Shown here: positions 1 to 64,000 of the stretch, piece after piece
Position numbering within the stretch: position 1 is the first letter of the stretch
Layout: the number at the start of each line of letters is the position of its first letter
NCBI RefSeq assembly: GCF_004331485.1
Contig: NZ_SJKD01000001.1
Coordinates: 1,488,001-1,552,000, forward strand
DNA: 64,000 nt
Direction: 5' to 3'
Source of the DNA: Kribbella capetownensis
GTDB taxonomy: Bacteria; Actinomycetota; Actinomycetes; Propionibacteriales; Kribbellaceae
Notes under the pieces: model-generated
Told to the model about the DNA's origin: nothing
Seen by the model: the letters and a program-made list of their open reading frames with translations, nothing else
Database searches by the model: none
Translations under genes and position numbers: made by a program

Positions 1-29
1 CGGCCCGCTGCCGACCACCACGGCCCTGG

Positions 30-1832
30 TCATCGTCCGGTGCCCGTCAGATCCGGCGCTGCGTGGCTGACCCGCTGGTAGCCGGGGAGCCGCCACTCGA
101 CGTCGAGGCGGATCGGGCCGTTCGGCAGCCAGGGCTGCTCGGCGACGGCGTCGGCGACCTGGTAGCTGCCGCGCTCCACGATCCCGATCGCGGCGTCGAT
201 CACCTGGTAACGCTGGTGCTTCTCGTGCACCGCTTGCGACTCGATCCAGGCGACGATGAACTCACCGGGCTCGAAGTCGCAGCGCTTCTGGATCGAGGCG
301 ATGAACTTGTGGTCGTGCAGGTGCCCGTCGCCGAAGTTGAAACCGACGATGCAGTTCGTCATGAACTCACCTTCCCGCAGCGAGTAGCGGTCGATGTCGC
401 CGCCGAGCTGATTGATCAGGATCGAGTTGAGCGCGCGGCCCTGACTGTGCAGTGCCCGCCATCCCTGCACCTGGTGCAGTGCCACCTCGGCCGCATCCCG
501 GCTCCCCACCAGCTCTGCGACTTGGTCGACGACCATCGGCGCCGGCTTGACCAAACGCTCGTTGAGCCGCTGCTCGGCTCCCGGTGCGAAGGCCCAGGTG
601 GCTGACGCCCAGTTGCCGGCGTACTGCCGCATCGACGGCAAGAAGGACACTAGGTCGGGCCGCAAGTTGCCGAGCACGGGAAAGGCCAGCAGCGCGGCGG
701 CGGTGAGCCCGAGCAGCCACGGCGTCATGTCGCCGAGGCCGTACCCGTCCCAGCTGGGGTGACCGAGGAACAGGAACGCGGTGCCGAAGGCGAAGAGGAT
801 GTTCCACTCCAGAGGCACGGCCAGCGGGAACGTCGAGGTGATGAACAGGTGGAAGCAGATCATCAGGACCGCCGCCAAGATCGTGACGGTCCGGTTCGTC
901 GAGAACAGCAGGGTCAGTGGGGCCAGAATCTCCACCAGCGTCCCGCCGACGTGTGCGAGCAACTTGCCGTTGTGCGACGGCCTGAGGTCCTCGGGGAAAT
1001 TCTTGTAGTTGGCTCGCTTCATCGCCTTCGACGGCAGCCAGGGAGTGTTGCTGACCATCGGAGGCACGACCATGGCGAAGTGCTTACCGAACTTCGAGAA
1101 GCCGGCGCCAACCCAGACCGCGACGATCAGCAGCTTCAGCGCGACGATCATGTCCGCCGCGCCGTATGCCGCGAAGAACACGATCGCCGGCAGGTACTGC
1201 TCGCCGCGCGCCTGCAGGAAGGCCACTTTGTCGCGCAACCCGAGCACAACCAGCAGGACACCGAGAACTGCCATCAGCGCGGGTGCGACCCGCCCGCCGT
1301 CGAACCCGAGGCGGGCGATCCCGGCGTCGTCGGAGCCGGGCATGGCCAGCGCGGTCACGAGGGTGATCAAGACCGCGACGTACAACCCCACATCCAGCCC
1401 GGTTCGACGATCGCCGCGGGTCATCGGTACGACGCCAGGCCACGGTGGCTCACGAATGGTGCCCACCCGGCTGTAGGTGCGCCAGCCGCCGGTGAACGGC
1501 TTGAAGTGGCCGGCCAGCGGGCCCCAGGATCCGGCGACGCCGAGCACCTCGAGCAGCACTGTCCAGAGGATGAGCTTCTGGTAGAAGATCGGCTCGGTCC
1601 AGAACACGGCGGAATGCAGGGGATTGAAGCCCGACGTGAGTGACGCGACCAGATAGCCACCGAGAGCGTAGAGGAATACCAGCTTGACGACGTAGATGAG
1701 GTGGAAGATCTTCGGCGACCCGAAGCCGTGCTCGGCCCAGAACCGGGACATGATCTTGATCCGCTCGAGGTAGGGGATGGAGTACAGGTTCTCCGGGTCC
1801 ACCGGTGGCGCAGTGCCGGTCTTGAATCCCAT
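30..1832 (-). CDS. DUF3556 family multi-pass membrane protein
   Basis: The 600-residue protein opens with a soluble stretch containing WAEHGFG, followed by many hydrophobic segments between about residues 45 and 400 and a soluble C-terminal part of about 190 residues. This order is typical of actinobacterial DUF3556 proteins, whose biochemical role is not known. The stop lies 30 bases from the window edge, so nothing can be said about the next gene. It sits 21 bases downstream of the acyl-CoA ligase on the same strand, so the two are probably co-transcribed, which suggests a role linked to lipids or acyl-CoA. The family assignment is from recognition; the lipid link is inference. Confidence 0.8.
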   Translation of the reverse strand: MGFKTGTAPPVDPENLYSIPYLERIKIMSRFWAEHGFGSPKIFHLIYVVKLVFLYALGGYLVASLTSGFNPLHSAVFWTEPIFYQKLILWTVLLEVLGVAGSWGPLAGHFKPFTGGWRTYSRVGTIREPPWPGVVPMTRGDRRTGLDVGLYVAVLITLVTALAMPGSDDAGIARLGFDGGRVAPALMAVLGVLLVVLGLRDKVAFLQARGEQYLPAIVFFAAYGAADMIVALKLLIVAVWVGAGFSKFGKHFAMVVPPMVSNTPWLPSKAMKRANYKNFPEDLRPSHNGKLLAHVGGTLVEILAPLTLLFSTNRTVTILAAVLMICFHLFITSTFPLAVPLEWNILFAFGTAFLFLGHPSWDGYGLGDMTPWLLGLTAAALLAFPVLGNLRPDLVSFLPSMRQYAGNWASATWAFAPGAEQRLNERLVKPAPMVVDQVAELVGSRDAAEVALHQVQGWRALHSQGRALNSILINQLGGDIDRYSLREGEFMTNCIVGFNFGDGHLHDHKFIASIQKRCDFEPGEFIVAWIESQAVHEKHQRYQVIDAAIGIVERGSYQVADAVAEQPWLPNGPIRLDVEWRLPGYQRVSHAAPDLTGTGR

Positions 1833-1853
1833 GGTGAGGCTCCTTCGTCGGGC

Positions 1854-3326
1854 TCAGGGCTGTTGGAGAGCCTGCCGCAGGGCAGGCTTGTCGGTCTTGC
1901 CGACCGGGTTCTTGGGGATGGCGTCCACGACGATGATGGCGACTGGGACCTTGATCTTGGTCAGTTGCGCGCGGCACCTGGCGTACAGTTCGTCGACGTC
2001 GAGCGTCGTGCCCGGATACGGCGTCACGTAGGCGACCGGAACCTCGCCGTACACGGTGTGCGGGCCGCCGACGACCGCGGCCTCGAGCACCGCGGGATGG
2101 CCGTGAAGGACCGTCTCGATCTCTTTGGGGTAGATGTTCTCGCCGCCGCGGATGATCATGTCCTTGATCCGGTCGACGATGCGCAGGTAACCGTCGTCGT
2201 CGAGGATGCCGACGTCACCGGTGTGCAGCCATCCGTCGCCGAGTGCGTCGGCGGACGCTTCGGGTCGGTTGAGGTAGCCCCGCATGACGTTGGCGCCCTG
2301 GATGACGACCTCGCCGCGCTCGCCGGTCGGTTGGAAGGTGCCGTCCGGTGCCATGATCGCGACCCGCTGGCCGGGGAGGGCGACGCCGACGGTGCCGACC
2401 TTGCGCGGGCCGTCGAGGGGATTCGCGGTGGAGGCGCACGTAGCCTCGGTCAGGCCGTAGCCCTCGATCAGGCCGATCCCGAGGCGCTGCTCGGTCGCGG
2501 TGAGCAGCTGCTTCGAGGCCGGTGCGGCACCACAGATCGCGAACCGAACGGACGACGTATCGGTGATCACCTCAGCCGGCTGCGAGACCAGGTGCGAGTA
2601 GATCGTCGGTACGGCGGAGAAATACGTCGGGCGATGCTCCTCGACCGCCGCGAGGAACTCGAGTGGCCGGAATCGCCGCAGCACGGTTAGGCGGCCACCC
2701 ACCGACATCGGGGTCAGGAAGCTGATACAGATCGCGTTCACGTGGAAGAGCGGGAGGACCAGCAGGCAGTGGTCGTCCCGAGTGATTTGCAGATGGGATG
2801 CCATCATCGTCGCCATCGCGCTCAGGTTGGCGTGGCTCAGCATGACACCCTTCGGCCGACCGGTCGATCCGCTGGTGTAGATCAGCAGGGCGAGATCATC
2901 CGGCGAGGTGATCGCCACGGGAAGGACGTCCGGATCCGGCCGGCTGCGCCACAGGTCGTCGACGGCGATGGCCGGCCGGCCGCCGTTCGGCGCGTCGGGA
3001 CCGTCGTTGACGACCACGGTCGCGTCCGCGTCGGTGATCTGGTAGTCGGCCTCGTTCACGGTGAAGGCCGGGTTGATCGGGGTCGCGGCGGCGCCGAGCC
3101 GCCAGGCGCCGAGCATCGCGACCAGCAACTCGATCCGGTTCGGCAGCATGATCGCCACCACGGATCCGTGGCCGACTCCGTAGAGCGCCAGCTGGGCTGC
3201 GGTCGCGTCTACCCACCCGGCGAGTTGGGCGTAGGTCAGATCGTGGCGATCGTCGCGGACGCTCGGGCGCTCGTCGTAGGCCGGCGGCCAACGCCAGGGG
3301 AGGTAATCGAGTTCTGTCACTGTCAT
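1854..3326 (-). CDS. AMP-dependent acyl-CoA ligase (ANL superfamily)
   Basis: The 490-residue protein is a class I adenylate-forming enzyme that activates a carboxylic acid with ATP and transfers it to CoA. The P-loop-like motif YTSGSTGRPKG is at residues 150-160, YGLTEAT near 290, GWLHTGD near 370, and the C-terminal lysine motif NPVGKTDK near 475. The length is typical of stand-alone acyl-CoA synthetases. The start at 3326 gives a natural N-terminus. The substrate cannot be read from sequence; a medium- or long-chain fatty acid or an aromatic acid are both possible. It is divergent from the PucR gene, which is a candidate regulator. Confidence 0.9.
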   Translation of the reverse strand: MTVTELDYLPWRWPPAYDERPSVRDDRHDLTYAQLAGWVDATAAQLALYGVGHGSVVAIMLPNRIELLVAMLGAWRLGAAATPINPAFTVNEADYQITDADATVVVNDGPDAPNGGRPAIAVDDLWRSRPDPDVLPVAITSPDDLALLIYTSGSTGRPKGVMLSHANLSAMATMMASHLQITRDDHCLLVLPLFHVNAICISFLTPMSVGGRLTVLRRFRPLEFLAAVEEHRPTYFSAVPTIYSHLVSQPAEVITDTSSVRFAICGAAPASKQLLTATEQRLGIGLIEGYGLTEATCASTANPLDGPRKVGTVGVALPGQRVAIMAPDGTFQPTGERGEVVIQGANVMRGYLNRPEASADALGDGWLHTGDVGILDDDGYLRIVDRIKDMIIRGGENIYPKEIETVLHGHPAVLEAAVVGGPHTVYGEVPVAYVTPYPGTTLDVDELYARCRAQLTKIKVPVAIIVVDAIPKNPVGKTDKPALRQALQQP

Positions 3327-3488
3327 CTCTACTCCGGGCAGGTCTGGAGGCGTGGGGTCGCGGGGCGGACTCTGTCACTGACGGTAGGGACCGCAGCCGG
3401 CCAGCGCCTTGTGCCGGGAAGACGAACCTTCAGCCAGGGTTGGTGCTCCCGGGCTGACAACGGGTTCCACCGGGTGCAGAATCGGACC

Positions 3489-4778
3489 ATGGGACGGGAG
3501 GTTCCCGTGGTTCCTGACGAGCTGGGCGGCGAAGCCCTGGCGCGGGTCGCCAAGGTGGCCGGCGTGATGGGCGCGGAACTGCCGAAACTGACCGAGACGC
3601 TGCACAAGGTGCTGGCGGCGTCGATCCCGGAGCTCCAGGGGGACGCGCTGCTGCTCGAGTTGCTGGCGGCAAGCATTGAGAGCAATCTCGAGACGATCGC
3701 CCACATCATGCGCTACGAGATCGCGATCGACGAGGTCTCCACTCCGTCCGCGGCACAGGAGTACGCGCGCCGGCTCGCGCAACGAGGAGTGTCACCGAGC
3801 GCCCTCGTCCGCGCCTACCGGCTCGGTCAGCAGCAGGTGCTGGAATGGGCCTTCGACGAGATCGCGGCCACTGAGCGCGACGGGCGAATCGCCTTCGCTG
3901 CCGGAAGGTTGATAGTGGATCAGACCTTCCGTTACATCGACCGGATATCGGAGCAAGTCGTCACGGCGTACGAGTCGGAACGCGTCCGCTGGCTCGCCAA
4001 CCGCAACACGGTGCGGGCCGCGATGCTGGATGAGTTGCTGCGCGGCGAGCGCGCCGACCTCGTGTCGGCGGAAAGCGCTCTCGGCTACCGGTTACGGCAG
4101 AATCATCTGGGCGTGGTGCTGTGGAGCACGGCGCAGTCGCCCGCAGCCGCAGAACTGCGTCGCCTCGAGCGTCTGTTGCAGCAGCTGACAAAAACGGTGG
4201 GAGGCGCCGGGCAGCCGCTGTTCGTACCGAGGGACCGGACGACCGGCTGGGGGTGGGTGCCGTTGGGACGGGCCGCCGAGGTACGCGGTCTGGACATGCT
4301 GCATTACGACGACGCGGATGGCGAACTGAGGGTCGCCACCGGCTCCCCGGCAGCCGGCGCGGCCGGCTTCCGGGTGACCCACCTGCAGGCGATTCGTGCG
4401 CAGCAGGTTGCGGTGACTGCTCAGGGTTGCGCGGTGCGGGTGACGTCGTTCGTCGATCCCGAGGTGCGGACGGCCGCGATGCTGGCCGCCGACCTCGACG
4501 GCACCCGGCGGCTGGTCGCAAACGCCCTCGGAGGGCTCGCGGCCGACACTGACAATGCCGTCCGGCTGCGTGAGACGTTGCAGGTCTTCCTGGCCGAGAA
4601 GGGAAGTTATATCGCGACTGCGGACCGCGTCCACCTGCACAAGAACACGGTCAAGTACCGGATCGACCGTGCCGTGGATGAACGCGGACGATCGCTGGAC
4701 GACGAGCGCCTGGAGCTGGAACTCGCACTCGTTGCTTGCCGGTGGCTCGGACGCAGCGTCCTCACCACCCCTCAGTGA
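3489..4778 (+). CDS. PucR/CdaR-type transcriptional regulator
   Basis: The 429-residue protein has an alpha-helical N-terminal region, a central CdaR/GGDEF-like region, and a C-terminal helix-turn-helix of the PucR type (RVHLHKNTVKYRI). Members regulate catabolic genes, usually as activators responding to substrate. The reading frame stays open far upstream, but the ATG at 3489 gives the expected N-terminus; upstream codons overlap the acyl-CoA ligase on the other strand. The 162-base gap to the ligase would carry both promoters. Control of the ligase and DUF3556 genes is inferred from the divergent arrangement. Confidence 0.85.
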   Translation: MGREVPVVPDELGGEALARVAKVAGVMGAELPKLTETLHKVLAASIPELQGDALLLELLAASIESNLETIAHIMRYEIAIDEVSTPSAAQEYARRLAQRGVSPSALVRAYRLGQQQVLEWAFDEIAATERDGRIAFAAGRLIVDQTFRYIDRISEQVVTAYESERVRWLANRNTVRAAMLDELLRGERADLVSAESALGYRLRQNHLGVVLWSTAQSPAAAELRRLERLLQQLTKTVGGAGQPLFVPRDRTTGWGWVPLGRAAEVRGLDMLHYDDADGELRVATGSPAAGAAGFRVTHLQAIRAQQVAVTAQGCAVRVTSFVDPEVRTAAMLAADLDGTRRLVANALGGLAADTDNAVRLRETLQVFLAEKGSYIATADRVHLHKNTVKYRIDRAVDERGRSLDDERLELELALVACRWLGRSVLTTPQ

Positions 4779-4780
4779 GG

Positions 4781-4870
4781 TCAGCGGTACTTGTACGCCA
4801 GCAGTCGTAGGCCGACCAACGGGACGCCGAGCGACAACAGTCCCGCGAAGGGAAGGAGATAGGCGATCAT
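4781..4870 (-). CDS. possible 29-residue membrane peptide
   Basis: A 29-codon frame encodes a very hydrophobic peptide with a short basic end (LAYKYR), consistent with one membrane segment. A purine-rich AGAGGA lies about seven bases before the ATG, a plausible ribosome site. It occupies most of the gap between the PucR gene and the TPP enzyme, on the opposite strand to both. It resembles KdpF-like micropeptides in size only, with no kdp genes nearby. It could be a chance frame; the support is hydrophobicity plus the ribosome site. Confidence 0.4.
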   Translation of the reverse strand: MIAYLLPFAGLLSLGVPLVGLRLLAYKYR

Positions 4871-5055
4871 GGCAGATCCTCTCGAGTTCGACTCGACCTC
4901 GTGGAGAGGCCGGGTCCGGCTGGTACGTCGAGAGTCGCACCGGCAAGCATCTGGCGGACTGGCCGCGGGAACCGAAGCTCGGGCGCGTAGTTGGTCGGCG
5001 AGCACAGCCGGCCTCACTGCCGCCGGACGACGACACCGACTGTGAGAAGGCGCTG

Positions 5056-6792
5056 ATGGCCGGCACGGTAGCCGACGCGATGGTGTCGATGCTGAAGATG
5101 TCCGGGGTTCGTCGGATGTACGGAATCCCGGGGGACTCGCTGAACGGTCTGACCGATGCGCTGCGCCGCGACGGCGAGATCGCGTGGGAGCATGTCCGGC
5201 ACGAGGAGTCTGCCGGCTTCGCGGCATCTGCGGAGGCAGCGCTGACCGGGGAGCTGGCGGTGTGCGCCGGCAGTTGCGGGCCGGGCAATCTGCACCTGAT
5301 CAACGGCCTGTTCGACGCCAACCGCAGCGGCGTTCCTGTCCTGGCGATCGCCGCGCAGATCCCCGCCGAGGAGATCGGTGGGGCCTACTTCCAAGAGACT
5401 CATCCACAGGACCTGTTCCGCGAGTGCAGCGTGTACTGCGAGCTCGCCAGCGTGCCCGAGCAGGTTCCGCGGCTGCTCGAGATGGCGCTGCGCGCAGCCT
5501 TGCAGCGCGGTGGTGTCGGAGTCGTCGTCGTGCCCGGCGAGATCTTCCTCGCCGAAGGCGCGGACGCGGCGCGGCTGCAGCCTGTGCGGCCTGTCCATGC
5601 AGTCATTCACCCGGATCCCGATTCACTGAGCGTCGCGGCACAGGTGCTCAACCAGGCGGAACGGGTCACCATTCTGGCTGGGGCAGGCTGTGCGAACGCT
5701 CATGATCAGTTGATCCGCCTGGCGGAGACCCTGAAGGCGCCGGTCGTGCACGCTTTCCGCGGCAAGGAGTTCGTGGAGTACGACAACCCGTACGACGTCG
5801 GCATGACCGGACTGATCGGGTTCAGCTCCGGATACCGGGCGATGGAGCACTGCGATGCGCTGGTGATGCTAGGCACCGATTTTCCCTACCGGCCGTTCTA
5901 TCCCGAGGGCGTGCCGGTGATCCAGGTGGATGTGCGGGGTGAGCGAATCGGCCGGAGGGTGCCGGTCCAGGTGCCACTCGTGGGCACGGTCAGGGACACG
6001 GTCGACGCGTTGCTGCCTCTGCTCGAGGTGAAGGCCGATTCGGATCACCTGAACCGGATGACCGCGCACTACCGGCGAGCCCGGGCTCATCTCGACCGCC
6101 TCGCCAAGCCGGGCGGTGAGGGCTCCCCACTGCACCCGCAGTTCGTCGCCGCCACCATCGACCGCCTCGCTGCCGACGATGCGGTGTTCACGGCCGATGT
6201 GGGTACGCCGTGCATCTGGGCCGCACGCTACCTGCGGATGAACGGGTCGCGTCGACTGATCGGGTCGTTCAACCACGGCAGCATGGCGAACGCGCTGCCG
6301 CAGGCGATCGGGGCACAGGCCGACGATCGGGCGCGGCAGGTTGTTGCGTTGTCGGGAGACGGCGGCCTGGCGATGTTGCTCGGCGAACTGCTCACGCTGC
6401 GCCAGCAGCGACTACCGGTCAAGGTCGTGGTGTTCACCAACGATGCCTTGTCGTTCGTCGAATTGGAGATGAAGGCGGGCGGCATCGTCACCTACGGTAC
6501 CGATCTGGTCAATCCCGACTTCGCCGGGATTGCCCGCGCAGCCGGGCTCTTCGGCGCCCGGGTCGAGTCGGCGGACGCACTCGAGGGAGCGCTCCAGGCC
6601 GCGTTCGAGTACGACGGGCCGGCGCTGGTGGACGTTCGCACCGCCCGCCACGAGATCTCGCTGCCGCCCAAGATCACTTTCGGCCAGATCAAGGGCTTCA
6701 CCCTCTACGCGACCAGAACCATTCTGTCCGGGGGAGCGAACGAACTCGTCGAGCTCGCCAAGACCAACCTGCATGATGTCGAACTGGAATGA
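5056..6792 (+). CDS. thiamine-diphosphate enzyme of the pyruvate oxidase type
   Basis: The 578-residue protein belongs to the acetolactate synthase/pyruvate oxidase family. The catalytic glutamate is in HEESA near residue 56, and the C-terminal cofactor motif starts GDGG near 437 with its matching asparagine about 28 residues later. N-terminal, middle (Rossmann) and C-terminal TPP domains are all present. It most resembles pyruvate:quinone oxidoreductase (PoxB) proteins, which decarboxylate pyruvate to acetate and pass electrons to the membrane. The frame is open further upstream, but the ATG at 5056 is preceded by AGAAGG and gives the family N-terminus. The oxidase assignment is from family resemblance; a different 2-oxoacid decarboxylase activity is possible. 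Confidence 0.85.
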   Translation: MAGTVADAMVSMLKMSGVRRMYGIPGDSLNGLTDALRRDGEIAWEHVRHEESAGFAASAEAALTGELAVCAGSCGPGNLHLINGLFDANRSGVPVLAIAAQIPAEEIGGAYFQETHPQDLFRECSVYCELASVPEQVPRLLEMALRAALQRGGVGVVVVPGEIFLAEGADAARLQPVRPVHAVIHPDPDSLSVAAQVLNQAERVTILAGAGCANAHDQLIRLAETLKAPVVHAFRGKEFVEYDNPYDVGMTGLIGFSSGYRAMEHCDALVMLGTDFPYRPFYPEGVPVIQVDVRGERIGRRVPVQVPLVGTVRDTVDALLPLLEVKADSDHLNRMTAHYRRARAHLDRLAKPGGEGSPLHPQFVAATIDRLAADDAVFTADVGTPCIWAARYLRMNGSRRLIGSFNHGSMANALPQAIGAQADDRARQVVALSGDGGLAMLLGELLTLRQQRLPVKVVVFTNDALSFVELEMKAGGIVTYGTDLVNPDFAGIARAAGLFGARVESADALEGALQAAFEYDGPALVDVRTARHEISLPPKITFGQIKGFTLYATRTILSGGANELVELAKTNLHDVELE

Positions 6793-7105
6793 CCGCCCGT
6801 CAGGTACGCAGCTACGGCATCGTTCGACCGGTGATATTGGTCGGTCGAACAGAGGAGTCGCGAGAATGAAACGCTTCCAGTGAACGTCGCCCCGGAGCCG
6901 GAGCAACGCTCGAGGAGCCCGGGTATCGTCGGTGGCTCGAGCAGGATCGCGGTGTGGTCGCGGGCCTCGTGGACGACGGCGATGCGACATGCCACATTGG
7001 CACGCGCTGACTTCGTGTATTACCCAGCAACCCGGAACCATCAGCCGTGAGGAGCGCCGTCGAATCCGGCGGGAGGATCTGCCCTGGCGACTACAGTGCT
7101 TTTGC
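6793..7105 (+). other. stretch without a recognised gene
   Basis: This 313-base stretch between the TPP enzyme and the acetyltransferase has short open frames in several registers, none with a family signature or a good ribosome site. One plus-strand register around 6915-7005 reads like a fragment of a small enzyme and then stops, so a gene relic is possible. I see no RNA gene here. Confidence 0.4.
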
Positions 7106-7603
7106 ATGGATGAGGTGACGATTCGGTCAGCCAGGCTGCCGGAGGACCTTGACCAGATCTGCGACCTGTATGCCGAGACGGTCGACTGGCACGCCGAGAA
7201 TTGGCCGGCCGACTTCAGGAAGGTCGACACTCGAGGGTCGGTACGCGAAGGCCTATCTCACGCCGACGGAAAGAGCGGGCTGCACGTCCTCGTCGCCGAG
7301 GCTGATAGGGGCAGGCTGGCTGGACTTGTGGCCGGGTCCATTCGGCCGCGGTCCACACAGGCCATCGCTCCCTATGACGGTCCCCTGATGCAGGTCCGTG
7401 ACTTTGTCGTCGTCAGTGCGTCGTATCGTCGACGAGGGATCGGCGCCATGCTCATCGGACGGCTGGAACAGCTAGCCCATCAAGATGGGGCCGTTGCGAT
7501 CACGTTGCACGTGCACAGCCAGAACGAAACGGCTGGAAGCTTCTGCCAGCAACAGGGCTTCCGGCCGGTCCAAGTCGAGACGCGCAAAGACATCACGCCA
7601 TGA
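7106..7603 (+). CDS. GNAT-family N-acetyltransferase
   Basis: The 165-residue protein has the GNAT layout: an N-terminal TIRSA-like strand (MDEVTIRSARLPED), a central strand VRDFVVVSASYRRRGIGAML that includes the acetyl-CoA pyrophosphate loop (RRRGIG), and a C-terminal NETAGSFCQQQGF segment typical of motif B. It would transfer an acetyl group from acetyl-CoA to an unknown amine. The frame extends upstream, but that part has no family character, so the ATG at 7106 is used. It stands alone. Confidence 0.85.
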   Translation: MDEVTIRSARLPEDLDQICDLYAETVDWHAENWPADFRKVDTRGSVREGLSHADGKSGLHVLVAEADRGRLAGLVAGSIRPRSTQAIAPYDGPLMQVRDFVVVSASYRRRGIGAMLIGRLEQLAHQDGAVAITLHVHSQNETAGSFCQQQGFRPVQVETRKDITP

Positions 7604-7895
7604 TGAGGCCCACGTGATTGGCGAGCTTCCACACGAACCAGCGCACGAGTCAACCGACGCTGCAGCGGCACAGCGTCACCTGCTGAGGACGACCTTCCGA
7701 AGGCCTGCTGAACACGAACCATTACCAGTAGTCAACGCCGGACTCGCAGATGTCGAGGCGCCTCCCGGCTGGTCGCGTTCGTGGTGCGGTTCGTGGTGCG
7801 ACGTCGTGTCAACTCATGCGGGACATGTGGCCGTGGGACGAAGCAAGCGATAGCAAAGTTGCTGGTAGAGGCCAGATGCGGCGCCGTCGTTCCTT

Positions 7896-7940
7896 CTCGT
7901 AATGAGAAGGTCGTCGGTTCGATTCCGACAGGCGGCTCCA
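7896..7940 (+). other. 3' fragment of tRNA-Thr (CGT), attachment-site core
   Basis: These 45 bases match the 3' part of a tRNA from the anticodon loop (CTCGTAA, anticodon CGT) through the T arm (GTCGG, TTCGATT, CCGAC) and acceptor strand (AGGCGGC) to CCA. The upstream bases do not pair with the anticodon stem or acceptor strand and no proper D arm fits, so this is not a working tRNA gene. Such fragments are the crossover cores of elements that integrate into tRNA genes, and the truncated integrase starting about 100 bases away supports that. Antisense reading of this core gives the familiar spurious peptide PVGIEPTTFSL. Confidence 0.75.
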
Positions 7941-7956
7941 CACCAGAGCACCAAGA

Positions 7957-7989
7957 AACCCCAGGTCAGACCACACACGACCTGGGGTT
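7957..7989. terminator. perfect 11-bp inverted repeat, likely bidirectional terminator
   Basis: AACCCCAGGTC and its exact complement are separated by 11 bases. The hairpin lies between the tRNA-Thr fragment and the 3' end of the integrase relic, where a terminator of both would be expected. There is no strong T run, as is common in actinomycetes. Confidence 0.65.
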
Positions 7990-8047
7990 CTGTCTGTCTC
8001 GGCTGCCTCGTGATGCGTCTCATGGGGCCCGTTTGATAACGCGCTTG

Positions 8048-8566
8048 CTAACTAGGCACCAGGGCGGACGCCTCCGGTCCCTCGTCCTCGTCTGTCTCAT
8101 CCTCCGCGGCGTTAGCAGACTCCGACTCGGCAGCCGCAGCGGCGAAGATGCCGGCGACACCGGCCGCGTGGGTCCGGATCACGTGCGCATAGATCCGAAG
8201 TGTGATCGCCGGGTCAGCGTGGCCCAGTCGCTCAGCCACCACGTGCACCGGCACTCCAGCGATGAGGAGCAACGTCGCATGCACATGCCGCAGGTCGTCG
8301 AGACGCGCGTGGGGGAGTGGTTTGGCCGGAGCCTTCTCCGAGTCAGGTGCGTTGTATGCCCGGATGACCTTGCCCGTGAGCTGAGTGACCGTGTCGGGGT
8401 AGATCGGCTCTCCAAGGCCCGTCGTGAACACGTACCTGGAGTCAGGCCACGCCTCGCCGACCTTCGCTTGGTCAGCCATCTGGCGTCGTCTAGGAGCCTG
8501 GGCGACCACCTGGCGCCGGCCAACGCACAGCCGACTTCCGGACGTTTGGAGCCGCCGACGATTCAT
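8048..8566 (-). pseudogene. truncated tyrosine site-specific integrase
   Basis: Only the C-terminal catalytic half remains, about 172 residues. The catalytic arginine box (HARLDDLRHVHATLL), the LGH box and the nucleophile tyrosine in RIYAHV are all visible, so the remnant is well preserved, but the N-terminal DNA-binding and core-binding domains are missing; a full integrase of this class has about 370-420 residues. The open frame runs to 8626 but the codons before about 8566 have no integrase character. The 3' end faces the tRNA-Thr fragment, as in integrative elements whose int gene lies next to the attachment site. Confidence 0.8.
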
Positions 8567-8615
8567 GGAAGCGACCGCGCGACGTCGACGGGTCGCTGTG
8601 CGGCAGAATCGCCGG

Positions 8616-9203
8616 GTGGGGTTCAATCTCGCCGCACTGCTCTACACGCACGATGCCGAGTCAGCTGTGCCGTCAGCCACGGACGTCGTGTCGATCCTGT
8701 TTCCTCGCTCGAGGTACAAGAACCTTGGTCGAGGCACTTTGGAACAGAACGGGTTCCCGAACCGAGGTGACATCAACGTCGGAACAGTCGGGCGAGGAAC
8801 CGTGGTCGCCACCCGCGACGCAATGCTCTTCAACCCAACCAAGCTGCATCCGCGCTACCTCAAGGTGCCACTGAGCCGCGATGTTGTCCTTGTGGCCCAA
8901 CAGTCGGTCTACGACATGTTCGCCTTCGGACACTGGACCGACGGCCAGTTACGAAGGTCGATAAGTGTCAACCCGGTCGGCAAAGTCTGGGAGTCGATCG
9001 GAGACCCCGAAGCGTTCGAGGCCCCGTTCTGGGCGGGCGAGTGTCCAGTTGGATCGGATTATCCGCTTCCGTTCCACCCACTCGATATGGCGGAGGCGGC
9101 TGTCCGAACCTACTTGGGCATCTACGCAGAAGGACAGCCGACACAGGGGCTCATCGGGCCAGACCGAATCCAGCTTGAACTGTTCGGACGTCGATCCTCG
9201 TAG
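8616..9203 (+). CDS. DUF6928 family protein
   Basis: The 195-residue protein starts at GTG 8616 with the family-like MGFNLAALLYTHDA and ends with the signature FEAPFWAGE ... YPLPFHPLDMAEAAVR seen in DUF6928 proteins of actinobacteria. The function of the family is unknown. The frame is open upstream to 8424, but those codons overlap the integrase relic on the other strand and lack family character. It lies about 50 bases from the break point of the integrase and may be element cargo or the host gene at the junction. Confidence 0.75.
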   Translation: MGFNLAALLYTHDAESAVPSATDVVSILFPRSRYKNLGRGTLEQNGFPNRGDINVGTVGRGTVVATRDAMLFNPTKLHPRYLKVPLSRDVVLVAQQSVYDMFAFGHWTDGQLRRSISVNPVGKVWESIGDPEAFEAPFWAGECPVGSDYPLPFHPLDMAEAAVRTYLGIYAEGQPTQGLIGPDRIQLELFGRRSS

Positions 9204-9330
9204 GCGCGATCATGCCGCGATTCAATGCTCCCGCACCGTCGCAGAGCACCTGGCGGACGAGTGTCGCGCATCTGTCGACGGAGGACACCCAGCTAGGTCA
9301 CGTTCGCGCCGTTCTTGCCGTTCGTGCCGT

Positions 9331-9374
9331 GTGCCACCTGATGCCTGACGATTTCGTGCCGTCTGATGGTTGAC
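9331..9374. repeat. two imperfect 19-bp direct repeats
   Basis: GTGCC-n2-CTGATG-n2-TGAC occurs at 9331-9349 and again at 9356-9374, with 15 of 19 bases identical and a 25-bp period. Similar arrays sit near the ends of IS481-type elements, so this may be the outer end of the broken element whose transposase begins at 9898. The rest of the gap 9204-9457 shows nothing else. Confidence 0.45.
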
Positions 9375-9457
9375 ACCTCGCCTAGGAAACTGAGAGACCG
9401 CCGTGGTCGGTCCGTTGCCATAGGTTAGTCGCCTGGCGCGTGGGATTGGGGTTTGTG

Positions 9458-9916
9458 ATGGATGGTCTGCAGCCGAGTCCGTGGGGTTCGCCCGAGGTGT
9501 TTCGCACCCTTGTGCGTCAGGCGGGCCTGACGGTGGGGTCGTTGACCGCGGCGAGCGCGTGGTCGGTGTTCGGGTCGTTCAGCTGGATCGAGTTCGATGT
9601 GCCGCGGGAGGCGGACTCCGATGGGCTTTTGTATCAGTTCGGGGTCTATGACTTCTCCGGCGAGCCGCGCTTTCACTTCGATCTCACCAGGCAGTTCGGC
9701 TTGCGTGACTCCGATGAGTATCTGCAGTTCCACTGCGACGTGCAGTACCTGCCAACGCCTCGGCTCGAGGCGTTGGGATCGCACTCGGAGTGGTGGTTCC
9801 GCGGCGACGGGAGACGGCTGCCGGAGTGGGTCGACGCGGTGAACCTGCGTCCGGAATGGCCCGTCTTGGAGTCGGTGCTGCCGACGGCGGTCGAGGTCTA
9901 CTGCGACGAGACGTGA
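9458..9916 (+). CDS. hypothetical protein, about 152 residues
   Basis: I do not recognise the family. The protein is acidic and rich in aromatic residues, with no signal peptide or membrane segment, and looks globular. An in-frame GTG lies 18 bases upstream of the ATG chosen here. Its last codons overlap the end of the transposase relic on the opposite strand, so its natural C-terminus may have been replaced when the IS element landed. Confidence 0.55.
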   Translation: MDGLQPSPWGSPEVFRTLVRQAGLTVGSLTAASAWSVFGSFSWIEFDVPREADSDGLLYQFGVYDFSGEPRFHFDLTRQFGLRDSDEYLQFHCDVQYLPTPRLEALGSHSEWWFRGDGRRLPEWVDAVNLRPEWPVLESVLPTAVEVYCDET

Positions 9917-11208
9917 CGTGGTCGTTCGGCCTTGATGTTACGGATCGGCAGGGTGGTGGTCCGGCGCACGACGCGGGTTTCTTCGTCGTCGAGCTCGATC
10001 GCCCGGGTGGTTTCGGAGACCCAGATGGTCAGGGTCTGATGCTTGTGGGCGCGGCCGAGGGAGACCTTTTGGCCGCAGACCATGATCACGCCGGAGTTGG
10101 AGGCGCGGCGCTGCACCCGGACTGGTTCGACCGATGGGCGTGGGGGTGGTCCGGCGGGTCGGCCGCCGCGCAGCTGGCGGGCCTGGTCCATGGTCTGCGG
10201 GTTCGGGCGGACCCGGAGCAGTTCGCGGGTGTCGAGGTCGTAGAACATCAACGTGGCGGGTTCGATGCGGATCCCGACCCGGCGCCCGCCGAGGATCTCC
10301 GCGGCCACGAGTACCTGTCCGGCCAAGGCCACGGTGCCACCGCGGGCGACGATCCGTTCCACCTCGATCGCGTCGCTGCGCTCGATCTGTGGCAGCGGTG
10401 AGGGCCCGGCGTTGGTTGCGCCGTCGGCGACGAGCCGTGCGATGTCGTTGACGGTCAGGTGTGAGCGGACGGTCTTGATCCGGGCACCTGCCACGAGCAG
10501 GTGGATCAGGTTCACGTCGACCCAGAACCGCAGTACTTGGCCTGCCCGCTGTGGGCCGAGCCAGAACTGTTTCCCGGCGACCTGCAGGTTCCCGCTCGGT
10601 GGCACGATCCGGTCGAACTCGATCGGGCCACCGGACCACGACTGCCGGACCGGCAGCACATCGGCGTCGTCGGTGACGGCCTCGTGATCGGTGGGCTCTG
10701 CCGGTGCGAGATGCGGTGGGAGCCACAGCTCCAGAAGCTCTTGTTCGTCTTGCGGAGCCGGGCGGAATCGATCGGCCGGCATTACCGGTGCTCGCTCGTC
10801 GAGCCGCTGGTGCGGGCGGTCGGTGTTGTATTGGGCAACGAACCCATCCACCGCGGCCTGCGCGGCCGCGACCGACAGGTAGGGCTGGTGGTCGTCGAGC
10901 AGCTCGCGGCGCAGCGTCAGATGGAACCTCTCCACCTTGCCGTTCTGATTCGGCGAGGCCGGCGCGGTCAGTCGATGCGTGATCGCGTTCTTGCGGCAGA
11001 TCTTGTCGAACAACACCTCACCGCCCTTGCCGAACCGGCCGGTGAACTGCCTGCCGTTATCGGTTAGCACCTCCTCGGGAACACCGAACCGCTGCAGTGC
11101 CCGAGCAAACGGCAGACACACCGCCCGACCGGTTGCCCGCTCCACCACCGCCGCGAGCACACAAACCGGGAATGGTCGTCCACGCCGGTCACCACCTTGG
11201 CCACACAT
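9898..11208 (-). pseudogene. broken IS481-type transposase
   Basis: The 436-codon frame covers the integrase-like catalytic core (TDNGRQFTGRFG, the glutamate in NGKVERFH, YNTDRPHQRLDERAP) and the long C-terminal region of this IS type. It is broken in two ways. First, VTGVDDHSRF lies in another register just upstream, and one T missing from a T run near 11165 explains the shift. Second, the N-terminal helix-turn-helix region, about 140 residues in intact relatives, is absent beyond about 11210. I therefore treat it as an inactive remnant. Target duplications and inverted ends could not be identified with confidence. Confidence 0.8.
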
Positions 11209-11637
11209 GGAGGTCCTCCCCGAGCCCGAAGCGCTCGCGGCTCTCGGCCTGACGACGTGGACAACCTGTGGCTACGGCATGGCGCCGGCGTCTCACCACG
11301 GGATCGATTTCGACCTCGAGGGACCCTGGCTCGTGACTTAGTACTCGCGGCAGCGACCACCGGCCGCGGTCGTCGACCCGGGGGACGAGCGGGATCGCCA
11401 GGCACCCAGGGCGGTCACCACCATCCGTACCAGGAAGACTAGAGAGCTGCGAGAGCGTGCTGCCGACCCGGGCATGATCTGGCCGGATCGCGGCCGGGGC
11501 AACCGAGCCGACCAAGGTCGGCGCTGCGCAACCGCGGCGCCCGTCCACCCCAGCGTGCTACGCCGCCACTCCTCCGGCGCGCCCGTAACGCGCGCTCCCA
11601 CGACCCGACCTTCCCGTGCCTGCGCGGCTTGAGGGTT
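11209..11637. other. 429-base stretch without a recognised gene
   Basis: Short open frames exist on both strands, but none has a ribosome site, family motif or convincing composition. The stretch begins exactly where the transposase homology stops, so it may be DNA brought in by the rearrangement that truncated the element. Confidence 0.4.
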
Positions 11638-12252
11638 TCAGCCGAGGGAGAGTAGGCGTTCCTCCAGGAGTGGGGCGACCTGGTCGATGGTTTCGCCTAG
11701 ATCGAGCCAGGACTGCTCATGCGGCGCAGGCTCGTCCATCCTGGCCACGGCCAGGCTGAACACACCCGTCAGGGCGTCCCGTCCCCCATCGGGCCGCACC
11801 ACTGACAGGCCGAACTCCACGGCAAGAGCGGTCCGCACCACCTGCGCCTTGCCCGGGTCATCCGCGAGCGGCTTGCCACCGGTGAGGAACTTCGGTTCCT
11901 CGGTGATCTTCAACCACTCGACCTTGGCCCCTTCGACCTGCTGCGCCAGCAACTCCTCGATCCTGTCGCGCACCGCTCGCCCGGGCTGATCTCCCAGCCA
12001 GTCGAGCCAATGATCTGCTTTGGTGAGCAACTCGAAGTCGTCCCGAGGGCGCCTATGCTGCTTGTTGGGTACGAACTCACCGGTGATCTGCCCGGCCTCG
12101 TCGACTCGCCAACCCCCACGAATCGCCTCCGGCGGCACATAACCGTTCGGATCGTCGACCCACTCCCCATCGATCTCGTAAACCCACCCACCTGGATTCC
12201 GAGCTGCATCAGCCACCAGCCCGTCAGACGGTCGACGCCGCCGCTTGAACAT
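11638..12252 (-). CDS. hypothetical protein, about 204 residues
   Basis: The chosen start (12252; an in-frame GTG lies two codons upstream) gives MFKRRRRPSDG, then an N-terminal tryptophan-rich part (GGWVYEIDGEWVDDP) and a mainly helical acidic C-terminal half. No catalytic motif, signal peptide or membrane segment is visible. I recall similar hypothetical proteins in Streptomyces and relatives but no function. The open frame continues upstream without coding character. Confidence 0.6.
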   Translation of the reverse strand: MFKRRRRPSDGLVADAARNPGGWVYEIDGEWVDDPNGYVPPEAIRGGWRVDEAGQITGEFVPNKQHRRPRDDFELLTKADHWLDWLGDQPGRAVRDRIEELLAQQVEGAKVEWLKITEEPKFLTGGKPLADDPGKAQVVRTALAVEFGLSVVRPDGGRDALTGVFSLAVARMDEPAPHEQSWLDLGETIDQVAPLLEERLLSLG

Positions 12253-12327
12253 GCTCACCCACCCCAGTCTGCCGCACGGCGATCGCCTCACTCTCCAGAG
12301 CGGGGCGTCCCGTAGGCGCATGAATAG

Positions 12328-12388
12328 CACAGAGCCAGGGCCACTGTGAAGCCTCGCGCCGACCAACAGCGCGAGGGCAGGCTCTGTG
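12328..12388. repeat. nested inverted repeats in a 481-base gene-free stretch
   Basis: An outer 9-bp pair (CACAGAGCC at 12328, complement ending 12388) encloses an inner 8-bp pair (CCTCGCGC at 12352, complement at 12369) with a 9-base loop. The 15-base and 3-base offsets would leave an asymmetric internal bulge in RNA. It lies upstream of the hypothetical gene ending at 11638 and could be a terminator, leader or mobile-element end. The rest of 12253-12733 shows no convincing gene. Confidence 0.5.
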
Positions 12389-12733
12389 GCTGATAGTCGC
12401 CGGCGATGGTCGGTCGCAGCAACATGCAATCGACCCGGAACCCACTGGTGCCGTCCGCCTCCGCCCGACGAATGAACGGTGCCCAGAGCAACGACCGTCG
12501 CCTGCGGCGCAGCCGACGCCTTCCCAGAATGCGCCCGAACGACGTTCGGCTCAGCTCCCGAGCCTATGCCCAGGCCGGACGAGTCACGGCCGCCGACCGG
12601 CAGCACGCCCAGGCCGATGCGATGATCACCGAGCTGACACACGACTCGCCAACGCCGGCGGTTAGCCCGTCCACTGTCGTTCGGACCGGCCTGGGGCCGC
12701 GCGTCAATGGCGTGTACGGCGTCCCTCCGGGGA

Positions 12734-13096
12734 TCAGGGAGACGGGGCACGTGTGCCTTCAAGGCGGGCGATGACCTCGGGCACCGTGAAGTCGTAACCC
12801 ACTGCACGTGCGCCGGTCCAGTTCAGGCCGATAAGAAGGCCGTTCTGCCGCAAGCCCGGGAGCCAGCGCTCAGTCCAGGTTGCAAGGTCAAGCTCCTCCG
12901 GATCGAACCCGGAATAGGCAGGCACTCGTTTGATAATTCGCCGCACGCGAGCCTCGCTCGACCAGAAGGGTTGAGCTCGCTGACCCTGTGAGTTCATGGG
13001 GGCTGGGTAGCCGCCGGAGTCACGCACGGTCCAGAGGCGTCCGGTAGGACTGATCTCGGTGAAGAAGGCCGCTGCTTGTGCGGCACTCTGACTCAT
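12734..13096 (-). CDS. DUF2750 family protein
   Basis: The 120-residue protein matches the DUF2750 pattern from start to end: SAAQAAAFFTEI, LWTVRDSGGYPAP, QPFWSSEARV, VPAYSGFDPEEL, WLPGLRQNGLLIGLNWTGA. It is a small soluble protein of unknown function, widely distributed and often annotated only by domain. An alternative ATG lies three codons upstream (13105). It is divergent from the methyltransferase gene at 13266. Confidence 0.8.
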   Translation of the reverse strand: MSQSAAQAAAFFTEISPTGRLWTVRDSGGYPAPMNSQGQRAQPFWSSEARVRRIIKRVPAYSGFDPEELDLATWTERWLPGLRQNGLLIGLNWTGARAVGYDFTVPEVIARLEGTRAPSP

Positions 13097-13265
13097 GCGG
13101 TCCATCTTCGCGGCTCGTCCAAGCTCGCGACCACCGGGCCGCCAGGTCGTGGGTGTGCCGAAGTCGGCGGCGCCGGCGGCTGGGGCTGTGGGCAACTTTC
13201 GCAGCGAGGTGGCCGGAGCGGGGAACGTGGTGCGGTGGGGGAGGGGTGGTCGTATTGTCTTGGGG

Positions 13266-14039
13266 ATGTCGGAGGAGGCTGCGTCAGGCGTTGTCGGTGA
13301 CAACCAGCGGTACTGGGAGGCGTTGGCGCCGTACCGTCAGGGGGAGTCGGTCGAGTCCTTGCGGTCCGGCGGGAGTGTGCTCAACGAGGATGAGTGGGCC
13401 GCGGTTGGGGATGTTCGTGGGCGTCGGGTTTTGCAGTTGGCTTGCTCGGTGGGGGATGAGGCGCTGACGTTTGCTCAGGTGGGTGCACAGGTCACCGCTG
13501 TTGACCTTGCGCCTAGCCATCTGGCCACGGGACGTGCGAAGGCCGAGGCGTTGGGGTTGGTCGTGGACTTTCAAGAGCAGGACATGATGAACCTCGACCC
13601 GGACGTGGCTGGGTTCGACCTGGTGTTCATCTCCTGGGGTGGCTTGTGCTGGGTTCCGGACATCGACGCTTGGGCTCGGCTGGTTGCTGAACGGCTCAAT
13701 CCCGGCGGGTCGGTGGTCATCAGTGAGCATCATCCGTTGTGGGAGGTGCTGACCGTCGCGGAGCAGGGTCGGCTGAGTGTCAGCGGCGACTACTTGAACT
13801 CGGGTCGCGATGGGTACGTCGACCCACTCAAGGCGCCGGAGATCACGAGAACGCTGGGAGTTCCGGATCTTCCGCATCGGAGCTTTGTCTGGAGCATCGG
13901 CAGCGTCGTCAGCGCGGTACTGGCGGCAGGCTTGACGGTTCGGTCGTTGCAGGAGTTCGCCGAAGCGGACATGTACGCCGGTCTCGGCGACGGGGATCGT
14001 TGTATCCCGGCGACCTATCTCCTCACCGCCGTACGCTGA
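13266..14039 (+). CDS. class I SAM-dependent methyltransferase
   Basis: The 257-residue protein has the Rossmann-like methyltransferase order: motif I as VLQLACSVGDEAL near residue 57, an acidic residue after strand 2 (VTAVDLAPSH), and a motif near FDLVFISWGG. The motif I glycines are partly replaced (ACSVGD instead of GCGTG), which occurs in this subgroup. The target is unknown. The ATG at 13266 gives a natural start; the longer upstream frame crosses the DUF2750 start region. Confidence 0.8.
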   Translation: MSEEAASGVVGDNQRYWEALAPYRQGESVESLRSGGSVLNEDEWAAVGDVRGRRVLQLACSVGDEALTFAQVGAQVTAVDLAPSHLATGRAKAEALGLVVDFQEQDMMNLDPDVAGFDLVFISWGGLCWVPDIDAWARLVAERLNPGGSVVISEHHPLWEVLTVAEQGRLSVSGDYLNSGRDGYVDPLKAPEITRTLGVPDLPHRSFVWSIGSVVSAVLAAGLTVRSLQEFAEADMYAGLGDGDRCIPATYLLTAVR

Positions 14040-14106
14040 CTTCCGGGACGCCGGGTACAGGCGGCCATGCTGACTGATCCGGCATCCGAGCGGTAGGGAG
14101 CAGAAC

Positions 14107-14544
14107 GTGTCTGACAACAAGCCCGTGGTCTCGGAACCGAACCCAAAGCTCATCGAGTTGACTGACCGCTTGAGTGGACAGTGGCGCGTCAGCGGACCGG
14201 GAATCGAGGGCAAGGCAGAGTACAAGTCTCTGCGCGATGGTCTTCTTCTGGTCATGAACGTCGATTTTGTTGTCAACGGCACCGAAGTGAAGGTCATCCA
14301 GCACATCACTCACGATCCACACACCGACATGCTGCGAGCTCGCTACATGGACACCATGGGCGATGACTCCACCTACGAGTGGGTGCTGGACGGACAGAGT
14401 CTCCGCGTCAGCCTGAGTGACAAGGCCTCGGATACGTTCTTCGAGGCCAGGTTCAACGACGACAACTCCGAGTACGTCGGTACCTGGCACTACCCCGACG
14501 ACGACGTACCCGAAGAGCGGATTGCCTACAGCCGAATCGAGTGA
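14107..14544 (+). CDS. DUF1579-like lipocalin-fold protein
   Basis: The 145-residue protein starts at GTG with GGGAG six bases before it. The pattern of alternating polar and hydrophobic residues, LSGQWRVSGPGIEG and later DDSTYEWVLDGQSLRV, suggests a single beta-barrel like DUF1579 or related small-molecule-binding proteins. No catalytic residues can be named. It follows the methyltransferase by 67 bases and may be co-transcribed. Confidence 0.65.
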   Translation: MSDNKPVVSEPNPKLIELTDRLSGQWRVSGPGIEGKAEYKSLRDGLLLVMNVDFVVNGTEVKVIQHITHDPHTDMLRARYMDTMGDDSTYEWVLDGQSLRVSLSDKASDTFFEARFNDDNSEYVGTWHYPDDDVPEERIAYSRIE

Positions 14545-14551
14545 AGAGGGG

Positions 14552-15173
14552 TCAGCGCAGGTGCTGGGTCTCGTTCAGGGAGACGACCTGGTGGCTGAAG
14601 TGGGTGTCGTTGCGGACGAGGGTGGTGATGCTGCCTGACGTCAGCGGAAAGAATCCCCGGTCTGTCGACGTCATCGGCATGCCGATCCAGGCAGCGATCA
14701 GATAGCTCGATGCGGACCCGTGCGACACCACGATCTGGTTCGCGACAGGTCGACGGAGGATGTCGTCGAGGGCCGGGTACAGGCGTTCGACCAGCGCCAT
14801 GCGTGTCTCCGCACCCGCTGGGCCGTCGTGATGGCCGAGGCGATCCCCGTACTCCGGAAGTGGGATGCGGCGCTCGGCGAGCCACGCTTGGGGACGCCCA
14901 TCGGCCTCACCATTACCGCTCGCGAAGCCGCGCGTCAGTCCGAACCTCGACGGAGAACCTCCGAGCAATCTGCTCCGCCGCCTGACTGGCTCGACGCAGA
15001 TCAGAGGAGTAGACCTCGACCGGCCGCGATCCGATTCTGCTCGCCAGGACCTCGGCGATGCTTTCGGCCTGGTGGTGCCCGCGGGCCGTCAGCTCTGAGT
15101 CGTGCCAGCCGCCAACAATCCCGTCAACGTGATGCTGCGCCTCGGGATGCGTGACGAGGTAGATGTGTCTCAT
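14552..15173 (-). pseudogene. histidine phosphatase family gene with a single-base frameshift
   Basis: The first part (start 15173, AAGGA five bases upstream) reads [15 protein letters not shown] and continues to LRER, where it meets TAA at 14913-14915. The next register continues at once with GEADGRPQAWLAERR through the histidine motif VVSHGSASS and the usual C-terminus. Removing one T after the LRER codons joins the two as LRERNGEADG, which fits the family. The first motif is THPE instead of the usual RHGE, a variant I have seen in actinobacterial members. Either a real inactivating mutation or a sequencing error. Confidence 0.75.
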
Positions 15174-15304
15174 CACCGTCCTTCAATCGACCTCTGCAGG
15201 CTCAGAGCCTCTCACGCGTACGACCTTGGGCTGATGTGAGCTCAGGGGATGTCTGGGCGGAAACCCTGATGCCGTGGTTGTCCGAGCGGGGATAGCTTGC
15301 TCGA

Positions 15305-15616
15305 GTGGAGACTTTCGAGGTGAGAATCGCGGGGTTCGCCAACGTGGACGAGGCGTTGGCGATGCAGGAGACGATCGCGCGTGTGCTGTGCCCGGAGCCG
15401 GAGCACAGCGGGCCGTGCGAGGTCCCGTGGGGCTTCTCGGTGGACGGAGCGGATCAGCTGGTACTCGGAATCTACGCAACCGCCGAGAAGGCGGCCTCAG
15501 TCGTCGAGGACGTACGGCGCGCAGTGGACCCACGAGAGGTCACGCTGACGGACGGTACGCCGGGCCGCTTCGACGACCTGGCCGACCAGTACCGCATCGA
15601 ACACACCGCCCGGTAG
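15305..15616 (+). CDS. small hypothetical protein, 103 residues
   Basis: The frame starts at GTG (METFEVRIAGFANVDEA) and encodes a compact acidic alpha/beta protein without signal peptide or membrane segment. I do not recognise a family. It ends seven bases before the methyltransferase start, so the two are probably translated from one message. Confidence 0.6.
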   Translation: METFEVRIAGFANVDEALAMQETIARVLCPEPEHSGPCEVPWGFSVDGADQLVLGIYATAEKAASVVEDVRRAVDPREVTLTDGTPGRFDDLADQYRIEHTAR

Positions 15617-15623
15617 TCGACTC

Positions 15624-16343
15624 GTGAGGTACTACTACCGCGAGCATGAGGCGGCTTATCGGCGGCTCCGACAGCAGGGTATGACGCAGTGGAGCGACCT
15701 GTTTGGGGAGACGGAGGACTTCGAGGAGTTTCCGAATCGGGGGTTTCTCGAAGGGGTGCTTGGTCGGCTTGTGTTGCCCTCGGCGTCTGAGGTTGAGGTG
15801 CTGGAGTATGGGTGTGGGACTGGGCCGGCGGCTTGTCTTCTGGCGGCGCGGGGCTTTCGGGTGGACGCGGTTGACCTGATTCCTGAGGCGATCGAGTTGG
15901 CTCGGCGGTTTGCGCAGGAGCGGGGTGCGGAGGTCAGCTTCGGCGTACAGGACATTTGTGCCTTGGCAGCTGAGCCGGTCGGGAAGCGGTACGACCTCAT
16001 CGTTGACAGCTACTGTCTTCAATCGATCGTCACCGATGCTGACAGAGCTCGCGTCTTCGCCGCCGTGCGTGGGCGGCTGAAGGACAAGGGCTACTACCTT
16101 ATTTCGACAGCCATGTATGAGCCGGACCGCAGCTACGACGGCGGCTTCCGGTACGACGAGGCCACTGGCATCTGTTATCAGCAGGGCGGAGCGGGACCAG
16201 ATGCGGTCGAGATCGACGGCGTTTGGTACGTCCCGCACCGGCGTCACCTGTCAGCCGCAGCCTTGCGAGCTGAACTCAAGGGCGCAGAGCTGCACGTCGT
16301 ATCGCAGGAAGCGGGCAACCTCGTCTGCACACGGAACAGTTGA
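15624..16343 (+). CDS. class I SAM-dependent methyltransferase
   Basis: The 239-residue protein starts at GTG with RYYYREHEAAYRRL. Motif I is VLEYGCGTGPAACLL near residue 53, followed by VDAVDLIPEAIELA and a motif IV-like YDLIVDSYCLQSI. The substrate is unknown; the lack of extra domains suggests a small molecule. It is likely co-expressed with the preceding 103-residue protein. Confidence 0.85.
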   Translation: MRYYYREHEAAYRRLRQQGMTQWSDLFGETEDFEEFPNRGFLEGVLGRLVLPSASEVEVLEYGCGTGPAACLLAARGFRVDAVDLIPEAIELARRFAQERGAEVSFGVQDICALAAEPVGKRYDLIVDSYCLQSIVTDADRARVFAAVRGRLKDKGYYLISTAMYEPDRSYDGGFRYDEATGICYQQGGAGPDAVEIDGVWYVPHRRHLSAAALRAELKGAELHVVSQEAGNLVCTRNS

Positions 16344-16409
16344 CGGGGGTGGGTTGCGGCCTCAGGCTCAAAGGCGGGGAACGTTGTTTGCCAGGGGGAG
16401 AGGCGCGGG

Positions 16410-17102
16410 ATGAAGGTCTGCATCGTGGGGGCGTCGGGAAAGCTCGGGCGGTACATGGTTCAGCATGCGCTGGATCGTGGTTATGAGGTGGTCGGCGTGT
16501 GCCGGCCGGAGAGCGTGGAGAAGCTCGCGGCGTTCAGCGGGCGGATGACAGTGTTCCCAGGGCGGACGGACGACGCCGCGGTGATCGAGCAGGCGGTCGC
16601 CGGCTGCGACGGGGTCCTGGTCGTACTGGTCCCCCGAGGCGTCCACGGTTACTCCACCGGAACGGTCCAGGCAGTGCTCGATCACGCGCAGCCGGGCGCT
16701 CGGCTCGTTTTCTCGTCCGGATGGCACATCACGCTCGACGGCCAGGACAAGTACTCCCTGAAGCTCAAGGTGATCGTGAAGGTGTTCGGTCCGGTCGCGC
16801 GCCTGTTCCGATTCGCCGACCTCGACGATCAGGTCGAGGCGTGCCGGCGAGTGTTCGCAAGCGACACCCGATGGACCGTTGTGCGCGGCAGCGACCTCGA
16901 GGAGGGCGACAGCCAGGGCCTGCCGGTCTGGAGCCGGCACGTCGGCGACCCCGTGCTGGAGAGCAACCTGACGCGCCGCGTGGACTTCGCCCTGTTCATG
17001 GTCGACGCACTCAAGCGAGACGAACTCATCCACGAGGCCCCGGCCATCGTCGGCCAGCAGACCCCTTCCGCCCTCGCCCAGGCTAGCCGCAGTACGCCTT
17101 GA
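16410..17102 (+). CDS. NAD(P)-binding NmrA-like/SDR protein
   Basis: The 230-residue protein begins with the dinucleotide motif KVCIVGASGKLGRYM and has the atypical-SDR layout (VVGVCRPES, GCDGVLVVLVP, WTVVRGSDLEE). The Tyr-x3-Lys pair of classical dehydrogenases is not evident, so it may sense or bind NAD(P)H or act as a reductase on an unknown substrate. A GGGGGAGAGG sequence precedes the ATG. It is convergent with the serine-hydrolase gene and overlaps its 3' end by 20 bases. Confidence 0.8.
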   Translation: MKVCIVGASGKLGRYMVQHALDRGYEVVGVCRPESVEKLAAFSGRMTVFPGRTDDAAVIEQAVAGCDGVLVVLVPRGVHGYSTGTVQAVLDHAQPGARLVFSSGWHITLDGQDKYSLKLKVIVKVFGPVARLFRFADLDDQVEACRRVFASDTRWTVVRGSDLEEGDSQGLPVWSRHVGDPVLESNLTRRVDFALFMVDALKRDELIHEAPAIVGQQTPSALAQASRSTP

Positions 17103-18276
17103 GGAGGACGGCACGCATCGCTTGGGTGATGGGGTGGTCGTGGGCGAGGTTGTCCATGTTGACGACTACGACGACTTGGCGGTAGCCGTCTTTGCTGTTC
17201 CAGGCCGCGGTCATGTAGCCGGGGATCTCCGAGTCGTGGCCCCAGGCGTCACCGCAGGGGAAGGTTTCTCGGAGCAGGCCCAGGCCCCAGCCGCCGCCGG
17301 GGATGCCCGAGTCGATGGACCCTGGCGGATCCGTGGCGACCGCGTCGATTGTTTGCATCGCCCGCAGTTGGGCGGGTTTGAGCAAGCGGCCGCGCAGCAG
17401 CGCGCGATAGAACCGGGTGACGTCTGCAGGGGTGGACAGGATTGCTCCGGCCGCGCCGAGCAGCGTGGGACTGAGCGATGTGAAGTCGACCGGGTCCGGT
17501 CCGCCGATGATCCAGTAGCCGTGGATGTACGAGCCAGGGATCGCCGAGGTGGTCGGGTAGCTGGTGTGGTCGAGGCCGAGAGGCTTGAAGATGCGGCGAC
17601 GTAGTTCGGTGCCGAACGAGTTGCCGGTCGCCGCCTCGACGATCATCGCGAGCAGGAGCGTGTTGGTGTTCGAGTAGTTCCAGCCGGTTCCCGGTGCGTA
17701 GAGCGGGCCGTGTTCGGCCGCGATCCGGACCCCCTCGCGAGGATCGAAGATCAGGGTCAGGTCGCCACCTTCGAAGTACGGCGCGAAGACCCGTTCGTCC
17801 TGTGCGTAGTCGAAGATCCCGCTGGTGTGGTTGAGCAGTTGGCGGATGGTGATGCCCGCCCCGTTGGGGAAGACGCCCGGGAGCCACATCTCGACGGAGT
17901 CGTTGAGTTTGAGCACCCGATCGCCGACCAGTTGCAGAACCACGGTGGCGGTGAAGGTCTTCGTCACGCCACCGATCCGCGATCGGTCGGCGACCCGGAT
18001 CGGCGTCAGCGGCGCGAGGTTGCCGTACCCACTGGAGTAGCGGTACGTGCGATCACCCACCCGCACGTACGCGACCGCGCCCGGCGCGCCGGCCGCGACC
18101 ACCTGATCGAGCGCGGCTTGAACTCCGCGGGGCTGGCTGGTCGAGGACCGTGCCGGTGCTGAGGACGATGCCGAGGCGACCGGTGCTGTGGGCAGGCTCG
18201 CGGCGGTGGCGAGTGCGATGACCGCCACCCACCGGCCACGGCGCGGCCGGGCAGACTTGTCCGCTGAGAACGACAT
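17083..18276 (-). CDS. exported serine-hydrolase-like protein with Ser replaced by Gly
   Basis: The 397-residue protein has a signal peptide (basic start, hydrophobic 16-30, then PVASASSSA) and a beta-lactamase/D-Ala-D-Ala peptidase fold. The first catalytic box, normally S-x-x-K, reads GVTK: residue 103 is Gly (codon GGC, plus-strand 17968-17970) and Lys106 is kept. The second box YSN (201-203) and a third-box-like GHDSEIPG are present. Loss of the nucleophile predicts no acyl-enzyme chemistry, unless the fold now binds rather than cuts. One base change (AGC to GGC) is enough, so a recent mutation is also possible. It lies 11 bases downstream of a membrane-protein gene on the same strand. 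Confidence 0.85.
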   Translation of the reverse strand: MSFSADKSARPRRGRWVAVIALATAASLPTAPVASASSSAPARSSTSQPRGVQAALDQVVAAGAPGAVAYVRVGDRTYRYSSGYGNLAPLTPIRVADRSRIGGVTKTFTATVVLQLVGDRVLKLNDSVEMWLPGVFPNGAGITIRQLLNHTSGIFDYAQDERVFAPYFEGGDLTLIFDPREGVRIAAEHGPLYAPGTGWNYSNTNTLLLAMIVEAATGNSFGTELRRRIFKPLGLDHTSYPTTSAIPGSYIHGYWIIGGPDPVDFTSLSPTLLGAAGAILSTPADVTRFYRALLRGRLLKPAQLRAMQTIDAVATDPPGSIDSGIPGGGWGLGLLRETFPCGDAWGHDSEIPGYMTAAWNSKDGYRQVVVVVNMDNLAHDHPITQAMRAVLLKAYCG

Positions 18277-18287
18277 GAACGGGCTCC

Positions 18288-19061
18288 TTACGGTGCCGGG
18301 ATCTGGCCTGGTGCGGGCTGCACCGGCGTGCGGACGGTACGTCGGGTTGCGACGGTGACCGTGATGAGCACGATTCCGAGAATGAGCAGGACGCCGCCCA
18401 CAACGAGCGCGGCGATGGCGATGGGCAGGACGATCGGCAGGGTGCCGCCGACGCTGACGTCGGCGTCGACACCCGGTGACCCGTCGGCGTTCATCACGAG
18501 GACGGACCAGTTGCCGTCGGCAACGTCCCAGCTGAGAGTGCGCGGACCGGTGCCGGTGTCGGAGGCGACCCAGAAGGTCTGTGCGGCGGGATCGGCTGTG
18601 GGCGCGTCGCCCGGATGCGGAATATAGCTGACCTTGAACGGGTCGACGTCGAAGTCCGAGACCTCCGAGTGGCCGACGCCGTCGAGGTACTTGGCGACCT
18701 CGCCGGCCGGGCCGATGCCGATGAACAGCGGTGTCTGCGCGTTCCTCGACTCGATCCTGATCCGTACGTCGCCGAGCAGGTCGTTGGCGTAGAGCGCGTC
18801 GGGACCGGTGATGCCGACATCGAGTGACGGCGCGGTCAACGCATAGGCATCGGTGCTCACGCGTTCGGGACCGGCGGTGTGATAGCCGTTGGCATCGCGT
18901 TGACTGTGCGCCCACAGTCCGATCCCGCCGCCGACCAGCAGGCCGCCGCCGAGCAGGATGAGCAGGCTGCCGAGGATCACCCACACAGTGCGCCAGGCGC
19001 TCCAGGAACGACGTACCGGTGCTGGAGAACTCGGGACAGGAGTGGCTGGGGTCGTGGTCAT
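18288..19061 (-). CDS. membrane protein with large extracytoplasmic domain
   Basis: The 257-residue protein has a Pro/Thr-rich cytoplasmic start, a glycine-rich membrane segment near residues 27-50, an exported domain of about 150 residues, and a second segment near 213-240 followed by a basic tail. No enzyme motif is seen. Its ATG overlaps the stop of the upstream gene by four bases (ATGA), showing translational coupling. It probably works with the two neighbouring products at the cell surface; the role is unknown. Confidence 0.8.
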   Translation of the reverse strand: MTTTPATPVPSSPAPVRRSWSAWRTVWVILGSLLILLGGGLLVGGGIGLWAHSQRDANGYHTAGPERVSTDAYALTAPSLDVGITGPDALYANDLLGDVRIRIESRNAQTPLFIGIGPAGEVAKYLDGVGHSEVSDFDVDPFKVSYIPHPGDAPTADPAAQTFWVASDTGTGPRTLSWDVADGNWSVLVMNADGSPGVDADVSVGGTLPIVLPIAIAALVVGGVLLILGIVLITVTVATRRTVRTPVQPAPGQIPAP

Positions 19062-19702
19062 GAGACGACCTCGCTCGCGCCGGGCGTCCTGATCATCCAG
19101 ATGCCGAGCCAGATCATGGCCAGCCCGAGCACGATCCCGAACGGCGGCAGCAGTGACTGGAAGCCGACCAGCCCGCCGATCACGATGGCGATGCAGATGG
19201 CGCGCGGGAAGACACCGGCGCGGAAACTCGAGAGGCCGAACAGAGCCCAGCCGATCGCGAACAGTAGATAGCTCGAAACCGCTCCGATCACGAGCAGCCC
19301 GGCCGGATCGGCGTCGAGAACCTGAGGTGCGGTGTCGGCCAGGTAGGTCACGTAGAACGTCTCGAACCACAGGTCGCCGCCGAGGAACATCGTGCCCACC
19401 AAGGCACCGAACAGCCCCACGACACCGAAGCGGCCGGCCGTGCGCGCCTGCCAGCTGTACGCCGCGACCGCGGCGAGCACGAGCAGACAGAAGGCCACGA
19501 AGTACACGACACCGCTGACCCGGTAGACCGAGTTGGTCGACGTACCGACGCGATCGTCGCGATCGACGATCGGGAAGATCACCACCTCGACCACGACCAT
19601 CAACGCTCCGGCGGCCACCGCGAGCGGACCTGCCAGGCGGGTGAGTGGTGCGCGGGATGCCCTGCTTGATTGTTGCGTCTGCGATGCGTCCAGTTTCGGC
19701 AT
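19058..19702 (-). CDS. multi-pass integral membrane protein
   Basis: The 214-residue protein has about six hydrophobic segments and few charged loops, with no transporter signature I can name. It is first in a three-gene set with the protein ending at 18288 and the serine-hydrolase-like protein ending at 17083. The ATG at 19702 is chosen because the upstream open frame runs through the TetR operator and into the divergent gene. Confidence 0.75.
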   Translation of the reverse strand: MPKLDASQTQQSSRASRAPLTRLAGPLAVAAGALMVVVEVVIFPIVDRDDRVGTSTNSVYRVSGVVYFVAFCLLVLAAVAAYSWQARTAGRFGVVGLFGALVGTMFLGGDLWFETFYVTYLADTAPQVLDADPAGLLVIGAVSSYLLFAIGWALFGLSSFRAGVFPRAICIAIVIGGLVGFQSLLPPFGIVLGLAMIWLGIWMIRTPGASEVVS

Positions 19703-19827
19703 GCTGGACTGCCCCCTCAGCGAGCGGGACCGGCGTTTCCCCCACCAGGTCCCCAGAACGAATGGACCTCCGGTGGTCCTGCCCCGTCCCCGACTGCCAA
19801 AGGTGAGACCCGGTGACCGGGCCTTTT

Positions 19828-19858
19828 TGTACTCTGTCCATAATATGGACGGCGTACA
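19828..19858. promoter_or_regulatory. 31-bp four-part palindromic operator
   Basis: The sequence is TGTAC-n3-GTCCAT-n3-ATGGAC-n3-GTACA, with both arm pairs exactly complementary and equal 3-base spacers, centred at 19843. It lies between the divergent TetR gene and the membrane-protein operon and is the obvious binding site for that TetR protein. Because it covers an in-frame ATG at 19845, the TetR start at 19884 is preferred. Confidence 0.8.
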
Positions 19859-19883
19859 GAAAGAAGTCAACAGCGGAGGTTCG

Positions 19884-20558
19884 ATGGCGACACCGATGGG
19901 CCGGCGGACCGGCCGGCCGCGGGCGGTCACGGAACAGGCGATCCTCGATGCGGCCCTGTGGCAGTTGGACGGCGGGGGCGCGGACGCGGTCTCGATCCGG
20001 GGCATCGCTGCTCAGGTGGGCATCGCGCCGAACGCCGTGTATACGTATTTCCCCAGCAAGGCGGCGGTACTACGGGCTCTGGTCGAGCGGTTCCTGGGCG
20101 ACGTCAACCACGACCGGTTCATCGACCGGGAGCTGCCCTGGCGAGAGCGTGTCGAGGCGCTCGCGCTCGAGCTTCGGACCCACCTCGTCGCACACCGGGG
20201 CGCCGTTCAGCTTCTCCTCGGTGGACCGATGGACGGCCCGAACGCTCTGACCTTGCGCGAGTCCCTCAGCGAGGCCCTCGCTGACGGTGGTTCGACCCCC
20301 GATGACGCCGCCCGTGCGTCGTACGTGCTGCTGGTCTACATCTTCGGCGCCATCGCTCTCGAGGTCGCCGAACTCGACCAGCGTCGGATCGCTCCGACCG
20401 AACGCGACCGCGTCTCCACCCGGCGCGCCGTACTCGACACCATCTCCGCCGAGGACTATCCACGGACCACCGAAACGGCCGGCACCATCTCGAAGGACTT
20501 CACCACCGAACAGTTCCTCTGGGGCCTGACGCGCATCCTCAACGGCCTTCAGGCGTGA
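19884..20558 (+). CDS. TetR-family transcriptional regulator
   Basis: The 224-residue protein starts with a basic stretch and a TetR helix-turn-helix (AILDAALWQLDGGGADAVSIR, then GIAPNAVYTYFPSKAAV) at about residues 18-65, followed by an all-helical ligand domain. GGAGG stands just before ATG 19884. It most likely represses itself and the divergent membrane/serine-hydrolase-like genes through the palindrome 26-56 bases upstream. The ligand is unknown. Confidence 0.88.
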   Translation: MATPMGRRTGRPRAVTEQAILDAALWQLDGGGADAVSIRGIAAQVGIAPNAVYTYFPSKAAVLRALVERFLGDVNHDRFIDRELPWRERVEALALELRTHLVAHRGAVQLLLGGPMDGPNALTLRESLSEALADGGSTPDDAARASYVLLVYIFGAIALEVAELDQRRIAPTERDRVSTRRAVLDTISAEDYPRTTETAGTISKDFTTEQFLWGLTRILNGLQA

Positions 20559-21108
20559 GGGGTTTCACGAACTGGCGGCAGGAGTAGACGCGGGCGAACT
20601 CCTGGCGCAGGGCGTCCTCGTGGTCGGTCCAGGCATGGAAGAAGCCCGATCGCGGCATGAGGTCCGTGCGTGATCCGAAGGATCCGCGGGCCTCCTCTGG
20701 ACCGGATGCGTAGACGTGGAGATAGCGCATCTGTTGCTCGAAACCCTGCGAGCGGTACCAGGTCAGGGTGCCCTCGTCGTCGCGAGTCCAGGCGTCGACC
20801 TGGGTTGCTCCACGGGCTTGCAGCCGGCCGCAGATCTCGTCGAGAAGTCCTTGCGCCACGCCCATCCGACGGTGGTCGGGATGCACCGCGATCGTCTCGA
20901 TGGTCGCGTCGTTGCCGGTCACGCTCGCGTCCAGCAGTCCGATGAGCTCGTCACCGGCGACAGCCACCAGTTCGAGACCGGCGTCGCGCTGCGGTTTGGC
21001 TGTCGCGACGTCGTCGTAGTACGTCGTGTCGAGGAAAGCCAGAACGCGGCAGCGCAACCACGGCGTCTCGTCGGTGGGCGTGTAGTCCCGGACGGTCCAG
21101 TTCGTCAT
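20539..21108 (-). CDS. GNAT-family N-acetyltransferase
   Basis: The 189-residue protein has the GNAT core IETIAVHPDHRRMGVAQGLL with the acetyl-CoA loop, and TLTWYRSQGFEQQ as motif B. The substrate is unknown. The ATG at 21108 gives a natural start (MTNWTVRDYTP). Its 3' end overlaps the TetR gene by 20 bases in convergent orientation. Confidence 0.85.
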   Translation of the reverse strand: MTNWTVRDYTPTDETPWLRCRVLAFLDTTYYDDVATAKPQRDAGLELVAVAGDELIGLLDASVTGNDATIETIAVHPDHRRMGVAQGLLDEICGRLQARGATQVDAWTRDDEGTLTWYRSQGFEQQMRYLHVYASGPEEARGSFGSRTDLMPRSGFFHAWTDHEDALRQEFARVYSCRQFVKPLTPEGR

Positions 21109-21119
21109 GCCTGTGATTG

Positions 21120-21554
21120 TCAGGGAGTGGCGTCCAAGACGGCTTGCATGGTGTCGAGGGCTACGGGGAGGGAGATGTGTTCGTGGGTGATCAGCCACTC
21201 GGTGTCCGTGCGTTCGAGGCAGACGGTGGAGCGGAGCCAGAGGCTGCGGCTCGGCGATCCGTCGGCCTGCATTGCGCCGGTGTCCAGGTGGAGCATGTGG
21301 GCGATCGCCACGTTGTCGCTCGCCGCGATCTTGAGCTGGTGCGTCTCCAGGCCGATCGGGCCGTCGTACTCGTCGAACCAGCGGACGAAGTTCTTCCGTA
21401 CGGCGTCAGAGCCGGAGAAGTGCAGCGGCGGGACGACGTCGAAGTAGATGATGTCAGGCGAGTAGAGCGACATCAGCCGCTCGATGTCCTTGTCCCGGCA
21501 AGCCTGCTCCCGATCCTCCAACAGAGCCCCAACCTCGTGCTCAGCCTCACTCAT
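21120..21554 (-). CDS. SnoaL/NTF2-like protein
   Basis: The 144-residue protein fits the NTF2 cone fold: helical start (ALLEDREQACRDKDIERLM), SLYSPDIIYFDVVPP, HFSGSDAVRKNFVRWF and a strand pair with WLRSTVCLERTDTEWLITHEH. Members bind small molecules or act as isomerases. It lies 11 bases upstream of the GNAT gene on the same strand, so the two are likely one transcript. Confidence 0.82.
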   Translation of the reverse strand: MSEAEHEVGALLEDREQACRDKDIERLMSLYSPDIIYFDVVPPLHFSGSDAVRKNFVRWFDEYDGPIGLETHQLKIAASDNVAIAHMLHLDTGAMQADGSPSRSLWLRSTVCLERTDTEWLITHEHISLPVALDTMQAVLDATP

Positions 21555-21633
21555 ATCCAGTGCGTTCCTCTCGTCCGGCTTTCGTCGTCCCTACTACGAC
21601 GAGACGAACCCCCGGAGTGTGAGGGTGGTGCGC

Positions 21634-22212
21634 ATGACTGATCTCAGGACGAGAGCAGACGCGCGCCTGCGTACGGCGTACGAACTCGTGCGTGAGTTGG
21701 ATCTGCTCGGACGGTGGAGCCAGTACGGCGACGTGGAGATCGTCGGCTCGGTCGGGATCGGGGTCGTGGTGGCACCCGACATCGACCTGGAGATCCACTC
21801 GGACGACCCACAGGTGGCCGATGGGTTCGCGGTGATGCAGCCACTGGCCGAGCTGCCGAAGTCGCGGCGGATCACGTACCTCGACGCCCGGGATCGGCAC
21901 GAACGGGGGCAGTACTGGAAGCTCGAGTACGAGCTCACATCGGACGAGACGTGGACGATCGACATGTGGGTGATGAAGCACGGTGCCTCGAGCGGTGCGC
22001 CGCTAACCGCGGCTGTCCGGGATGCGCTGACCCCGGACCTGCGTGATCGCGTGCTCGCTATCAAGGAAGAGGCTGTTGCGATCGGTGAGCGGGCGTACGG
22101 TTACTGGCTCTACCAGGCGGTGCTGGACGCCGGGGTACGGAGCTTTGCCGAGTACCGGACCTGGCTCGGCGACCGGAACATCTACGAGCGCACCGGCTGG
22201 ATGCCGGGCTGA
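21634..22212 (+). CDS. nucleotidyltransferase-like protein
   Basis: The 192-residue protein carries VEIVGSVGIGVVVAPDIDLEI near residue 30, which resembles the GS-x(n)-DxD motif of nucleotidyltransferase folds. No partner toxin or antitoxin gene is next to it, and the target is unknown. An in-frame GTG lies six bases upstream of the ATG used. Confidence 0.65.
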   Translation: MTDLRTRADARLRTAYELVRELDLLGRWSQYGDVEIVGSVGIGVVVAPDIDLEIHSDDPQVADGFAVMQPLAELPKSRRITYLDARDRHERGQYWKLEYELTSDETWTIDMWVMKHGASSGAPLTAAVRDALTPDLRDRVLAIKEEAVAIGERAYGYWLYQAVLDAGVRSFAEYRTWLGDRNIYERTGWMPG

Positions 22213-22213
22213 C

Positions 22214-22651
22214 TCATGGGTTCTTCGAAGTGCCGCCCCAGGACTCGGGGGGTGGGTCGGTGAGGGTTTGGTAGATGGTCCAGCGGTGGCCGGCGAGGTC
22301 CTCGGCGGTGTACTGGCGGGCGCCGTAGGCATAGTCGGCCGGCTCGCTCAGGATGGTGGCGCCGACCTGGCGGGCGTGGGCGTGGTGGGCGTCGGCGTCC
22401 TCGACGTTCAGCATGACGCCGTGGCATTGCGTTGCCGCACTACGATCCGGCGCGCGCCGGCCGTACTGCTCGTCCGCGTCGCACACCGCGACGATGCCGT
22501 TCCCGTACCGGATCCGCGCCCGATGGTTGCCGACTCGCCACATCTGCGTGAAGCCGAACGCCTCACACAACCAGTCGACGGCCTTCCCCACATCTGGATA
22601 CACCAGCTCCGGTACGACGCTCGCCGTACCCATCGTCACGTTGTCGCTCAT
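22214..22651 (-). CDS. VOC (glyoxalase-fold) protein
   Basis: The 145-residue protein has paired beta-alpha-beta modules typical of VOC proteins (VVPELVYPDVGKAVDWLCEAFGF ... HHAHARQVGATIL ... LAGHRWTIYQTL). The pattern is close to the PhnB-like group, which often binds metal or antibiotics, but substrate and metal are not evident. It follows the NUDIX gene by 28 bases on the same strand. Confidence 0.8.
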   Translation of the reverse strand: MSDNVTMGTASVVPELVYPDVGKAVDWLCEAFGFTQMWRVGNHRARIRYGNGIVAVCDADEQYGRRAPDRSAATQCHGVMLNVEDADAHHAHARQVGATILSEPADYAYGARQYTAEDLAGHRWTIYQTLTDPPPESWGGTSKNP

Positions 22652-22679
22652 GACTCCATGCTGGCGCAGGCCGGGGCAC

Positions 22680-23171
22680 TCAGGCTTGAACAATTGGGAA
22701 GTGGGACCAGCCCCACTGGCCGTCGTCGGCGGGCGTGAAGTTCCAGACCAGCCGTTCGGCGGTCTGCAGGAAGTGGCTCGATGGTACGGCGAGTGGTGGG
22801 TAAGGGATCTGCCGGAGCAGCCGTACGGCGTCCTCGACCGGGAACCACCGCGCGTCGGTGATGTACCCGTCGGGATCGTCGATGGAGAACGTTGGATCGC
22901 CCGCCGAAACCACGTAGTTCCACGACTTCGTCGCCGCCTCGCCGTTGACCGTCGAGATCGTCCGCCACACCAACTCGAGTGCATCCTCGTCCACCCGGAG
23001 CCCCGTCTCCTCCCGCAACTCCCGCACTGCACCACCCGCCGGCGTCTCCCCGTCCTCCACAGCCCCACTCGGCAGATTCCAGTACTCCGCATCCCAAGCG
23101 TCGTACTGCTCCCGCACCAACGCCACCTGCCCGTCGTACGTCGCGATCACCCCGCAGTACCGCGCAGTCAC
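22680..23171 (-). CDS. NUDIX hydrolase
   Basis: The 163-residue protein has a NUDIX box: G(A)VEDGETPAGGAVRELREETG near residue 35, with the metal-binding REEtG glutamates intact. It would hydrolyse a nucleoside diphosphate linked to another moiety. It starts at GTG 23171, overlapping the stop of the upstream 44-codon gene by four bases (GTGA). The longer open frame upstream has no family character. Confidence 0.85.
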   Translation of the reverse strand: MTARYCGVIATYDGQVALVREQYDAWDAEYWNLPSGAVEDGETPAGGAVRELREETGLRVDEDALELVWRTISTVNGEAATKSWNYVVSAGDPTFSIDDPDGYITDARWFPVEDAVRLLRQIPYPPLAVPSSHFLQTAERLVWNFTPADDGQWGWSHFPIVQA

Positions 23172-23302
23172 GACAACACCCCGTCGTACTCCGGCTCGCG
23201 CTCCGGTAGGTCCCGGATCGGTGTCGGCAGCTCGAACCGAACATGCCGATCGTGCTCGTCCACGGCCCGTCCGCATCTGCAGGTCTCTTCACTGATCGCC
23301 AC
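23168..23302 (-). CDS. 44-residue protein coupled to the NUDIX gene
   Basis: The small frame starts at GTG and reads MAISEETCRCGRAVDEHDRHVRF, then a proline-rich tail ending in EYDGVLS. The CxC pair and the DRHVRFELPTP motif resemble a short actinobacterial protein family I recall without a function. The stop overlaps the NUDIX GTG by four bases, so NUDIX translation is probably coupled to it. Being short and without a strong ribosome site, it needs independent support. Confidence 0.6.
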   Translation of the reverse strand: MAISEETCRCGRAVDEHDRHVRFELPTPIRDLPEREPEYDGVLS

Positions 23303-23361
23303 CTGGAAGAGAGTAGTTGTTCCGGAAGGAGAGTGTCCGGAATGGGGCCTACGGTGGCGGA

Positions 23362-23940
23362 ATGAGCTTGATTCCGTGGGAACCGCCACTGGCGGGTGAT
23401 GAGTTTGCGCACTTGGTTGGGGCGCTCGAGCGGTTGCGTACGACGTTCCGGTTCAAGGCGGACGAGTTGGATGCGGCCGGGATGCAGGCTCGGATCGGTG
23501 CGTCGACGATGTCGATCGGCGGATTGCTGAAGCACCTGGCCGCGAACGAGGACTACATGTTCAAGGTCAAGTTCCGGGGCGAACCGATGGGGGACCCGTG
23601 GACCGTGAACGGATGGCACGACGACAACGACTGGGAGTTCAACTCAGCCGTCGACGACACACCGGAGGAGCTGTACGCGTGGTGGGACGGCGCGGTCGAG
23701 CGGTCCCGGGCGACCCTGCAGGCGGCGATCGCCGACGGTGGGCTCGACCAGCCTGCGCACATCACCTGGCCGGACGGGCAGCACGCCAGCCTGCGCCGCC
23801 TGGTCTGCGACCTGATCGAGGAGTACGGGCGTCACACCGGCCACGCCGACCTCATCCGCGAATCCATCGACGGGCGGGTCGGCGAAGACCCGCCCGACGG
23901 CTGGCACCCCGTCGGCGCCAAGACCTCCCAACCTGCCTGA
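23362..23940 (+). CDS. DinB/DUF664 family protein
   Basis: The 192-residue protein is helical with the DinB histidines visible (LLKHLAANEDYMF near 65 and EYGRHTGHADLIRE near 160), which can bind a metal. Actinobacterial members are often mycothiol-dependent transferases that detoxify electrophiles. The role here is inferred from the family. Confidence 0.85.
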   Translation: MSLIPWEPPLAGDEFAHLVGALERLRTTFRFKADELDAAGMQARIGASTMSIGGLLKHLAANEDYMFKVKFRGEPMGDPWTVNGWHDDNDWEFNSAVDDTPEELYAWWDGAVERSRATLQAAIADGGLDQPAHITWPDGQHASLRRLVCDLIEEYGRHTGHADLIRESIDGRVGEDPPDGWHPVGAKTSQPA

Positions 23941-23943
23941 CAC

Positions 23944-25848
23944 TCACTTGATCCGCTGCAGAGTCCCGTCCGGAGCGACCGCGACTGTGGTCGTGACCTG
24001 GTCGACCTTGAGGTTGATCAGCATCCGTGACCCCTGCCACGACGTGGTGTAGCTGACCGGTGCGTTGGAGCGCGTCGGCACGATGACCGACAGGATCGAC
24101 GCGCTCCGCCCGGACCGCGTGAACTTCACCACCGGCGCCGGCTTGCGCTTGTCGATGGTCAGGAAGTGCCAGCCCTGGATCGGGTCGGTCTCGCCGGTCG
24201 CGACCTTGATCGGCGTCGCGTCCTGCTGGAACGGGATCTGCAGCAGCGTGGTCTTGGTCCGGTCGCCCGGCGCCAGCGCGACGGCCTGCGTGCCATGGAC
24301 CGTCACCTTCTGGTCCGACGCCAGATGCCACAGCGTCTGGTAGTCCTCGTTCGACGACGACGTACCGCGGTCGAGCACGACCATCAGGTCCGGGTCCTTG
24401 AGCACCAGCACGCTTCGCTGCCGATCGATGCCCTCGCCCAGCGAGTCGCTCAGTTCGTAGAACTCCGAGGTCTTCGCGATCGACGACCGCTCCAGCTTCG
24501 TCGTGGGGCGCGCCGAGTCCGTCCCCAGCACCGTCATCTCGTTGTGGGCGAACTCGCTCTTCGCCCACACGCGCCAGTCGTCGTTCTTGTAGCCGGCGTG
24601 CCCACCGTCGACGAGGATGTCGCGGCCGCGCGCGGTGTACGTGATCGACGTGTGGTCGTCGTGCCCATGCACCGCCCGCGCCGGTCCGAACCGGATACTG
24701 TACGACGACTCCTGCGTGAACGGCCTGGTCTCACCCCATCCGGTCCGGCCGAAGATGTACCCGGCGTCGAAGATCCCGACCCGCTGGGTCGGCCGGATCC
24801 CGCGGGTCCCGAGGCTGCCGGCGTACTCGAGGGCCCCGGTCCCTGGGAACGGGTAGGTCTTGACCACCTCGGTGTCGCCGATCTGGTGGAGTCGGCCGAG
24901 TGAGTTGGTGCCGAGCGCGAGCCACTTCGCGAGTTCGAGCCGGCGCGCCTTGATCGTCGTACCCGGGTCGACGCCACATTGCTGCAGTACGTCGACGGCC
25001 CGGCCCCAGAGCGAATAGTTGAACTGCGCGTACGAGGTGGACTGCTCGTTGGTCGAACCCTGCGCGTCGATCGAGGTGGTGATCGCGCTGGTCAACCGGC
25101 TGACGGCGAGCTTCTTCAGATCACTGCGACTGAGCGTGCAGCCGACGCCGAACAGCGCGATGCTCTCGTCCGTGCCGTGGTTCCAGGCGCCGCTCCAGTT
25201 CTTCTGCAGGAACCAGGCGTGGTCGAGCAACGCCTTGTCCAGCCAGGAATAGGTCAGCGGCAGCCGGGACACGTGCAGTGCGGACAAAGTTGCCTGCCGC
25301 AAGCAGATCAGTACGTTCGTCCGGTGCATGGTCGACTCGTACGCGCCGGCGTCACCCTTCCACGAGTACGGATTGTCGTTCACCCAGTCGTGTGCGATCG
25401 CGGTGACCCGGGCCAGTGCCTTCCGATCGCCCTTGCCGGCCGCGGTGATCCCCTGCCCGAGCCAGCGCAGCGAGTGCAGCCACATGTACCAACTGGGGTT
25501 GTTGTCCGGGTTCACGCGCCAGTTGATGTTTCCCTTGCCGTCGCCGACCTTGTACGGCGCTGTGGTTCCCCAGGTGAAGGTGTCGCGGTAGAGGTTGGCC
25601 AGCGGATTCGGCCGATCGATCCCGGAGTACGTCGGGCATGCGTAGCCGTCGCGATGCGGCGGCGCCGGTTTCGTCGACGGGACCGGCGGCGGTTCGGGGG
25701 TCCGGAGCACGGTCGGGTCCGGTGCGGCCTCCGGGGTGGAGTCGTTCGAGGGGATCACCAGGGTGACCACGACGACGACCGCGCTCAGCAGCAGGGCGAG
25801 GCTGAGTCGCAAGGTCGTGCCGGCCAGGCGAAGGCGGTGCGCGGGCAT
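23944..25848 (-). CDS. exported heparinase II/III-like protein
   Basis: The 634-residue protein has an N-terminal membrane anchor (hydrophobic 14-32), a Pro/Thr-rich linker, an alpha/alpha barrel part (about 70-330) and a beta-sandwich C-terminal part. It is of the heparinase II/III type, which cleaves uronate-containing polysaccharides by elimination. HGTDESIALFG and GHDDHTSITY are plausible active-site segments. The SGNH hydrolase gene lies upstream on the same strand. Its substrate is likely an exopolysaccharide of the cell itself or its surroundings. Confidence 0.8.
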   Translation of the reverse strand: MPAHRLRLAGTTLRLSLALLLSAVVVVVTLVIPSNDSTPEAAPDPTVLRTPEPPPVPSTKPAPPHRDGYACPTYSGIDRPNPLANLYRDTFTWGTTAPYKVGDGKGNINWRVNPDNNPSWYMWLHSLRWLGQGITAAGKGDRKALARVTAIAHDWVNDNPYSWKGDAGAYESTMHRTNVLICLRQATLSALHVSRLPLTYSWLDKALLDHAWFLQKNWSGAWNHGTDESIALFGVGCTLSRSDLKKLAVSRLTSAITTSIDAQGSTNEQSTSYAQFNYSLWGRAVDVLQQCGVDPGTTIKARRLELAKWLALGTNSLGRLHQIGDTEVVKTYPFPGTGALEYAGSLGTRGIRPTQRVGIFDAGYIFGRTGWGETRPFTQESSYSIRFGPARAVHGHDDHTSITYTARGRDILVDGGHAGYKNDDWRVWAKSEFAHNEMTVLGTDSARPTTKLERSSIAKTSEFYELSDSLGEGIDRQRSVLVLKDPDLMVVLDRGTSSSNEDYQTLWHLASDQKVTVHGTQAVALAPGDRTKTTLLQIPFQQDATPIKVATGETDPIQGWHFLTIDKRKPAPVVKFTRSGRSASILSVIVPTRSNAPVSYTTSWQGSRMLINLKVDQVTTTVAVAPDGTLQRIK

Positions 25849-26168
25849 GGTCGTTCCTCACTGCACGCTCCCGAGGGCATGCGTGTTTACGGTCTAGACC
25901 TGTATAAGGACAGGCGTGTCCCGTGAACTGGTCCGGTGATGGTGTCGCCACGGCCGGCGGCTTGGCCACGGCCGTGGGTGTGGGTGTTTTGCGCCTACCT
26001 GAACACCGGGAAACGTTGCGTGGCCGCGGGCGTGCGGTGCCTACTCGAGCTTCGCCGTCATCTGTCCCCCAAGGTGAATGCCTCGTCTGTGTGTTTGATG
26101 GTTCGACCCACACAAAAGGTTGTCCGGGTCCCCTACTTCGGTTCCCGGAGTGCCCGGAAGGGCAACGC
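25849..26168. promoter_or_regulatory. 320-base intergenic region with a CAAAAGGTTG motif
   Basis: The region separates two minus-strand genes and holds the likely promoter of the heparinase-like gene. At 26110-26125 there is ACACAAAAGGTTGTCC, sharing the 10-mer CAAAAGGTTG with a site upstream of the SGNH hydrolase gene. A direct repeat GCCACGGCCG occurs twice near 25950-25970. No gene is recognised. Confidence 0.45.
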
Positions 26169-27023
26169 TCAGCGGCCCTGGATCGCCTTCAGGATCAGGG
26201 AGTTGCGGGCGTCCTGGCCGACCGGCTCAGTCGTGTGTACGCCGTCGCGCAGGTACGTCGCCGGCCCGCTCGGCTGCGTGGCGAGATACTCGGCCCACCG
26301 CACGATCTTCAGATTCGGGTGGCGCGCCGCGACCTGGTCGAGCTGCTGGTTGATCCAGGCGCTGTTCCGCTCGTCGGCGGCACGAACCGCGGCCGACTTC
26401 TTGAAGCGGCCGGCGTGCACGTTCACCCAGTACACGGTCCGCACCGGGCCCACGATCGCCATCGTGCGCTCGACCTGCGCCGCGAACGCCGGCGGGTCGA
26501 AAATGTCGTTGGTGCCGACCGCCATCACGATCCGGCCGGGCAGGCCGTAGCGGTGTGACCACTCCGCCAGCGCGTCGACCGCGGCCGAGGCCGGCTCACC
26601 GGACCAGTCGTGGCTGGCGATCGAGTCGCCCGTCTGCGCCGTCACCAGGTGCTCGAGGGCCGCACCGTCCTGGACGGAGATGCTGTCGCCGAACATGAAG
26701 ATCCCGTTGAACATCAGCGCGTCCCGGATCTGGTCCTCGGACGCGATCCGGCGGGACAGGTTCTGCCAGGAGCCCAGCTTCCCCGACCCATAGTCTTCCT
26801 GGGCCGGCGCAGGATCGGCCGGCTCCGGCGCGCCGCCGATGGACGGCTCAGACGGTTGGCCGGCGGAGGGATCGGGGGCGATGACGTTGCTGATCGCGGT
26901 GCTCGGACGCGGGGGCTCCAGCAGAACCAGCAGGCCGCCGATAAGGGTCAGGACCGCAAGCGTCACCGTGATGGCGACGATCGGGTCGATGACATGCTCA
27001 CGCAGCCGCCGTCGCTGACTCAA
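26169..27023 (-). CDS. membrane-anchored SGNH/GDSL-type hydrolase
   Basis: The 284-residue protein has a membrane segment at about residues 12-36, a proline-rich linker, and an SGNH hydrolase domain with the nucleophile in FGDSIS (Ser114), GTND near 170 and the Asp/His pair in DGVHTT. Such enzymes remove acyl groups from esters and often act on surface polysaccharides. It is 320 bases upstream of the heparinase-like gene. The substrate is not known. Confidence 0.82.
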   Translation of the reverse strand: MSQRRRLREHVIDPIVAITVTLAVLTLIGGLLVLLEPPRPSTAISNVIAPDPSAGQPSEPSIGGAPEPADPAPAQEDYGSGKLGSWQNLSRRIASEDQIRDALMFNGIFMFGDSISVQDGAALEHLVTAQTGDSIASHDWSGEPASAAVDALAEWSHRYGLPGRIVMAVGTNDIFDPPAFAAQVERTMAIVGPVRTVYWVNVHAGRFKKSAAVRAADERNSAWINQQLDQVAARHPNLKIVRWAEYLATQPSGPATYLRDGVHTTEPVGQDARNSLILKAIQGR

Positions 27024-27086
27024 CAGCCGTCACTCCCCCCAGATTCACGCTTTACCGAACCCTCTACATCCTTCACGCCGCCAACC

Positions 27087-27102
27087 GTGCAAAAGGTTGC
27101 AC
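27087..27102. promoter_or_regulatory. 16-bp inverted repeat upstream of the SGNH hydrolase gene
   Basis: GTGCAA-AAGG-TTGCAC is a perfect 6-bp inverted repeat 64 bases before the SGNH hydrolase start. A second copy matching 13 of 16 bases is at 27198-27213, 111 bp further upstream, and a weaker copy lies upstream of the heparinase-like gene. The spacing and symmetry suggest a repressor or activator site. Confidence 0.6.
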
Positions 27103-27332
27103 GATCCGCGGGCGCCCTGCCCGAAGAGAGACTAGACAGGCCGGACAAGCAAACACCCAGCGGCGCCAACGCCTCTACATCATTTGATGTCTGGGCGGCG
27201 CAGAAAGTTGCACACCCCCAACAACCTCACAGCGTGCCAGCCCGCTGGCGCTTGGTAATCCGACGGGTGTAGGAGTCTGTCCCACGCATCCGCTACGCGC
27301 GGTCCTGGCGTCGCGTGCTCGCGGACGCTCCC

Positions 27333-27351
27333 GCCCGCCTTGAGGGCGGGC
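27333..27351. repeat. 7-bp hairpin in a 527-base gene-free stretch
   Basis: GCCCGCC-TTGAG-GGCGGGC forms a stable stem. It may be a terminator or the end hairpin of an old IS200/IS605-type element; no TnpA or TnpB gene remains. The surrounding 27024-27550 contains the regulatory repeats and GC-rich sequence but no convincing gene. Confidence 0.4.
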
Positions 27352-27550
27352 TGTCGCCCGTGGTCGACTGCAACGGCTTCCTCGCAGAGACGGAGGTGGT
27401 CGGTGTGCCGGTGTGTGCGGTCTGGGCGGATGTGGTCGTGGTGCCGGTCTGTGCGCCGTGGGGCGGCTGTGGACGAGCCTGCTCGGTCAGCTCGTGGTCA
27501 GCTGGTTGCTGGGTGGGTGGCTGACCCGGTCTGAGGGTTTGAGGGAAGGC

Positions 27551-27679
27551 TCAGTGCTTGAGGGTGAAGCCGTCGCTGGTCAGGCGGGCTCGGAGGTCTT
27601 TGACCTCGGCGGGGGGAGGCTGGCGGGGCGTGGTGTCGCGGTCTTTCGGGTCCTTCTTCTTTCGCCTGAACCACTTCAT
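27551..27679 (-). CDS. possible 42-residue basic protein
   Basis: The frame encodes MKWFRRKKKDPKDRD then a proline-rich segment and VKDLRARLTSDGFTLKH. Short proteins of this style occur in actinobacteria, but I do not know a function. No good ribosome site is seen before the ATG, so it is tentative. It is divergent from the NTF2-like gene at 27726. Confidence 0.4.
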   Translation of the reverse strand: MKWFRRKKKDPKDRDTTPRQPPPAEVKDLRARLTSDGFTLKH

Positions 27680-27725
27680 GGGTCGAGCATGACGGACGAA
27701 CTGGGCGAACGGTAGGTTTTCGAGG

Positions 27726-28097
27726 GTGGAAGCTGACAGGTTGCGAACCATCGAGCGGGACCGGCTGACTTGGCTCGTGGACCGCAAGATCGCCGAGGCC
27801 GAGGCAGTTCACGCGGACGACTTCGTCATCGTGACGCCTAGCGGGCTCGCTTGGACCAAGGCGGAGTACCTGGGCGGGATCGAGTCCGGCGAGATCGACT
27901 ACCGCCGTTTCGAACCGATCACCGAGATCGACGTGATGCTCGACGGTGACGTCGCCGTACTGCGGTACCGGTCCGCGATCGAGATCTCCGTCGGTGGCCG
28001 CGAACCCGGGGATCTCGAGGCCTGGCATCTCGACTGCTATCGCCGTACGCCCGACGGCTGGCAGATCCGCTGGTCGCAGGCCACGGCGATCACGTGA
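27726..28097 (+). CDS. SnoaL/NTF2-like protein (DUF4440 type)
   Basis: The 123-residue protein starts at GTG and has the NTF2-like layout: IERDRLTWLVDRKIAEAEAVHADDFVIVTP, GLAWTKAEYLGGIESGEI, then DVAVLRYRSAIEI and WHLDCYRRTPDGWQIRW. Members bind small ligands. The stop overlaps the next gene's GTG by four bases, indicating coupled translation. Confidence 0.82.
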   Translation: MEADRLRTIERDRLTWLVDRKIAEAEAVHADDFVIVTPSGLAWTKAEYLGGIESGEIDYRRFEPITEIDVMLDGDVAVLRYRSAIEISVGGREPGDLEAWHLDCYRRTPDGWQIRWSQATAIT

Positions 28098-28531
28098 GGG
28101 AGCGGTACACCCCATCCGGCGTGTTCCGTCGTACGCCGGAGGAGCGGGCGGACCAGGAGGTGTCGTGGAACCGCTCCGACCAGGCGTTCTTCGCGGCGGG
28201 CGCGTGCCACATCCTGGCCTGGGAGTTCGTCGCGCGGCACCCGGCGTACCGGCTCGCAGGGATGTGGAAGGCCGGCGACGAGAGCCCGTCGCACGTGATC
28301 GCGACCGACGGGACCTGGGCGTTCGACCACGACGGCTGGACGCGCGAGGTGGACGTCCTCGCCGAGACCGCCGCCTTCGAGTCGGGGCGCTGGGAACTCC
28401 GGCCGATCCCGACCGACCTCGCCACTTTCTGCGCCGACCATTGGCACCGGATGCCCCACCAGTACCACCAAGATCCCCGACCGCGTGCCCGCGCCTACCT
28501 CGACCGCTTCCCGCCGAGCCCTGAGGTCTGA
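28094..28531 (+). CDS. conserved hypothetical protein, 145 residues
   Basis: The protein contains WNRSDQAFFAAGACHILAWEF and, later, HVIATDGTWAFDHDGWT, a pattern I recall from uncharacterised actinobacterial proteins; the conserved Cys-His (ACH) and aspartates suggest an enzyme, but none is known. It is coupled to the preceding NTF2-like gene through a GTGA overlap. Confidence 0.65.
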   Translation: MRERYTPSGVFRRTPEERADQEVSWNRSDQAFFAAGACHILAWEFVARHPAYRLAGMWKAGDESPSHVIATDGTWAFDHDGWTREVDVLAETAAFESGRWELRPIPTDLATFCADHWHRMPHQYHQDPRPRARAYLDRFPPSPEV

Positions 28532-28597
28532 GACGCCGCCGGGGAGCCCGCTGCTGACGAACTCACCGAAATCCACGCGCGGACCTGTCGGCTGAGG

Positions 28598-28972
28598 TCA
28601 GGAGGCCCGTTCGGCCTCGCTGCGTTCGATGCAGAACTCGTTGCGCTCGGGGTCGAGCATGGTGACCCAGCCGCGGCCGTCGGGCAGGCGGTGGTCCTCG
28701 TGGATGCTGGCGCCGAGGCCGAGCAGGCGTTCGACCTCCTCGTCGCGGGTCCGCTCGGTCGGCACCCAGTCGATGTGGACGCGGTTCTTGACCGACTTCG
28801 CCTCCGGAACGGCGATGAACAGCATCCCGGGGATCGGCGCGGGCGCGTCGACCAGGACCTCGTCGTCGCCCGGCTCGTCGCCCTCGCCGAGCGGCCAGCC
28901 GGTGACGGTGCCCCAGAACTGCGCGAGCTCGTACGGGTTCGCGGCATCGATGGTGATGTGTCGCAGGATCAT
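28598..28972 (-). CDS. VOC (glyoxalase-fold) protein
   Basis: The 124-residue protein shows a VOC pattern: ILRHITIDAANPYELAQFWGTV, NRVHIDWVPTERTRDEEVERLL, and WVTMLDPERNEFCIE, with candidate metal ligands His5, His in VHID and Glu in FCIE. This subgroup is usually annotated as glyoxalase-like. It stands alone. Confidence 0.85.
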   Translation of the reverse strand: MILRHITIDAANPYELAQFWGTVTGWPLGEGDEPGDDEVLVDAPAPIPGMLFIAVPEAKSVKNRVHIDWVPTERTRDEEVERLLGLGASIHEDHRLPDGRGWVTMLDPERNEFCIERSEAERAS

Positions 28973-29062
28973 GCGCAGACCCTAACCGCTCGCGGACTGT
29001 CGGCGGCGGGGTCTACTGTGCGGAAAAAGAGCGGTTTTCGTAGGGGGAAGGGGAGATTTCCA

Positions 29063-29473
29063 ATGGCGTCTCGACTCAATCCGTATATCCAGTTCGAGAG
29101 CAGCGCACGGGAGGCGATGGAGTTCTACCAGAGCGTGTTCGGGGGCGAGGTGCAGTCGAACACGTTCGCGGAGTTCGGCGCGAGCCACGGTCCTGACGAC
29201 GACAACAAGCTCATGCACAGCCAACTGGAGACGCCGAGCGGGTTCACCCTGATGGCGGCCGACACCCCGCAGGGGATGCCGTACAACCCGGGCGAGAACA
29301 TGGCGATCAGCCTGAGCGGTGACGACGGCGAGGAGCTGCGTGGGTACTACGCGAAGCTGTCCGACGGCGGCAAGGTGACGGTCCCGCTGGAGAAGCAGAT
29401 GTGGGGCGACGAGTTCGGCATGGTCACGGACAAGTTCGGCGTCAGCTGGATGGTGAACGTCGCCAACAGCTGA
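29063..29473 (+). CDS. PhnB-like VOC protein
   Basis: The 136-residue protein fits the PhnB group: LNPYIQFESSAREAMEFYQSVFGGEVQ, KLMHSQLETPSGFTLMAADTP, and the end FGMVTDKFGVSWMVNV. The role of the group is not settled. A purine-rich region stands before ATG 29063. It is followed by the hydrolase gene after 19 bases. Confidence 0.85.
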   Translation: MASRLNPYIQFESSAREAMEFYQSVFGGEVQSNTFAEFGASHGPDDDNKLMHSQLETPSGFTLMAADTPQGMPYNPGENMAISLSGDDGEELRGYYAKLSDGGKVTVPLEKQMWGDEFGMVTDKFGVSWMVNVANS

Positions 29474-29492
29474 TCCGCAGGCTGACGCAGGA

Positions 29493-30371
29493 GTGTGGCT
29501 GGGGGACGGTCGCTGGGTCCAGGTGTGGGCCGGCGGCTCTCCCGGCGGCACGCCGGTGCTGTTCCTGCCAGGCTGCCCGGATACCCGGCATGCCGCGTAT
29601 CCGGGCGAGCAAGCCGCGCTGCGTGCCGACGTGCGCCTCGTCGCGGTGAACCGTCCGGGCTACGGGCGGTCGGATTCGCACGCGTCGACGCACCTGTCGG
29701 TGGCGGACGATGTCGTGGCGGTCGCGGATGCGCTCGCGATCGGCCGATTCGCCGTGCTCGGCATGTCGATCGGCGGGCCATACGCGCTGGCCTGCGCCGC
29801 GCGGCATCCCGACCGCGTGACCGCAGTCGGCGTACTCGCGAGCCCAGCCAACGTCCCCGAGCTGCACCCGCCGTACCACCGCGACGACCTCGGCCCGGAC
29901 GAGCAAGCCTTCTTCGCCCGGCTCGCGAGCATGACTCCGGACGAGGCCGTCGAGCCCATGCGCGCCGACTTCCAGCAATACGTCGACCATCTCAACCCGA
30001 CCGATCCAGACGATGAAGCCCTGGTGCGTCGTTTCGTCGCGCAACTACCGCCGTACGACGCCGACATCGCTACCAGGCAAGGAGCGACGGCCGCCGCAGC
30101 CGCGGTCCGCGAAGCGCTCGCGAACCCGGACGGCTACCTCCGCGACGCCGCGATCTCCTTCAGGCGTTGGGATTTCGTCCTCGAGGCCATCACCTGCCCG
30201 ACCTTCCTCTGGTACGGCGAAGTCGACGCGAACGCCTCCGTCCGCAACGCCCACTGGCTCGCCGCGCACCTCCCGCACGCGACTCTGGTCGTCCGCGATC
30301 AGACCACGCACCTCGGCTTACTGCACGACCACTGGGACGACGTCCTCACCACGCTGGCCGGCGGAAATTGA
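29493..30371 (+). CDS. alpha/beta hydrolase
   Basis: The 292-residue protein has an alpha/beta hydrolase fold with the nucleophile elbow GMSIGG near residue 92, oxyanion region LPGCPDTRH, and candidate acid and histidine in WYGEVDANAS and TTHLGLLHDHW. The frame starts at GTG with CAGGAG next to it. Its substrate is unknown. It probably belongs to the same transcript as the VOC gene. Confidence 0.88.
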   Translation: MWLGDGRWVQVWAGGSPGGTPVLFLPGCPDTRHAAYPGEQAALRADVRLVAVNRPGYGRSDSHASTHLSVADDVVAVADALAIGRFAVLGMSIGGPYALACAARHPDRVTAVGVLASPANVPELHPPYHRDDLGPDEQAFFARLASMTPDEAVEPMRADFQQYVDHLNPTDPDDEALVRRFVAQLPPYDADIATRQGATAAAAAVREALANPDGYLRDAAISFRRWDFVLEAITCPTFLWYGEVDANASVRNAHWLAAHLPHATLVVRDQTTHLGLLHDHWDDVLTTLAGGN

Positions 30372-30407
30372 GTACAGGAGCGCGATGCCCGCGGTCTAGC
30401 CTGGAGT

Positions 30408-30917
30408 ATGGGACTCAACGATGTGCTGTATGACCCGATCCGCCACAACAACTGGGCGACCAAGAGCCTGATCCAGTTCTGCCGCGCGCAGGGCCTGACC
30501 GCCGAGCAACTCGAGGTCACCGGCGTCGGTACGTACGGCGGGATCGTGGCGACGCTCGATCACATCGTCCGCTGCGACGGCAGCTATGTACGCCGCATCG
30601 CCGACAGCCCCCTCGATTTCGTCGACAGCGATGGGACACCGGACTTCGACGCGCTCGAACGCTGGAACGACGAGGCCGGCGCCGTCTGGGAGGACGTCCT
30701 GTCCAAGCCGATCGACGTCGAGCGCATCATCATCGTCGACAACAACACCCGCGGTACCCGGCTCGGCATCTTCATCGCGCAGGCGATCAACCACGCCAAC
30801 CACCACCGCGAGCAGGTCTGCGCGATCCTCACCGGCTTCGGCATCGAGCCCCCAGACATCCAAGCCTGGGAATACGCCTGGCAGACCAACCGAATCTGGG
30901 ACCTGCCTACGTCGTGA
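30408..30917 (+). CDS. DinB family protein
   Basis: The 169-residue protein has the DinB histidines (HNNWATKSLIQFC near residue 13, ATLDHIVRCDGSY near 50, NHANHHREQVCAIL near 128), which form a possible metal site. It may be a thiol-dependent detoxifying enzyme. It ends 10 bases inside the convergent dehydrogenase gene. Confidence 0.85.
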   Translation: MGLNDVLYDPIRHNNWATKSLIQFCRAQGLTAEQLEVTGVGTYGGIVATLDHIVRCDGSYVRRIADSPLDFVDSDGTPDFDALERWNDEAGAVWEDVLSKPIDVERIIIVDNNTRGTRLGIFIAQAINHANHHREQVCAILTGFGIEPPDIQAWEYAWQTNRIWDLPTS

Positions 30918-31869
30918 GCGGGGTGGACTCCGGGACCGGGGTGAGTGGTGCGTTGTAGGCGAACCAGTTGGTGAGGTTTTCGACGACCAGGTTGGCCATG
31001 GCGTTGCGGGTGGGGATGGTGGCCGAGCCGACGTGCGGGAGAAGGACGGCGTTCGGGAGCGTCAGCAGGTCGGGGTGGACCTTTGGCTCGTGTTCGAAGA
31101 CGTCGAGGCCGGCTGCGAGGATGGTGCCGTCGCGGAGGGCGTCGACGAGGGCTTGTTCGTCGACGACTGAGCCGCGGGCCACGTTGATGACGATGCCGTC
31201 CGGTCCCAGTGCCGCCAGGACCTCGGCGTTCACCAGGTGGCGGGTGGAATCGCCACCGGGGATGACGATCATCAGGGTGTCGACGTCGCGCGCCATGTCC
31301 AGCAGCGACGGGTAGTAGCGGTAGCCGACGTCCTTGCGACGGCGGTTGTGGTAGGCAATGGAGATGCCGAACGGAGCGACCCGGTCCGCGATCGCCTGCC
31401 CGATCCGGCCGAGACCGAGGATGCCCATCCGGCGGCCGTGCATCGTTGCCTTGGTCAACGGGTAGGCACCGTCCTCCTGCCACTTGCCGGCGCGCAGGTA
31501 GCGCTCGGCCTGAGGCAGTTCGCGGACCGTCATCAGCAGCAGCCCGAGCGCGGTGTCGGCGACCTCGTCGTCCAGTACGCCAGGCGTGTTCGTTACCACG
31601 ACGCCACGCTCGGCCGCCGCGGCCGCGTCGATCCGGTCGTACCCGACGCCGAAGCTCGCCACGATGCGTACGGCGGGCAACCGGTCCAGGAACGCGCCGT
31701 CGATCAGCGAACCACCGGTGGCGACGGCAACGATCTCGTCGCGGCGGGATGCGAGGACCGCGTCCGGGTCGCTCTCCTCCCAGAGCCGGATCAGCTCACA
31801 GTGACCGACCAGACCGGCCGCGACCGCCGGGTGCATCGGTCCCGGCATCAGCACCACTGGTAGTCCCAT
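30907..31869 (-). CDS. D-isomer-specific 2-hydroxyacid dehydrogenase
   Basis: The 320-residue protein carries the NAD(P) motif GILGLGRIGQAIADRV near residue 150 and the catalytic set Arg in NVARGSVVDE, Glu in VFEHEPK and His in LLPHVGSAT. The likely reaction is reduction of glyoxylate or hydroxypyruvate, but the substrate is not fixed by sequence. ATG 31869 gives the family start (GLPVVLMPG). It is divergent from the CorA-type gene. Confidence 0.9.
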   Translation of the reverse strand: MGLPVVLMPGPMHPAVAAGLVGHCELIRLWEESDPDAVLASRRDEIVAVATGGSLIDGAFLDRLPAVRIVASFGVGYDRIDAAAAAERGVVVTNTPGVLDDEVADTALGLLLMTVRELPQAERYLRAGKWQEDGAYPLTKATMHGRRMGILGLGRIGQAIADRVAPFGISIAYHNRRRKDVGYRYYPSLLDMARDVDTLMIVIPGGDSTRHLVNAEVLAALGPDGIVINVARGSVVDEQALVDALRDGTILAAGLDVFEHEPKVHPDLLTLPNAVLLPHVGSATIPTRNAMANLVVENLTNWFAYNAPLTPVPESTPLTT

Positions 31870-31972
31870 CAGAGTCCTCCTCGCGCATCCTGCACCGATG
31901 TTCACCGCCGCTTTCCCGCCCAACCCTATTTCCCACCACCGGAACGGACGACGATCGGGGGAGGAGGTCACC

Positions 31973-32974
31973 ATGATCATCGACTGCGCTTACTACCGGG
32001 ACGGACACCGCCAGCACACCGGCGCGATGTCGGTCGAGGATGCCGCCGCCCACTGCAAGCAGGGCGGATTCGTCTGGCTGGGCATGTTCGAGCCCACCGG
32101 AGCGGAACTCGTCCAGGTCCGGGAGAGCTTCGGCCTGCACGAACTGGCCGTCGAGGACGCGCAGACCTTCCACCTCCGCCCCAAGGTCGAGCCGTACGAG
32201 GGCAACATCCGCCTCGTCATCCTGCGCACCGCCCGGTACGACGACCAGCGGGAGGAGGTGGACTTCGGCGAAGTGAGCGTGTTCGTCGGACCGTCGTTCG
32301 TGATCACGGTCCGCCAGGGTGTCGCCAGCGACCTGCACAGCGCCCGGATCCGTCTCGAGCAACGGCCCGAGCTGCTGGAGGTCGGCACGAACTCCGTCCT
32401 GTGGGCCATCCTCGACCAGGTCGTCGACGGCTACGGCCCGGTCGTGGCTGAGCTGGAACGCGACATCGAGCAGGTCGAGCGGACCGTGTTCGCGGGCTCG
32501 GTCGCACCGACCGAGCGGATCTACTTCCTCCGTCGCGAGGTCACCGACTTCTACCGCGCGGTCCACCCGTTGCTCGCCGTCCTCGCGACGATCGAGCGGG
32601 ATGCGCGCAACACCATCCTGCTGCCGTACTTCCGCGACGTACACGATCACCTGGTGCTGGTGAACGAGGAGGTCGCCGCCCAGCGGGACCTGCTCGCGAC
32701 CGTGCTCGAGGCGAACATGGCGGTGATCTCGGTCGAGCAGACCAAGGTCAGCGTCCGGCAGAACGCCACGATCGAGCAGCTCACCATCCTGGCCACGGTG
32801 TTCCTGCCGCTGACCTTCGTCACCGGGTTCTTCGGCCAGAACTTCGGCTGGCTGGTCGACCACATCGGCGCGGAGTGGGACTTCCTCGTCCTCGGGGTCG
32901 GCGGCCTCCTGATTCCCTGCCTCGCACTCTTCGTCTGGTTCCGCCGGCAGCGAGCGGCCCGGCAACCTACCTGA
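31973..32974 (+). CDS. corA: CorA-type divalent cation transporter
   Basis: The 333-residue protein has the CorA layout: a large soluble N-terminal domain, a long stalk helix and two C-terminal membrane segments. The signature before the last segment is usually GMN; here it is GQN (VTGFFGQNFGW), a variant seen in some actinobacterial members. GGAGG precedes ATG 31973. Magnesium is the default substrate by family, but the variant could alter ion choice. Confidence 0.88.
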   Translation: MIIDCAYYRDGHRQHTGAMSVEDAAAHCKQGGFVWLGMFEPTGAELVQVRESFGLHELAVEDAQTFHLRPKVEPYEGNIRLVILRTARYDDQREEVDFGEVSVFVGPSFVITVRQGVASDLHSARIRLEQRPELLEVGTNSVLWAILDQVVDGYGPVVAELERDIEQVERTVFAGSVAPTERIYFLRREVTDFYRAVHPLLAVLATIERDARNTILLPYFRDVHDHLVLVNEEVAAQRDLLATVLEANMAVISVEQTKVSVRQNATIEQLTILATVFLPLTFVTGFFGQNFGWLVDHIGAEWDFLVLGVGGLLIPCLALFVWFRRQRAARQPT

Positions 32975-33060
32975 CGCGGCAGGTTCACGCGGCCGTCCGC
33001 GGTCGTTCCCGTGCGGCACCGAGGGTCGGGGAGCAGGATCCATCCCCTCGGAGGTTTGTG

Positions 33061-34005
33061 ATGCGAAAGCTCCCCGCCCTCATCGCCGCGACGGCCGTCC
33101 TGGCCGCTGTAGCGATCCCATCCGCCTCGGCCGTCCGTCCCGCGGCCCCGGCTCCCGCTGCGCAGGCCAGTGCGACGGCCGAGCCGCCGTCGTACCCGGT
33201 GACGCCGCTCGCGTCGTACGCCGCGTTCGACGCGAACCAGGCGATCGCGGTCGACGCGAAGTACTTCTACGCTGTCAACAATCGGACGATCACCAAGCAC
33301 GACCGCCGGACCGGCGAGCCGCTGCTGCAGTTCGCCGGCGACGCCGACGGTCCGTTCAAGCACATGGACAGCGGTGTGGTCGTCGGTTCGAAGCTGTACG
33401 CCGTCCACTCGAACTACCCCGAGTGGCCGATGGAGAGCTCGATCGAGGTGTTCGACACCAAGACGATGAAGCACATCGACTCGTACTCGTTCGGCATCTA
33501 CCGCGGCTCGCTCACCTGGCTGGACCGGCACGACGGCGCGTGGTGGGCCGGTTTCGCCAACTACGACGAGATCTCCGACGACACCAACGAGCCGTACGGC
33601 CAGACCTACAACACCCAGATCGTGAAGCTGAACGACAAGTTCGAGCCGCTCGCGTCGTACACGATCCCGAAGCCGATCCTGGACCGGTTCAAGCCGATGT
33701 CGAACTCCGGTGGCTCGTGGGGCCCGGACGGCCGGCTCTGGCTGACCGGTCACGACCTCGGTGAGGCGTACGTGATGGAGTTGCCGACGGCAGGTGCCGA
33801 GCTGCGCTGGATCGCCACCGTCGACCTGCCCGACGTCCAGGGCCAGGGCATCGCGTGGGACCGCTCGAACCCGCGGCACCCGACGTTCTGGGCGATCAGC
33901 CGGCCGAACAAGGTCGTGCACACGTTCGCGATGCCGCTCGACCTGATCAAGACGCCGGCCACCAGGGGCTGGCAGGTCCTCGGCCCGGGCCAGTTCCAGA
34001 AGTAG
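33061..34005 (+). CDS. secreted protein with beta-propeller-like repeats
   Basis: The 314-residue protein has a clear signal peptide (MRKLPALIAATAVLAAVAIP then SASA) and a mature part of short strands with repeated turns such as HMDSGVVVGSKLYAVHS and GSWGPDGRLWLTGHD. This suggests a propeller or solvent-exposed binding protein. No catalytic motif is visible. A GGAGG site precedes the ATG. Confidence 0.72.
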   Translation: MRKLPALIAATAVLAAVAIPSASAVRPAAPAPAAQASATAEPPSYPVTPLASYAAFDANQAIAVDAKYFYAVNNRTITKHDRRTGEPLLQFAGDADGPFKHMDSGVVVGSKLYAVHSNYPEWPMESSIEVFDTKTMKHIDSYSFGIYRGSLTWLDRHDGAWWAGFANYDEISDDTNEPYGQTYNTQIVKLNDKFEPLASYTIPKPILDRFKPMSNSGGSWGPDGRLWLTGHDLGEAYVMELPTAGAELRWIATVDLPDVQGQGIAWDRSNPRHPTFWAISRPNKVVHTFAMPLDLIKTPATRGWQVLGPGQFQK

Positions 34006-34014
34006 TCGGAGGTT

Positions 34015-34051
34015 GATCGAGTAGCGGACGAGGGCTGTCCGCTACTCGATC
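34015..34051 (+). terminator. strong hairpin, 15-bp perfect inverted repeat
   Basis: GATCGAGTAGCGGAC and its exact complement are separated by seven bases. It starts 10 bases after the stop of the secreted protein and so is a likely terminator. The next gene begins only 12 bases later, so that gene needs its own start signal or read-through. Confidence 0.75.
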
Positions 34052-34063
34052 GATGCTGGGTAC

Positions 34064-34480
34064 ATGACTACTTCAGCAACGTTCCACGCGTACTTCGGCT
34101 ACCGCGACGCGGTCGGCGCCCTGCGCTGGCTGGAGAAGGCCTTCGGTTTCGAGACCACGACGGAGGTCCCGGACGACAAGGGCGGGATCATGCACGCCGA
34201 GATGCGGTACGGCGGCGTGGCCTTCACGCTCTTCACCGACGAGGAGGGCTACGACAGGCCCACCCGCAAGGGCGACACCGTCGGCCACGGCGCCTACATC
34301 GCCTTCGACACCGAGGCAGAGGTCAACGCCATCCACGCCACCGCGCTAGCCGCCGGCGCCGACTCGATCTGGACCCCGGCCACCACCGAGTGGGGCAACT
34401 ACCGCTGCCGAGTAGCCGACCCCGAAGGCTACGAGTGGACCTTCGGCACCCACCGCCCCGGCCTCCCCACCACCTGGTAG
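34064..34480 (+). CDS. VOC (glyoxalase-fold) protein
   Basis: The 138-residue protein has an N-terminal YFGYRDAVGALRWLEKAFGFE and C-terminal ATTEWGNYRCRVADPEGYEW typical of VOC proteins of the PhnB type. It lies 12 bases after a strong hairpin and 10 bases before the kinase gene. Confidence 0.85.
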   Translation: MTTSATFHAYFGYRDAVGALRWLEKAFGFETTTEVPDDKGGIMHAEMRYGGVAFTLFTDEEGYDRPTRKGDTVGHGAYIAFDTEAEVNAIHATALAAGADSIWTPATTEWGNYRCRVADPEGYEWTFGTHRPGLPTTW

Positions 34481-34490
34481 ACATCTACAG

Positions 34491-35039
34491 GTGGACCCCC
34501 GGCTGATTGTCATTAGAGGTAACTCCGGCTCGGGGAAGAGTTCGGTTGTTGGAGGTGTTCGGGCGGCGTATGGGCCTGGGGTTGCTTGGATTGAGCAGGA
34601 CTATGTGCGGCGGACGATCTTTCAGGAGCCGGGGCGGCCGGACGACGCGAGCATTCCGATGATCGGGCAGATCGCGCGGCATGCGCTCGGGCGGGGCTTT
34701 CACGCTGTGGTCGAGGGCATCATGCCGACCCTCGGGTACGCCGAGATGTTCGCGGAGCTCGCCCGTGACTACGCGGGGTCGGCGTACTTCTACTACCTGG
34801 ACATTCCGTTCGAGGAGACCGTTCGGCGGCATGCGACGCGGGAGAAGGCGAGCGCATTCACCGCCGAGGCGATGGCCGAGTGGTACCGGCCGCAGGATCT
34901 GCTGGAGTGGCCGCGCGAGACGGTGATCGATCAGACCAGCTCGCTCGACGCGACCGTCCAGCGGATCCTGCGCGAGACCGGGTTAGACCCAGCCGCCCAA
35001 CTCCAGGTCGGCGATGACGACCGGCTGACCGGTGGCTAG
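34491..35039 (+). CDS. P-loop kinase-like protein
   Basis: The 182-residue protein starts at GTG and has the Walker A motif IVIRGNSGSGKSSV and an acidic segment WIEQDYVRR as a Walker B-like or lid region. It resembles small kinases such as those of the chloramphenicol phosphotransferase or zeta-toxin groups, without a known substrate. It overlaps the 3' end of the convergent oxidoreductase by 57 bases. Confidence 0.8.
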   Translation: MDPRLIVIRGNSGSGKSSVVGGVRAAYGPGVAWIEQDYVRRTIFQEPGRPDDASIPMIGQIARHALGRGFHAVVEGIMPTLGYAEMFAELARDYAGSAYFYYLDIPFEETVRRHATREKASAFTAEAMAEWYRPQDLLEWPRETVIDQTSSLDATVQRILRETGLDPAAQLQVGDDDRLTGG

Positions 35040-36296
35040 GGACTGGTTGGCAGCGATGCCGACGGCAACGGCCCGGACGCCGTCGTGGACGTCGGCGGCG
35101 CGGCCGAGCGGGTCGTTGCCCGGGCCTTTGAAGAGGTCGTCATAGAGCAGGCGATCGCCACCGCCGTGACCGCCGACGCCGCGGGGGATCTCGACCTCGA
35201 CCGCGGGTGCCCAGTGCTTCTGCAGGACCAGCCGCTCGCCGTTGGAGCGCACGTCGCCCGGGATCACCCGGTCCGACGGGTAGCTCGGGTCGATTTGATC
35301 ATCGATCACAGCCGCCCGCTCGATGACCTCGAGCTCGGCGCGGCCCGCGGTGCCGTTGACCGACACCCGATAGCCCTCCCACGGCGAGTGCGCGTTCAGC
35401 GAGTAGCTCAGCCGGGCACCACTCGCGTACTCCGCGATCACCGCCATGTTGTCCTCGATCGTGATCCCCGGACCGAACACGTCCTGGTCGCGCAGGTACC
35501 CGTCGTACTGCTCGCTCTCCAGGTACAGCTGCCGGTTGATCTCGTCGGTGCGCAGATCCAGCAACCACGGATCGTTGGCCGAACCCTCGATCGTGCCCCG
35601 CGCAGGTCGTTGCCCAAGGCCACGTGCTGCCGCGTTGTCCGCGCCGTAGAAGAACAGGCCGCCGGAGGCGTACACCTTGGTCGGCTTCGACGCGATCCAC
35701 CAGTTCACCAGGTCGAAGTGGTGGGAGGCCTTGTGCACCATCAGGCCGCCGGAGTTCTTCTTCTCGCGGTGCCAGCGGCGGAAGTAGTCCGCGCCGTGCC
35801 GGGTGTCGAGCACCCACTGGAACTCGACGCTGGTGACGGTGCCGATCTCGCCGTCCGCGATCACCTGCCGCAGCGCGCTGTTCCGCGGCGAGTAGCGGTA
35901 GTTGAAGGTGACGACCACGGACTTGCCGGACTCGTTCATCGCGGCGACGATCTGCCGGGTGCCGTCCGCGTCGATGGTCAGCGGCTTCTCCACGATCACG
36001 TCGGCGCCGGCACGCAGGATCCGGGACACGACCGCTGCGTGCGTGTAGTCGGGGCTCGTCACGACGACCCGGTCGACCGACTGCTCCTTGATCATCCGCT
36101 CGAGATCGTCGGCGCCGTACTGCGGCAGCTCGGGACCACCGAGCTCCTTGACGTACCGCTCGTGGAAGGCGAGGCGGCCCTGGTTCGGGTCGAGCAGGGC
36201 GACCAGCCGCGCCTCCTCGGGGTGGTCCTGGAAGATCGCGCGGACATACGCCCGCGCTCGCGACCCGGTTCCGGCGACTGCATAACGTCTGGGCAC
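34983..36296 (-). CDS. Gfo/Idh/MocA family oxidoreductase
   Basis: The 437-residue protein has an N-terminal Rossmann fold (RRYAVAGTGSRARAYVRAI), the conserved DVIVEKPLTID lysine box near residue 100 and a family C-terminal domain with MVHKASHHFDLVNWW, which carries the putative catalytic histidine. These enzymes oxidise sugars or inositols with NAD. It is longer than the usual 330-390 residues. It is divergent from the LacI gene, suggesting a sugar-responsive pair. Confidence 0.88.
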   Translation of the reverse strand: MPRRYAVAGTGSRARAYVRAIFQDHPEEARLVALLDPNQGRLAFHERYVKELGGPELPQYGADDLERMIKEQSVDRVVVTSPDYTHAAVVSRILRAGADVIVEKPLTIDADGTRQIVAAMNESGKSVVVTFNYRYSPRNSALRQVIADGEIGTVTSVEFQWVLDTRHGADYFRRWHREKKNSGGLMVHKASHHFDLVNWWIASKPTKVYASGGLFFYGADNAAARGLGQRPARGTIEGSANDPWLLDLRTDEINRQLYLESEQYDGYLRDQDVFGPGITIEDNMAVIAEYASGARLSYSLNAHSPWEGYRVSVNGTAGRAELEVIERAAVIDDQIDPSYPSDRVIPGDVRSNGERLVLQKHWAPAVEVEIPRGVGGHGGGDRLLYDDLFKGPGNDPLGRAADVHDGVRAVAVGIAANQSLATGQPVVIADLELGGWV

Positions 36297-36306
36297 GGCG
36301 GACCCT

Positions 36307-36344
36307 TTCTACTCGTGTAGAACAGCACGCTAGCAAGCGTTTTC
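36307..36344. promoter_or_regulatory. operator region of the LacI regulator
   Basis: Two sites are seen. TTCTAC-TCGT-GTAGAA at 36307-36322 is a perfect inverted repeat. GCAAGCGTTTTC at 36333-36344 is a LacI-like half-palindrome with CG at its centre (four of six flanking positions symmetric). They lie in the 78 bases between the divergent Gfo/Idh/MocA and LacI genes. Confidence 0.6.
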
Positions 36345-36374
36345 CAGACCGGTCAACCGTCGTACTATCGGCAC

Positions 36375-37355
36375 ATGCCGAAGGCCACCCCAGTCACCCG
36401 GAACGACGTGGCGCAGTACGCCGGGGTCAGCACCGCCGTGGTCAGCTATGTGGTGAACGAAGGTCCGCGCCGGGTCGCGCCGGAGACCCGGGAGCGCGTC
36501 CTCGAGGCGATCCGCGTGCTCGGCTACCGGCCGAACGCGACCGCCCGGGCGCTGCGGATGGGTACGACGCGCACGTTCGGACTGATCACGCCGGATGGCG
36601 GGAACCCGTTGTTCGCCGAGCTCGCCAAGGCGATCGACAAGGAGGCGTCGGCCCGCGGGTACGTCGTACTGCAGACCAGCGCCGACGGTGATCCGGTGAC
36701 TGAGCAGGCGAAGATCGCCGAACTGCTGATCCGGCAGGTGAGCGGTTTGCTGCTGGTCGCACCAACCGAGGACCCGGACCTGACCGAGGTCGGCATCCCC
36801 GTGATCGCCATCAACCGCGTGTTGCCGACTGTGAGTTCGGTCCGGCCGCAGTACCGCGCGGGTGCGCGGGCCGGCGTCAAGCATCTGATCGAGCACGGCC
36901 ATCGCACGATCGGGCTGGTGATCGGCGGTCGCGGCACGGGCGGTCGGGCGCCGGAGCGTGAGCTTGGCTGGCGGGATGCACTTCGGCAGGCAGGGCTCGA
37001 GGACGGTCCGACCGCGCGGGCCAGGTTCAGTCGGCAGGGCGGATACGACGCCGGCAAAGAGTTGCTAGCGGCAACGAAAAGACCGACCGCGATCTTCGCC
37101 AGCTCGGACCTGCAAGCAGTTGGCGTACTCCGGGCGATCCACGAAGCCGGCCTCAGAGTCCCCGACGACATAGCGGTCCTGGCCTTCGACGGCACAGCCG
37201 AAACCGAATACAGCTGGCCACCCCTGACCGTCGTACGCCAACCCCTGGACCGGATGGCCCGAGAGGCCGTCAGCCGCCTCATAGACGGCGAGGACGCCGT
37301 CCAGTCCCTCACCTACCCGACCGACCTGATCCTCCGCAAATCCTGCGGCTGCTAG
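36375..37355 (+). CDS. LacI-family transcriptional regulator
   Basis: The 326-residue protein has a LacI helix-turn-helix and hinge (TRNDVAQYAGVSTAVVSYVV through GYRPNATARALR) and a periplasmic-binding-like effector domain with LVAPTED and FASSDLQAVGVLRAI. It should repress the divergent oxidoreductase gene and itself, released by a sugar-like ligand. It overlaps the 3' end of the Lrp gene by four bases. Confidence 0.9.
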   Translation: MPKATPVTRNDVAQYAGVSTAVVSYVVNEGPRRVAPETRERVLEAIRVLGYRPNATARALRMGTTRTFGLITPDGGNPLFAELAKAIDKEASARGYVVLQTSADGDPVTEQAKIAELLIRQVSGLLLVAPTEDPDLTEVGIPVIAINRVLPTVSSVRPQYRAGARAGVKHLIEHGHRTIGLVIGGRGTGGRAPERELGWRDALRQAGLEDGPTARARFSRQGGYDAGKELLAATKRPTAIFASSDLQAVGVLRAIHEAGLRVPDDIAVLAFDGTAETEYSWPPLTVVRQPLDRMAREAVSRLIDGEDAVQSLTYPTDLILRKSCGC

Positions 37356-37840
37356 AGCGTGCCGAGGTCTTCGAAGATCAGGGCTGTTCGGGTGGCCAGG
37401 ACTTCGGGGATGGCTTGGAGCTTTTCCAGGACCACTCGGCGGAGGCCTTCGTTGTCGGCAGCTCGGACCAGGAGGATGGCGTCGAAGTCGCCGCCGACGA
37501 GGGCCATGTGTTTGATCTCGGGGATGGCCTGGAGTTGTTCTCGCAGGGTTCGCCAGGAGCTTTGGCGGAGACTGAGAGTGACGTACGCCGAGGTCGCGAG
37601 GCCGAGTTTCAGCGGGTCGACCGTGACGGTGAAACCGGTGATCACGCCGGTCGCGGTGAGCCGCTCGACCCGCGCGTAGGCGTTCGCGCGGGAGATGTGG
37701 ACCTGGTCCGCGAGGGCCCGGATCGACAGCCGTCCGTCCTGCCCGAGCGCCTCGACGATCTGCCGGTCGACCTCGTCCAGCGCCGGGGCGACGACCATCT
37801 GTCCAGGACCGGCCCGGTGGACCATCACGTCGTCGGACAT
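37352..37840 (-). CDS. Lrp/AsnC-family transcriptional regulator
   Basis: The 162-residue protein has the AsnC helix-turn-helix (DEVDRQIVEALGQDGRLSIR and HISRANAYARVERL) and a RAM ligand domain (LALVGG-type segment KHMALVGGDFDAILLV). AAGGAG stands before ATG. It is divergent from the 2-oxoacid dehydrogenase operon and is the likely regulator (BkdR-like) of that operon, responding to a branched-chain amino acid. Confidence 0.9.
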   Translation of the reverse strand: MSDDVMVHRAGPGQMVVAPALDEVDRQIVEALGQDGRLSIRALADQVHISRANAYARVERLTATGVITGFTVTVDPLKLGLATSAYVTLSLRQSSWRTLREQLQAIPEIKHMALVGGDFDAILLVRAADNEGLRRVVLEKLQAIPEVLATRTALIFEDLGTL

Positions 37841-37958
37841 CGTGCTCCTTCGTACGGCTGGATCGGACCAAACGTCTCGTGATTCTTCCAGGTCTGGATC
37901 CGAATGGCCAGAAGTACGACGATGAGGCCACCGTCCGTCTCCTGCGCATGGAGGGTCA

Positions 37959-39047
37959 ATGACGACCGTCGAGGAGCGTTTGCTCCCCTCCGCTGAACCC
38001 GTCCGGTTGATCGACCAGGACGGCGTACAGCACGACCACCCGTCGTACCAGCTTCCTCACCGGGAGGCCTTGGTCGGCGGCTACACAGAGTTGATCAAGG
38101 GCCGCCGGTTCAACGACCAGGCGAGTGCTCTGGTTCGGCAGGGCCGGCTCGCGGTCTACCCGTCCTCGCACGGTCAGGAGGCCTGTCAGGTCGCCGCGAC
38201 GATGGTGCTGCGCGATGGCGACTGGTTGTTCCCGACCTACCGTGACTGCGTTTCGATCGTGAGCCGCGGCGTCGACCCGATCGAGACGCTGACGCTGCTC
38301 CGCGGCGACTGGCACTCGGGGTACGACCCGTACGCGCGCAACGTCGCGCCGCAGTCCACCCCGCTCGCGACGCAGCTCACCCACGCGGTCGGCGTCGCGC
38401 ACGCGGCCCGGCTGAAGGGCGAGGACACGGTGGTGATGGCACTCTGCGGCGACGGCGCCACCAGCGAGGGCGACTTCCACGAGGCGCTGAACTTCGCCGC
38501 CGTCTTCCACGCACCGGTCGTCTTCTTCATCCAGAACAACGAGTACGCGATCTCCGTGCCACTCGCGCGGCAGACTGTCGCGCCGTCGCTGGCTCACAAG
38601 GGCATCGGGTACGGCGTCCCCGGCGAACGGGCCGACGGCAACGACCTGGCCGGACTGCTCGCCGTCCTCGGCCAAGCCGTCAAGAAGGCACGCGAAGGTG
38701 AAGGACCGCAGCTCGTCGAGGCGCACACGTACCGGGTGCAGGCGCACACCAACGCCGACGACGCGACCCGGTACCGCGAGGACGACGAGGTCACGCCCTG
38801 GCTGGAGCGCGACCCGATCAAGCGGCTCGAGACCTACCTCAACGAGCAGGGGTGGCTCGACGACACGGTGCGGGAGCACGCGGAGGCGATGGCGGACCAG
38901 GTCGGGACGCAGTTGCGCGACGGACTGATGCCGGAGCCCGAAGTGGACCCGTGGGAACTGTTCGCGCACCTCTACACCGAGCAGACCCAGCAGCTGCGCG
39001 AGCAGGCGGCGTTCCTGCGCGACGAGCTGGCGCGAGAGGAGGTCTGA
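37959..39047 (+). CDS. 2-oxoacid dehydrogenase E1 component, alpha subunit
   Basis: The 362-residue protein has the TPP motif LCGDGATSEGDFHEALNFA ... NNEYAIS near residues 160-200 and the lipoyl-facing phosphorylation-loop region HTYRVQAHTNADDAT. It decarboxylates a 2-oxo acid together with the beta subunit. The Lrp neighbour and family resemblance favour branched-chain 2-oxo acids over pyruvate. It starts the operon; the beta gene follows after three bases. Confidence 0.9.
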   Translation: MTTVEERLLPSAEPVRLIDQDGVQHDHPSYQLPHREALVGGYTELIKGRRFNDQASALVRQGRLAVYPSSHGQEACQVAATMVLRDGDWLFPTYRDCVSIVSRGVDPIETLTLLRGDWHSGYDPYARNVAPQSTPLATQLTHAVGVAHAARLKGEDTVVMALCGDGATSEGDFHEALNFAAVFHAPVVFFIQNNEYAISVPLARQTVAPSLAHKGIGYGVPGERADGNDLAGLLAVLGQAVKKAREGEGPQLVEAHTYRVQAHTNADDATRYREDDEVTPWLERDPIKRLETYLNEQGWLDDTVREHAEAMADQVGTQLRDGLMPEPEVDPWELFAHLYTEQTQQLREQAAFLRDELAREEV

Positions 39048-39050
39048 GCA

Positions 39051-40037
39051 ATGACCCATATGAAGATCTCCATGGCGCAGGCCCTCAACCAGGCTCTGCG
39101 CGACGCGATGAAGGCCGACGACACCGTGCTGATGTTCGGTGAGGACGTCGGCGCACTCGGCGGCGTCTTCCGGATCACCGATGGGCTGACCGAGGAGTTC
39201 GGCGAGGATCGTTGCTTCGACACCCCATTGGCCGAGTCCGGCATCGTCGGGATGGCGGTCGGGCTCGCGATGAACGGGATGAGGCCGGTCGTCGAGATGC
39301 AGTTCGACGCGTTCGGCTACCCGGCGTTCGAGCAGATCGTCTCGCACGTCGCCAAGATGCGGAACCGGACCCGCGGCAAGATCACCCTGCCGATGGTGAT
39401 CCGGATGCCGTACGCCGGTGGGATCGGTGGCGTCGAGCACCACTGCGACTCGTCGGAGAGCTACTACGCGCACACCCCTGGGCTGACCGTCGTCGCGCCG
39501 GCAACGGTTGCGGACGCCTATACGTTGTTGCGCAGGGCAATCGAACTGCCGGACCCGGTCGTGTTCATGGAGCCGAAGAAGCTCTACTGGGCCAAGGAGG
39601 AGATCGACCTCACCGAGGGCCAGCCGGGGATCGGCACGGCCGTCGTACGGCGGGAAGGCGCGGACGCGACGCTGATCGCGTACGGGCCGACGGTGCCGGT
39701 CGCGCTGGAGGCGGCCGAGGTCGTGGCGGCCGAAGGGCGGCAGCTGTCCGTGGTGGACCTGCGGTCGATCGTGCCGTTCGACGACGAGACGGTGTGCGCG
39801 GCGGTACGGCGTACCGGGCGGGCTGTCGTGGTCGCGGAGGCCAGTGGGTTCGCCAGTGTGTCCTCGGAGATCGTTGCCCGTGTCACCGAACGGTGCTTCC
39901 ACTCGCTGGCCGCACCGATCCGGCGCGTGACCGGGTTCGACATTCCGTATCCGCCGCCGAAGCTGGAGAAGTACCAGCTGCCCGGCGTGGACCGGATCCT
40001 CGACGCGGTGGACGACCTGCAGTGGGAGGACTCGTGA
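39051..40037 (+). CDS. 2-oxoacid dehydrogenase E1 component, beta subunit
   Basis: The 328-residue protein has typical E1 beta blocks: MFGEDVGALGGVFRITDGL, DTPLAESGIVGMAVGLAMNG, and LVSHVAKMRNRT-like IVSHVAKMRNRTRGK, with a transketolase C-terminal domain. It forms the alpha2-beta2 E1 enzyme with the upstream product. The stop overlaps the E2 GTG by four bases (GTGA). Confidence 0.92.
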   Translation: MTHMKISMAQALNQALRDAMKADDTVLMFGEDVGALGGVFRITDGLTEEFGEDRCFDTPLAESGIVGMAVGLAMNGMRPVVEMQFDAFGYPAFEQIVSHVAKMRNRTRGKITLPMVIRMPYAGGIGGVEHHCDSSESYYAHTPGLTVVAPATVADAYTLLRRAIELPDPVVFMEPKKLYWAKEEIDLTEGQPGIGTAVVRREGADATLIAYGPTVPVALEAAEVVAAEGRQLSVVDLRSIVPFDDETVCAAVRRTGRAVVVAEASGFASVSSEIVARVTERCFHSLAAPIRRVTGFDIPYPPPKLEKYQLPGVDRILDAVDDLQWEDS

Positions 40038-41425
40038 ACACCTTCCTGCTTCCCGATCTCGGTGAGGGCCTGACCGAGGCGGAGATCGTCCGCTGGCTGG
40101 TGAAGGTCGGCGATGTCGTCACCGTCGACGCCCCGGTCGCGGAGGTCGAGACCGCCAAGTCCATCGTCGAACTCCCGTCCCCGTACGCCGGCGTCGTCGA
40201 AGAACTCCACGGCGACCCCGGCACCACCATCCCCGTCGGCAAACCCCTCATCACCATCGGAGCGGTCAGCCCATCGGCCGATGCGCAGCCCGCGGCCCCT
40301 GCTGGGAACAGCCGGCAGGACGAGGGCGCACGGTCCGAGGTGGCAGGGGAGGCGTACCGGCAGGAAGAGCGTGCCGGGTCGGGCAGTGTGCTTGTCGGTT
40401 ACGGCACGGGTGCCGGCACCGGCTCAGGTCGGCGCCGCAAGCCCCGCCCCCACCTCCAGCCGGCGCGCAGCTCCGTTACGTCGGCGAAGGTGCCGGCGCC
40501 CGCGGCGTTGACCAAGGCGGCTCCGGACGCGGGTAGTGCGCGGCGGGTGCCGTTGGTGATCTCGCCGCTGGTGCGGCGGATCGCGCGGGACGCTGAGGTG
40601 GATCTCAAGACGTTGACCGGTTCCGGGCCGGACGGGTTGATCGTTCGCCGGGATGTCGAGCAGGCGATCGCGCAACGGTTCGAGCAGACCCCGACCCCCC
40701 AGGTCGAGGACGTGAGCTCGCAGACCGGGTTGCCCGAGCTACGGCGGATCCCCATGAGCGGGTTCCGGAAGGTTGTGGCGGCGACACTGACCAGGAGCCG
40801 CGCGGAGATCCCCGAGGCGACGACCTGGGTGGATGTAGATGCGACCGCTCTGATCGAGCTGCGAGAGTCGTTGCGCTCGGCAAAGGATTCCGGGCCGGGT
40901 CTGTTGGCATTGATGGCGCGGTTCACGGTGGCCGGCCTGCAGCGTTACCCGGAGCTGAACGGCTTCGTCGACACCGAGCGCGAGGAGCTCGTCCAGTACG
41001 ACGGCATCAACCTCGGCCTGGCCGCCCAGACCGATCGCGGTCTCGTCGTACCGGCCGTGGCGAACGCGCACACGATGACGACGCGCGCCCTGGACGGCGA
41101 GATCCGCCGACTGACCGAATCCGCGCGCACCGGCCGGCTCACACCGTACGAGCTCGGTTGCGGGACCTTCACGCTGAACAACTACGGCAGCTTCGGCGTC
41201 GACGGCAGCGCGGCGATCATCAACCACCCGCAGGTCGCGATCCTCGGCGTCGGCCGGATCATCGACCGTCCGTGGGTGGTCGACGGCCAGATCGCGATCC
41301 GCAAGCTGACCCAACTGTCGCTCGTGTTCGACCACCGAGTCTGCGACGGCGGCACCGCGGCCGCGTTCCTCCGATTCGTCGCCGACGCCTTCGAGAACCC
41401 AGCGTCAGCCTTTGCCGACCTCTAG
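40034..41425 (+). CDS. 2-oxoacid dehydrogenase E2, dihydrolipoyl acyltransferase
   Basis: The 463-residue protein has one lipoyl domain (lysine in ETAKSIVE near residue 42), a flexible linker, a peripheral-subunit-binding domain (ISPLVRRIARDAEVDLKTL) near 180 and a catalytic domain with the His434 motif DHRVCDGG. The E3 dehydrogenase gene is not in the window and is presumably shared. The GTG start overlaps E1 beta; the longer open frame upstream is not coding. Confidence 0.92.
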   Translation: MNTFLLPDLGEGLTEAEIVRWLVKVGDVVTVDAPVAEVETAKSIVELPSPYAGVVEELHGDPGTTIPVGKPLITIGAVSPSADAQPAAPAGNSRQDEGARSEVAGEAYRQEERAGSGSVLVGYGTGAGTGSGRRRKPRPHLQPARSSVTSAKVPAPAALTKAAPDAGSARRVPLVISPLVRRIARDAEVDLKTLTGSGPDGLIVRRDVEQAIAQRFEQTPTPQVEDVSSQTGLPELRRIPMSGFRKVVAATLTRSRAEIPEATTWVDVDATALIELRESLRSAKDSGPGLLALMARFTVAGLQRYPELNGFVDTEREELVQYDGINLGLAAQTDRGLVVPAVANAHTMTTRALDGEIRRLTESARTGRLTPYELGCGTFTLNNYGSFGVDGSAAIINHPQVAILGVGRIIDRPWVVDGQIAIRKLTQLSLVFDHRVCDGGTAAAFLRFVADAFENPASAFADL

Positions 41426-41434
41426 CTGCGCCCC

Positions 41435-41508
41435 CGGCCGTGAACAGGATCTGGAGACAGCGGACACGGCACGACCTGTTCACAGCCACCACAAGGTGTT
41501 CACGGCCG
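41435..41508. terminator. competing inverted repeats after the E2 gene
   Basis: CGGCCGTGAACA (41435-41446) pairs perfectly with TGTTCACGGCCG (41497-41508). The overlapping GTGAACAGG (41440-41448) can instead pair with CCTGTTCAC (41475-41483). The two pairings exclude each other. The simplest reading is a terminator after the operon; regulation is possible. Confidence 0.6.
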
Positions 41509-41589
41509 CGGGTCCTGGCCGAGTGCGCCTCCGTCCGATCGCTCAAGCCGAAGCCCACGACTCGTAAGAAGAAGCCGGCGAGCTGAGTT

Positions 41590-42294
41590 TCAGGAGAGCT
41601 GCCGCGGCCGCAGTCCGACCAGGATGACCCGCAGCCCCGAGGTGAAACGTGCCTCCGGCCCCGCCAGGTTCTCGCGGTTCAAGTACGCCGCGAGACTCGC
41701 CGCGCCCACGCCCAGCTGCTCGCCCGCCTCGGACGCCCAGTCCGGTTCGCTGAGGCCGCTGCGCCGTACGACGGCCGACCACGCGGCGTCCGTGACGGCG
41801 GACCCGATCAGGTAGTGGAAGATCGCCGACACGGCCGAGTCCAGATGAACACCCTTGAACCCGGCCGCCCGCAGGATCGCGAGCACCTGATCCGCCAGCG
41901 CCTGGTAGTTCGGCCCGAGCCCCGCATGCGACGCCAGCAGTTGCGGCGCCCAGGGATGAATCCACAGCGCCTCATACGCCGCTCGCACCACCACTGTCAC
42001 CTGGTCGCGCCAGTCGCCGTCGCCGGGCGGGACCAGCGCGTCGCCCAGCACCTGGTCGACGGCGAGCTCGAGCAGGTCGTTCTTGTTGGCGATCCGCCAG
42101 TACAGCGCCGAGGTCGCGGCCGTGCCGACCTCCGCCGCCACCCGCCGCATCGAGAACAGGTCCAGCCCGTCCCGGTCCAGCACCTTGATCGACGTACGCA
42201 CGATGTCGTCCCGGCTCAGCGGCGACTTGGTCGCGTCCGGCTCGGTCCGCAACCACACCGATCCGAGCACCGTCTTCTGATCTGCTTCGCGCAC
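41590..42294 (-). CDS. TetR-family transcriptional regulator
   Basis: The 234-residue protein has a TetR helix-turn-helix (SRDDIVRTSIKVLDRDGLDLF, then ATSALYWRIANKNDLL) and a TetR_C ligand domain. It is divergent from the surface-protein gene at 42485 and lies 164 bases from the E2 gene. The ligand is unknown. Confidence 0.88.
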   Translation of the reverse strand: MREADQKTVLGSVWLRTEPDATKSPLSRDDIVRTSIKVLDRDGLDLFSMRRVAAEVGTAATSALYWRIANKNDLLELAVDQVLGDALVPPGDGDWRDQVTVVVRAAYEALWIHPWAPQLLASHAGLGPNYQALADQVLAILRAAGFKGVHLDSAVSAIFHYLIGSAVTDAAWSAVVRRSGLSEPDWASEAGEQLGVGAASLAAYLNRENLAGPEARFTSGLRVILVGLRPRQLS

Positions 42295-42301
42295 GAAAAC
42301 A

Positions 42302-42320
42302 GTGTCTCACGGACTGACAC
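42302..42320. promoter_or_regulatory. putative TetR operator
   Basis: GTGTC-n9-GACAC is an inverted repeat 8 bases before the TetR start and upstream of the divergent surface-protein gene. It is a modest but well-placed site. Confidence 0.5.
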
Positions 42321-42484
42321 GATGTTTTTGCGTTAGATCGCGATGAGATTCCTTGCGCGCGAGAACAGGTGAGGACCAGAATTCCGGGGTTCCCGGGGCC
42401 GCCCGGGGATGGCTCCGGGGGGAGCGACGACGAAGCCGCCGGTCGGTCCGGCCGCGGTCTCAGAGCATTGGGTGGGGAAGACTT

Positions 42485-43525
42485 GTGAACGACGCATCCT
42501 CGGACGCGCGCGTGAAATCGAAGAGCTCTCGAGTGGTTGCGCTGCTCGGTGGGGCAGGCGCCGTGGCGCTGGTCCTGGGTGGTGTGACGCTGGTCCTGGC
42601 TCCGTCCGCGTCGGCCAACGGCGACATTATCGACGGCACCCCGGCCTGCATCGACGTGATCCCGGACTCGACCGAGATCGCGTTCGACGGGGACGACGAC
42701 ACGCCGCCGGCTCCCGGCGAGAAGACCGTGGACGGCGTGACGGTGACCTGGACCGCGACCACGCTCCAGCAGGACGACCCGGAGCACCCCGGTGACCAGA
42801 CCGGTGGCACGGTGGTCGACTTCACCGCGACGGGCGGCACGGTGCGCGGCGTACTTGTCAACGTCAAGACCGACGGCGCCGATCCAGCCAGCTTCGGATA
42901 CGCGGCGGGCTTCTTCGACTACCGGCCGGCCGGAGTCACCTCCGGGACCGGCGTGCACGCGCCGGTTCGGTCGGCCACCGGAAAGTACTACACCATCGGT
43001 CACCTGCGCTTCTGCGTGGTGAAGACGACGACCACGCCGACGCCGCCGGTGACGCCGAGCGACACCCCGTCGCAGACGCCTAGCGAGACTCCTTCGGAAA
43101 CCCCGAGCGAGACGCCGTCCGAGACTCCTTCTGAAACCCCGTCGGAGACCCCGTCCGAGACGCCGTCGGAAACTCCCTCCGAGACGCCGTCGGAAACTCC
43201 CTCCGAGACGCCGTCGGAGACCCCGAGCGAGACGCCGACCGCATCGCCGAGCGACACCCCGAGTACGACCCCGTCCGACAGCCCGAGCGCGACGCCGTCC
43301 GACTCGCCGTCGGTCGTGCCGACGGACAGCCCGACCAGCACCTCGACTTCGCCGGTCGCGGTTCCGACCGAGGTCGACGCCGGACAGTCCGGTGGGCTCA
43401 AGCTCACCTCGGCGATCACCGGTCATCAGAGCGCGTGGGGCCTCGGCCTGATCATGCTCGGTGGTGTGCTCGTGTTCGCCGGCATCCTGAAGTCACGGCA
43501 GAACCGCGGTCAGCACGCTGCCTGA
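42485..43525 (+). CDS. surface protein with 13 PSET repeats
   Basis: The 346-residue protein starts at GTG and has an N-terminal membrane segment (19-40, ends SASANGD), a folded domain of about 145 residues with two cysteines, a long Pro/Ser/Thr/Glu stalk with 13 exact PSET units, further PSDTP-type units, a C-terminal membrane segment and a short basic tail. It looks like a stalked surface protein. The expected sortase motif LPxTG (or LAxTG) is not seen before the C-terminal segment. It ends one base before the sortase start. Confidence 0.8.
   Translation: MNDASSDARVKSKSSRVVALLGGAGAVALVLGGVTLVLAPSASANGDIIDGTPACIDVIPDSTEIAFDGDDDTPPAPGEKTVDGVTVTWTATTLQQDDPEHPGDQTGGTVVDFTATGGTVRGVLVNVKTDGADPASFGYAAGFFDYRPAGVTSGTGVHAPVRSATGKYYTIGHLRFCVVKTTTTPTPPVTPSDTPSQTPSETPSETPSETPSETPSETPSETPSETPSETPSETPSETPSETPSETPSETPTASPSDTPSTTPSDSPSATPSDSPSVVPTDSPTSTSTSPVAVPTEVDAGQSGGLKLTSAITGHQSAWGLGLIMLGGVLVFAGILKSRQNRGQHAA
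43079..43234 (+). repeat. 13 tandem 12-bp units encoding PSET
   Basis: Each unit encodes Pro-Ser-Glu-Thr, but the codons vary from unit to unit (for example CCG/CCT/CCC and GAG/GAA). This shows selection for the peptide repeat rather than a recent DNA expansion. It forms the stalk of the surface protein. Confidence 0.9.
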
Positions 43526-43526
43526 C

Positions 43527-44243
43527 ATGTCCGCACAGCGTCGCCGCCCGGGTCGCGCTCGTTCGTCGTGGTGGACGATCGGGGCCTTGGCGGTCGGCGC
43601 TGTACTACTCCTGACCGGCGGCTACCTGCAGCTCAGGACCGACGACAGCGCTGATGCGCGCCCAACCGGTACGACGTCCGCCGTACCAACAAAGCCGTCG
43701 ACGAAGGCCCCGACGCCGAAGGCGACCACACCGACGAGCACAGCGCCGAAGGGTACAGCACCGAAAACGACCTTGCCGCCCGAGGTCCGGAGCACCGCTC
43801 CGGCGCGGCCGGGCAACCCGGTGCGGGTCTCCGTCCCGAGTCTCGGGGTTTCCGCCCGCGTGCTGGGGATCCGCGCCCGCGGTGGTTCTCTCATTCCGCC
43901 GTCCAACCCGCAGTTGGTCGGCTGGTGGTCTGACGGCGCTCAACCCGGCGCGGCCAAGGGCTCGGCGATCATCACCGGCCACACCGTGCACGACGGCGGC
44001 GGCGCGTTCGACGACCTCGGCCGGTTGAAGGCCGGAGACGCGGTCAAGGTCACCACGGGCAAGGGGACACTCAACTACGTGGTCGCGTCGGTGAAAACCT
44101 ATCGGAAGAAGGCACTCGCCGCGGCGGCCGCGCAGGTGTTCGACCAGGGTGTGCCGGGCCGGCTGGTTCTGGTCACCTGCGAGGACTGGGACGGTACGGC
44201 GTTCCTCAGCAATGCCGTGGTGATCGCGCATCAGAAGAAGTGA
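43527..44243 (+). CDS. class F-type sortase
   Basis: The 238-residue protein has a membrane anchor (14-33), a Thr/Pro/Ser-rich linker and a sortase domain. The catalytic histidine is His152 (TGHTVHDGG) and the cysteine is Cys218 (VLVTCEDWDG). The usual arginine a few residues after the cysteine in many sortases is not found: no arginine occurs from Cys218 to the C-terminus. It starts one base after the surface-protein stop, so the two form a pair. Confidence 0.82.
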   Translation: MSAQRRRPGRARSSWWTIGALAVGAVLLLTGGYLQLRTDDSADARPTGTTSAVPTKPSTKAPTPKATTPTSTAPKGTAPKTTLPPEVRSTAPARPGNPVRVSVPSLGVSARVLGIRARGGSLIPPSNPQLVGWWSDGAQPGAAKGSAIITGHTVHDGGGAFDDLGRLKAGDAVKVTTGKGTLNYVVASVKTYRKKALAAAAAQVFDQGVPGRLVLVTCEDWDGTAFLSNAVVIAHQKK

Positions 44244-44321
44244 TTGACCGGCGACCAAAGTCGGGACGGCCGGGACCTCGGTACGACGACGTGCCGCCGA
44301 TCCCGCGACAACCTGAGCAGC

Positions 44322-45437
44322 ATGACCACTCCCCGCATCAATCGTGCGCACTTCCTCGGCCTGCTCGCCGTCGCGGCGGCAGGTGTCTCCAGCACTCAGA
44401 CCGCTTCAGCACTCAGACCCCGCAAGCTCGGGCTCAAAGGTGTTGCCTATGACACCGGGACCGGGTTCCTCGGCGACGACAGCCGTGCGCTCTGGCGGAA
44501 CAGCATCATGCGTGGCGAGATCCACGCCGTCCGTCACCGGCTGCACGCGAACTGGGTCAGCATCTACGGCAGCGACGTACGCCGCCTCGTCGACACCGCC
44601 ACCGCCGCGCTCGACGAAGGGCTGACCGTGTCGATCCAGCCGCGTTCGTTCGACGAACCGCAGGCCGACGAACTCGAGAAGCTGCGGCAGGTCGCGATCC
44701 AGGCGGAGCGGTTGCGCTGCCGCTACGACCAGGAGGTAGTCCTGGTGATCGGCTGCGAGTTCATGCTGTTCACTCCGGGGATCGTGCCGGGGGCAACCTT
44801 CTTCGAGCGGGTCGAGTACCTGACCAAGGGCGAGTTCGACCTGGCCGAGCTGCAGCGGAAGTTCCGCGCCTTCACCGCCCGGATGGTCAAGGTTGCCCGC
44901 AGCAACTTCAAGGGCAGGATCACGTACGGCGCCGCGTCGGACCTGGAGCAAGTGGACTGGTCGCTGTTCGACATCGTCGGGCTGGACTACTACTCGTATC
45001 ACGCGAACCGCGCCGACCACACCAAGGAGCTGGCGCCGTTCCGCCGGTGGGGCAAGCCGATCATGATCCTGGAGTTCGGGTGCTGCACGTTCACCGGTGC
45101 GGCCGAGCTGGGCGGGATGGGCTGGGACATCGTCGACTACAGCGGCGACGTACCGGTCATCCCGCCGCAGTACGTCCGCGACGAGCAGGAACAGGCCGAC
45201 CATCTGGTGACGATGCTCGACGTCTTCACCGCCGAAGGCTTCCTCGGTGCGTCGCCGTACACGTTCATCTCGCCCGATGCGCCGCACCGCCCGCACGACC
45301 GTCCCCACGACGAGGACATGGCTGCCTTCAGTCTCTGCAAGGTGATCCGGAAGGACTCCGACGACCCGGTATCGCCGTACCAGTGGCAGCCGAAGGAGTC
45401 CTTCCGGGCGGTCTCCCGCTTCTACCTAGTGCATTAG
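44322..45437 (+). CDS. exported TIM-barrel-like protein (annotated abortive infection protein in relatives)
   Basis: The 371-residue protein has a signal-like N-terminus (INRAHFLGLLAVAAAG) and a barrel-like pattern: VVLVIGCEFMLFTPG, IVGLDYYSYHANRAD, and KPIMILEFGCCTFTG, where the last glutamate is a plausible catalytic acid. Actinobacterial relatives are often named abortive infection protein, but the layout resembles glycoside hydrolases. ATG 44322 is chosen over upstream codons. It overlaps the DUF4091 gene end by 12 bases, convergently. Confidence 0.7.
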   Translation: MTTPRINRAHFLGLLAVAAAGVSSTQTASALRPRKLGLKGVAYDTGTGFLGDDSRALWRNSIMRGEIHAVRHRLHANWVSIYGSDVRRLVDTATAALDEGLTVSIQPRSFDEPQADELEKLRQVAIQAERLRCRYDQEVVLVIGCEFMLFTPGIVPGATFFERVEYLTKGEFDLAELQRKFRAFTARMVKVARSNFKGRITYGAASDLEQVDWSLFDIVGLDYYSYHANRADHTKELAPFRRWGKPIMILEFGCCTFTGAAELGGMGWDIVDYSGDVPVIPPQYVRDEQEQADHLVTMLDVFTAEGFLGASPYTFISPDAPHRPHDRPHDEDMAAFSLCKVIRKDSDDPVSPYQWQPKESFRAVSRFYLVH

Positions 45438-47912
45438 CCCGACCGCGGTGATGGTCGCGATCACGTCGGTGCGCCAGTGCCGGTAGCGGACCGGGTCCTC
45501 GGTGAAGTTCCGCTGGTCGCTGACCACGTCGTCGGCCGCGAGCAGCTTGGTGGCGTGCGCCTTCAGCGCCGGTGGCAGGTGGGGCTTCGCCGCCACGTCG
45601 TGCGACAGCACCCAGAGCAGGTTGTAGTCCTCCATGCCGTCGCGGAAGTTCTCCAGCCGGATCGAGGCCATCGGCCCGGTCGGACCCGGGTAGAACATCG
45701 ACCCGTCACCCGCGGTGCCGTTGAACGTGGCCGCCTTCCACGCCGACAGGACCCCGTCGTTCACCAGCAACTGGTTGGCGTGGTCCGAACGGAGCCAACG
45801 GTTCGTCGCGTAGTACAGGACGCCCTCGACTCCGGACTTGTAGGACATCGGGCCCATCAGCGTGCGCGAGTCGATCGGCGGGTAGCCGTTGAACCAGTTC
45901 GGCAGCGGCGAACCGGTGGCGATGTCCGGGTACCACCAGGCCTGGTCGCCGCGGGCCCTGGTCCGCTCGGCCACCGTCTGGTTGTACAGGTCCTGCTGGG
46001 GCGCCCAGATGTCGACGAGGCCGGCCAGTCCGGTGTCGACACCCATCGAGTTGTCCCGCAGCGTGGTCATGATCGGCACGTCCGGGAAGGCGGCCTTCAC
46101 CGCGGCGAACGTCTGCTTCGCGGCCTGCAGCAACGGCCCGTTGGCCTCGTCGAACCCGTAGACGTAGGCGTACTTGTCGACGCCGGCGGCGCGGTAGCTG
46201 TCCATTGCGGTCCGCAGCTGTGAGATCCAGGTGTCGATCTGCGCCTGCCAGGTCTCCGGCTTCGACGGGTTCAGCATTCCGGCCCACAGGTAGAAGGCGT
46301 TGAAGTCACGCAGTCCGTAGTGGTCGCGGATGTAGAGCACGTCCTCGACCGGGGTCGGCACGATCACCGGACCGGGGCTGGAGGGGATGCACGGACAGGT
46401 GTAGAGCTGGTCCGGCTCGATCTTGTAGTCGTTCAGGAACGACCAGTACGTGTGCTTGGTCGCTTCCTGCGCGGCGGGATCGGTGATCCCGTAGATGTCG
46501 TTCACGATCGCCGGCGTGAACTGGAACGTGGTGTTGAGCTTCGGCCGGTCCGGAATCGTCACCGGCCACACCGTCGCCGACACCGTCATCGTCCGGGTGT
46601 GCTTGCCGTCCGCGGAGAACGCGGCCTTCACCCGGTAGATGCCGGGCCGCGCGTTCGGCGAGGCCTTCAGCCGGATCCAGTACGGCTGCATCGTGTCGGC
46701 CGGGACGTCCACCGAGGACAGGTCGTCGCGGATCGGGTCCGGCGTCCATCCGGCGTACGTCGGACGGTGGTACTGGTTCGTCGGGGTGACGTTCAGCGAT
46801 CCGACCGGCGCCACCGACGCGGTGAGGGCACCTGCGGGGCCGGACACCGAGGTCACCTTGGCCTGTACGTCGTTGAGTTGCTCGGCGAACGGCAGTACGA
46901 CGGCCTGCACGTTCTCGTACTCACCACGGGTCAGGGACACCAGCGGCGACGGTCCGATCGAGCTGAACGGCAGGTCCTTCGGGTAGACCAGAGACATCGA
47001 GTCCGCCGACTCCAGTCCGAAGTCCGCATGCTTGTCGTGCGACCGCGCCTGGATGGTGTTCGCCAGTCGCGGCACCGATCGCTGCAACGCAGTCACGCCC
47101 GCGTTGAACGGCGCGTACTGCGCATACGTCATCGGTCCCGCGGACAGCGTCTGGCGCAACTCGGCGCACTGGGCTTCCGCGGCGGCGACCTGTGCCCGCA
47201 GCCGCTCATCGGCAGCCGCGTGGCCGAGTTGACGGTCCAGGGTGGCGATCTGAGCCGCCAGCTTGGTCAGTATGCCGTTGAAGTCCGTCAGCCGGAGCAG
47301 TTGCGCCGCCGCCTGGTCGCCGTACGCCGTCTTGTCGTACGGGTCGGTGTCGACGAGCCGGAAGGCGTCGTAGTGACCGACGACCGTCGTGCCGGCGCGG
47401 GGCATCGAGATGCCGATGTAGGCGATCCGGCTGATGTCGACGCCGGCGGCGGTGATCGCACTGAGCCGCAGGTCGACCGGAGTCCAGCTACGGGCATTGA
47501 TCTTGTAGTCGACGCCGTAGGCCTTGTTGGCCTGGTCCCGGACGGTGATCCGGCCGACGACGGTGCGGTCCTGCTCGGTGAAGAAGTCGAACCCGAGCAG
47601 CGTGTGACCGGACCAGTCGCTGGCCGGCAGGCTCGGCGTACCGGCGTTGAGAGTGAGCCCCGACGAGGCCGTCGCTCCCGGCGTAGCGGCCGGCGCGATG
47701 CTGAACTTCACCCCGGAGGCGCCGTGCGTCGGATCGGCGGTCCGCTCGATCTTGTCGGCCTGCGGCAGGGTGACAGTCGCCCCCGTCAGGTCGGTCTCGG
47801 TCTCGAAATCCTGGAACACCCCGGCTGGTACGGCGGCCTGCGCCGTTCCGGCCTGGACCAGACTTCCGGCGACCAATACGGTTGCCGTCAGCAACAACCC
47901 GAACTTCCTCAC
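45426..47912 (-). CDS. secreted DUF4091 glycoside-hydrolase-like protein
   Basis: The 828-residue protein has a signal peptide (MRKFGLLLTATVLVAGSLVQ then AGTAQA), an N-terminal beta-sandwich carbohydrate-binding-like domain (30-190), a coiled helical insert (about 200-280), and a barrel with DUF4091 motifs such as YAYVYGFDEANGP and DIWAPQQDLY. It probably acts on an extracellular glycan. It is divergent from the MarR gene, with a palindrome between. Confidence 0.8.
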   Translation of the reverse strand: MRKFGLLLTATVLVAGSLVQAGTAQAAVPAGVFQDFETETDLTGATVTLPQADKIERTADPTHGASGVKFSIAPAATPGATASSGLTLNAGTPSLPASDWSGHTLLGFDFFTEQDRTVVGRITVRDQANKAYGVDYKINARSWTPVDLRLSAITAAGVDISRIAYIGISMPRAGTTVVGHYDAFRLVDTDPYDKTAYGDQAAAQLLRLTDFNGILTKLAAQIATLDRQLGHAAADERLRAQVAAAEAQCAELRQTLSAGPMTYAQYAPFNAGVTALQRSVPRLANTIQARSHDKHADFGLESADSMSLVYPKDLPFSSIGPSPLVSLTRGEYENVQAVVLPFAEQLNDVQAKVTSVSGPAGALTASVAPVGSLNVTPTNQYHRPTYAGWTPDPIRDDLSSVDVPADTMQPYWIRLKASPNARPGIYRVKAAFSADGKHTRTMTVSATVWPVTIPDRPKLNTTFQFTPAIVNDIYGITDPAAQEATKHTYWSFLNDYKIEPDQLYTCPCIPSSPGPVIVPTPVEDVLYIRDHYGLRDFNAFYLWAGMLNPSKPETWQAQIDTWISQLRTAMDSYRAAGVDKYAYVYGFDEANGPLLQAAKQTFAAVKAAFPDVPIMTTLRDNSMGVDTGLAGLVDIWAPQQDLYNQTVAERTRARGDQAWWYPDIATGSPLPNWFNGYPPIDSRTLMGPMSYKSGVEGVLYYATNRWLRSDHANQLLVNDGVLSAWKAATFNGTAGDGSMFYPGPTGPMASIRLENFRDGMEDYNLLWVLSHDVAAKPHLPPALKAHATKLLAADDVVSDQRNFTEDPVRYRHWRTDVIATITAVGLMH

Positions 47913-47950
47913 GACCGGCCCCTCTCAGGTAGCCTCACGGTAGGTCGGTC

Positions 47951-47974
47951 GGATTACGGTCATGGCCATAATCC
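47951..47974. promoter_or_regulatory. 24-bp imperfect palindrome, MarR operator candidate
   Basis: The sequence reads GGATTA-CGGTCATGGCCA-TAATCC; 20 of 24 positions are symmetric and the four mismatches are transitions. It begins 39 bases before the DUF4091 start on the minus strand and 167 bases before the MarR gene. Confidence 0.7.
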
Positions 47975-48140
47975 ACCTGGTTGCTCACCGTAGGAGCGAG
48001 GATGCCGACTGTCAAGGCTTGCTGCCCTGCATCGAAAGGCCTGGCCGGCAGGCACGATCGGACCGTGGTCTTGTGACTGTTACCGGCGTGCGCGATAGTT
48101 GCAGAAGCGGGCTATTCGCGATCGTTCACGTGGAGGCGTC

Positions 48141-48590
48141 GTGGGACTGCCGGATGATGCCGCGGAAGCGCGGGCAGCGGGCTGGCGAACTCTGGCCGCT
48201 CTGCACGCCCGGATCGAGGACGAGCTGGAGCGTGCCCTGCAGAAGCAGCACGGCCTGTCCGTCAGCGAGTACAGCGTGCTCGACGTGCTGGCGCGGCAGG
48301 ACGACTACCACCTGCGGATGAACCAGCTGTCCAACGCGGTCGTGCTGAGTCAGTCGGCCACGACTCGGCTGGTCAACCGTCTGGAGGACCGCAAGTTCCT
48401 ACAGCGGTACCTGTGTCCGACCGACCGCCGCGGCATCTACACCGAGGTCACCCAGGCCGGTCGCGACCTGCGTGACCAGGCTCAGCCGACGCATGACGCC
48501 GTACTGACTGCTGCTCTGGAGAAGGCTGCTGGACTGCCCGAGCTGGCTCCACTGGTCGGTGCTCTGGACAGGCTGGCGATGAAGGTCTGA
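48141..48590 (+). CDS. MarR-family transcriptional regulator
   Basis: The 149-residue protein has the MarR winged helix: SVSEYSVLDVLARQDDYHLRM, QLSNAVVLSQSATTRLVNRL, and the wing DRRGIYTEVTQAG. GGAGG lies six bases before GTG 48141. It may bind the palindrome upstream and regulate the divergent DUF4091 gene. The DUF3099 gene starts one base after its stop. Confidence 0.88.
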   Translation: MGLPDDAAEARAAGWRTLAALHARIEDELERALQKQHGLSVSEYSVLDVLARQDDYHLRMNQLSNAVVLSQSATTRLVNRLEDRKFLQRYLCPTDRRGIYTEVTQAGRDLRDQAQPTHDAVLTAALEKAAGLPELAPLVGALDRLAMKV

Positions 48591-48591
48591 C

Positions 48592-48774
48592 ATGGCCCGC
48601 AAGTACGACAACCGCAAGCTCTACTACTGGCTGATGGGCAGCTGTCTGGTGCTGATCGGGCTGGCGTGGTTCGTCGTGCGGTTGTTCTCGATCCCCGTCG
48701 CGATCGGGATGAGTGCGGTCGCCGCCGTACTGCCGCCGATCGCTGTCATCGTCGCGAACTGGGGTCAGGACTGA
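48592..48774 (+). CDS. DUF3099 small membrane protein
   Basis: The 60-residue protein has two membrane segments (YYWLMGSCLVLIGLAWFVVRL, then PVAIGMSAVAAVLPPIAVIVAN) and matches the DUF3099 pattern. Its function is unknown. It is tightly coupled to the MarR gene and overlaps the CDF transporter's 3' end by 29 bases. Confidence 0.8.
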   Translation: MARKYDNRKLYYWLMGSCLVLIGLAWFVVRLFSIPVAIGMSAVAAVLPPIAVIVANWGQD

Positions 48775-49681
48775 TCCCCGGGGTGGGATCGAGGTAGAGG
48801 TGCCGGACCATCGGGTAATGCTGGCGTACCTCGAGGTCGACCCGCTCGGCGAGCTGTTCGATCGCAGCGCCGGTGGTCTGCATGTCGGCCAGGTCGACAG
48901 TCGCCACCACCAGGACTTGGTCCGGAGCGAGCCGGAGACTGAGCAGTTCGAGGACGCTCTCGATGCCTGCAGTGCCGTTGATGATCGCGCGGATCCGTTG
49001 CTGTACGTCGTCCGGCAGTGCCCGGCCGATCAGCATCGCCTTGTTGTCGCGGCCGAGTGTGAACGCGACGACGATCAGCAGTACGCCGATGCCGATCGAC
49101 GCGGCTCCGTCCCACAGGTGCTGTCCGGTGACGACCGCTAGCGTCACACCGACGGCCGCGATCAACAGTCCGATCAGGGCGGCGGTGTCTTCGAACGCTA
49201 CGGTCTTGACGGCCGGTTCGGCGTTTCTGAGGTGTTCCAGCGGCGGTACGCCTTTCTTGCGAGCCTCGCGTCGTACCTGCCTGACCGCGCGGAGCCATGA
49301 GGTGCCTTCGAAGATCGCTGAGACTGCCAGGACCGTGTAGATCAGCCCAAGTGACGCGATCGGCTCCGGGTCGATGAGTGAGCGCAGGCCTTCGGCGATC
49401 GAGAAGCCCGCACCGAGCACCAGGATGCCCACCGCGGCCAGCAGGGACCAGAAGTAGCGCTCCATGCCGTAGCCGAACGGGTGGCGTGCATCGGCGGGCT
49501 TCCGGCTGCGGTGGAGTGCCGTCAGCAGGAACGCCTGGTTCATGGTGTCCGCGATGGAGTGCGCTGCCTCGGCGAGCAGTGCGGTCGAGCCGGAGAGCAG
49601 GCCGGCGACGACCTTGGCGATCGCGATCGCCAGATTCGCCGCTCCGGCCAGCAGTACGGTTCCGACGGATTCCTCTGCCAT
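48746..49681 (-). CDS. cation diffusion facilitator (CDF) transporter
   Basis: The 311-residue protein has the CDF membrane pattern and metal-site segments: LLAEAAHSIADTMNQAF (with the His-Asp motif HSxxD) and AFEDTAALIGLLIAA, then a cytoplasmic C-terminal domain. It exports Zn, Mn, Fe or Co in exchange for protons; the metal is not fixed. ATG 49681 with GAGG before it is preferred; longer frames upstream exist. Confidence 0.88.
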   Translation of the reverse strand: MAEESVGTVLLAGAANLAIAIAKVVAGLLSGSTALLAEAAHSIADTMNQAFLLTALHRSRKPADARHPFGYGMERYFWSLLAAVGILVLGAGFSIAEGLRSLIDPEPIASLGLIYTVLAVSAIFEGTSWLRAVRQVRREARKKGVPPLEHLRNAEPAVKTVAFEDTAALIGLLIAAVGVTLAVVTGQHLWDGAASIGIGVLLIVVAFTLGRDNKAMLIGRALPDDVQQRIRAIINGTAGIESVLELLSLRLAPDQVLVVATVDLADMQTTGAAIEQLAERVDLEVRQHYPMVRHLYLDPTPGISPDPSSRR

Positions 49682-49742
49682 CCACCTCGCGTGCCCGCGG
49701 GGTGGATGGGTCAAACCGAGCCGGTGCTTCGCGGCATGTGGC

Positions 49743-50348
49743 ATGCTCCGGGCTGTGGCGGCGATGGGTGCGGGACGGTTGCTCGGGACGAACCTGCGGA
49801 TGCGGCGGGACGAGCAGGGCATCTCGCTGTCCGAGCTGGCCCGGCGGTCCGGGATCGCGAAGGGGACGCTCTCGCAACTGGAGTCGGGGGCGGGCAACCC
49901 GACGATCGAGACAGTGTTCAGTCTGTCGAACGCTCTGGGTGTCCCGGTGTCGGCGCTGCTGAGTGAGTCGCCGAGCGCGGAGCTGGTCCTCGTACGGTCG
50001 GCGGACATCGACGTACTGTCCGGTGAAGCGATCGATCTGCGGATGCTGCGGAGGCTGGAGACGCCGGGTGGGTTGTTCGAGGTCTACAACCAGGAGGTCC
50101 GGCCGGACGCCGTACAGCAGTCGGACGGGCATCCAGGGACCGAGCATCACATCGTCCTGACTGGCAGGCTACGGATCACGGCGCGTGGCAGGACTGAGGA
50201 GTTGGGGCCTGGGGACTACCTGGCGTTCCGGGCCGGCGGGCCGCACGGGTACGAGGCGGTGGACGGTCTGGTGCGGTCGGTGCTGCTGCTGGAGTACGCG
50301 CCGGATGCGTACCCGAGCACGCCGGGCAGCCCGCATGTGCCTGGGTAG
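49743..50348 (+). CDS. XRE-cupin transcriptional regulator
   Basis: The 201-residue protein has an XRE helix-turn-helix (GISLSELARRSGIAKGTLSQL) and a C-terminal cupin domain (DGHPGTEHHIVLTGRL ... LGPGDYLAFRAGGPHGYEA). Alternative starts at 49755 and 49764 are possible. It lies 100 bases upstream of, and on the same strand as, the hydroxyproline operon, and is the likely regulator through the phased repeats between them. Confidence 0.85.
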   Translation: MLRAVAAMGAGRLLGTNLRMRRDEQGISLSELARRSGIAKGTLSQLESGAGNPTIETVFSLSNALGVPVSALLSESPSAELVLVRSADIDVLSGEAIDLRMLRRLETPGGLFEVYNQEVRPDAVQQSDGHPGTEHHIVLTGRLRITARGRTEELGPGDYLAFRAGGPHGYEAVDGLVRSVLLLEYAPDAYPSTPGSPHVPG

Positions 50349-50356
50349 TGCCGGAA

Positions 50357-50384
50357 GAGTGCGTCTTGAGTGCATGGTGAGTGC
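50357..50384 (+). repeat. three GAGTGC direct repeats at 11-bp spacing
   Basis: GAGTGC occurs at 50357, 50368 and 50379, exactly 11 bp apart, so all three face one side of the helix. The array lies just after the regulator stop and before the operon promoter, suggesting cooperative binding by a regulator. Confidence 0.65.
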
Positions 50385-50421
50385 ATTGACCGTTCTGAGG
50401 GTCGGCGCGTAGTCTCGGTTT

Positions 50422-50439
50422 CGTTCATTTTAGTGAACG
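50422..50439. promoter_or_regulatory. 18-bp operator candidate before the hydroxyproline operon
   Basis: CGTTCA-TTTTAG-TGAACG is an inverted repeat with 14 of 18 symmetric positions, 10 bases before the first gene of the operon. Its position over the start of the transcript fits a repressor site. Confidence 0.65.
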
Positions 50440-50448
50440 GAGAGTCTG

Positions 50449-51612
50449 ATGCCTGGTTCCGCGACACCCGACGTGGTGGTCGTCGGCGCGGGCATGGTCG
50501 GCGCGGCCTGTGCCGAGGCGCTCTCCGCCGCAGGTGTGCGGGTGCTGGTGATCGATCGCGACGGGCCGGCGGCCGGGACGACGGCCTCCGGCGAGGGCAA
50601 CGTGCTCGTCTCGGACAAGGAGCCCGGGCCGGAGCTCGAGTTGGCGATCGCCTCGCGGGCCGAGTGGGACGTCGTACTGTCCCGGCTCCCGGAGCGGGTC
50701 GCCGACGTCGAGTGGGAGACCAAGGGCGGGGTCGTGGTGGCGACGACCGATCCCGAGCCGCTGAGGGCGTTCGCGGCCAAGCAGCGGGCGGCCGGGGTGG
50801 ATGCTCGCGTGATTACGCCGGCGGAGGCCTTTGAGCTCGAGCCCTTGCTGACTCCTCGCGTGACAGTCGGGGTGCACTACCCGGACGATGCGCAGGTGCA
50901 ACCGGTGCTCGCGGCAACGGCTTTGCTCGCCGCAGTCCGGGATCGTGGTGGTGAGGTGCGCTCGGGGGTGGCGGCGCGGGCGGTCCGGCGTTCCGCGCAG
51001 GGACGGGTTGTCGGGGTCGAGACCGATGACGGTGTGATCGCGTGTGGCGCCGTACTCAATGCTTGCGGCCCGTGGGCGGGGTCGTTCAGTGCTGACGCGG
51101 GGGCACCGATTCAGGTGCTGCCTCGGCGCGGGATGATCCTGGTGACGGCGCCCCTGCCGGAATGCGTACGGCACAAGGTGTACGACGCGGACTACGTCGG
51201 TGCGGTCGGGAGTGGGGACGCCGAGCTGCAGACGTCGACCGTCGTGGAGTCGACGCGGTCCGGGACTGTTCTGATCGGCTCGAGTCGTGAACGGATCGGG
51301 TTCGACGACTCGGTCCGCGTGAAGGTGCTGCGTGAGCTCGCTGCGAAGACGGTTGGGCTGTTTCCCTTCCTGGGCGATGTGCCGGTGATGCGGGCATACG
51401 GCGGCTTCCGTCCTTATGCGCCGGATCATCTGCCGGTGATCGGGCCGGACCCGCGTACGCCGGGTCTGTGGCATGCGACTGGTCACGAAGGTGCGGGCAT
51501 CGGGCTCGCGCCGTCGACCGGCCGGTTGATCACCGAGCTGTTCCTCGGTTTGGCTCCGCATGTGGACCCCGATCCGTTCCGCGTCGACCGTCCGGCGGTG
51601 CTCGCCTCATGA
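50449..51612 (+). CDS. FAD-dependent D-amino-acid/hydroxyproline dehydrogenase subunit
   Basis: The 387-residue protein has a DAO-type FAD motif (DVVVVGAGMVGAACAEAL) and the family C-terminus with GFRPYAPDHLPVIGPDPRTPGL and GHEGAGIGLAPSTGRL. In hydroxyproline catabolism this enzyme oxidises cis-4-hydroxy-D-proline to the pyrroline carboxylate. The stop overlaps the next gene's ATG by four bases, so this is the first gene of the operon. Confidence 0.85.
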   Translation: MPGSATPDVVVVGAGMVGAACAEALSAAGVRVLVIDRDGPAAGTTASGEGNVLVSDKEPGPELELAIASRAEWDVVLSRLPERVADVEWETKGGVVVATTDPEPLRAFAAKQRAAGVDARVITPAEAFELEPLLTPRVTVGVHYPDDAQVQPVLAATALLAAVRDRGGEVRSGVAARAVRRSAQGRVVGVETDDGVIACGAVLNACGPWAGSFSADAGAPIQVLPRRGMILVTAPLPECVRHKVYDADYVGAVGSGDAELQTSTVVESTRSGTVLIGSSRERIGFDDSVRVKVLRELAAKTVGLFPFLGDVPVMRAYGGFRPYAPDHLPVIGPDPRTPGLWHATGHEGAGIGLAPSTGRLITELFLGLAPHVDPDPFRVDRPAVLAS

Positions 51613-53519
51613 CTGCCTACCTCCGCCCCCGCGAAGGCGACCCCGCCCGAGTCGGTCCGCCGACGCCCGTCAACATCACCGTGGACGGCGAACCGGTCAC
51701 CGCCCTAGCCGGCCAAACAGTCGCCGCCGCTCTGCTCGCCACCGGCCGAGACACCTGGCGAACCACCCGTGTCGCCTCACGCCCCCGCGGCGTCTTCTGC
51801 GGCATCGGCGCCTGCCAAGACTGCCTCGTCATAGTCAACGGCACTCCCGACATCCGAGCCTGCCAACGCACAGTCGAGCCCGGAGACGCCATCGCAACCC
51901 AGACAGGCGCCGTCCTACCCGCAGACGGGCAGAGAGACGACGAAGCCGCACCCGAGCTGAAGGCACGGGGCGAGACGTCAGCCACCTCCGACGCGGAGCC
52001 TCGGGGATGGACGGGCGGGGCGTCCGCCATCCCCGACCTGCAGCCTTCGGCGGATCTGGCCCCGGCGCCGCCCCGTCCCACTTCCACCTCGAATGTCCCG
52101 CGGGTGACTGACGTGGTTGTGGTGGGGGCTGGGCCAGCGGGGATCGCCGCAGCTTTGGCGGCTGCGGATGGTGGAGCGTCGGTGGTTTTGATTGACACCG
52201 GGCGGAGTGTGGGCGGTCAGTTCAACCGGCAACTGCCTGCGGAATTCATGGCTCGGCGGGCGGGACGACTGCAGCACGGCTGGAAAGGATTCGTCGCGCA
52301 GCGGGATCGGCTAGCGGCGCATGAGCGGATCACACATCTCGCGGAGACCTCCGTGTGGGCAATGGAAGGCCTCCGGCTCTGGGTGCAACGAGGACCAGCA
52401 GACAGCGTCGGACGGGAGATCTTCGCAGTTGACGCCAAGGCAATCGTCCTAGCCACAGGAGCATACGATCGCGTACTGCCCTTCCCTGGTTGGGATCTGC
52501 CAGGCGTCTACAGCGCCGGCGCCGCCCAAGCACTGGCCAAAGGACAACGCATCTCCGTCGGCAAACGCGTACTCGTCGCAGGCACCGGCCCGTTCCTCCT
52601 ACCGGTCGCAGAGTCCCTCATCGGAGTAGGCGCCGAGGTAGTCGAGCTGCTCGAAGCCAACACCCTGCGAACCGTCCGCCGAGGTTGGCTCACCAACCCA
52701 CTAGTTGCCTCCAGCAAATTCCGAGAGGCCCTCGGGTACGGCGCCCTGCTGGCGAAGCACCGCATTCCGCTCCGACACGGCTGGACCGTCGTCGCTGCAG
52801 ACGGAACCGACCACGTCGAAGCCGTCACCGTCGTACGGCTGGACGACTCATGGCACCCGATCGCGGGCTCCGAGCGACGCATCGAGGTCGACGCCGTCTG
52901 TCTCGGCTTCGGCTTCACCGCTCAACTCGAGCTCGCTGTCTCCGCCCGCTGCAACCTCACGACCGGTCCCGACGGTGGCCCGGCAGTCGTCGTCGACCCC
53001 CACCAAGAAACCACCACTCCGGGTGTGTTCGCAGCCGGCGAGCTCACCGGAATCGGCGGCGCAGACCTAGCAGCCGCCGAAGGCCGATTAGCCGGCGCCT
53101 CCGCCGCCTATCACGCGGGAGGTGGCGAGCCAGGACCATCTGGTCCTGGGGCAGTCGCAAACCGCGTAGACCAGGCGGAGGCGCGGGAGGCCGGGGTGCG
53201 GGGGCGACGGTTTGCGGAGGTGTTGGCGCGGGCTTATCCGGTGCGGGACGGGTGGCGAGCGTGGAGTACGGCCGAGACCGTGGTGTGCCGGTGTGAGGAA
53301 GTCACGCGCGGAGAGATCGAAGCGGCTGTGGCAGGACGTGGTGTGCAGGACGGTCGGGCGCTGAAGCTCAGCAGCCGGGCCGGACTGGGGATGTGTCAGG
53401 GACGGGTCTGTTCGCGGACCGTCGGTGCGCTGGTTGGTGCACCGGAATCATCGATGAAACGACCGATCGCCGTGCCGGTGAGGCTGCGGGATCTGGCAGA
53501 GGCTCAGGAGGATCTGTGA
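51609..53519 (+). CDS. fused [2Fe-2S]/FAD/BFD hydroxyproline dehydrogenase subunit
   Basis: The 636-residue protein joins three parts: a 2Fe-2S domain with Cys64, Cys69, Cys72 and Cys85 (GVFCGIGACQDC), a large FAD/NAD domain (VVVGAGPAGIAAALAAADGG, then KAIVLATGAYDR), and a C-terminal bacterioferritin-associated-type cysteine cluster (CRCEEVTRG, GMCQGRVC). In Pseudomonas-type pathways these are separate subunits. It works with the upstream flavoenzyme and overlaps it and the next gene by four bases each. Confidence 0.85.
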   Translation: MTAYLRPREGDPARVGPPTPVNITVDGEPVTALAGQTVAAALLATGRDTWRTTRVASRPRGVFCGIGACQDCLVIVNGTPDIRACQRTVEPGDAIATQTGAVLPADGQRDDEAAPELKARGETSATSDAEPRGWTGGASAIPDLQPSADLAPAPPRPTSTSNVPRVTDVVVVGAGPAGIAAALAAADGGASVVLIDTGRSVGGQFNRQLPAEFMARRAGRLQHGWKGFVAQRDRLAAHERITHLAETSVWAMEGLRLWVQRGPADSVGREIFAVDAKAIVLATGAYDRVLPFPGWDLPGVYSAGAAQALAKGQRISVGKRVLVAGTGPFLLPVAESLIGVGAEVVELLEANTLRTVRRGWLTNPLVASSKFREALGYGALLAKHRIPLRHGWTVVAADGTDHVEAVTVVRLDDSWHPIAGSERRIEVDAVCLGFGFTAQLELAVSARCNLTTGPDGGPAVVVDPHQETTTPGVFAAGELTGIGGADLAAAEGRLAGASAAYHAGGGEPGPSGPGAVANRVDQAEAREAGVRGRRFAEVLARAYPVRDGWRAWSTAETVVCRCEEVTRGEIEAAVAGRGVQDGRALKLSSRAGLGMCQGRVCSRTVGALVGAPESSMKRPIAVPVRLRDLAEAQEDL

Positions 53520-54418
53520 CCGAGAAGTTGGAAGGCGTGATCGTTGCGACCGCGTTGCCGTACGCCGAGGACGCGTCGGCGCCGGCAGGTTTGCGTCCGG
53601 ACCTGGACAAGTACGCCGAGCACTGCCGGTGGCTGGTCGACAACGGCTGCCGTGGGGTAGGCCCGAACGGCTCCCTCGGCGAGTACTCGTCGCTGACCGA
53701 TGACGAGCGCCGAGCCGTCGCCCGCACCGCAATCGAGGCCGTCGGCAACGATGGCATCGTGGTGGTCGGCGTGCACGGCGTCGGTGCACACCAGGCCCGC
53801 GGCTGGGCTGAGAAGGCGGCCGAGGACGGTGCAACCGGCGTACTCTGCCTGCCGCCGACCATGTACCGCGCAAACCGCGGCGAGGTGATCCACCACTTCA
53901 CCGAGGTCGCCAAGGCCGGCCTGCCGGTGATGGTCTACAACAACCCGCACGACACCAAGGTCGATCTGACCCCGGACCTGCTGGGCGAGATCGCGCAGAT
54001 CGAGAACATCGTCGCGGTCAAGGAGTTCTCCGGCGACGTCCGCCGGATCCTCGAGATCCGTGAGCTCGCCCCGGACCTGGCCGTCATCGCCGGCGCCGAC
54101 GACCTGACTCTCGAGGCTCTGCTGATGGGTGCGACCGGCTGGTTCGCCGGCTTCCCGAACGTGTTCCCGAAGGAATCGGTCCGCTTGTTCGACCTCGCCG
54201 TCCAAGGCAAGCTGGAAGAGGCGCGGGCGTTGTACGAGCCGCTGGTCGCCGCGTTCCGGTGGGATTCGCGGACCGAGTTCGTCCAGGCGATCAAGTACGG
54301 CATGGACTACGTCGGCCGGTACGGCGGTCCGTGCCGCCCACCGCGTGGACCCCTGGTGCCCGAGCACCTCGCCCAACTGGAGCAGGACATGAAGAAGGCA
54401 GTGGAGTCGCTGCGATGA
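53516..54418 (+). CDS. DapA-family pyrroline-4-hydroxy-2-carboxylate deaminase
   Basis: The 300-residue protein is a DapA-type barrel starting at GTG. The Schiff-base lysine is Lys169 (IVAVKEFSGD) and the proton-relay tyrosine is Tyr141 (MVYNNP). Position in the operon suggests deamination of the product of the flavoenzymes to 2-oxoglutarate semialdehyde. The assignment to this reaction, rather than another aldolase, is inferred from context. Confidence 0.85.
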   Translation: MTEKLEGVIVATALPYAEDASAPAGLRPDLDKYAEHCRWLVDNGCRGVGPNGSLGEYSSLTDDERRAVARTAIEAVGNDGIVVVGVHGVGAHQARGWAEKAAEDGATGVLCLPPTMYRANRGEVIHHFTEVAKAGLPVMVYNNPHDTKVDLTPDLLGEIAQIENIVAVKEFSGDVRRILEIRELAPDLAVIAGADDLTLEALLMGATGWFAGFPNVFPKESVRLFDLAVQGKLEEARALYEPLVAAFRWDSRTEFVQAIKYGMDYVGRYGGPCRPPRGPLVPEHLAQLEQDMKKAVESLR

Positions 54419-55416
54419 GGTCCATCCGGACCATCAGCGCGATCGACTCGCACACCGAGGGGATGCCGACCCGCGTCGTCACCGGCGGGGTCGGCGTCGT
54501 CCCCGGTGCGACGATGGCCGAGCGGCGCGAGTACTTCATCAAGCACCTGGACGACCTGCGGTTGTTCCTGATGAACGAGCCGCGCGGACATTCGGCGATG
54601 AGCGGCGCGATCCTGCAGCCGCCGACCCGGTCCGACGCCGACTGGGGCGTGCTGTACATCGAGGTGTCCGGCCTGCTGCCGATGTGCGGGCACGGCACCA
54701 TCGGCGTCGCCACCGTGCTGGTCGAGTCCGGCATGGTCGAGGTGACCGAGCCGATCACCAAGGTCCGCCTCGACACCCCGGCCGGCCTGGTCGTCGTCGA
54801 CGTTGCCGTCAGCAACGGACGGGCCGAGCACGTCACGTTGCGCAATGTTCCGTCGTACAGCCATGCACTGGACGCGACGGTGGACGTTCCGGGACTCGGG
54901 AAGCTGACCTACGACCTCGCGTACGGCGGCAACTTCTACGCGATCCTGCCGTTGGAGCAGCTCGGCCTCCCGTTCGACCGGGCCGAGAAGGACCGGATCC
55001 TGCAGGCCGGGCTGGACATCATGGACGCGATCAACGCGACCGACCGGCCCGTGCATCCGCTCGATCCGGGGATCAACGGGTGTAAGCACGTGCAGTTCAC
55101 CGCGCCCGGTCTCGACGGTGCGGATTCGCGGAACGCGATGGCGATCCATCCGGGGTGGTTCGACCGGTCCCCGTGTGGGACGGGTACGTCGGCCCGGATG
55201 GCGCAACTGCATGCCCGCGGAGAGCTCGCCCTCAACACCGACTTCGTGAACGAGTCGTTCATCGGCACCCGCTTCACCGGGCGCCTGATCGAGCAAACCA
55301 CGGTCGGTCCACACCCGGGCGTCGTACCAACCGTCACCGGCCGAGCCTGGATCACCGGAACCGCCAACTACCTCCTCGACCCCGACGACCCGTTCCCCGC
55401 CGGCTTCGTCCTCTAG
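54415..55416 (+). CDS. 4-hydroxyproline 2-epimerase / proline racemase family
   Basis: The 333-residue protein has the two catalytic cysteines, Cys91 (PMCGHGTIG) and Cys254 (SPCGTGTSA), so it is an active racemase/epimerase, not a dehydratase with Thr. The first step of hydroxyproline use is conversion of trans-4-hydroxy-L-proline to cis-4-hydroxy-D-proline. Its ATG overlaps the stop of the deaminase gene. Confidence 0.88.
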   Translation: MRSIRTISAIDSHTEGMPTRVVTGGVGVVPGATMAERREYFIKHLDDLRLFLMNEPRGHSAMSGAILQPPTRSDADWGVLYIEVSGLLPMCGHGTIGVATVLVESGMVEVTEPITKVRLDTPAGLVVVDVAVSNGRAEHVTLRNVPSYSHALDATVDVPGLGKLTYDLAYGGNFYAILPLEQLGLPFDRAEKDRILQAGLDIMDAINATDRPVHPLDPGINGCKHVQFTAPGLDGADSRNAMAIHPGWFDRSPCGTGTSARMAQLHARGELALNTDFVNESFIGTRFTGRLIEQTTVGPHPGVVPTVTGRAWITGTANYLLDPDDPFPAGFVL

Positions 55417-55507
55417 CCCGGCGATCGCCCGCACACCCGGTCCGGCAGTCACCTGCACGCCGGGTCCGGGTTGTCTGTCGGTCGGTCGTGGGGCGGCGGT
55501 CGCCTGG

Positions 55508-55858
55508 CTAGTTGAGGTGGTTCTGCCAGTCGGGCGGGACGTTGCCGCCCGGCGCCGGCTGGTCGACCGGGTGGGACTCCGGCGGAGCGAGCGCAGGACC
55601 CTCGTAGTACTGCGACTCGCCGTAGTGCCAGAACCAGTCCTCGCCCGGCTCGAAGCTGCGCACGATCTGATGCCCGGTCGTGGACGCGTGAGCCGACGCG
55701 TGCTGCTCGGGGGAGGAGTCACAGCATCCGATATGCCCGCACTGCGCGCACCGGCGCAGATGGAACCACCAGCCGCCGGCCGCCAGGCACTCCGCGCACC
55801 CGGTCCCGCTCGGCGGAACCGTGCTGTCGATTCCCGGTGTCCCAGAACTCTCCGTCAT
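55508..55858 (-). CDS. UBP-type zinc-finger protein
   Basis: The 116-residue protein has a UBP zinc finger: CAECLAAGGWWFHLRRCAQCGHIGCC with His residues in SSPEQHASAHASTTGHQIV, followed by GEDWFWHY. Small proteins of this type are frequent in actinobacteria, and their role is unknown. An in-frame start upstream exists, but MTESSG is natural. Confidence 0.85.
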   Translation of the reverse strand: MTESSGTPGIDSTVPPSGTGCAECLAAGGWWFHLRRCAQCGHIGCCDSSPEQHASAHASTTGHQIVRSFEPGEDWFWHYGESQYYEGPALAPPESHPVDQPAPGGNVPPDWQNHLN

Positions 55859-55936
55859 ACCGCACATCCTCGCCTGCCCACCGCCCCCAAACAAGCAGCC
55901 CAGGTACGCGCGAGCGCCCGCCGGTTGTGGCTCGTC

Positions 55937-56575
55937 CTACTCGGGCCAGTCGGAGTTCTTGATCACGTCGACGAAGTTGCCGCGGTGGAAACCGGGGACG
56001 AAATGCTCAAGGACATCGGCCTTCACGTTCCCGAAGGTCGTCTCCGGCCGGTCCTTGATGCCCTCGGTGAACGCGGCCAGGATCCGGTTCTTGAAGTCCG
56101 GCCGCGGATGCGCCGCGACCACGGCGGCCCGCTGCTCGTCGGTGACCGCTCGATAACCGATGCCGAGGACGTCCAGTTCTACCCCGCGAGTGACGAGCGC
56201 GATCTCGGCCGCCATGTGCAACGGGATCTCCGGGGTCGTGTGCAGAGCGATGCCGGTCCAGACCCGATCGGCCGGCTCCCCGGTCACACCGTGCGCGTGC
56301 AGGAAGCGGCGCGCTTCGTCGGCGCCGTCGATCTCGAACCGCTGGTCGGTACGACGGAACTCGCCGGTCAGACCGAGGTCGTGGAACATCGCGCCGACGT
56401 ACAGCAACTCCGGATCGAACTCGAGGCCCTGCTCCCGGCCGCGCAACGCACCGAACAGGAAGACCCGGCGCGAATGATCGAACAGCAGCGGCGGCGCCAC
56501 CTCACGCACCAGTTCGGTCGCCTCGCGGGCCAGGGCGCTGTCCGGGATCCGTACCCCGGCGATCTCTTCACTCAT
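55937..56575 (-). CDS. HD-domain hydrolase
   Basis: The 212-residue protein has an HD metal site: LFDHSRRVFLFG, YVGAMFHDLGLTGE and a following ALHTTPEIP segment. It resembles HD hydrolases of the cyanamide hydratase type, but no substrate can be read. It is divergent from the GlxA-type regulator across 71 bases. Confidence 0.85.
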   Translation of the reverse strand: MSEEIAGVRIPDSALAREATELVREVAPPLLFDHSRRVFLFGALRGREQGLEFDPELLYVGAMFHDLGLTGEFRRTDQRFEIDGADEARRFLHAHGVTGEPADRVWTGIALHTTPEIPLHMAAEIALVTRGVELDVLGIGYRAVTDEQRAAVVAAHPRPDFKNRILAAFTEGIKDRPETTFGNVKADVLEHFVPGFHRGNFVDVIKNSDWPE

Positions 56576-56646
56576 CGTCGTTCTGCCTTCCTGGTGTGGC
56601 CTCGTCTCTGTGCATCCAGATTCGCCGGAGTGGCTACGCTGGTGCC

Positions 56647-57624
56647 ATGTCCAGAACGCCACATGAACCACAGATTCGGACAGGCCGGATCGCCCTCGTG
56701 GTGTTCGACGGCGTGACCCTCCTCGACGTCAGCGGCCCTCTCGAGGTCCTTCACCAGGCGAACCGCAACGGCGCCCGGTACGAGTCGACCCTCGTCTCGC
56801 CGGCCGGCGGAGACATTGCGACGTCCTCCGGCCCGACCCTCGCCGGCACCACGGCAGCAGCCGGGGCAGGTCCCTTCGACACGGTGATGGTCGCGGGAGC
56901 CGACCACCTGGTCGATCGAGTGCCCGACGACCTCCTCGCCGCCGTCCGCGCTCTAGCGGACCAGGCCGGCCGGGTGGCGTCTGTCTGCACGGGTGCCTTC
57001 GTCCTCGCAGCACTTGGGCTCCTGGACGGCCGGAGCGCCACGACCCACTGGCGACATGCCCAGACCCTCGCCCGCCGGTATCCGTCCGTGCGTGTCGAAC
57101 CGGACGCGCTACACATCCACGACGACCGGTACGTGACCTCGGCCGGCATCAGCGCCGGAATCGACCTGACCCTCGCCCTCGTCGAGGCGGACCATGGCGC
57201 ACAGGTCGCTCGCGAGATCGCCCGGGAGCTGGTCGTCTTCATGCAACGACCCGGCGGTCAATCCCAGTTCTCCACGGCGATCGCCACCCCACCGCCTCGC
57301 AGCGACCCACTCCGAGCAGTGACCGAAGCCGTGGTCGCCGACCCCGCCGCTGACCACAGCCTGTCCGCACTGGCTGCGTCCGCTGCCATCAGTGCGCGAC
57401 ACCTCGCTCGCCTGTTCCGCACCGAGTTCCACACCACGCCGGCCCGCTGGGTCGAACGTGTACGCCTCGATCGCGCCCAGCAACTCCTCCTCGACGGCCA
57501 CAGCATCACCTCAGCCGCCCGGCTCAGTGGCCTCGGCAGTGACGAAACCCTCCGCCGGGCCTTCGCCAGACACCTGGGCACCACCCCGACCGAATACCTC
57601 CGCCGCTTCCGCGCTGCGGGCTGA
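56647..57624 (+). CDS. GlxA-type regulator (DJ-1/PfpI plus AraC domain)
   Basis: The 325-residue protein joins an N-terminal DJ-1/PfpI-like domain (IALVVFDGVTLLDVSGPLEV, SVCTGAFVLAALGLLDGR) and a C-terminal AraC helix-turn-helix (ISARHLARLFRTEFHTTPARW). The cysteine in VCTGAF matches the position of the DJ-1 nucleophile. It may control the HD-domain gene. Confidence 0.9.
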   Translation: MSRTPHEPQIRTGRIALVVFDGVTLLDVSGPLEVLHQANRNGARYESTLVSPAGGDIATSSGPTLAGTTAAAGAGPFDTVMVAGADHLVDRVPDDLLAAVRALADQAGRVASVCTGAFVLAALGLLDGRSATTHWRHAQTLARRYPSVRVEPDALHIHDDRYVTSAGISAGIDLTLALVEADHGAQVAREIARELVVFMQRPGGQSQFSTAIATPPPRSDPLRAVTEAVVADPAADHSLSALAASAAISARHLARLFRTEFHTTPARWVERVRLDRAQQLLLDGHSITSAARLSGLGSDETLRRAFARHLGTTPTEYLRRFRAAG

Positions 57625-57680
57625 CCTCAGAGTCAAGAAGAGGACATAACCTGTCCGCTTCCTGCTGCACACTCGGAGAC

Positions 57681-58190
57681 ATGACGCAGACAACGCAGCA
57701 GCTCCCCGGTGGCAAGTCGACGATCACGCCGTACGTCGTGGTGAAGGGCGCCGCTCGCTTCCTCGACTTCGTCGAGCACACCTTCGAGGTCCGCACCAGC
57801 CTTCGCGTCCCCAACCCGGACGGCACCATTGGCCACGCCGAAGTGACCGTAGGCCACTCGGTTCTCATGACCTTCGACGCGGCTCCGGACTGGCAGGACA
57901 CGCCCACCTTCCTGAGCGTGTACGTCGATGACGTCGACAAGACCTACGTCCGCGCCCTCGACGCCGGCGCAACCGTCGTCACCCCGCTGATGTACTCCGG
58001 CATCACCGGCGACCGCGGCTGCCGAGTCAAAGACCCTTTCGGCAACATCTGGTGGCTCCAAACCCACCTCCAAGACGTGGACCCCGCCACCCTCCCCGAC
58101 CTCTTCGCCAACCCAACCGAACAAGCCACCATCCGCGAAGCCCAACAATCCTTCGCCACAGAAATGCAGACCAGAACCACCAGCCAGTGA
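57681..58190 (+). CDS. VOC (glyoxalase-fold) protein, PhnB-like
   Basis: The 169-residue protein has a PhnB-like pattern: TITPYVVVKGAARFLDFVEHTF, MTFDAAPDW, and RGCRVKDPFGNIWWLQTH. It ends three bases before the convergent TetR gene. Function unknown. Confidence 0.85.
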   Translation: MTQTTQQLPGGKSTITPYVVVKGAARFLDFVEHTFEVRTSLRVPNPDGTIGHAEVTVGHSVLMTFDAAPDWQDTPTFLSVYVDDVDKTYVRALDAGATVVTPLMYSGITGDRGCRVKDPFGNIWWLQTHLQDVDPATLPDLFANPTEQATIREAQQSFATEMQTRTTSQ

Positions 58191-58193
58191 GCT

Positions 58194-58766
58194 TCAGCGG
58201 TTGGTTTGGGTGGTGATGTGTTCGAAGAGGCCTGGGTGGATTTGGGTGCGTACGCCGTTCGCCCAGGGTTCGTCCAGGTCGGTGATGTCGAGGGCGGCGA
58301 CGTTGTTCAGGAGCATGCCGTAGGCGAGGAACGACTTCACTGTGACTGGGTCCAGGCCGGTGGTGTCGGCAACCGTGTCCCACATGTGGGCGAGGCAGGC
58401 TCGGACGAGGTCGCGGACGTCGGGGTCTCCGCAGGCGGCGAAGCCTTGGAGTTGGAGCAGGAGGGTGGTGCGGTCGGCGAGCAGTTCGTAGTACTGCGAA
58501 CCCATCAGCGTCAGCGCATCAAGGCCTTGCTTGCCCTCGGCGGCTTGGGACATGCCGTCGCTGAAGCGGTCGAAGGCTGCGCCGACCAGCTCCAGGAACA
58601 GCGCCTTCTTGGTCCCGAACATCCGGAACACGTACGCCTGCGTGATGCCGGCCTCGCGGGCGATCGCCTCGATCGACGCACCGTGCAGTCCATGATCCGC
58701 GAACTCGCGACCGGCGATCCCCAACAACTGGGATCGCCGTTCCGAGCCCCTCATCCGCGCAGCCAT
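58194..58766 (-). CDS. TetR-family transcriptional regulator
   Basis: The 190-residue protein has a TetR helix-turn-helix (QLLGIAGREFADHGLHGASI, then GITQAYVFRMFGTKKALF) and a helical ligand domain. It is divergent from the methyltransferase gene, with an A/T-rich repeat region between that is its likely operator. Confidence 0.88.
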   Translation of the reverse strand: MAARMRGSERRSQLLGIAGREFADHGLHGASIEAIAREAGITQAYVFRMFGTKKALFLELVGAAFDRFSDGMSQAAEGKQGLDALTLMGSQYYELLADRTTLLLQLQGFAACGDPDVRDLVRACLAHMWDTVADTTGLDPVTVKSFLAYGMLLNNVAALDITDLDEPWANGVRTQIHPGLFEHITTQTNR

Positions 58767-58781
58767 GATGACTAGGTTACT

Positions 58782-58792
58782 AGTTACTAACT
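58782..58792. promoter_or_regulatory. AGTTACTAACT palindrome, TetR operator candidate
   Basis: AGTTA-C-TAACT is a perfect 5-bp inverted repeat within a cluster of TAAC/GTTA units between the TetR and methyltransferase genes. The cluster also covers the likely methyltransferase promoter. Confidence 0.6.
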
Positions 58793-58813
58793 ACTAACTT
58801 GTACGGTGGTGAG

Positions 58814-59608
58814 GTGGACACTGACACCTGGGCTGGTTTGGTCGACCAATTCGCCGATGGGGCGTACGCCACGGTGAAGGGGCGAGTGCGCACGTACGTG
58901 ATGCACCAGCAGTTGCTGGAGCATCTGCCACCGCCGCCCGCGTCTGTGCTCGACGTCGGAGCCGGCGCGGGCCATCAGTCGTTCCCGTTGGCGCAAGCCG
59001 GGTACGACGTGACGTTGCTCGATCCGTCACCCGCGATGCTGGACAAGGCGCGGCAGCGACTCGAGCGACTGCCCGCTGAGGCCCAGCGGCGAGTGACGTT
59101 CGTGGAGGCCGATGGCGCGAACGCCGTCGAAGCGGTCAACGGCCGGCGCTTCGACGCTGTGCTGTGCCATGGAGTGCTCGGATACCTCGAGCACCAGGAG
59201 CCGGTGCTCGACCAGCTGTGCCTGTGCGCTGCCCCCGGCGGCCTGGTCTCGATCATGGCGGGCAGCGCCAACACGTCCGCGGTGCGCCCGGCCATGGAAC
59301 GGCGCTGGGACGACGCCCTCGCAGCATTCGACGCCACGGAAGAGATAGGAGTACTCGGCCTGCTGACCCGAGCCCACACGGTCGAGCAACTCACAGACCT
59401 CCTGCGAAGCCGCGACGTCGAGGCCTTCCGCTGGTACGGCGTATGGCACTTCGTCGACTGGCTGGATCTCGCCGGAGCCGACCTCGACCCCACCGACACA
59501 AAACAACTACAAGCAACAGCCGCAGTAGAACTAGAAGCCAGCCGCCGAGACCCCTACCGCCAACTCAGCCGAATCTTCCACCTCACAGGCCGCAAAGGCC
59601 CCACCTGA
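58814..59608 (+). CDS. class I SAM-dependent methyltransferase
   Basis: The 264-residue protein has motif I VLDVGAGAGHQSFPLAQAG, VTLLDPSPAMLDKARQRL and FDAVLCHGVLGYLEH. The frame is open from a TTG at 58799; the GTG at 58814 fits better, but no clear ribosome site precedes either, so a leaderless message is possible. The target is unknown; the TetR neighbour may regulate it. Confidence 0.85.
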   Translation: MDTDTWAGLVDQFADGAYATVKGRVRTYVMHQQLLEHLPPPPASVLDVGAGAGHQSFPLAQAGYDVTLLDPSPAMLDKARQRLERLPAEAQRRVTFVEADGANAVEAVNGRRFDAVLCHGVLGYLEHQEPVLDQLCLCAAPGGLVSIMAGSANTSAVRPAMERRWDDALAAFDATEEIGVLGLLTRAHTVEQLTDLLRSRDVEAFRWYGVWHFVDWLDLAGADLDPTDTKQLQATAAVELEASRRDPYRQLSRIFHLTGRKGPT

Positions 59609-59651
59609 CGGAGACCGTCGGCCGGAGCGCGCGTAGCTGACGTGTCGGGGG

Positions 59652-60485
59652 CTATATGAAGCGGAGGGGTTGGCCGGGGCGGAGTTGGGCGCAGGGGTTG
59701 ACCTCGGGGTCGGTGAGGTAGGCGATGACTGGGTAGCCGCCGGTGACGGGGTGGTCGGCGAGGAAGATTACGGGGAGGCCTGAGGGTGGGATTTGGATGG
59801 CGCCCAGGGTCATGCCTTCGCTGGCCAGTTCGCCGGTGCGGGCGCGTTCGAGGGGTTTGCCGTCGAGGCGGACGCCGACGCGGTTGCTGTTGCTGCTGAC
59901 GGCGTACGACTGGGTGGTGAAGGTGGTCCACGCGGCGTCGGTGAACCAGTCGCGGCGGGGGCCGGGGGTTACGCGTACGACGACTTCGCCGGCAGGCGGG
60001 TCCGCGACGGGGGCGAGGTCCACCCCGGGCATCACGTCGTACGAGCAGCCGACCGGCAGGGTCTGGCCGGCGGTGAGGGGTGCCGGGCCGAGGCCGGAGA
60101 GGAGGTCGGTCGAGCGCGAGCCGAGGACCGGCGGTACGTCGATTCCGCCGCGGGCGGCGACGTACGTGCGGAGTCCGGTCCGCGGCGGGCCGAGTCGGAG
60201 TACCTGGCCGGACCTGATCACGGCTGGTGCGTTGAGCGGGACGCCGGGGCAGGGTGCGCCGGTGATGGCGATGGTCAGGTCGGCGTCGGCGTGCAGTACG
60301 AGACCGCCGAAGGTGACCTCGATCGCGGCGGCACCGTCACGGTTTCCGACCAGGCGGTTGGCGAGTGCGTACGACGCGCGGTCGCAGGCGCCGGACGTGG
60401 GGATGCCGAGGGATGCCTGGCCGACTCTGCCGGCGTCCTGGATTGTTGCTAAAGGCCCCGTTTCGAGGATGGTGAGGCTGGTCAT
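59652..60485 (-). CDS. pxpC: 5-oxoprolinase subunit C
   Basis: The 277-residue protein is of the biotin-dependent carboxyltransferase/KipA type: TILETGPLATIQDAGRVGQ, the GIPTSGACDRASYALANRLV region and PVIFLADHPVTGGYPVIA. PxpABC cleaves 5-oxoproline with ATP to glutamate. Its ATG overlaps the pxpB stop by four bases. Last gene of the operon in this window. Confidence 0.92.
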   Translation of the reverse strand: MTSLTILETGPLATIQDAGRVGQASLGIPTSGACDRASYALANRLVGNRDGAAAIEVTFGGLVLHADADLTIAITGAPCPGVPLNAPAVIRSGQVLRLGPPRTGLRTYVAARGGIDVPPVLGSRSTDLLSGLGPAPLTAGQTLPVGCSYDVMPGVDLAPVADPPAGEVVVRVTPGPRRDWFTDAAWTTFTTQSYAVSSNSNRVGVRLDGKPLERARTGELASEGMTLGAIQIPPSGLPVIFLADHPVTGGYPVIAYLTDPEVNPCAQLRPGQPLRFI

Positions 60486-61087
60486 CCACGGCCCGCGTCG
60501 ACGAACCGGACCCGGCGGCCCGGATGGAACAGAGCGGCGGGATCGCGCTCCTGGTCGAAGATCTTCACGTCGGTCCGCCCGATCAGCTGCCACCCGCCCG
60601 GCGATTCTCGCGGGTACACCCCACTGAACTCTCCGGCCAGAGCCACGGCTCCCGTCGGCACCTTCGTCCGTGGGGATTGACGTCGTGGGATGTCCCAGGT
60701 CGCGGACGACGTGAGGTAGCCGAAGCCGGGGGAGAAGCCGCAGAAGGCGACGGTCCACTCCTCGCCGGTATGCCGTTGGACGACCTCGGACACAGAGCAG
60801 TCAAGAACGAGAGCGACGTCCTCGAGATCCTCGCCGTCGTAGGTCACCGGAAGCTCGATCAGGTCCCCGACCGCGTGGGCTCCGTCAGCAGGTGTGACAG
60901 CGCGCAGGGCGCGAGACAGCGCGTCCAAACCCCCGGAGGTCGTGACCATGACGGTGCGGGCGGCGGGGACGATGTCGATGACGTCGGCAGGTGGTGAGGC
61001 GGTGAGGGCGGTGTAGTAGCCGAGGACCTGGTCGAGGGTGTCGAGTTCGACCAGGAGTGCGTGGTCGCCGGAAGGCAGGATCCGCAT
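60482..61087 (-). CDS. pxpB: 5-oxoprolinase subunit B
   Basis: The 201-residue protein is of the KipI/PxpB type: RILPSGDHALLVELDTLDQVL, the conserved YDGEDLEDVA and the catalytic-region FCGFSPGFGYL. Length is typical. It overlaps pxpA by one base and pxpC by four. Confidence 0.92.
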   Translation of the reverse strand: MRILPSGDHALLVELDTLDQVLGYYTALTASPPADVIDIVPAARTVMVTTSGGLDALSRALRAVTPADGAHAVGDLIELPVTYDGEDLEDVALVLDCSVSEVVQRHTGEEWTVAFCGFSPGFGYLTSSATWDIPRRQSPRTKVPTGAVALAGEFSGVYPRESPGGWQLIGRTDVKIFDQERDPAALFHPGRRVRFVDAGRG

Positions 61088-61839
61088 CACTGGGCGAACG
61101 GGCTCAACGTCACGCCCGCCCCCTCCATCGCGGACCTGACCCGGCGCGCGATGTCGACCGCTCCCGGCGTATCGCCGTGCACGCAGATCGAGGCAGGCTC
61201 GACCTTCAGGGTCCCACCCTCGATGTCGTGGATCGGCTGCCCGGTGGCCATCGCCGTACACCGCGCAGCGATCTCGTCCGCGTCATGCAGCACCGATCCG
61301 GCCTCACGCCGCGACACCAAGGTCCCGGAGGGCGTGTACGCACGGTCCGCGAAAGCCTCGTGTACGACGGGCAGCCCGGCGTCGGCCGCGAGTCGCAGCC
61401 ACGCCGACCCGGGCAGGCCGAGCACCGGCAGCGACCGGTCGTAGTCGGCGACCGCGTCCACGACAGCCGCGGCCTGCTCGAGGTGGTGGCCGATCGTGTT
61501 GTACAGCGCACCGTGCGGCTTCACGTACCGGACCCGGTCACCGGCGATCCGCGCGAAGCCGTCCAGCGCGGCGATCTGGTACACGACCTCGTCGCGCAGC
61601 GCGGACGGCTCGATGTCGACGAAGCGCCGCCCGAACCCGGCCTTGTCGGCGTACCCCACATGGGCCCCGATCGCCACACCACGCGAGACTGCCCGCGCTG
61701 TCACTCGGCGCATGATCGACGGGTCGCCGGCGTGGAAGCCGCAGGCCACGTTGGCGCTGGTGACGACGTCCAGCAGGGCGTCGTCGTCACCCATCGGCCA
61801 CGATCCGAATCCCTCGCCGAGATCGGCATTGAGGTCCAT
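61087..61839 (-). CDS. pxpA: 5-oxoprolinase subunit A
   Basis: The 250-residue protein is a LamB/YcsF-family subunit: MDLNADLGEGFG, NVACGFHAGDPSIM, YVKPHGALYN and ASICVHGDTPGAV. GGAGGA before ATG 61839 is decisive over the GTG two codons upstream. It follows the transporter gene by 15 bases. Confidence 0.93.
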   Translation of the reverse strand: MDLNADLGEGFGSWPMGDDDALLDVVTSANVACGFHAGDPSIMRRVTARAVSRGVAIGAHVGYADKAGFGRRFVDIEPSALRDEVVYQIAALDGFARIAGDRVRYVKPHGALYNTIGHHLEQAAAVVDAVADYDRSLPVLGLPGSAWLRLAADAGLPVVHEAFADRAYTPSGTLVSRREAGSVLHDADEIAARCTAMATGQPIHDIEGGTLKVEPASICVHGDTPGAVDIARRVRSAMEGAGVTLSPFAQ

Positions 61840-61854
61840 GAACACTCCTCCAAG

Positions 61855-63168
61855 TTAGAACAGGGCGACGATCGAACGAACGGCCAGATACACGGTGAGC
61901 AGCCAGGCCGCGCCACCAAGACAGAGCAGCCAGCGCGGGTAGCGGTGACCGCGGAGCAGGTCGGGACGCTGCCACGCCACCCAGAGAAGCACGCCGACGC
62001 CCAGCGGCAACAGCAGCCCGTTGAACGCTCCCGCGAACACGAGCAGCCGGGCGGGCGCCGTACCGACGGCCAGGAAGATCACCGTGCTGACCGCGATGAA
62101 CAGCACGACGAGAACAGTCCTCGTCCCCTCCGACGTCTTCGTCCGCGAGGTGACGAACGTGACGGTCGTGTACGCCGCTCCGATCACGCAGGCGATCGAG
62201 GCCGCCCACAACACCACGCCGAAGGCGCGCAGCCCGACTTCGCCGGCCGCGTGCTGGAACGCCGATGCGGTCGGGTTGTCCGGATCGAGGGTCGCTCCAC
62301 CGGCGACGACCCCGAGTACGGCGAGGAAGAGGGCGACCCGCATCAGGCCGGTGAGCAGGATCCCGCCGACCGCCGCGCGGCTGATGTCCCGGACGTACGG
62401 CGGCCCGGACACCCCGGAGTCGAGGAGCCGGTGGGCACCGGCGTACATGATGTAGCCGCCGATCGTTCCACCGATCAGGGTGGTGATGACGAGGAACTCC
62501 GCGTGGGACGGCAGTACGACGTTCCGCAGCGCCTGGCCGACCGGTGGGTCCGAGGTGATCGCGACGTACCCGGTGAGCAGGATGATCACGCTGCCGAGAG
62601 TGATCACCAGGCGATCCATCGCGACCCCGGCCCGCCGGGACAAGAAGATGCCGATGGCAATGACTGCGGAGAGTGCACCACCGAGCCGCGGATCCAGCCC
62701 GATCATGGCGTCGGTGCCGAGCCCGGTGCCGGAGACGTTGCCGATCGTGAACACGAGCCCGCCGGCGAACAGCAGTGCGGACATCGCCGTACCGAGTCTG
62801 GGCGCGACCAGGTTGCCGAGCTCCTGGGCCCGGCGCCCGGAGACGCCGATCACCCGCCACACGTTCAGTTGCACCGCGATGTCGACCAGCACCGAGACGA
62901 CGATCGCGAACGCGAACGCCGCGCCGAGCGACACCGTGAACAGCGTGGTCTGGGTGATGAAGCCCGGCCCGATCGCGGAGGTGGCCATCAGGAACATGGC
63001 GCCGATCAGCGTCGACCGGTTGCCGGTCTTCATGACGTTGTCCGGCGTCTTGCGCCCGGCCGCGGGGGCGAGCCGGCGGGCATAGGGATTGGTCCGGCGC
63101 ACCACCGGTTTCGTGGTGGGGCGGCGGGGAGGCTTCGCGCGGTACGGCCGCGAGGTGGGCATCGGCAT
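61855..63168 (-). CDS. NRAMP-fold transporter lacking the metal motif
   Basis: The 437-residue protein has a basic N-terminal tail of about 50 residues and about 11 membrane segments with an NRAMP-like pattern. The first helix reads GPGFITQTTLF (67-77) where metal-transporting NRAMP proteins have a DPGN motif, so the metal-binding aspartate and asparagine are missing. The sixth-helix MPH motif is also absent (GGYIMYAGAHRLL). Genes of this type (ycsG) accompany ycsF/kipI in Bacillus. I infer a 5-oxoproline or related organic substrate. Confidence 0.85.
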   Translation of the reverse strand: MPMPTSRPYRAKPPRRPTTKPVVRRTNPYARRLAPAAGRKTPDNVMKTGNRSTLIGAMFLMATSAIGPGFITQTTLFTVSLGAAFAFAIVVSVLVDIAVQLNVWRVIGVSGRRAQELGNLVAPRLGTAMSALLFAGGLVFTIGNVSGTGLGTDAMIGLDPRLGGALSAVIAIGIFLSRRAGVAMDRLVITLGSVIILLTGYVAITSDPPVGQALRNVVLPSHAEFLVITTLIGGTIGGYIMYAGAHRLLDSGVSGPPYVRDISRAAVGGILLTGLMRVALFLAVLGVVAGGATLDPDNPTASAFQHAAGEVGLRAFGVVLWAASIACVIGAAYTTVTFVTSRTKTSEGTRTVLVVLFIAVSTVIFLAVGTAPARLLVFAGAFNGLLLPLGVGVLLWVAWQRPDLLRGHRYPRWLLCLGGAAWLLTVYLAVRSIVALF

Positions 63169-63249
63169 GGCGGGGTCTCCTCGGTCGAACGGGCTGCTGT
63201 CGGGATCGACTCCATGGCTGTGAGTAACGAGTGATGACTCGAGCGTAGA

Positions 63250-63264
63250 GATTGTTCAACAATC
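63250..63264. promoter_or_regulatory. GATTGTT-C-AACAATC palindrome, GntR operator
   Basis: This perfect 7-bp inverted repeat with a one-base centre lies between the divergent transporter and GntR genes and contains TTGT-n3-ACAA, which matches the FadR-subfamily consensus TnGTnnnACnA. It is the likely binding site for the GntR protein starting at 63326. Confidence 0.8.
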
Positions 63265-63325
63265 CTGCAAGAGTCTTGTTCCACTAAACTTCCCCTCACC
63301 GCCTCGGGTGGGCGATGATGCGGAG

Positions 63326-64000
63326 ATGAGCACGGGTGGGGCCGACGAGGGCCGGCAGGCATGGTTGCGGACAGTGGCCGCCGATGTCGCGCGGCTGGAC
63401 CGCAGCAGTTCGGCCGAGCGGGCCGCCGACATCCTGCGCCGCAGCATCACCGAGGGCGCGTTGCCGCCGGGCGCTCAGCTCTCCGAGATCGAGCTGACCG
63501 AGGTCCTGGAGGTCAGCCGGAACACGCTGCGGGAAGCGTTCCGGCTGCTCACCCACGAAGGGCTGCTGGTCTACAAGCTGCACCGCGGGGTCTTCGTCCC
63601 GGAGCTGGACGAGCGGGACGTGATCGACCTGTACCGGCTCCGCCGCGTCCTCGAGGTCGACGTCGTCCGTGGTCTGGCCGAGCGCGACCCGGAGCTGCCG
63701 GCCGGCCGGCTCGAGCCGTTGCAGGCCGACGTCGAAGCCGCCGAGGCAGCCGCGCTCGTCGACCGCTGGCCGGCCGTCGGTACGGCGAACATGCGGTTCC
63801 ACGAGCACCTGATCGGACTGGCCGACAGCACGCGGATGGATGCGATGACCGGACGCCTGCTGGCCGAGTTGCGGCTGCTCTTCCACGTGATCGCGACCCC
63901 GCGCGAGCTGCACGAGCCGTACATCGCGCGCAACCGCGGGCTGTACGAACTGCTCGAGGCGCGCAAGTACGAGCAGGCCGCGGCCGACCTGCATCAGTAC
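63326..64000 (+). CDS. GntR/FadR-family regulator (3' end beyond the window)
   Basis: The frame starts at ATG with MSTGGADEGRQAWLRTVAAD and continues open to the window edge. It has a GntR winged helix (RSITEGALPPGAQLSEIELT, then EVSRNTLREAFRLL) at about residues 35-85 and an FCD helical domain (DVIDLYRLRRVLEV, MRFHEHLIGLADSTRMD) with histidine ligands that often bind a metal. It is divergent from the 5-oxoproline operon, so control by 5-oxoproline or glutamate is likely. The true end is outside the window. Confidence 0.85.
   Translation, partial: MSTGGADEGRQAWLRTVAADVARLDRSSSAERAADILRRSITEGALPPGAQLSEIELTEVLEVSRNTLREAFRLLTHEGLLVYKLHRGVFVPELDERDVIDLYRLRRVLEVDVVRGLAERDPELPAGRLEPLQADVEAAEAAALVDRWPAVGTANMRFHEHLIGLADSTRMDAMTGRLLAELRLLFHVIATPRELHEPYIARNRGLYELLEARKYEQAAADLHQY

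Follow-up and report, generated by a model that had tools for sequence, protein, structure and literature searches.

The closest described relatives of the transporter considered here have been assigned different cargoes in the literature. In C. glutamicum pxpT was reported to be required for growth on 5-oxoproline (5-oxo-L-proline), the growth of the pxpT deletion mutant on this compound was restored by plasmid-borne pxpT, and the regulator PxpR binds 5-oxoproline (PMC13274462, published in 2026); the inference of 5-oxoproline as cargo has therefore already been published for an ortholog of our protein. A direct transport assay with labelled substrate was looked for and not found in the accessible part of that article, where the case rests on growth. 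The same article cites ycsG of B. subtilis as likewise required for growth on 5-oxoproline, a result for which possible polar effects were flagged in PMC10448178. According to the latter source, overexpression of YcsG (also called MntG) led to higher cell Mn, a mntH mntA ycsG triple mutant was obtainable only when an extra ycsG copy was given, and MntR binds the pxpA promoter. In A. baumannii the deletion of mumT lowered the cell Mn content (ICP-MS), an effect complemented in trans, and increased Mn tolerance (PMC5050338). Since two papers name members of the family (YcsG/MntG and MumT) manganese importers, its cargo is disputed, and Mn2+ or other metal transport by family members is a contested claim made at the level of the cell (PMC10448178, PMC5050338). 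EleNRMT, an Nramp-related protein described as having no canonical motif, nevertheless moves Mg2+ and Mn2+, and in a rooted tree the Nramp-related proteins are paraphyletic to the canonical metal transporters (PMC12873925).

The window, i.e. the whole 64 kb stretch of DNA that was analysed, holds a pxpR-pxpTABC locus and adds a new member to the PxpT/YcsG family, whose cargo is Mn2+ according to two papers and 5-oxoproline according to one.

Results

Organization of the locus

The following features were identified.

61855..63168, minus strand: pxpT ortholog, NRAMP-fold secondary transporter (open reading frame with ATG start, 437 aa; Pfam Nramp)
61087..61845, minus strand: pxpA, 5-oxoprolinase subunit A (GTG start, 252 aa; Pfam LamB_YcsF, NCBIfam PxpA)
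60482..61087, minus strand: pxpB, 5-oxoprolinase subunit B (ATG start, 201 aa; Pfam CT_C_D; start and stop checked)
59652..60485, minus strand: pxpC, 5-oxoprolinase subunit C (ATG start, 277 aa; Pfam CT_A_B; start and stop checked)
63308..64000, plus strand: pxpR ortholog, GntR/FCD regulator (Pfam GntR and FCD; truncated by the window end)
63249..63265, no strand assigned: PxpR operator (matches the C. glutamicum site at 16 of 17 bases)

The original prediction had placed the transporter gene next to pxpABC, and this was borne out: on the minus strand the order is transporter, pxpA, pxpB, pxpC, with the GntR gene divergent and all three subunits supported by Pfam. The transporter gene and pxpA are separated by 9 bp, whereas pxpB shares 1 base with the end of pxpA and pxpC shares 4 bases with that of pxpB. 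The transporter matched Pfam Nramp with 56.5 bits (cut-off 29.8). PxpA scored 329 bits with LamB_YcsF and 357 bits, above the cut-off, with NCBIfam PxpA; PxpB scored 193 bits with CT_C_D and 122 bits with NCBIfam TIGR00370, under its cut-off; PxpC scored 283 bits with CT_A_B, passed the cut-off of TIGR00724 and stayed under that of NF045499 (PxpC). The three subunits are thus encoded in one operon, PxpB and PxpC being below the NCBIfam equivalog cut-offs. PxpABC itself has reportedly been described in an earlier paper. The span first pointed out, 61087-63168, comprises the transporter and pxpA alone, and the operon extends to pxpB and pxpC.

Metal-ligand positions and fold of the transporter

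Compared with the canonical NRAMP of the same genome, which carries DPGN and MPH, the window transporter has GPGF at the TM1 site and GGY at the TM6 site, so that the absence of both ligand motifs claimed at the outset was confirmed. When 140 homologous loci (133 distinct sequences, the MumT-like protein included) are aligned with the window protein, the Asp position of DPGN is G in all, the Asn position is F in 138 and V in 2, and the Met and His positions of MPH are G and Y in all; no acidic residue stands at the canonical ligand positions. Since Asp, Met and His are replaced in each of the 140 loci, the ligand loss is not a matter of chance, and a quirk of this single protein was rejected. 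Gln73, Thr74, Tyr239 and His246 are invariant residues of the transporter.

The AlphaFold2 model (pLDDT 82.5) has its best match in the YCSG chain of 9a52 (Z 47.4), an entry that is itself an integrative model. This predicted structure has the LeuT-type NRAMP fold; against MntH of D. radiodurans (6d91) it reached Z 42.2. A phmmer search of the transporter against the PDB sequences gave no match, though Foldseek found the 9a52 chain. Besides the window protein, the fold alignment contained 44 of the 80 named loci; a stop within the match range led to the omission of L134 and L156, and L137 and L179 were left out alongside them, unchecked.

Linkage to 5-oxoproline genes

The possibility that the same protein occurs at similar frequency in genomes without pxp genes was not supported: in two genome samples all 44 homologs lay near a 5-oxoproline-related gene, which was a pxp gene in 42 cases, an OPLAH-type gene in one and the gene of a D-glutamate cyclase homolog in one. 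In a control set of 40 NRAMPs with other motifs no such neighbours were found; this set is free of GPG-type proteins by construction, because the own-genome row and the distant-match loci had been replaced by neighbouring rows. The 44 do not include L211 (the second piece of the L205 gene) or the distant or partial matches L206-L210 and L234-L239, and L014, a 19-residue remnant, was excluded from the homolog counts. Among the best 80 named homologs, a pxp gene lies no more than 6 kb away in 76, and in the other 4 a D-glutamate cyclase homolog adjoins the transporter; with these sets a local accident was rejected as the origin of the linkage. The cyclase homolog, which in the members scanned matched PF07286, is a frequent neighbour: it adjoins the transporter in L169, L176, L180 and L181, and it occurs in several loci where the transporter is split from pxpABC and in plasmid operons, there annotated as a putative hydro-lyase.

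The partner enzyme can be exchanged. In both genomes of one genus (2/2) an OPLAH-type hydantoinase/oxoprolinase fusion lies 3' of the transporter in place of pxpABC, while a PxpR-like gene and the operator are kept beside the transporter; 5-oxoproline would be a putative substrate of this fusion, whose nearest PDB entry is an N-methylhydantoinase. In one further locus (L041) it is the carrier that differs, a non-homologous MFS protein occupying the slot between the regulator and pxpA. A literature search of limited reach returned no paper on an NRAMP with D-glutamate cyclase or with hydantoinase.

Where the transporter occurs, 5-oxoproline genes are near, but the converse fails, many genomes having pxpABC alone: pxpABC stands without the transporter in 15 of 24 other genomes of the window's genus, and in the phylum sample pxpA was present in 66/296 genomes with a PxpT-type match in the window's own genome only. 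The scan of viral_contigs revealed no relative.

The PxpR operator

The site at 63249..63265 is the sole one in the 64 kb window with at most 4 mismatches to the C. glutamicum PxpR operator, and a shuffled window would contain its 13-base core 0.01 times on average if up to 1 mismatch is allowed. Of 19 split loci, 11 have the operator at both promoters, that of the transporter and that of pxpABC. A search of 301 kb for sites with up to 3 mismatches gave 28, every one of them at these promoters, and one mononucleotide shuffle contained none. In 71 other named loci a site near the transporter start was present in only 40 (up to 4 mismatches) or 27 (up to 3 mismatches).

Discussion

With its gene order, orthology, operator, missing metal ligands and LeuT/NRAMP fold (predicted model) directly observed, the pxpR-pxpTABC locus very probably encodes a system in which a LeuT-fold secondary carrier of the PxpT/YcsG family imports 5-oxoproline, PxpABC opens the ring and PxpR responds. 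The cargo named in the original prediction is the best supported one, by 52% identity to C. glutamicum PxpT, by linkage and by the operator; import of 5-oxoproline, a cyclised glutamate, would be the most likely explanation of the window transporter. It is favoured by the conservation of the operator, by the exchange of the partner enzyme and by the missing metal ligands; against it count the published Mn data, the weak converse of the linkage and the fact that neighbouring genes do not in themselves demonstrate transport. The transporter would move 5-oxoproline into the cell, where PxpABC would open it to glutamate using ATP. PxpR, the repressor of the GntR type encoded divergently, would sense cytoplasmic 5-oxoproline and let go of the intergenic operator. 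Amino-acid carriers have a GxG at the TM1 break, to which GPGF can be likened; the carboxylate of 5-oxoproline might be held there by backbone amides, with Gln73, Thr74, Tyr239 and His246 near the bound compound, and transport is probably ion-coupled.

We consider it improbable that the protein is an importer of Mn or another divalent metal, supplying 5-oxoprolinase or nitrogen metabolism, a role that has been put forward for MntG (YcsG) and MumT. The cell-level Mn data for those two proteins, MntR binding in B. subtilis, and the Pfam and plasmid-homolog annotations as NRAMP metal transporter point in this direction, but they are opposed by the uniform replacement of the ligands, the operator of a 5-oxoproline repressor at the transporter as well as at pxpA in 11 of the 19 split loci, the OPLAH-type partner, the MFS carrier in the slot before pxpA and the plasmid rescue of the pxpT mutant on 5-oxoproline. 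Furthermore, Rfam gave no match in 55000-64000 of the window at E up to 0.1, and the idea that the operon region contains an RNA element of a described type, for instance a Mn riboswitch, was rejected.

A dual carrier, in which 5-oxoproline moves with a divalent cation or as its chelate and both published sets of phenotypes are direct, would account both for the growth data from C. glutamicum and for the Mn data from B. subtilis and A. baumannii, and EleNRMT sets a precedent for cation transport without the canonical motif; yet nothing in the sequence demands it, the canonical ligand positions being devoid of acidic residues, and we hold it to be quite improbable. Another compound of the pathway as cargo, e.g. 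D-glutamate or 5-oxo-D-proline, is suggested by the frequent cyclase neighbours and is extremely unlikely, given that the window has no D-glutamate cyclase homolog (tblastn, E up to 1e-5) and that C. glutamicum needs PxpT for growth on the L-form.

Returning to 5-oxoproline as cargo, a second GPG-motif NRAMP lineage (GPGTVTT; subgroups N016 and N061) is often linked to 5-oxoproline-related genes; the ORFs scanned around the N016 homolog in one genome (G578) included no 5-oxoproline enzyme. It can be proposed tentatively, as a possibility rather than an expectation, that much of the GPG-motif Nramp-related part consists of carriers for 5-oxoproline or glutamate derivatives instead of metal; that at least two separate lineages (PxpT and GPGTVTT) act in the metabolism of 5-oxoproline or D-glutamate, together with enzymes of three unrelated kinds (PxpABC, hydantoinase/oxoprolinase and D-glutamate cyclase); that amino-acid-like cargo at a GxG-type TM1 break is ancestral and the DPGN site later; and that MntG and MumT were misassigned. 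If so, the family is misannotated as divalent metal transporters in most plasmid records seen, and NRAMP metal transport may derive from an organic-acid carrier. The original prediction is supported with regard to the non-metal cargo; the direction of the supposed change of substrate class may be the reverse, because the Nramp-related proteins are paraphyletic to the canonical transporters (PMC12873925).

Comparison with known systems

Judged by its sequence, the window protein belongs to the PxpT/YcsG family, the Nramp-related "G-motif 3" of PMC12873925, and the PxpT-type rows (n=8) cluster as one group with support 100/100. A branch apart from PxpT, suggested by distant matches, was dropped once C. 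glutamicum PxpT itself had been found, by means of a primer sequence printed in PMC13274462. Canonical NRAMP/MntH proteins have the fold and the Pfam Nramp match in common with the window protein but possess the DPGN and MPH ligands that it lacks, at about 12-18% identity. EleNRMT is similar in fold (Z 37.9; 18% identity) and, like the window protein, is described as being without the canonical metal motif (PMC12873925). A MumT-like protein is 47% identical and has the same motifs, its gene having as neighbours homologs of PxpA, D-glutamate cyclase, fused PxpBC and biotin carboxylase; the MumT system differs in its LysR-type instead of GntR regulator and in its reported import of Mn (PMC5050338). 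YcsG/MntG of B. subtilis, the best structural match, shares 48% identity (Foldseek, YCSG chain of 9a52) and likewise lies in a pxp operon, but is reported as a Mn importer and is controlled by AhrC, MntR, CcpA, TnrA and KipR (PMC10448178). C. glutamicum PxpT has the same TM1 and TM6 motifs, and its locus has the same order of genes, with the GntR gene divergent (PMC13274462); the regulators in this position are 37% identical, and the distance between the operator centre and the start of the transporter gene is about 89 bp in the window versus 65 bp in C. glutamicum. The proposal of a 5-oxoproline transporter is not new, as the ortholog has already been named PxpT (PMC13274462), and the linkage counts, the paired operators and the second GPG lineage are the new evidence added here.

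Results

Operon and transporter

The original prediction that an NRAMP-fold transporter without the canonical DPGN and MPH metal ligands adjoins pxpABC was borne out on both counts. The four genes follow each other on the same strand in the order T-A-B-C, opposite a divergent regulator gene.

Genes of the pxp locus in the window
61855-63168, minus strand: NRAMP-fold transporter, 437 aa, first gene of the operon
61087-61845, minus strand: pxpA, 9-bp gap to the transporter
60482-61087, minus strand: pxpB, 1-base overlap with pxpA
59652-60485, minus strand: pxpC, 4-base overlap with pxpB
start at 63308, plus strand: GntR/FCD gene, divergent, extending past the window end

An alignment was made of 140 homologous loci (133 distinct sequences, some species being present twice), among them C. 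glutamicum PxpT, plasmid homologs and a MumT-like protein. In 140/140, glycine replaces the DPGN aspartate, glycine the MPH methionine and tyrosine the MPH histidine; at the Asn position 138 have F and 2 have V. Gln73, Thr74, Tyr239 and His246 are invariant across this set; residue 247 is Arg in 139 loci and Lys in one. The window protein was modelled with AlphaFold2 (mean pLDDT 82.5, pTM 0.81; residues 23-47 below 50), and the model has one helix break at GPG (residues 66-67) and another at GGY (236-237). The best structural match of this model is the YCSG chain of 9a52, an integrative model (Z 47.4; 48% identity by Foldseek). D. radiodurans MntH comes next at Z 42.2, ahead of EleNRMT at Z 37.9 and the amino-acid carrier AdiC at Z 33.4; likeness of fold does not by itself show function.

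In the NRAMP search of the host genome the canonical NRAMP scores 355 bits, a third NRAMP 175 bits and the window protein 57 bits. A further NRAMP-family protein of this genome (L002, 1402-2895, minus strand) has DIGD in TM1 and MTPYE in TM6, and pairs with the protein of locus L319 on a long tree branch. About 4 kb from the pxp operon, dihydrodipicolinate-synthase-like and proline racemase/hydroxyproline epimerase-like genes (53393-55416, plus strand) suggest a hydroxyproline catabolic cluster.

Genomic linkage

In the named-genome scan the best 80 of 420 relatives were retained; the closest are mostly Kribbella loci, with at most 96% identity. At least one pxp gene lies within 6 kb in 76/80, and in the other four (L169, L176, L180, L181; L176 cut by a contig end) a D-glutamate cyclase homolog adjoins the transporter. 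Two further samples, 296 genomes of the class and 201 of another family, the window left out, yielded 44 homologs with at least 49% identity; flanks were 1.5 kb at first, and 12 homologs without a pxp gene in these were re-examined with flanks of up to 9 kb. A similar frequency of the protein in genomes lacking pxp genes had been named as counter-evidence; a pxp gene was near 42 of the 44, an OPLAH-type gene near one (genome G592) and nothing but a D-glutamate cyclase homolog near one (G686), the linkage sets not being independent since the collections share species. The control set consisted of 40 other NRAMPs (11 with DPGN, 29 with other motifs, none of GPG type), picked at about every fourth row among the stronger NRAMP matches listed, with rows already in use replaced and two rows added. 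Within up to 7 kb, several stretches ending at contig ends, 0/40 had a homolog of pxp, D-glutamate cyclase, biotin carboxylase or hydantoinase/oxoprolinase genes at E<=1e-6. The converse link is weak, as pxpA is present in 66/296 genomes of the phylum sample and a PxpT-type match only in the window's genome.

Regulation

PMC13274462 identifies the operator of C. glutamicum PxpR and shows 5-oxoproline binding by this regulator. PxpT was sought with a primer sequence printed there, which matched in 1/242 genomes of one genus; the matched locus, which also holds the second primer, the PxpR and GlxR sites of that paper and a 436-aa protein, the published length of PxpT, is on this agreement taken to be that of C. 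glutamicum. In the window, a site at 63249-63265 agrees with the C. glutamicum operator in 16/17 bases and is the only place in 64 kb at up to 4 mismatches; a shuffled window is expected to contain the 13-base core (up to 1 mismatch) 0.01 times.

In 19 split loci the transporter and pxpABC stand apart and face each other. In 11 of them both promoters have the operator, in 3 the transporter promoter alone has it and in 5 neither does, and over 301 kb 28/28 sites with up to 3 mismatches sit at transporter or pxpABC promoters, compared with 0 in one mononucleotide shuffle. In those genomes an operator of its own thus places the transporter in the predicted 5-oxoproline regulon. Among 71 other named loci a site is near the transporter start in 40 (up to 4 mismatches) or 27 (up to 3).

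Partner switch and variant loci

In both genomes available from one genus (G592, G1004) a PxpR-like gene, operator and transporter are followed by a hydantoinase/oxoprolinase fusion of about 1226 aa, which stands in place of pxpABC. 5-Oxoproline is a putative substrate of the fusion, the closest solved relative of which is an N-methylhydantoinase. Among 24 other genomes of the window's genus, the transporter adjoins pxpA and pxpB in 8, 15 have pxpABC and a regulator 89-94% identical without the transporter, and one, G019, has neither transporter nor pxpABC intact. No pxpA match was found in G019, where a 19-residue transporter remnant (L260, 7324-7380, minus strand) lies at the start of an OPLAH-type fusion 67% identical to that of G592. 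No ORF with at least 6 strong hydrophobic peaks was found within 5 kb in the 15 transporter-less genomes. We infer a role in internal repair for pxpABC on its own and one in scavenging for the transporter where it is added.

At L041 the gene between regulator and pxpA encodes an MFS carrier, and a site resembling the operator with 4 mismatches is present. A transporter-sized ORF stands beside a PxpR-like gene near pxpA at L059, L063, L065 and L073, where no operator with up to 3 mismatches was found; the two ORFs scanned of these four, those of L059 and L065, are MFS (Pfam).

Plasmid operons of Klebsiella (L243, 5992-12162), Rhizobium (L246, 5941-12195) and Paracoccus (L247, 5998-12059) hold together the transporter, PxpA, a putative hydro-lyase, a urea-amidolyase-type protein and biotin carboxylase, hinting at a biotin-dependent enzyme variant. 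In the Klebsiella operon the hydro-lyase has a D-glutamate cyclase domain and the urea-amidolyase-type protein has PxpB and PxpC regions.

Distant GPG-motif NRAMPs

The TM1 motif GPGTVTT is found in distant NRAMPs, 19-30% identical to the window protein, that form two subgroups, N016 and N061. In the tree these two are sisters (100/99) and stand apart from PxpT; the midpoint root serves drawing only, and long branches meeting at PxpT make the deep joins unsure. HyuA- and HyuB-type neighbours occur in 5/7 N016 loci, in 4 of those 5 together with a D-glutamate cyclase homolog; this count leaves out L270 and L276 (28-30% identity to N016, without neighbours of these types). None of these genes was seen at the other two N016 loci, L272, from the genus of C. 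glutamicum, and L273, where a PxpR-like gene is present together with a site that differs from the operator by 3 mismatches. In N061 pxpA lies within 5 kb of the NRAMP gene in 4/6 genomes, these four loci having been chosen for holding pxpA and their NRAMP genes found independently; in G308 and G104 it is on another contig. Together N016 and N061 hint at a second 5-oxoproline-linked lineage. In a further NRAMP-related group, N277 (L274, L277, L278, L279, L280, L281), 5-oxoproline-type neighbours were found in 0/6 loci; since TM1 carries GPGN or GPGA in those members that were read, the GPG motif alone does not predict 5-oxoproline.

Discussion

Two cargoes, manganese and 5-oxoproline, are claimed for one family. 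Manganese import is published for YcsG/MntG of B. subtilis: cell Mn rose when the protein was overexpressed, and a triple mutant was obtained only with an extra copy; the same text considers that the 5-oxoproline phenotype of the ycsG mutant might be polar (PMC10448178). The claim for MumT of A. baumannii rests on a deletion mutant with less cell Mn and a higher Mn tolerance, and on complementation (PMC5050338). The authors of PMC13274462 cannot exclude metal transport by PxpT. For the family as a whole, the operators, the switch of partner enzyme and the control set speak for 5-oxoproline rather than Mn. The 5-oxoproline cargo of the original prediction is thus favoured and had already been proposed for this family, while published claims of Mn import stand against it.

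An A. baumannii locus (L242, 5688-13148), judged by gene order to be the mum operon, has a first ORF that appears to begin like a LysR regulator, then a homolog of 417 aa, 47% identical to the window protein, and, with Klebsiella proteins as queries, homologs of PxpA, D-glutamate cyclase, fused PxpBC and biotin carboxylase. This gene content is pxp-like, whereas mumH and mumC are described in PMC5050338 as urea-degrading genes.

The absence of both motifs from Nramp-related proteins is already on record in a preprint (PMC12873925), which assigns MntG to the group "G-motif 3" and regards the Nramp-related groups as uncharacterized except for G-motif 3 and NRMT-like. New here are the regulon, partner-switch and control evidence and the hint of a second 5-oxoproline-linked NRAMP lineage. 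The window protein belongs to a family for which 5-oxoproline transport has been proposed before: it shares 52% identity with C. glutamicum PxpT, and the operon order R|T-A-B-C is common to both.
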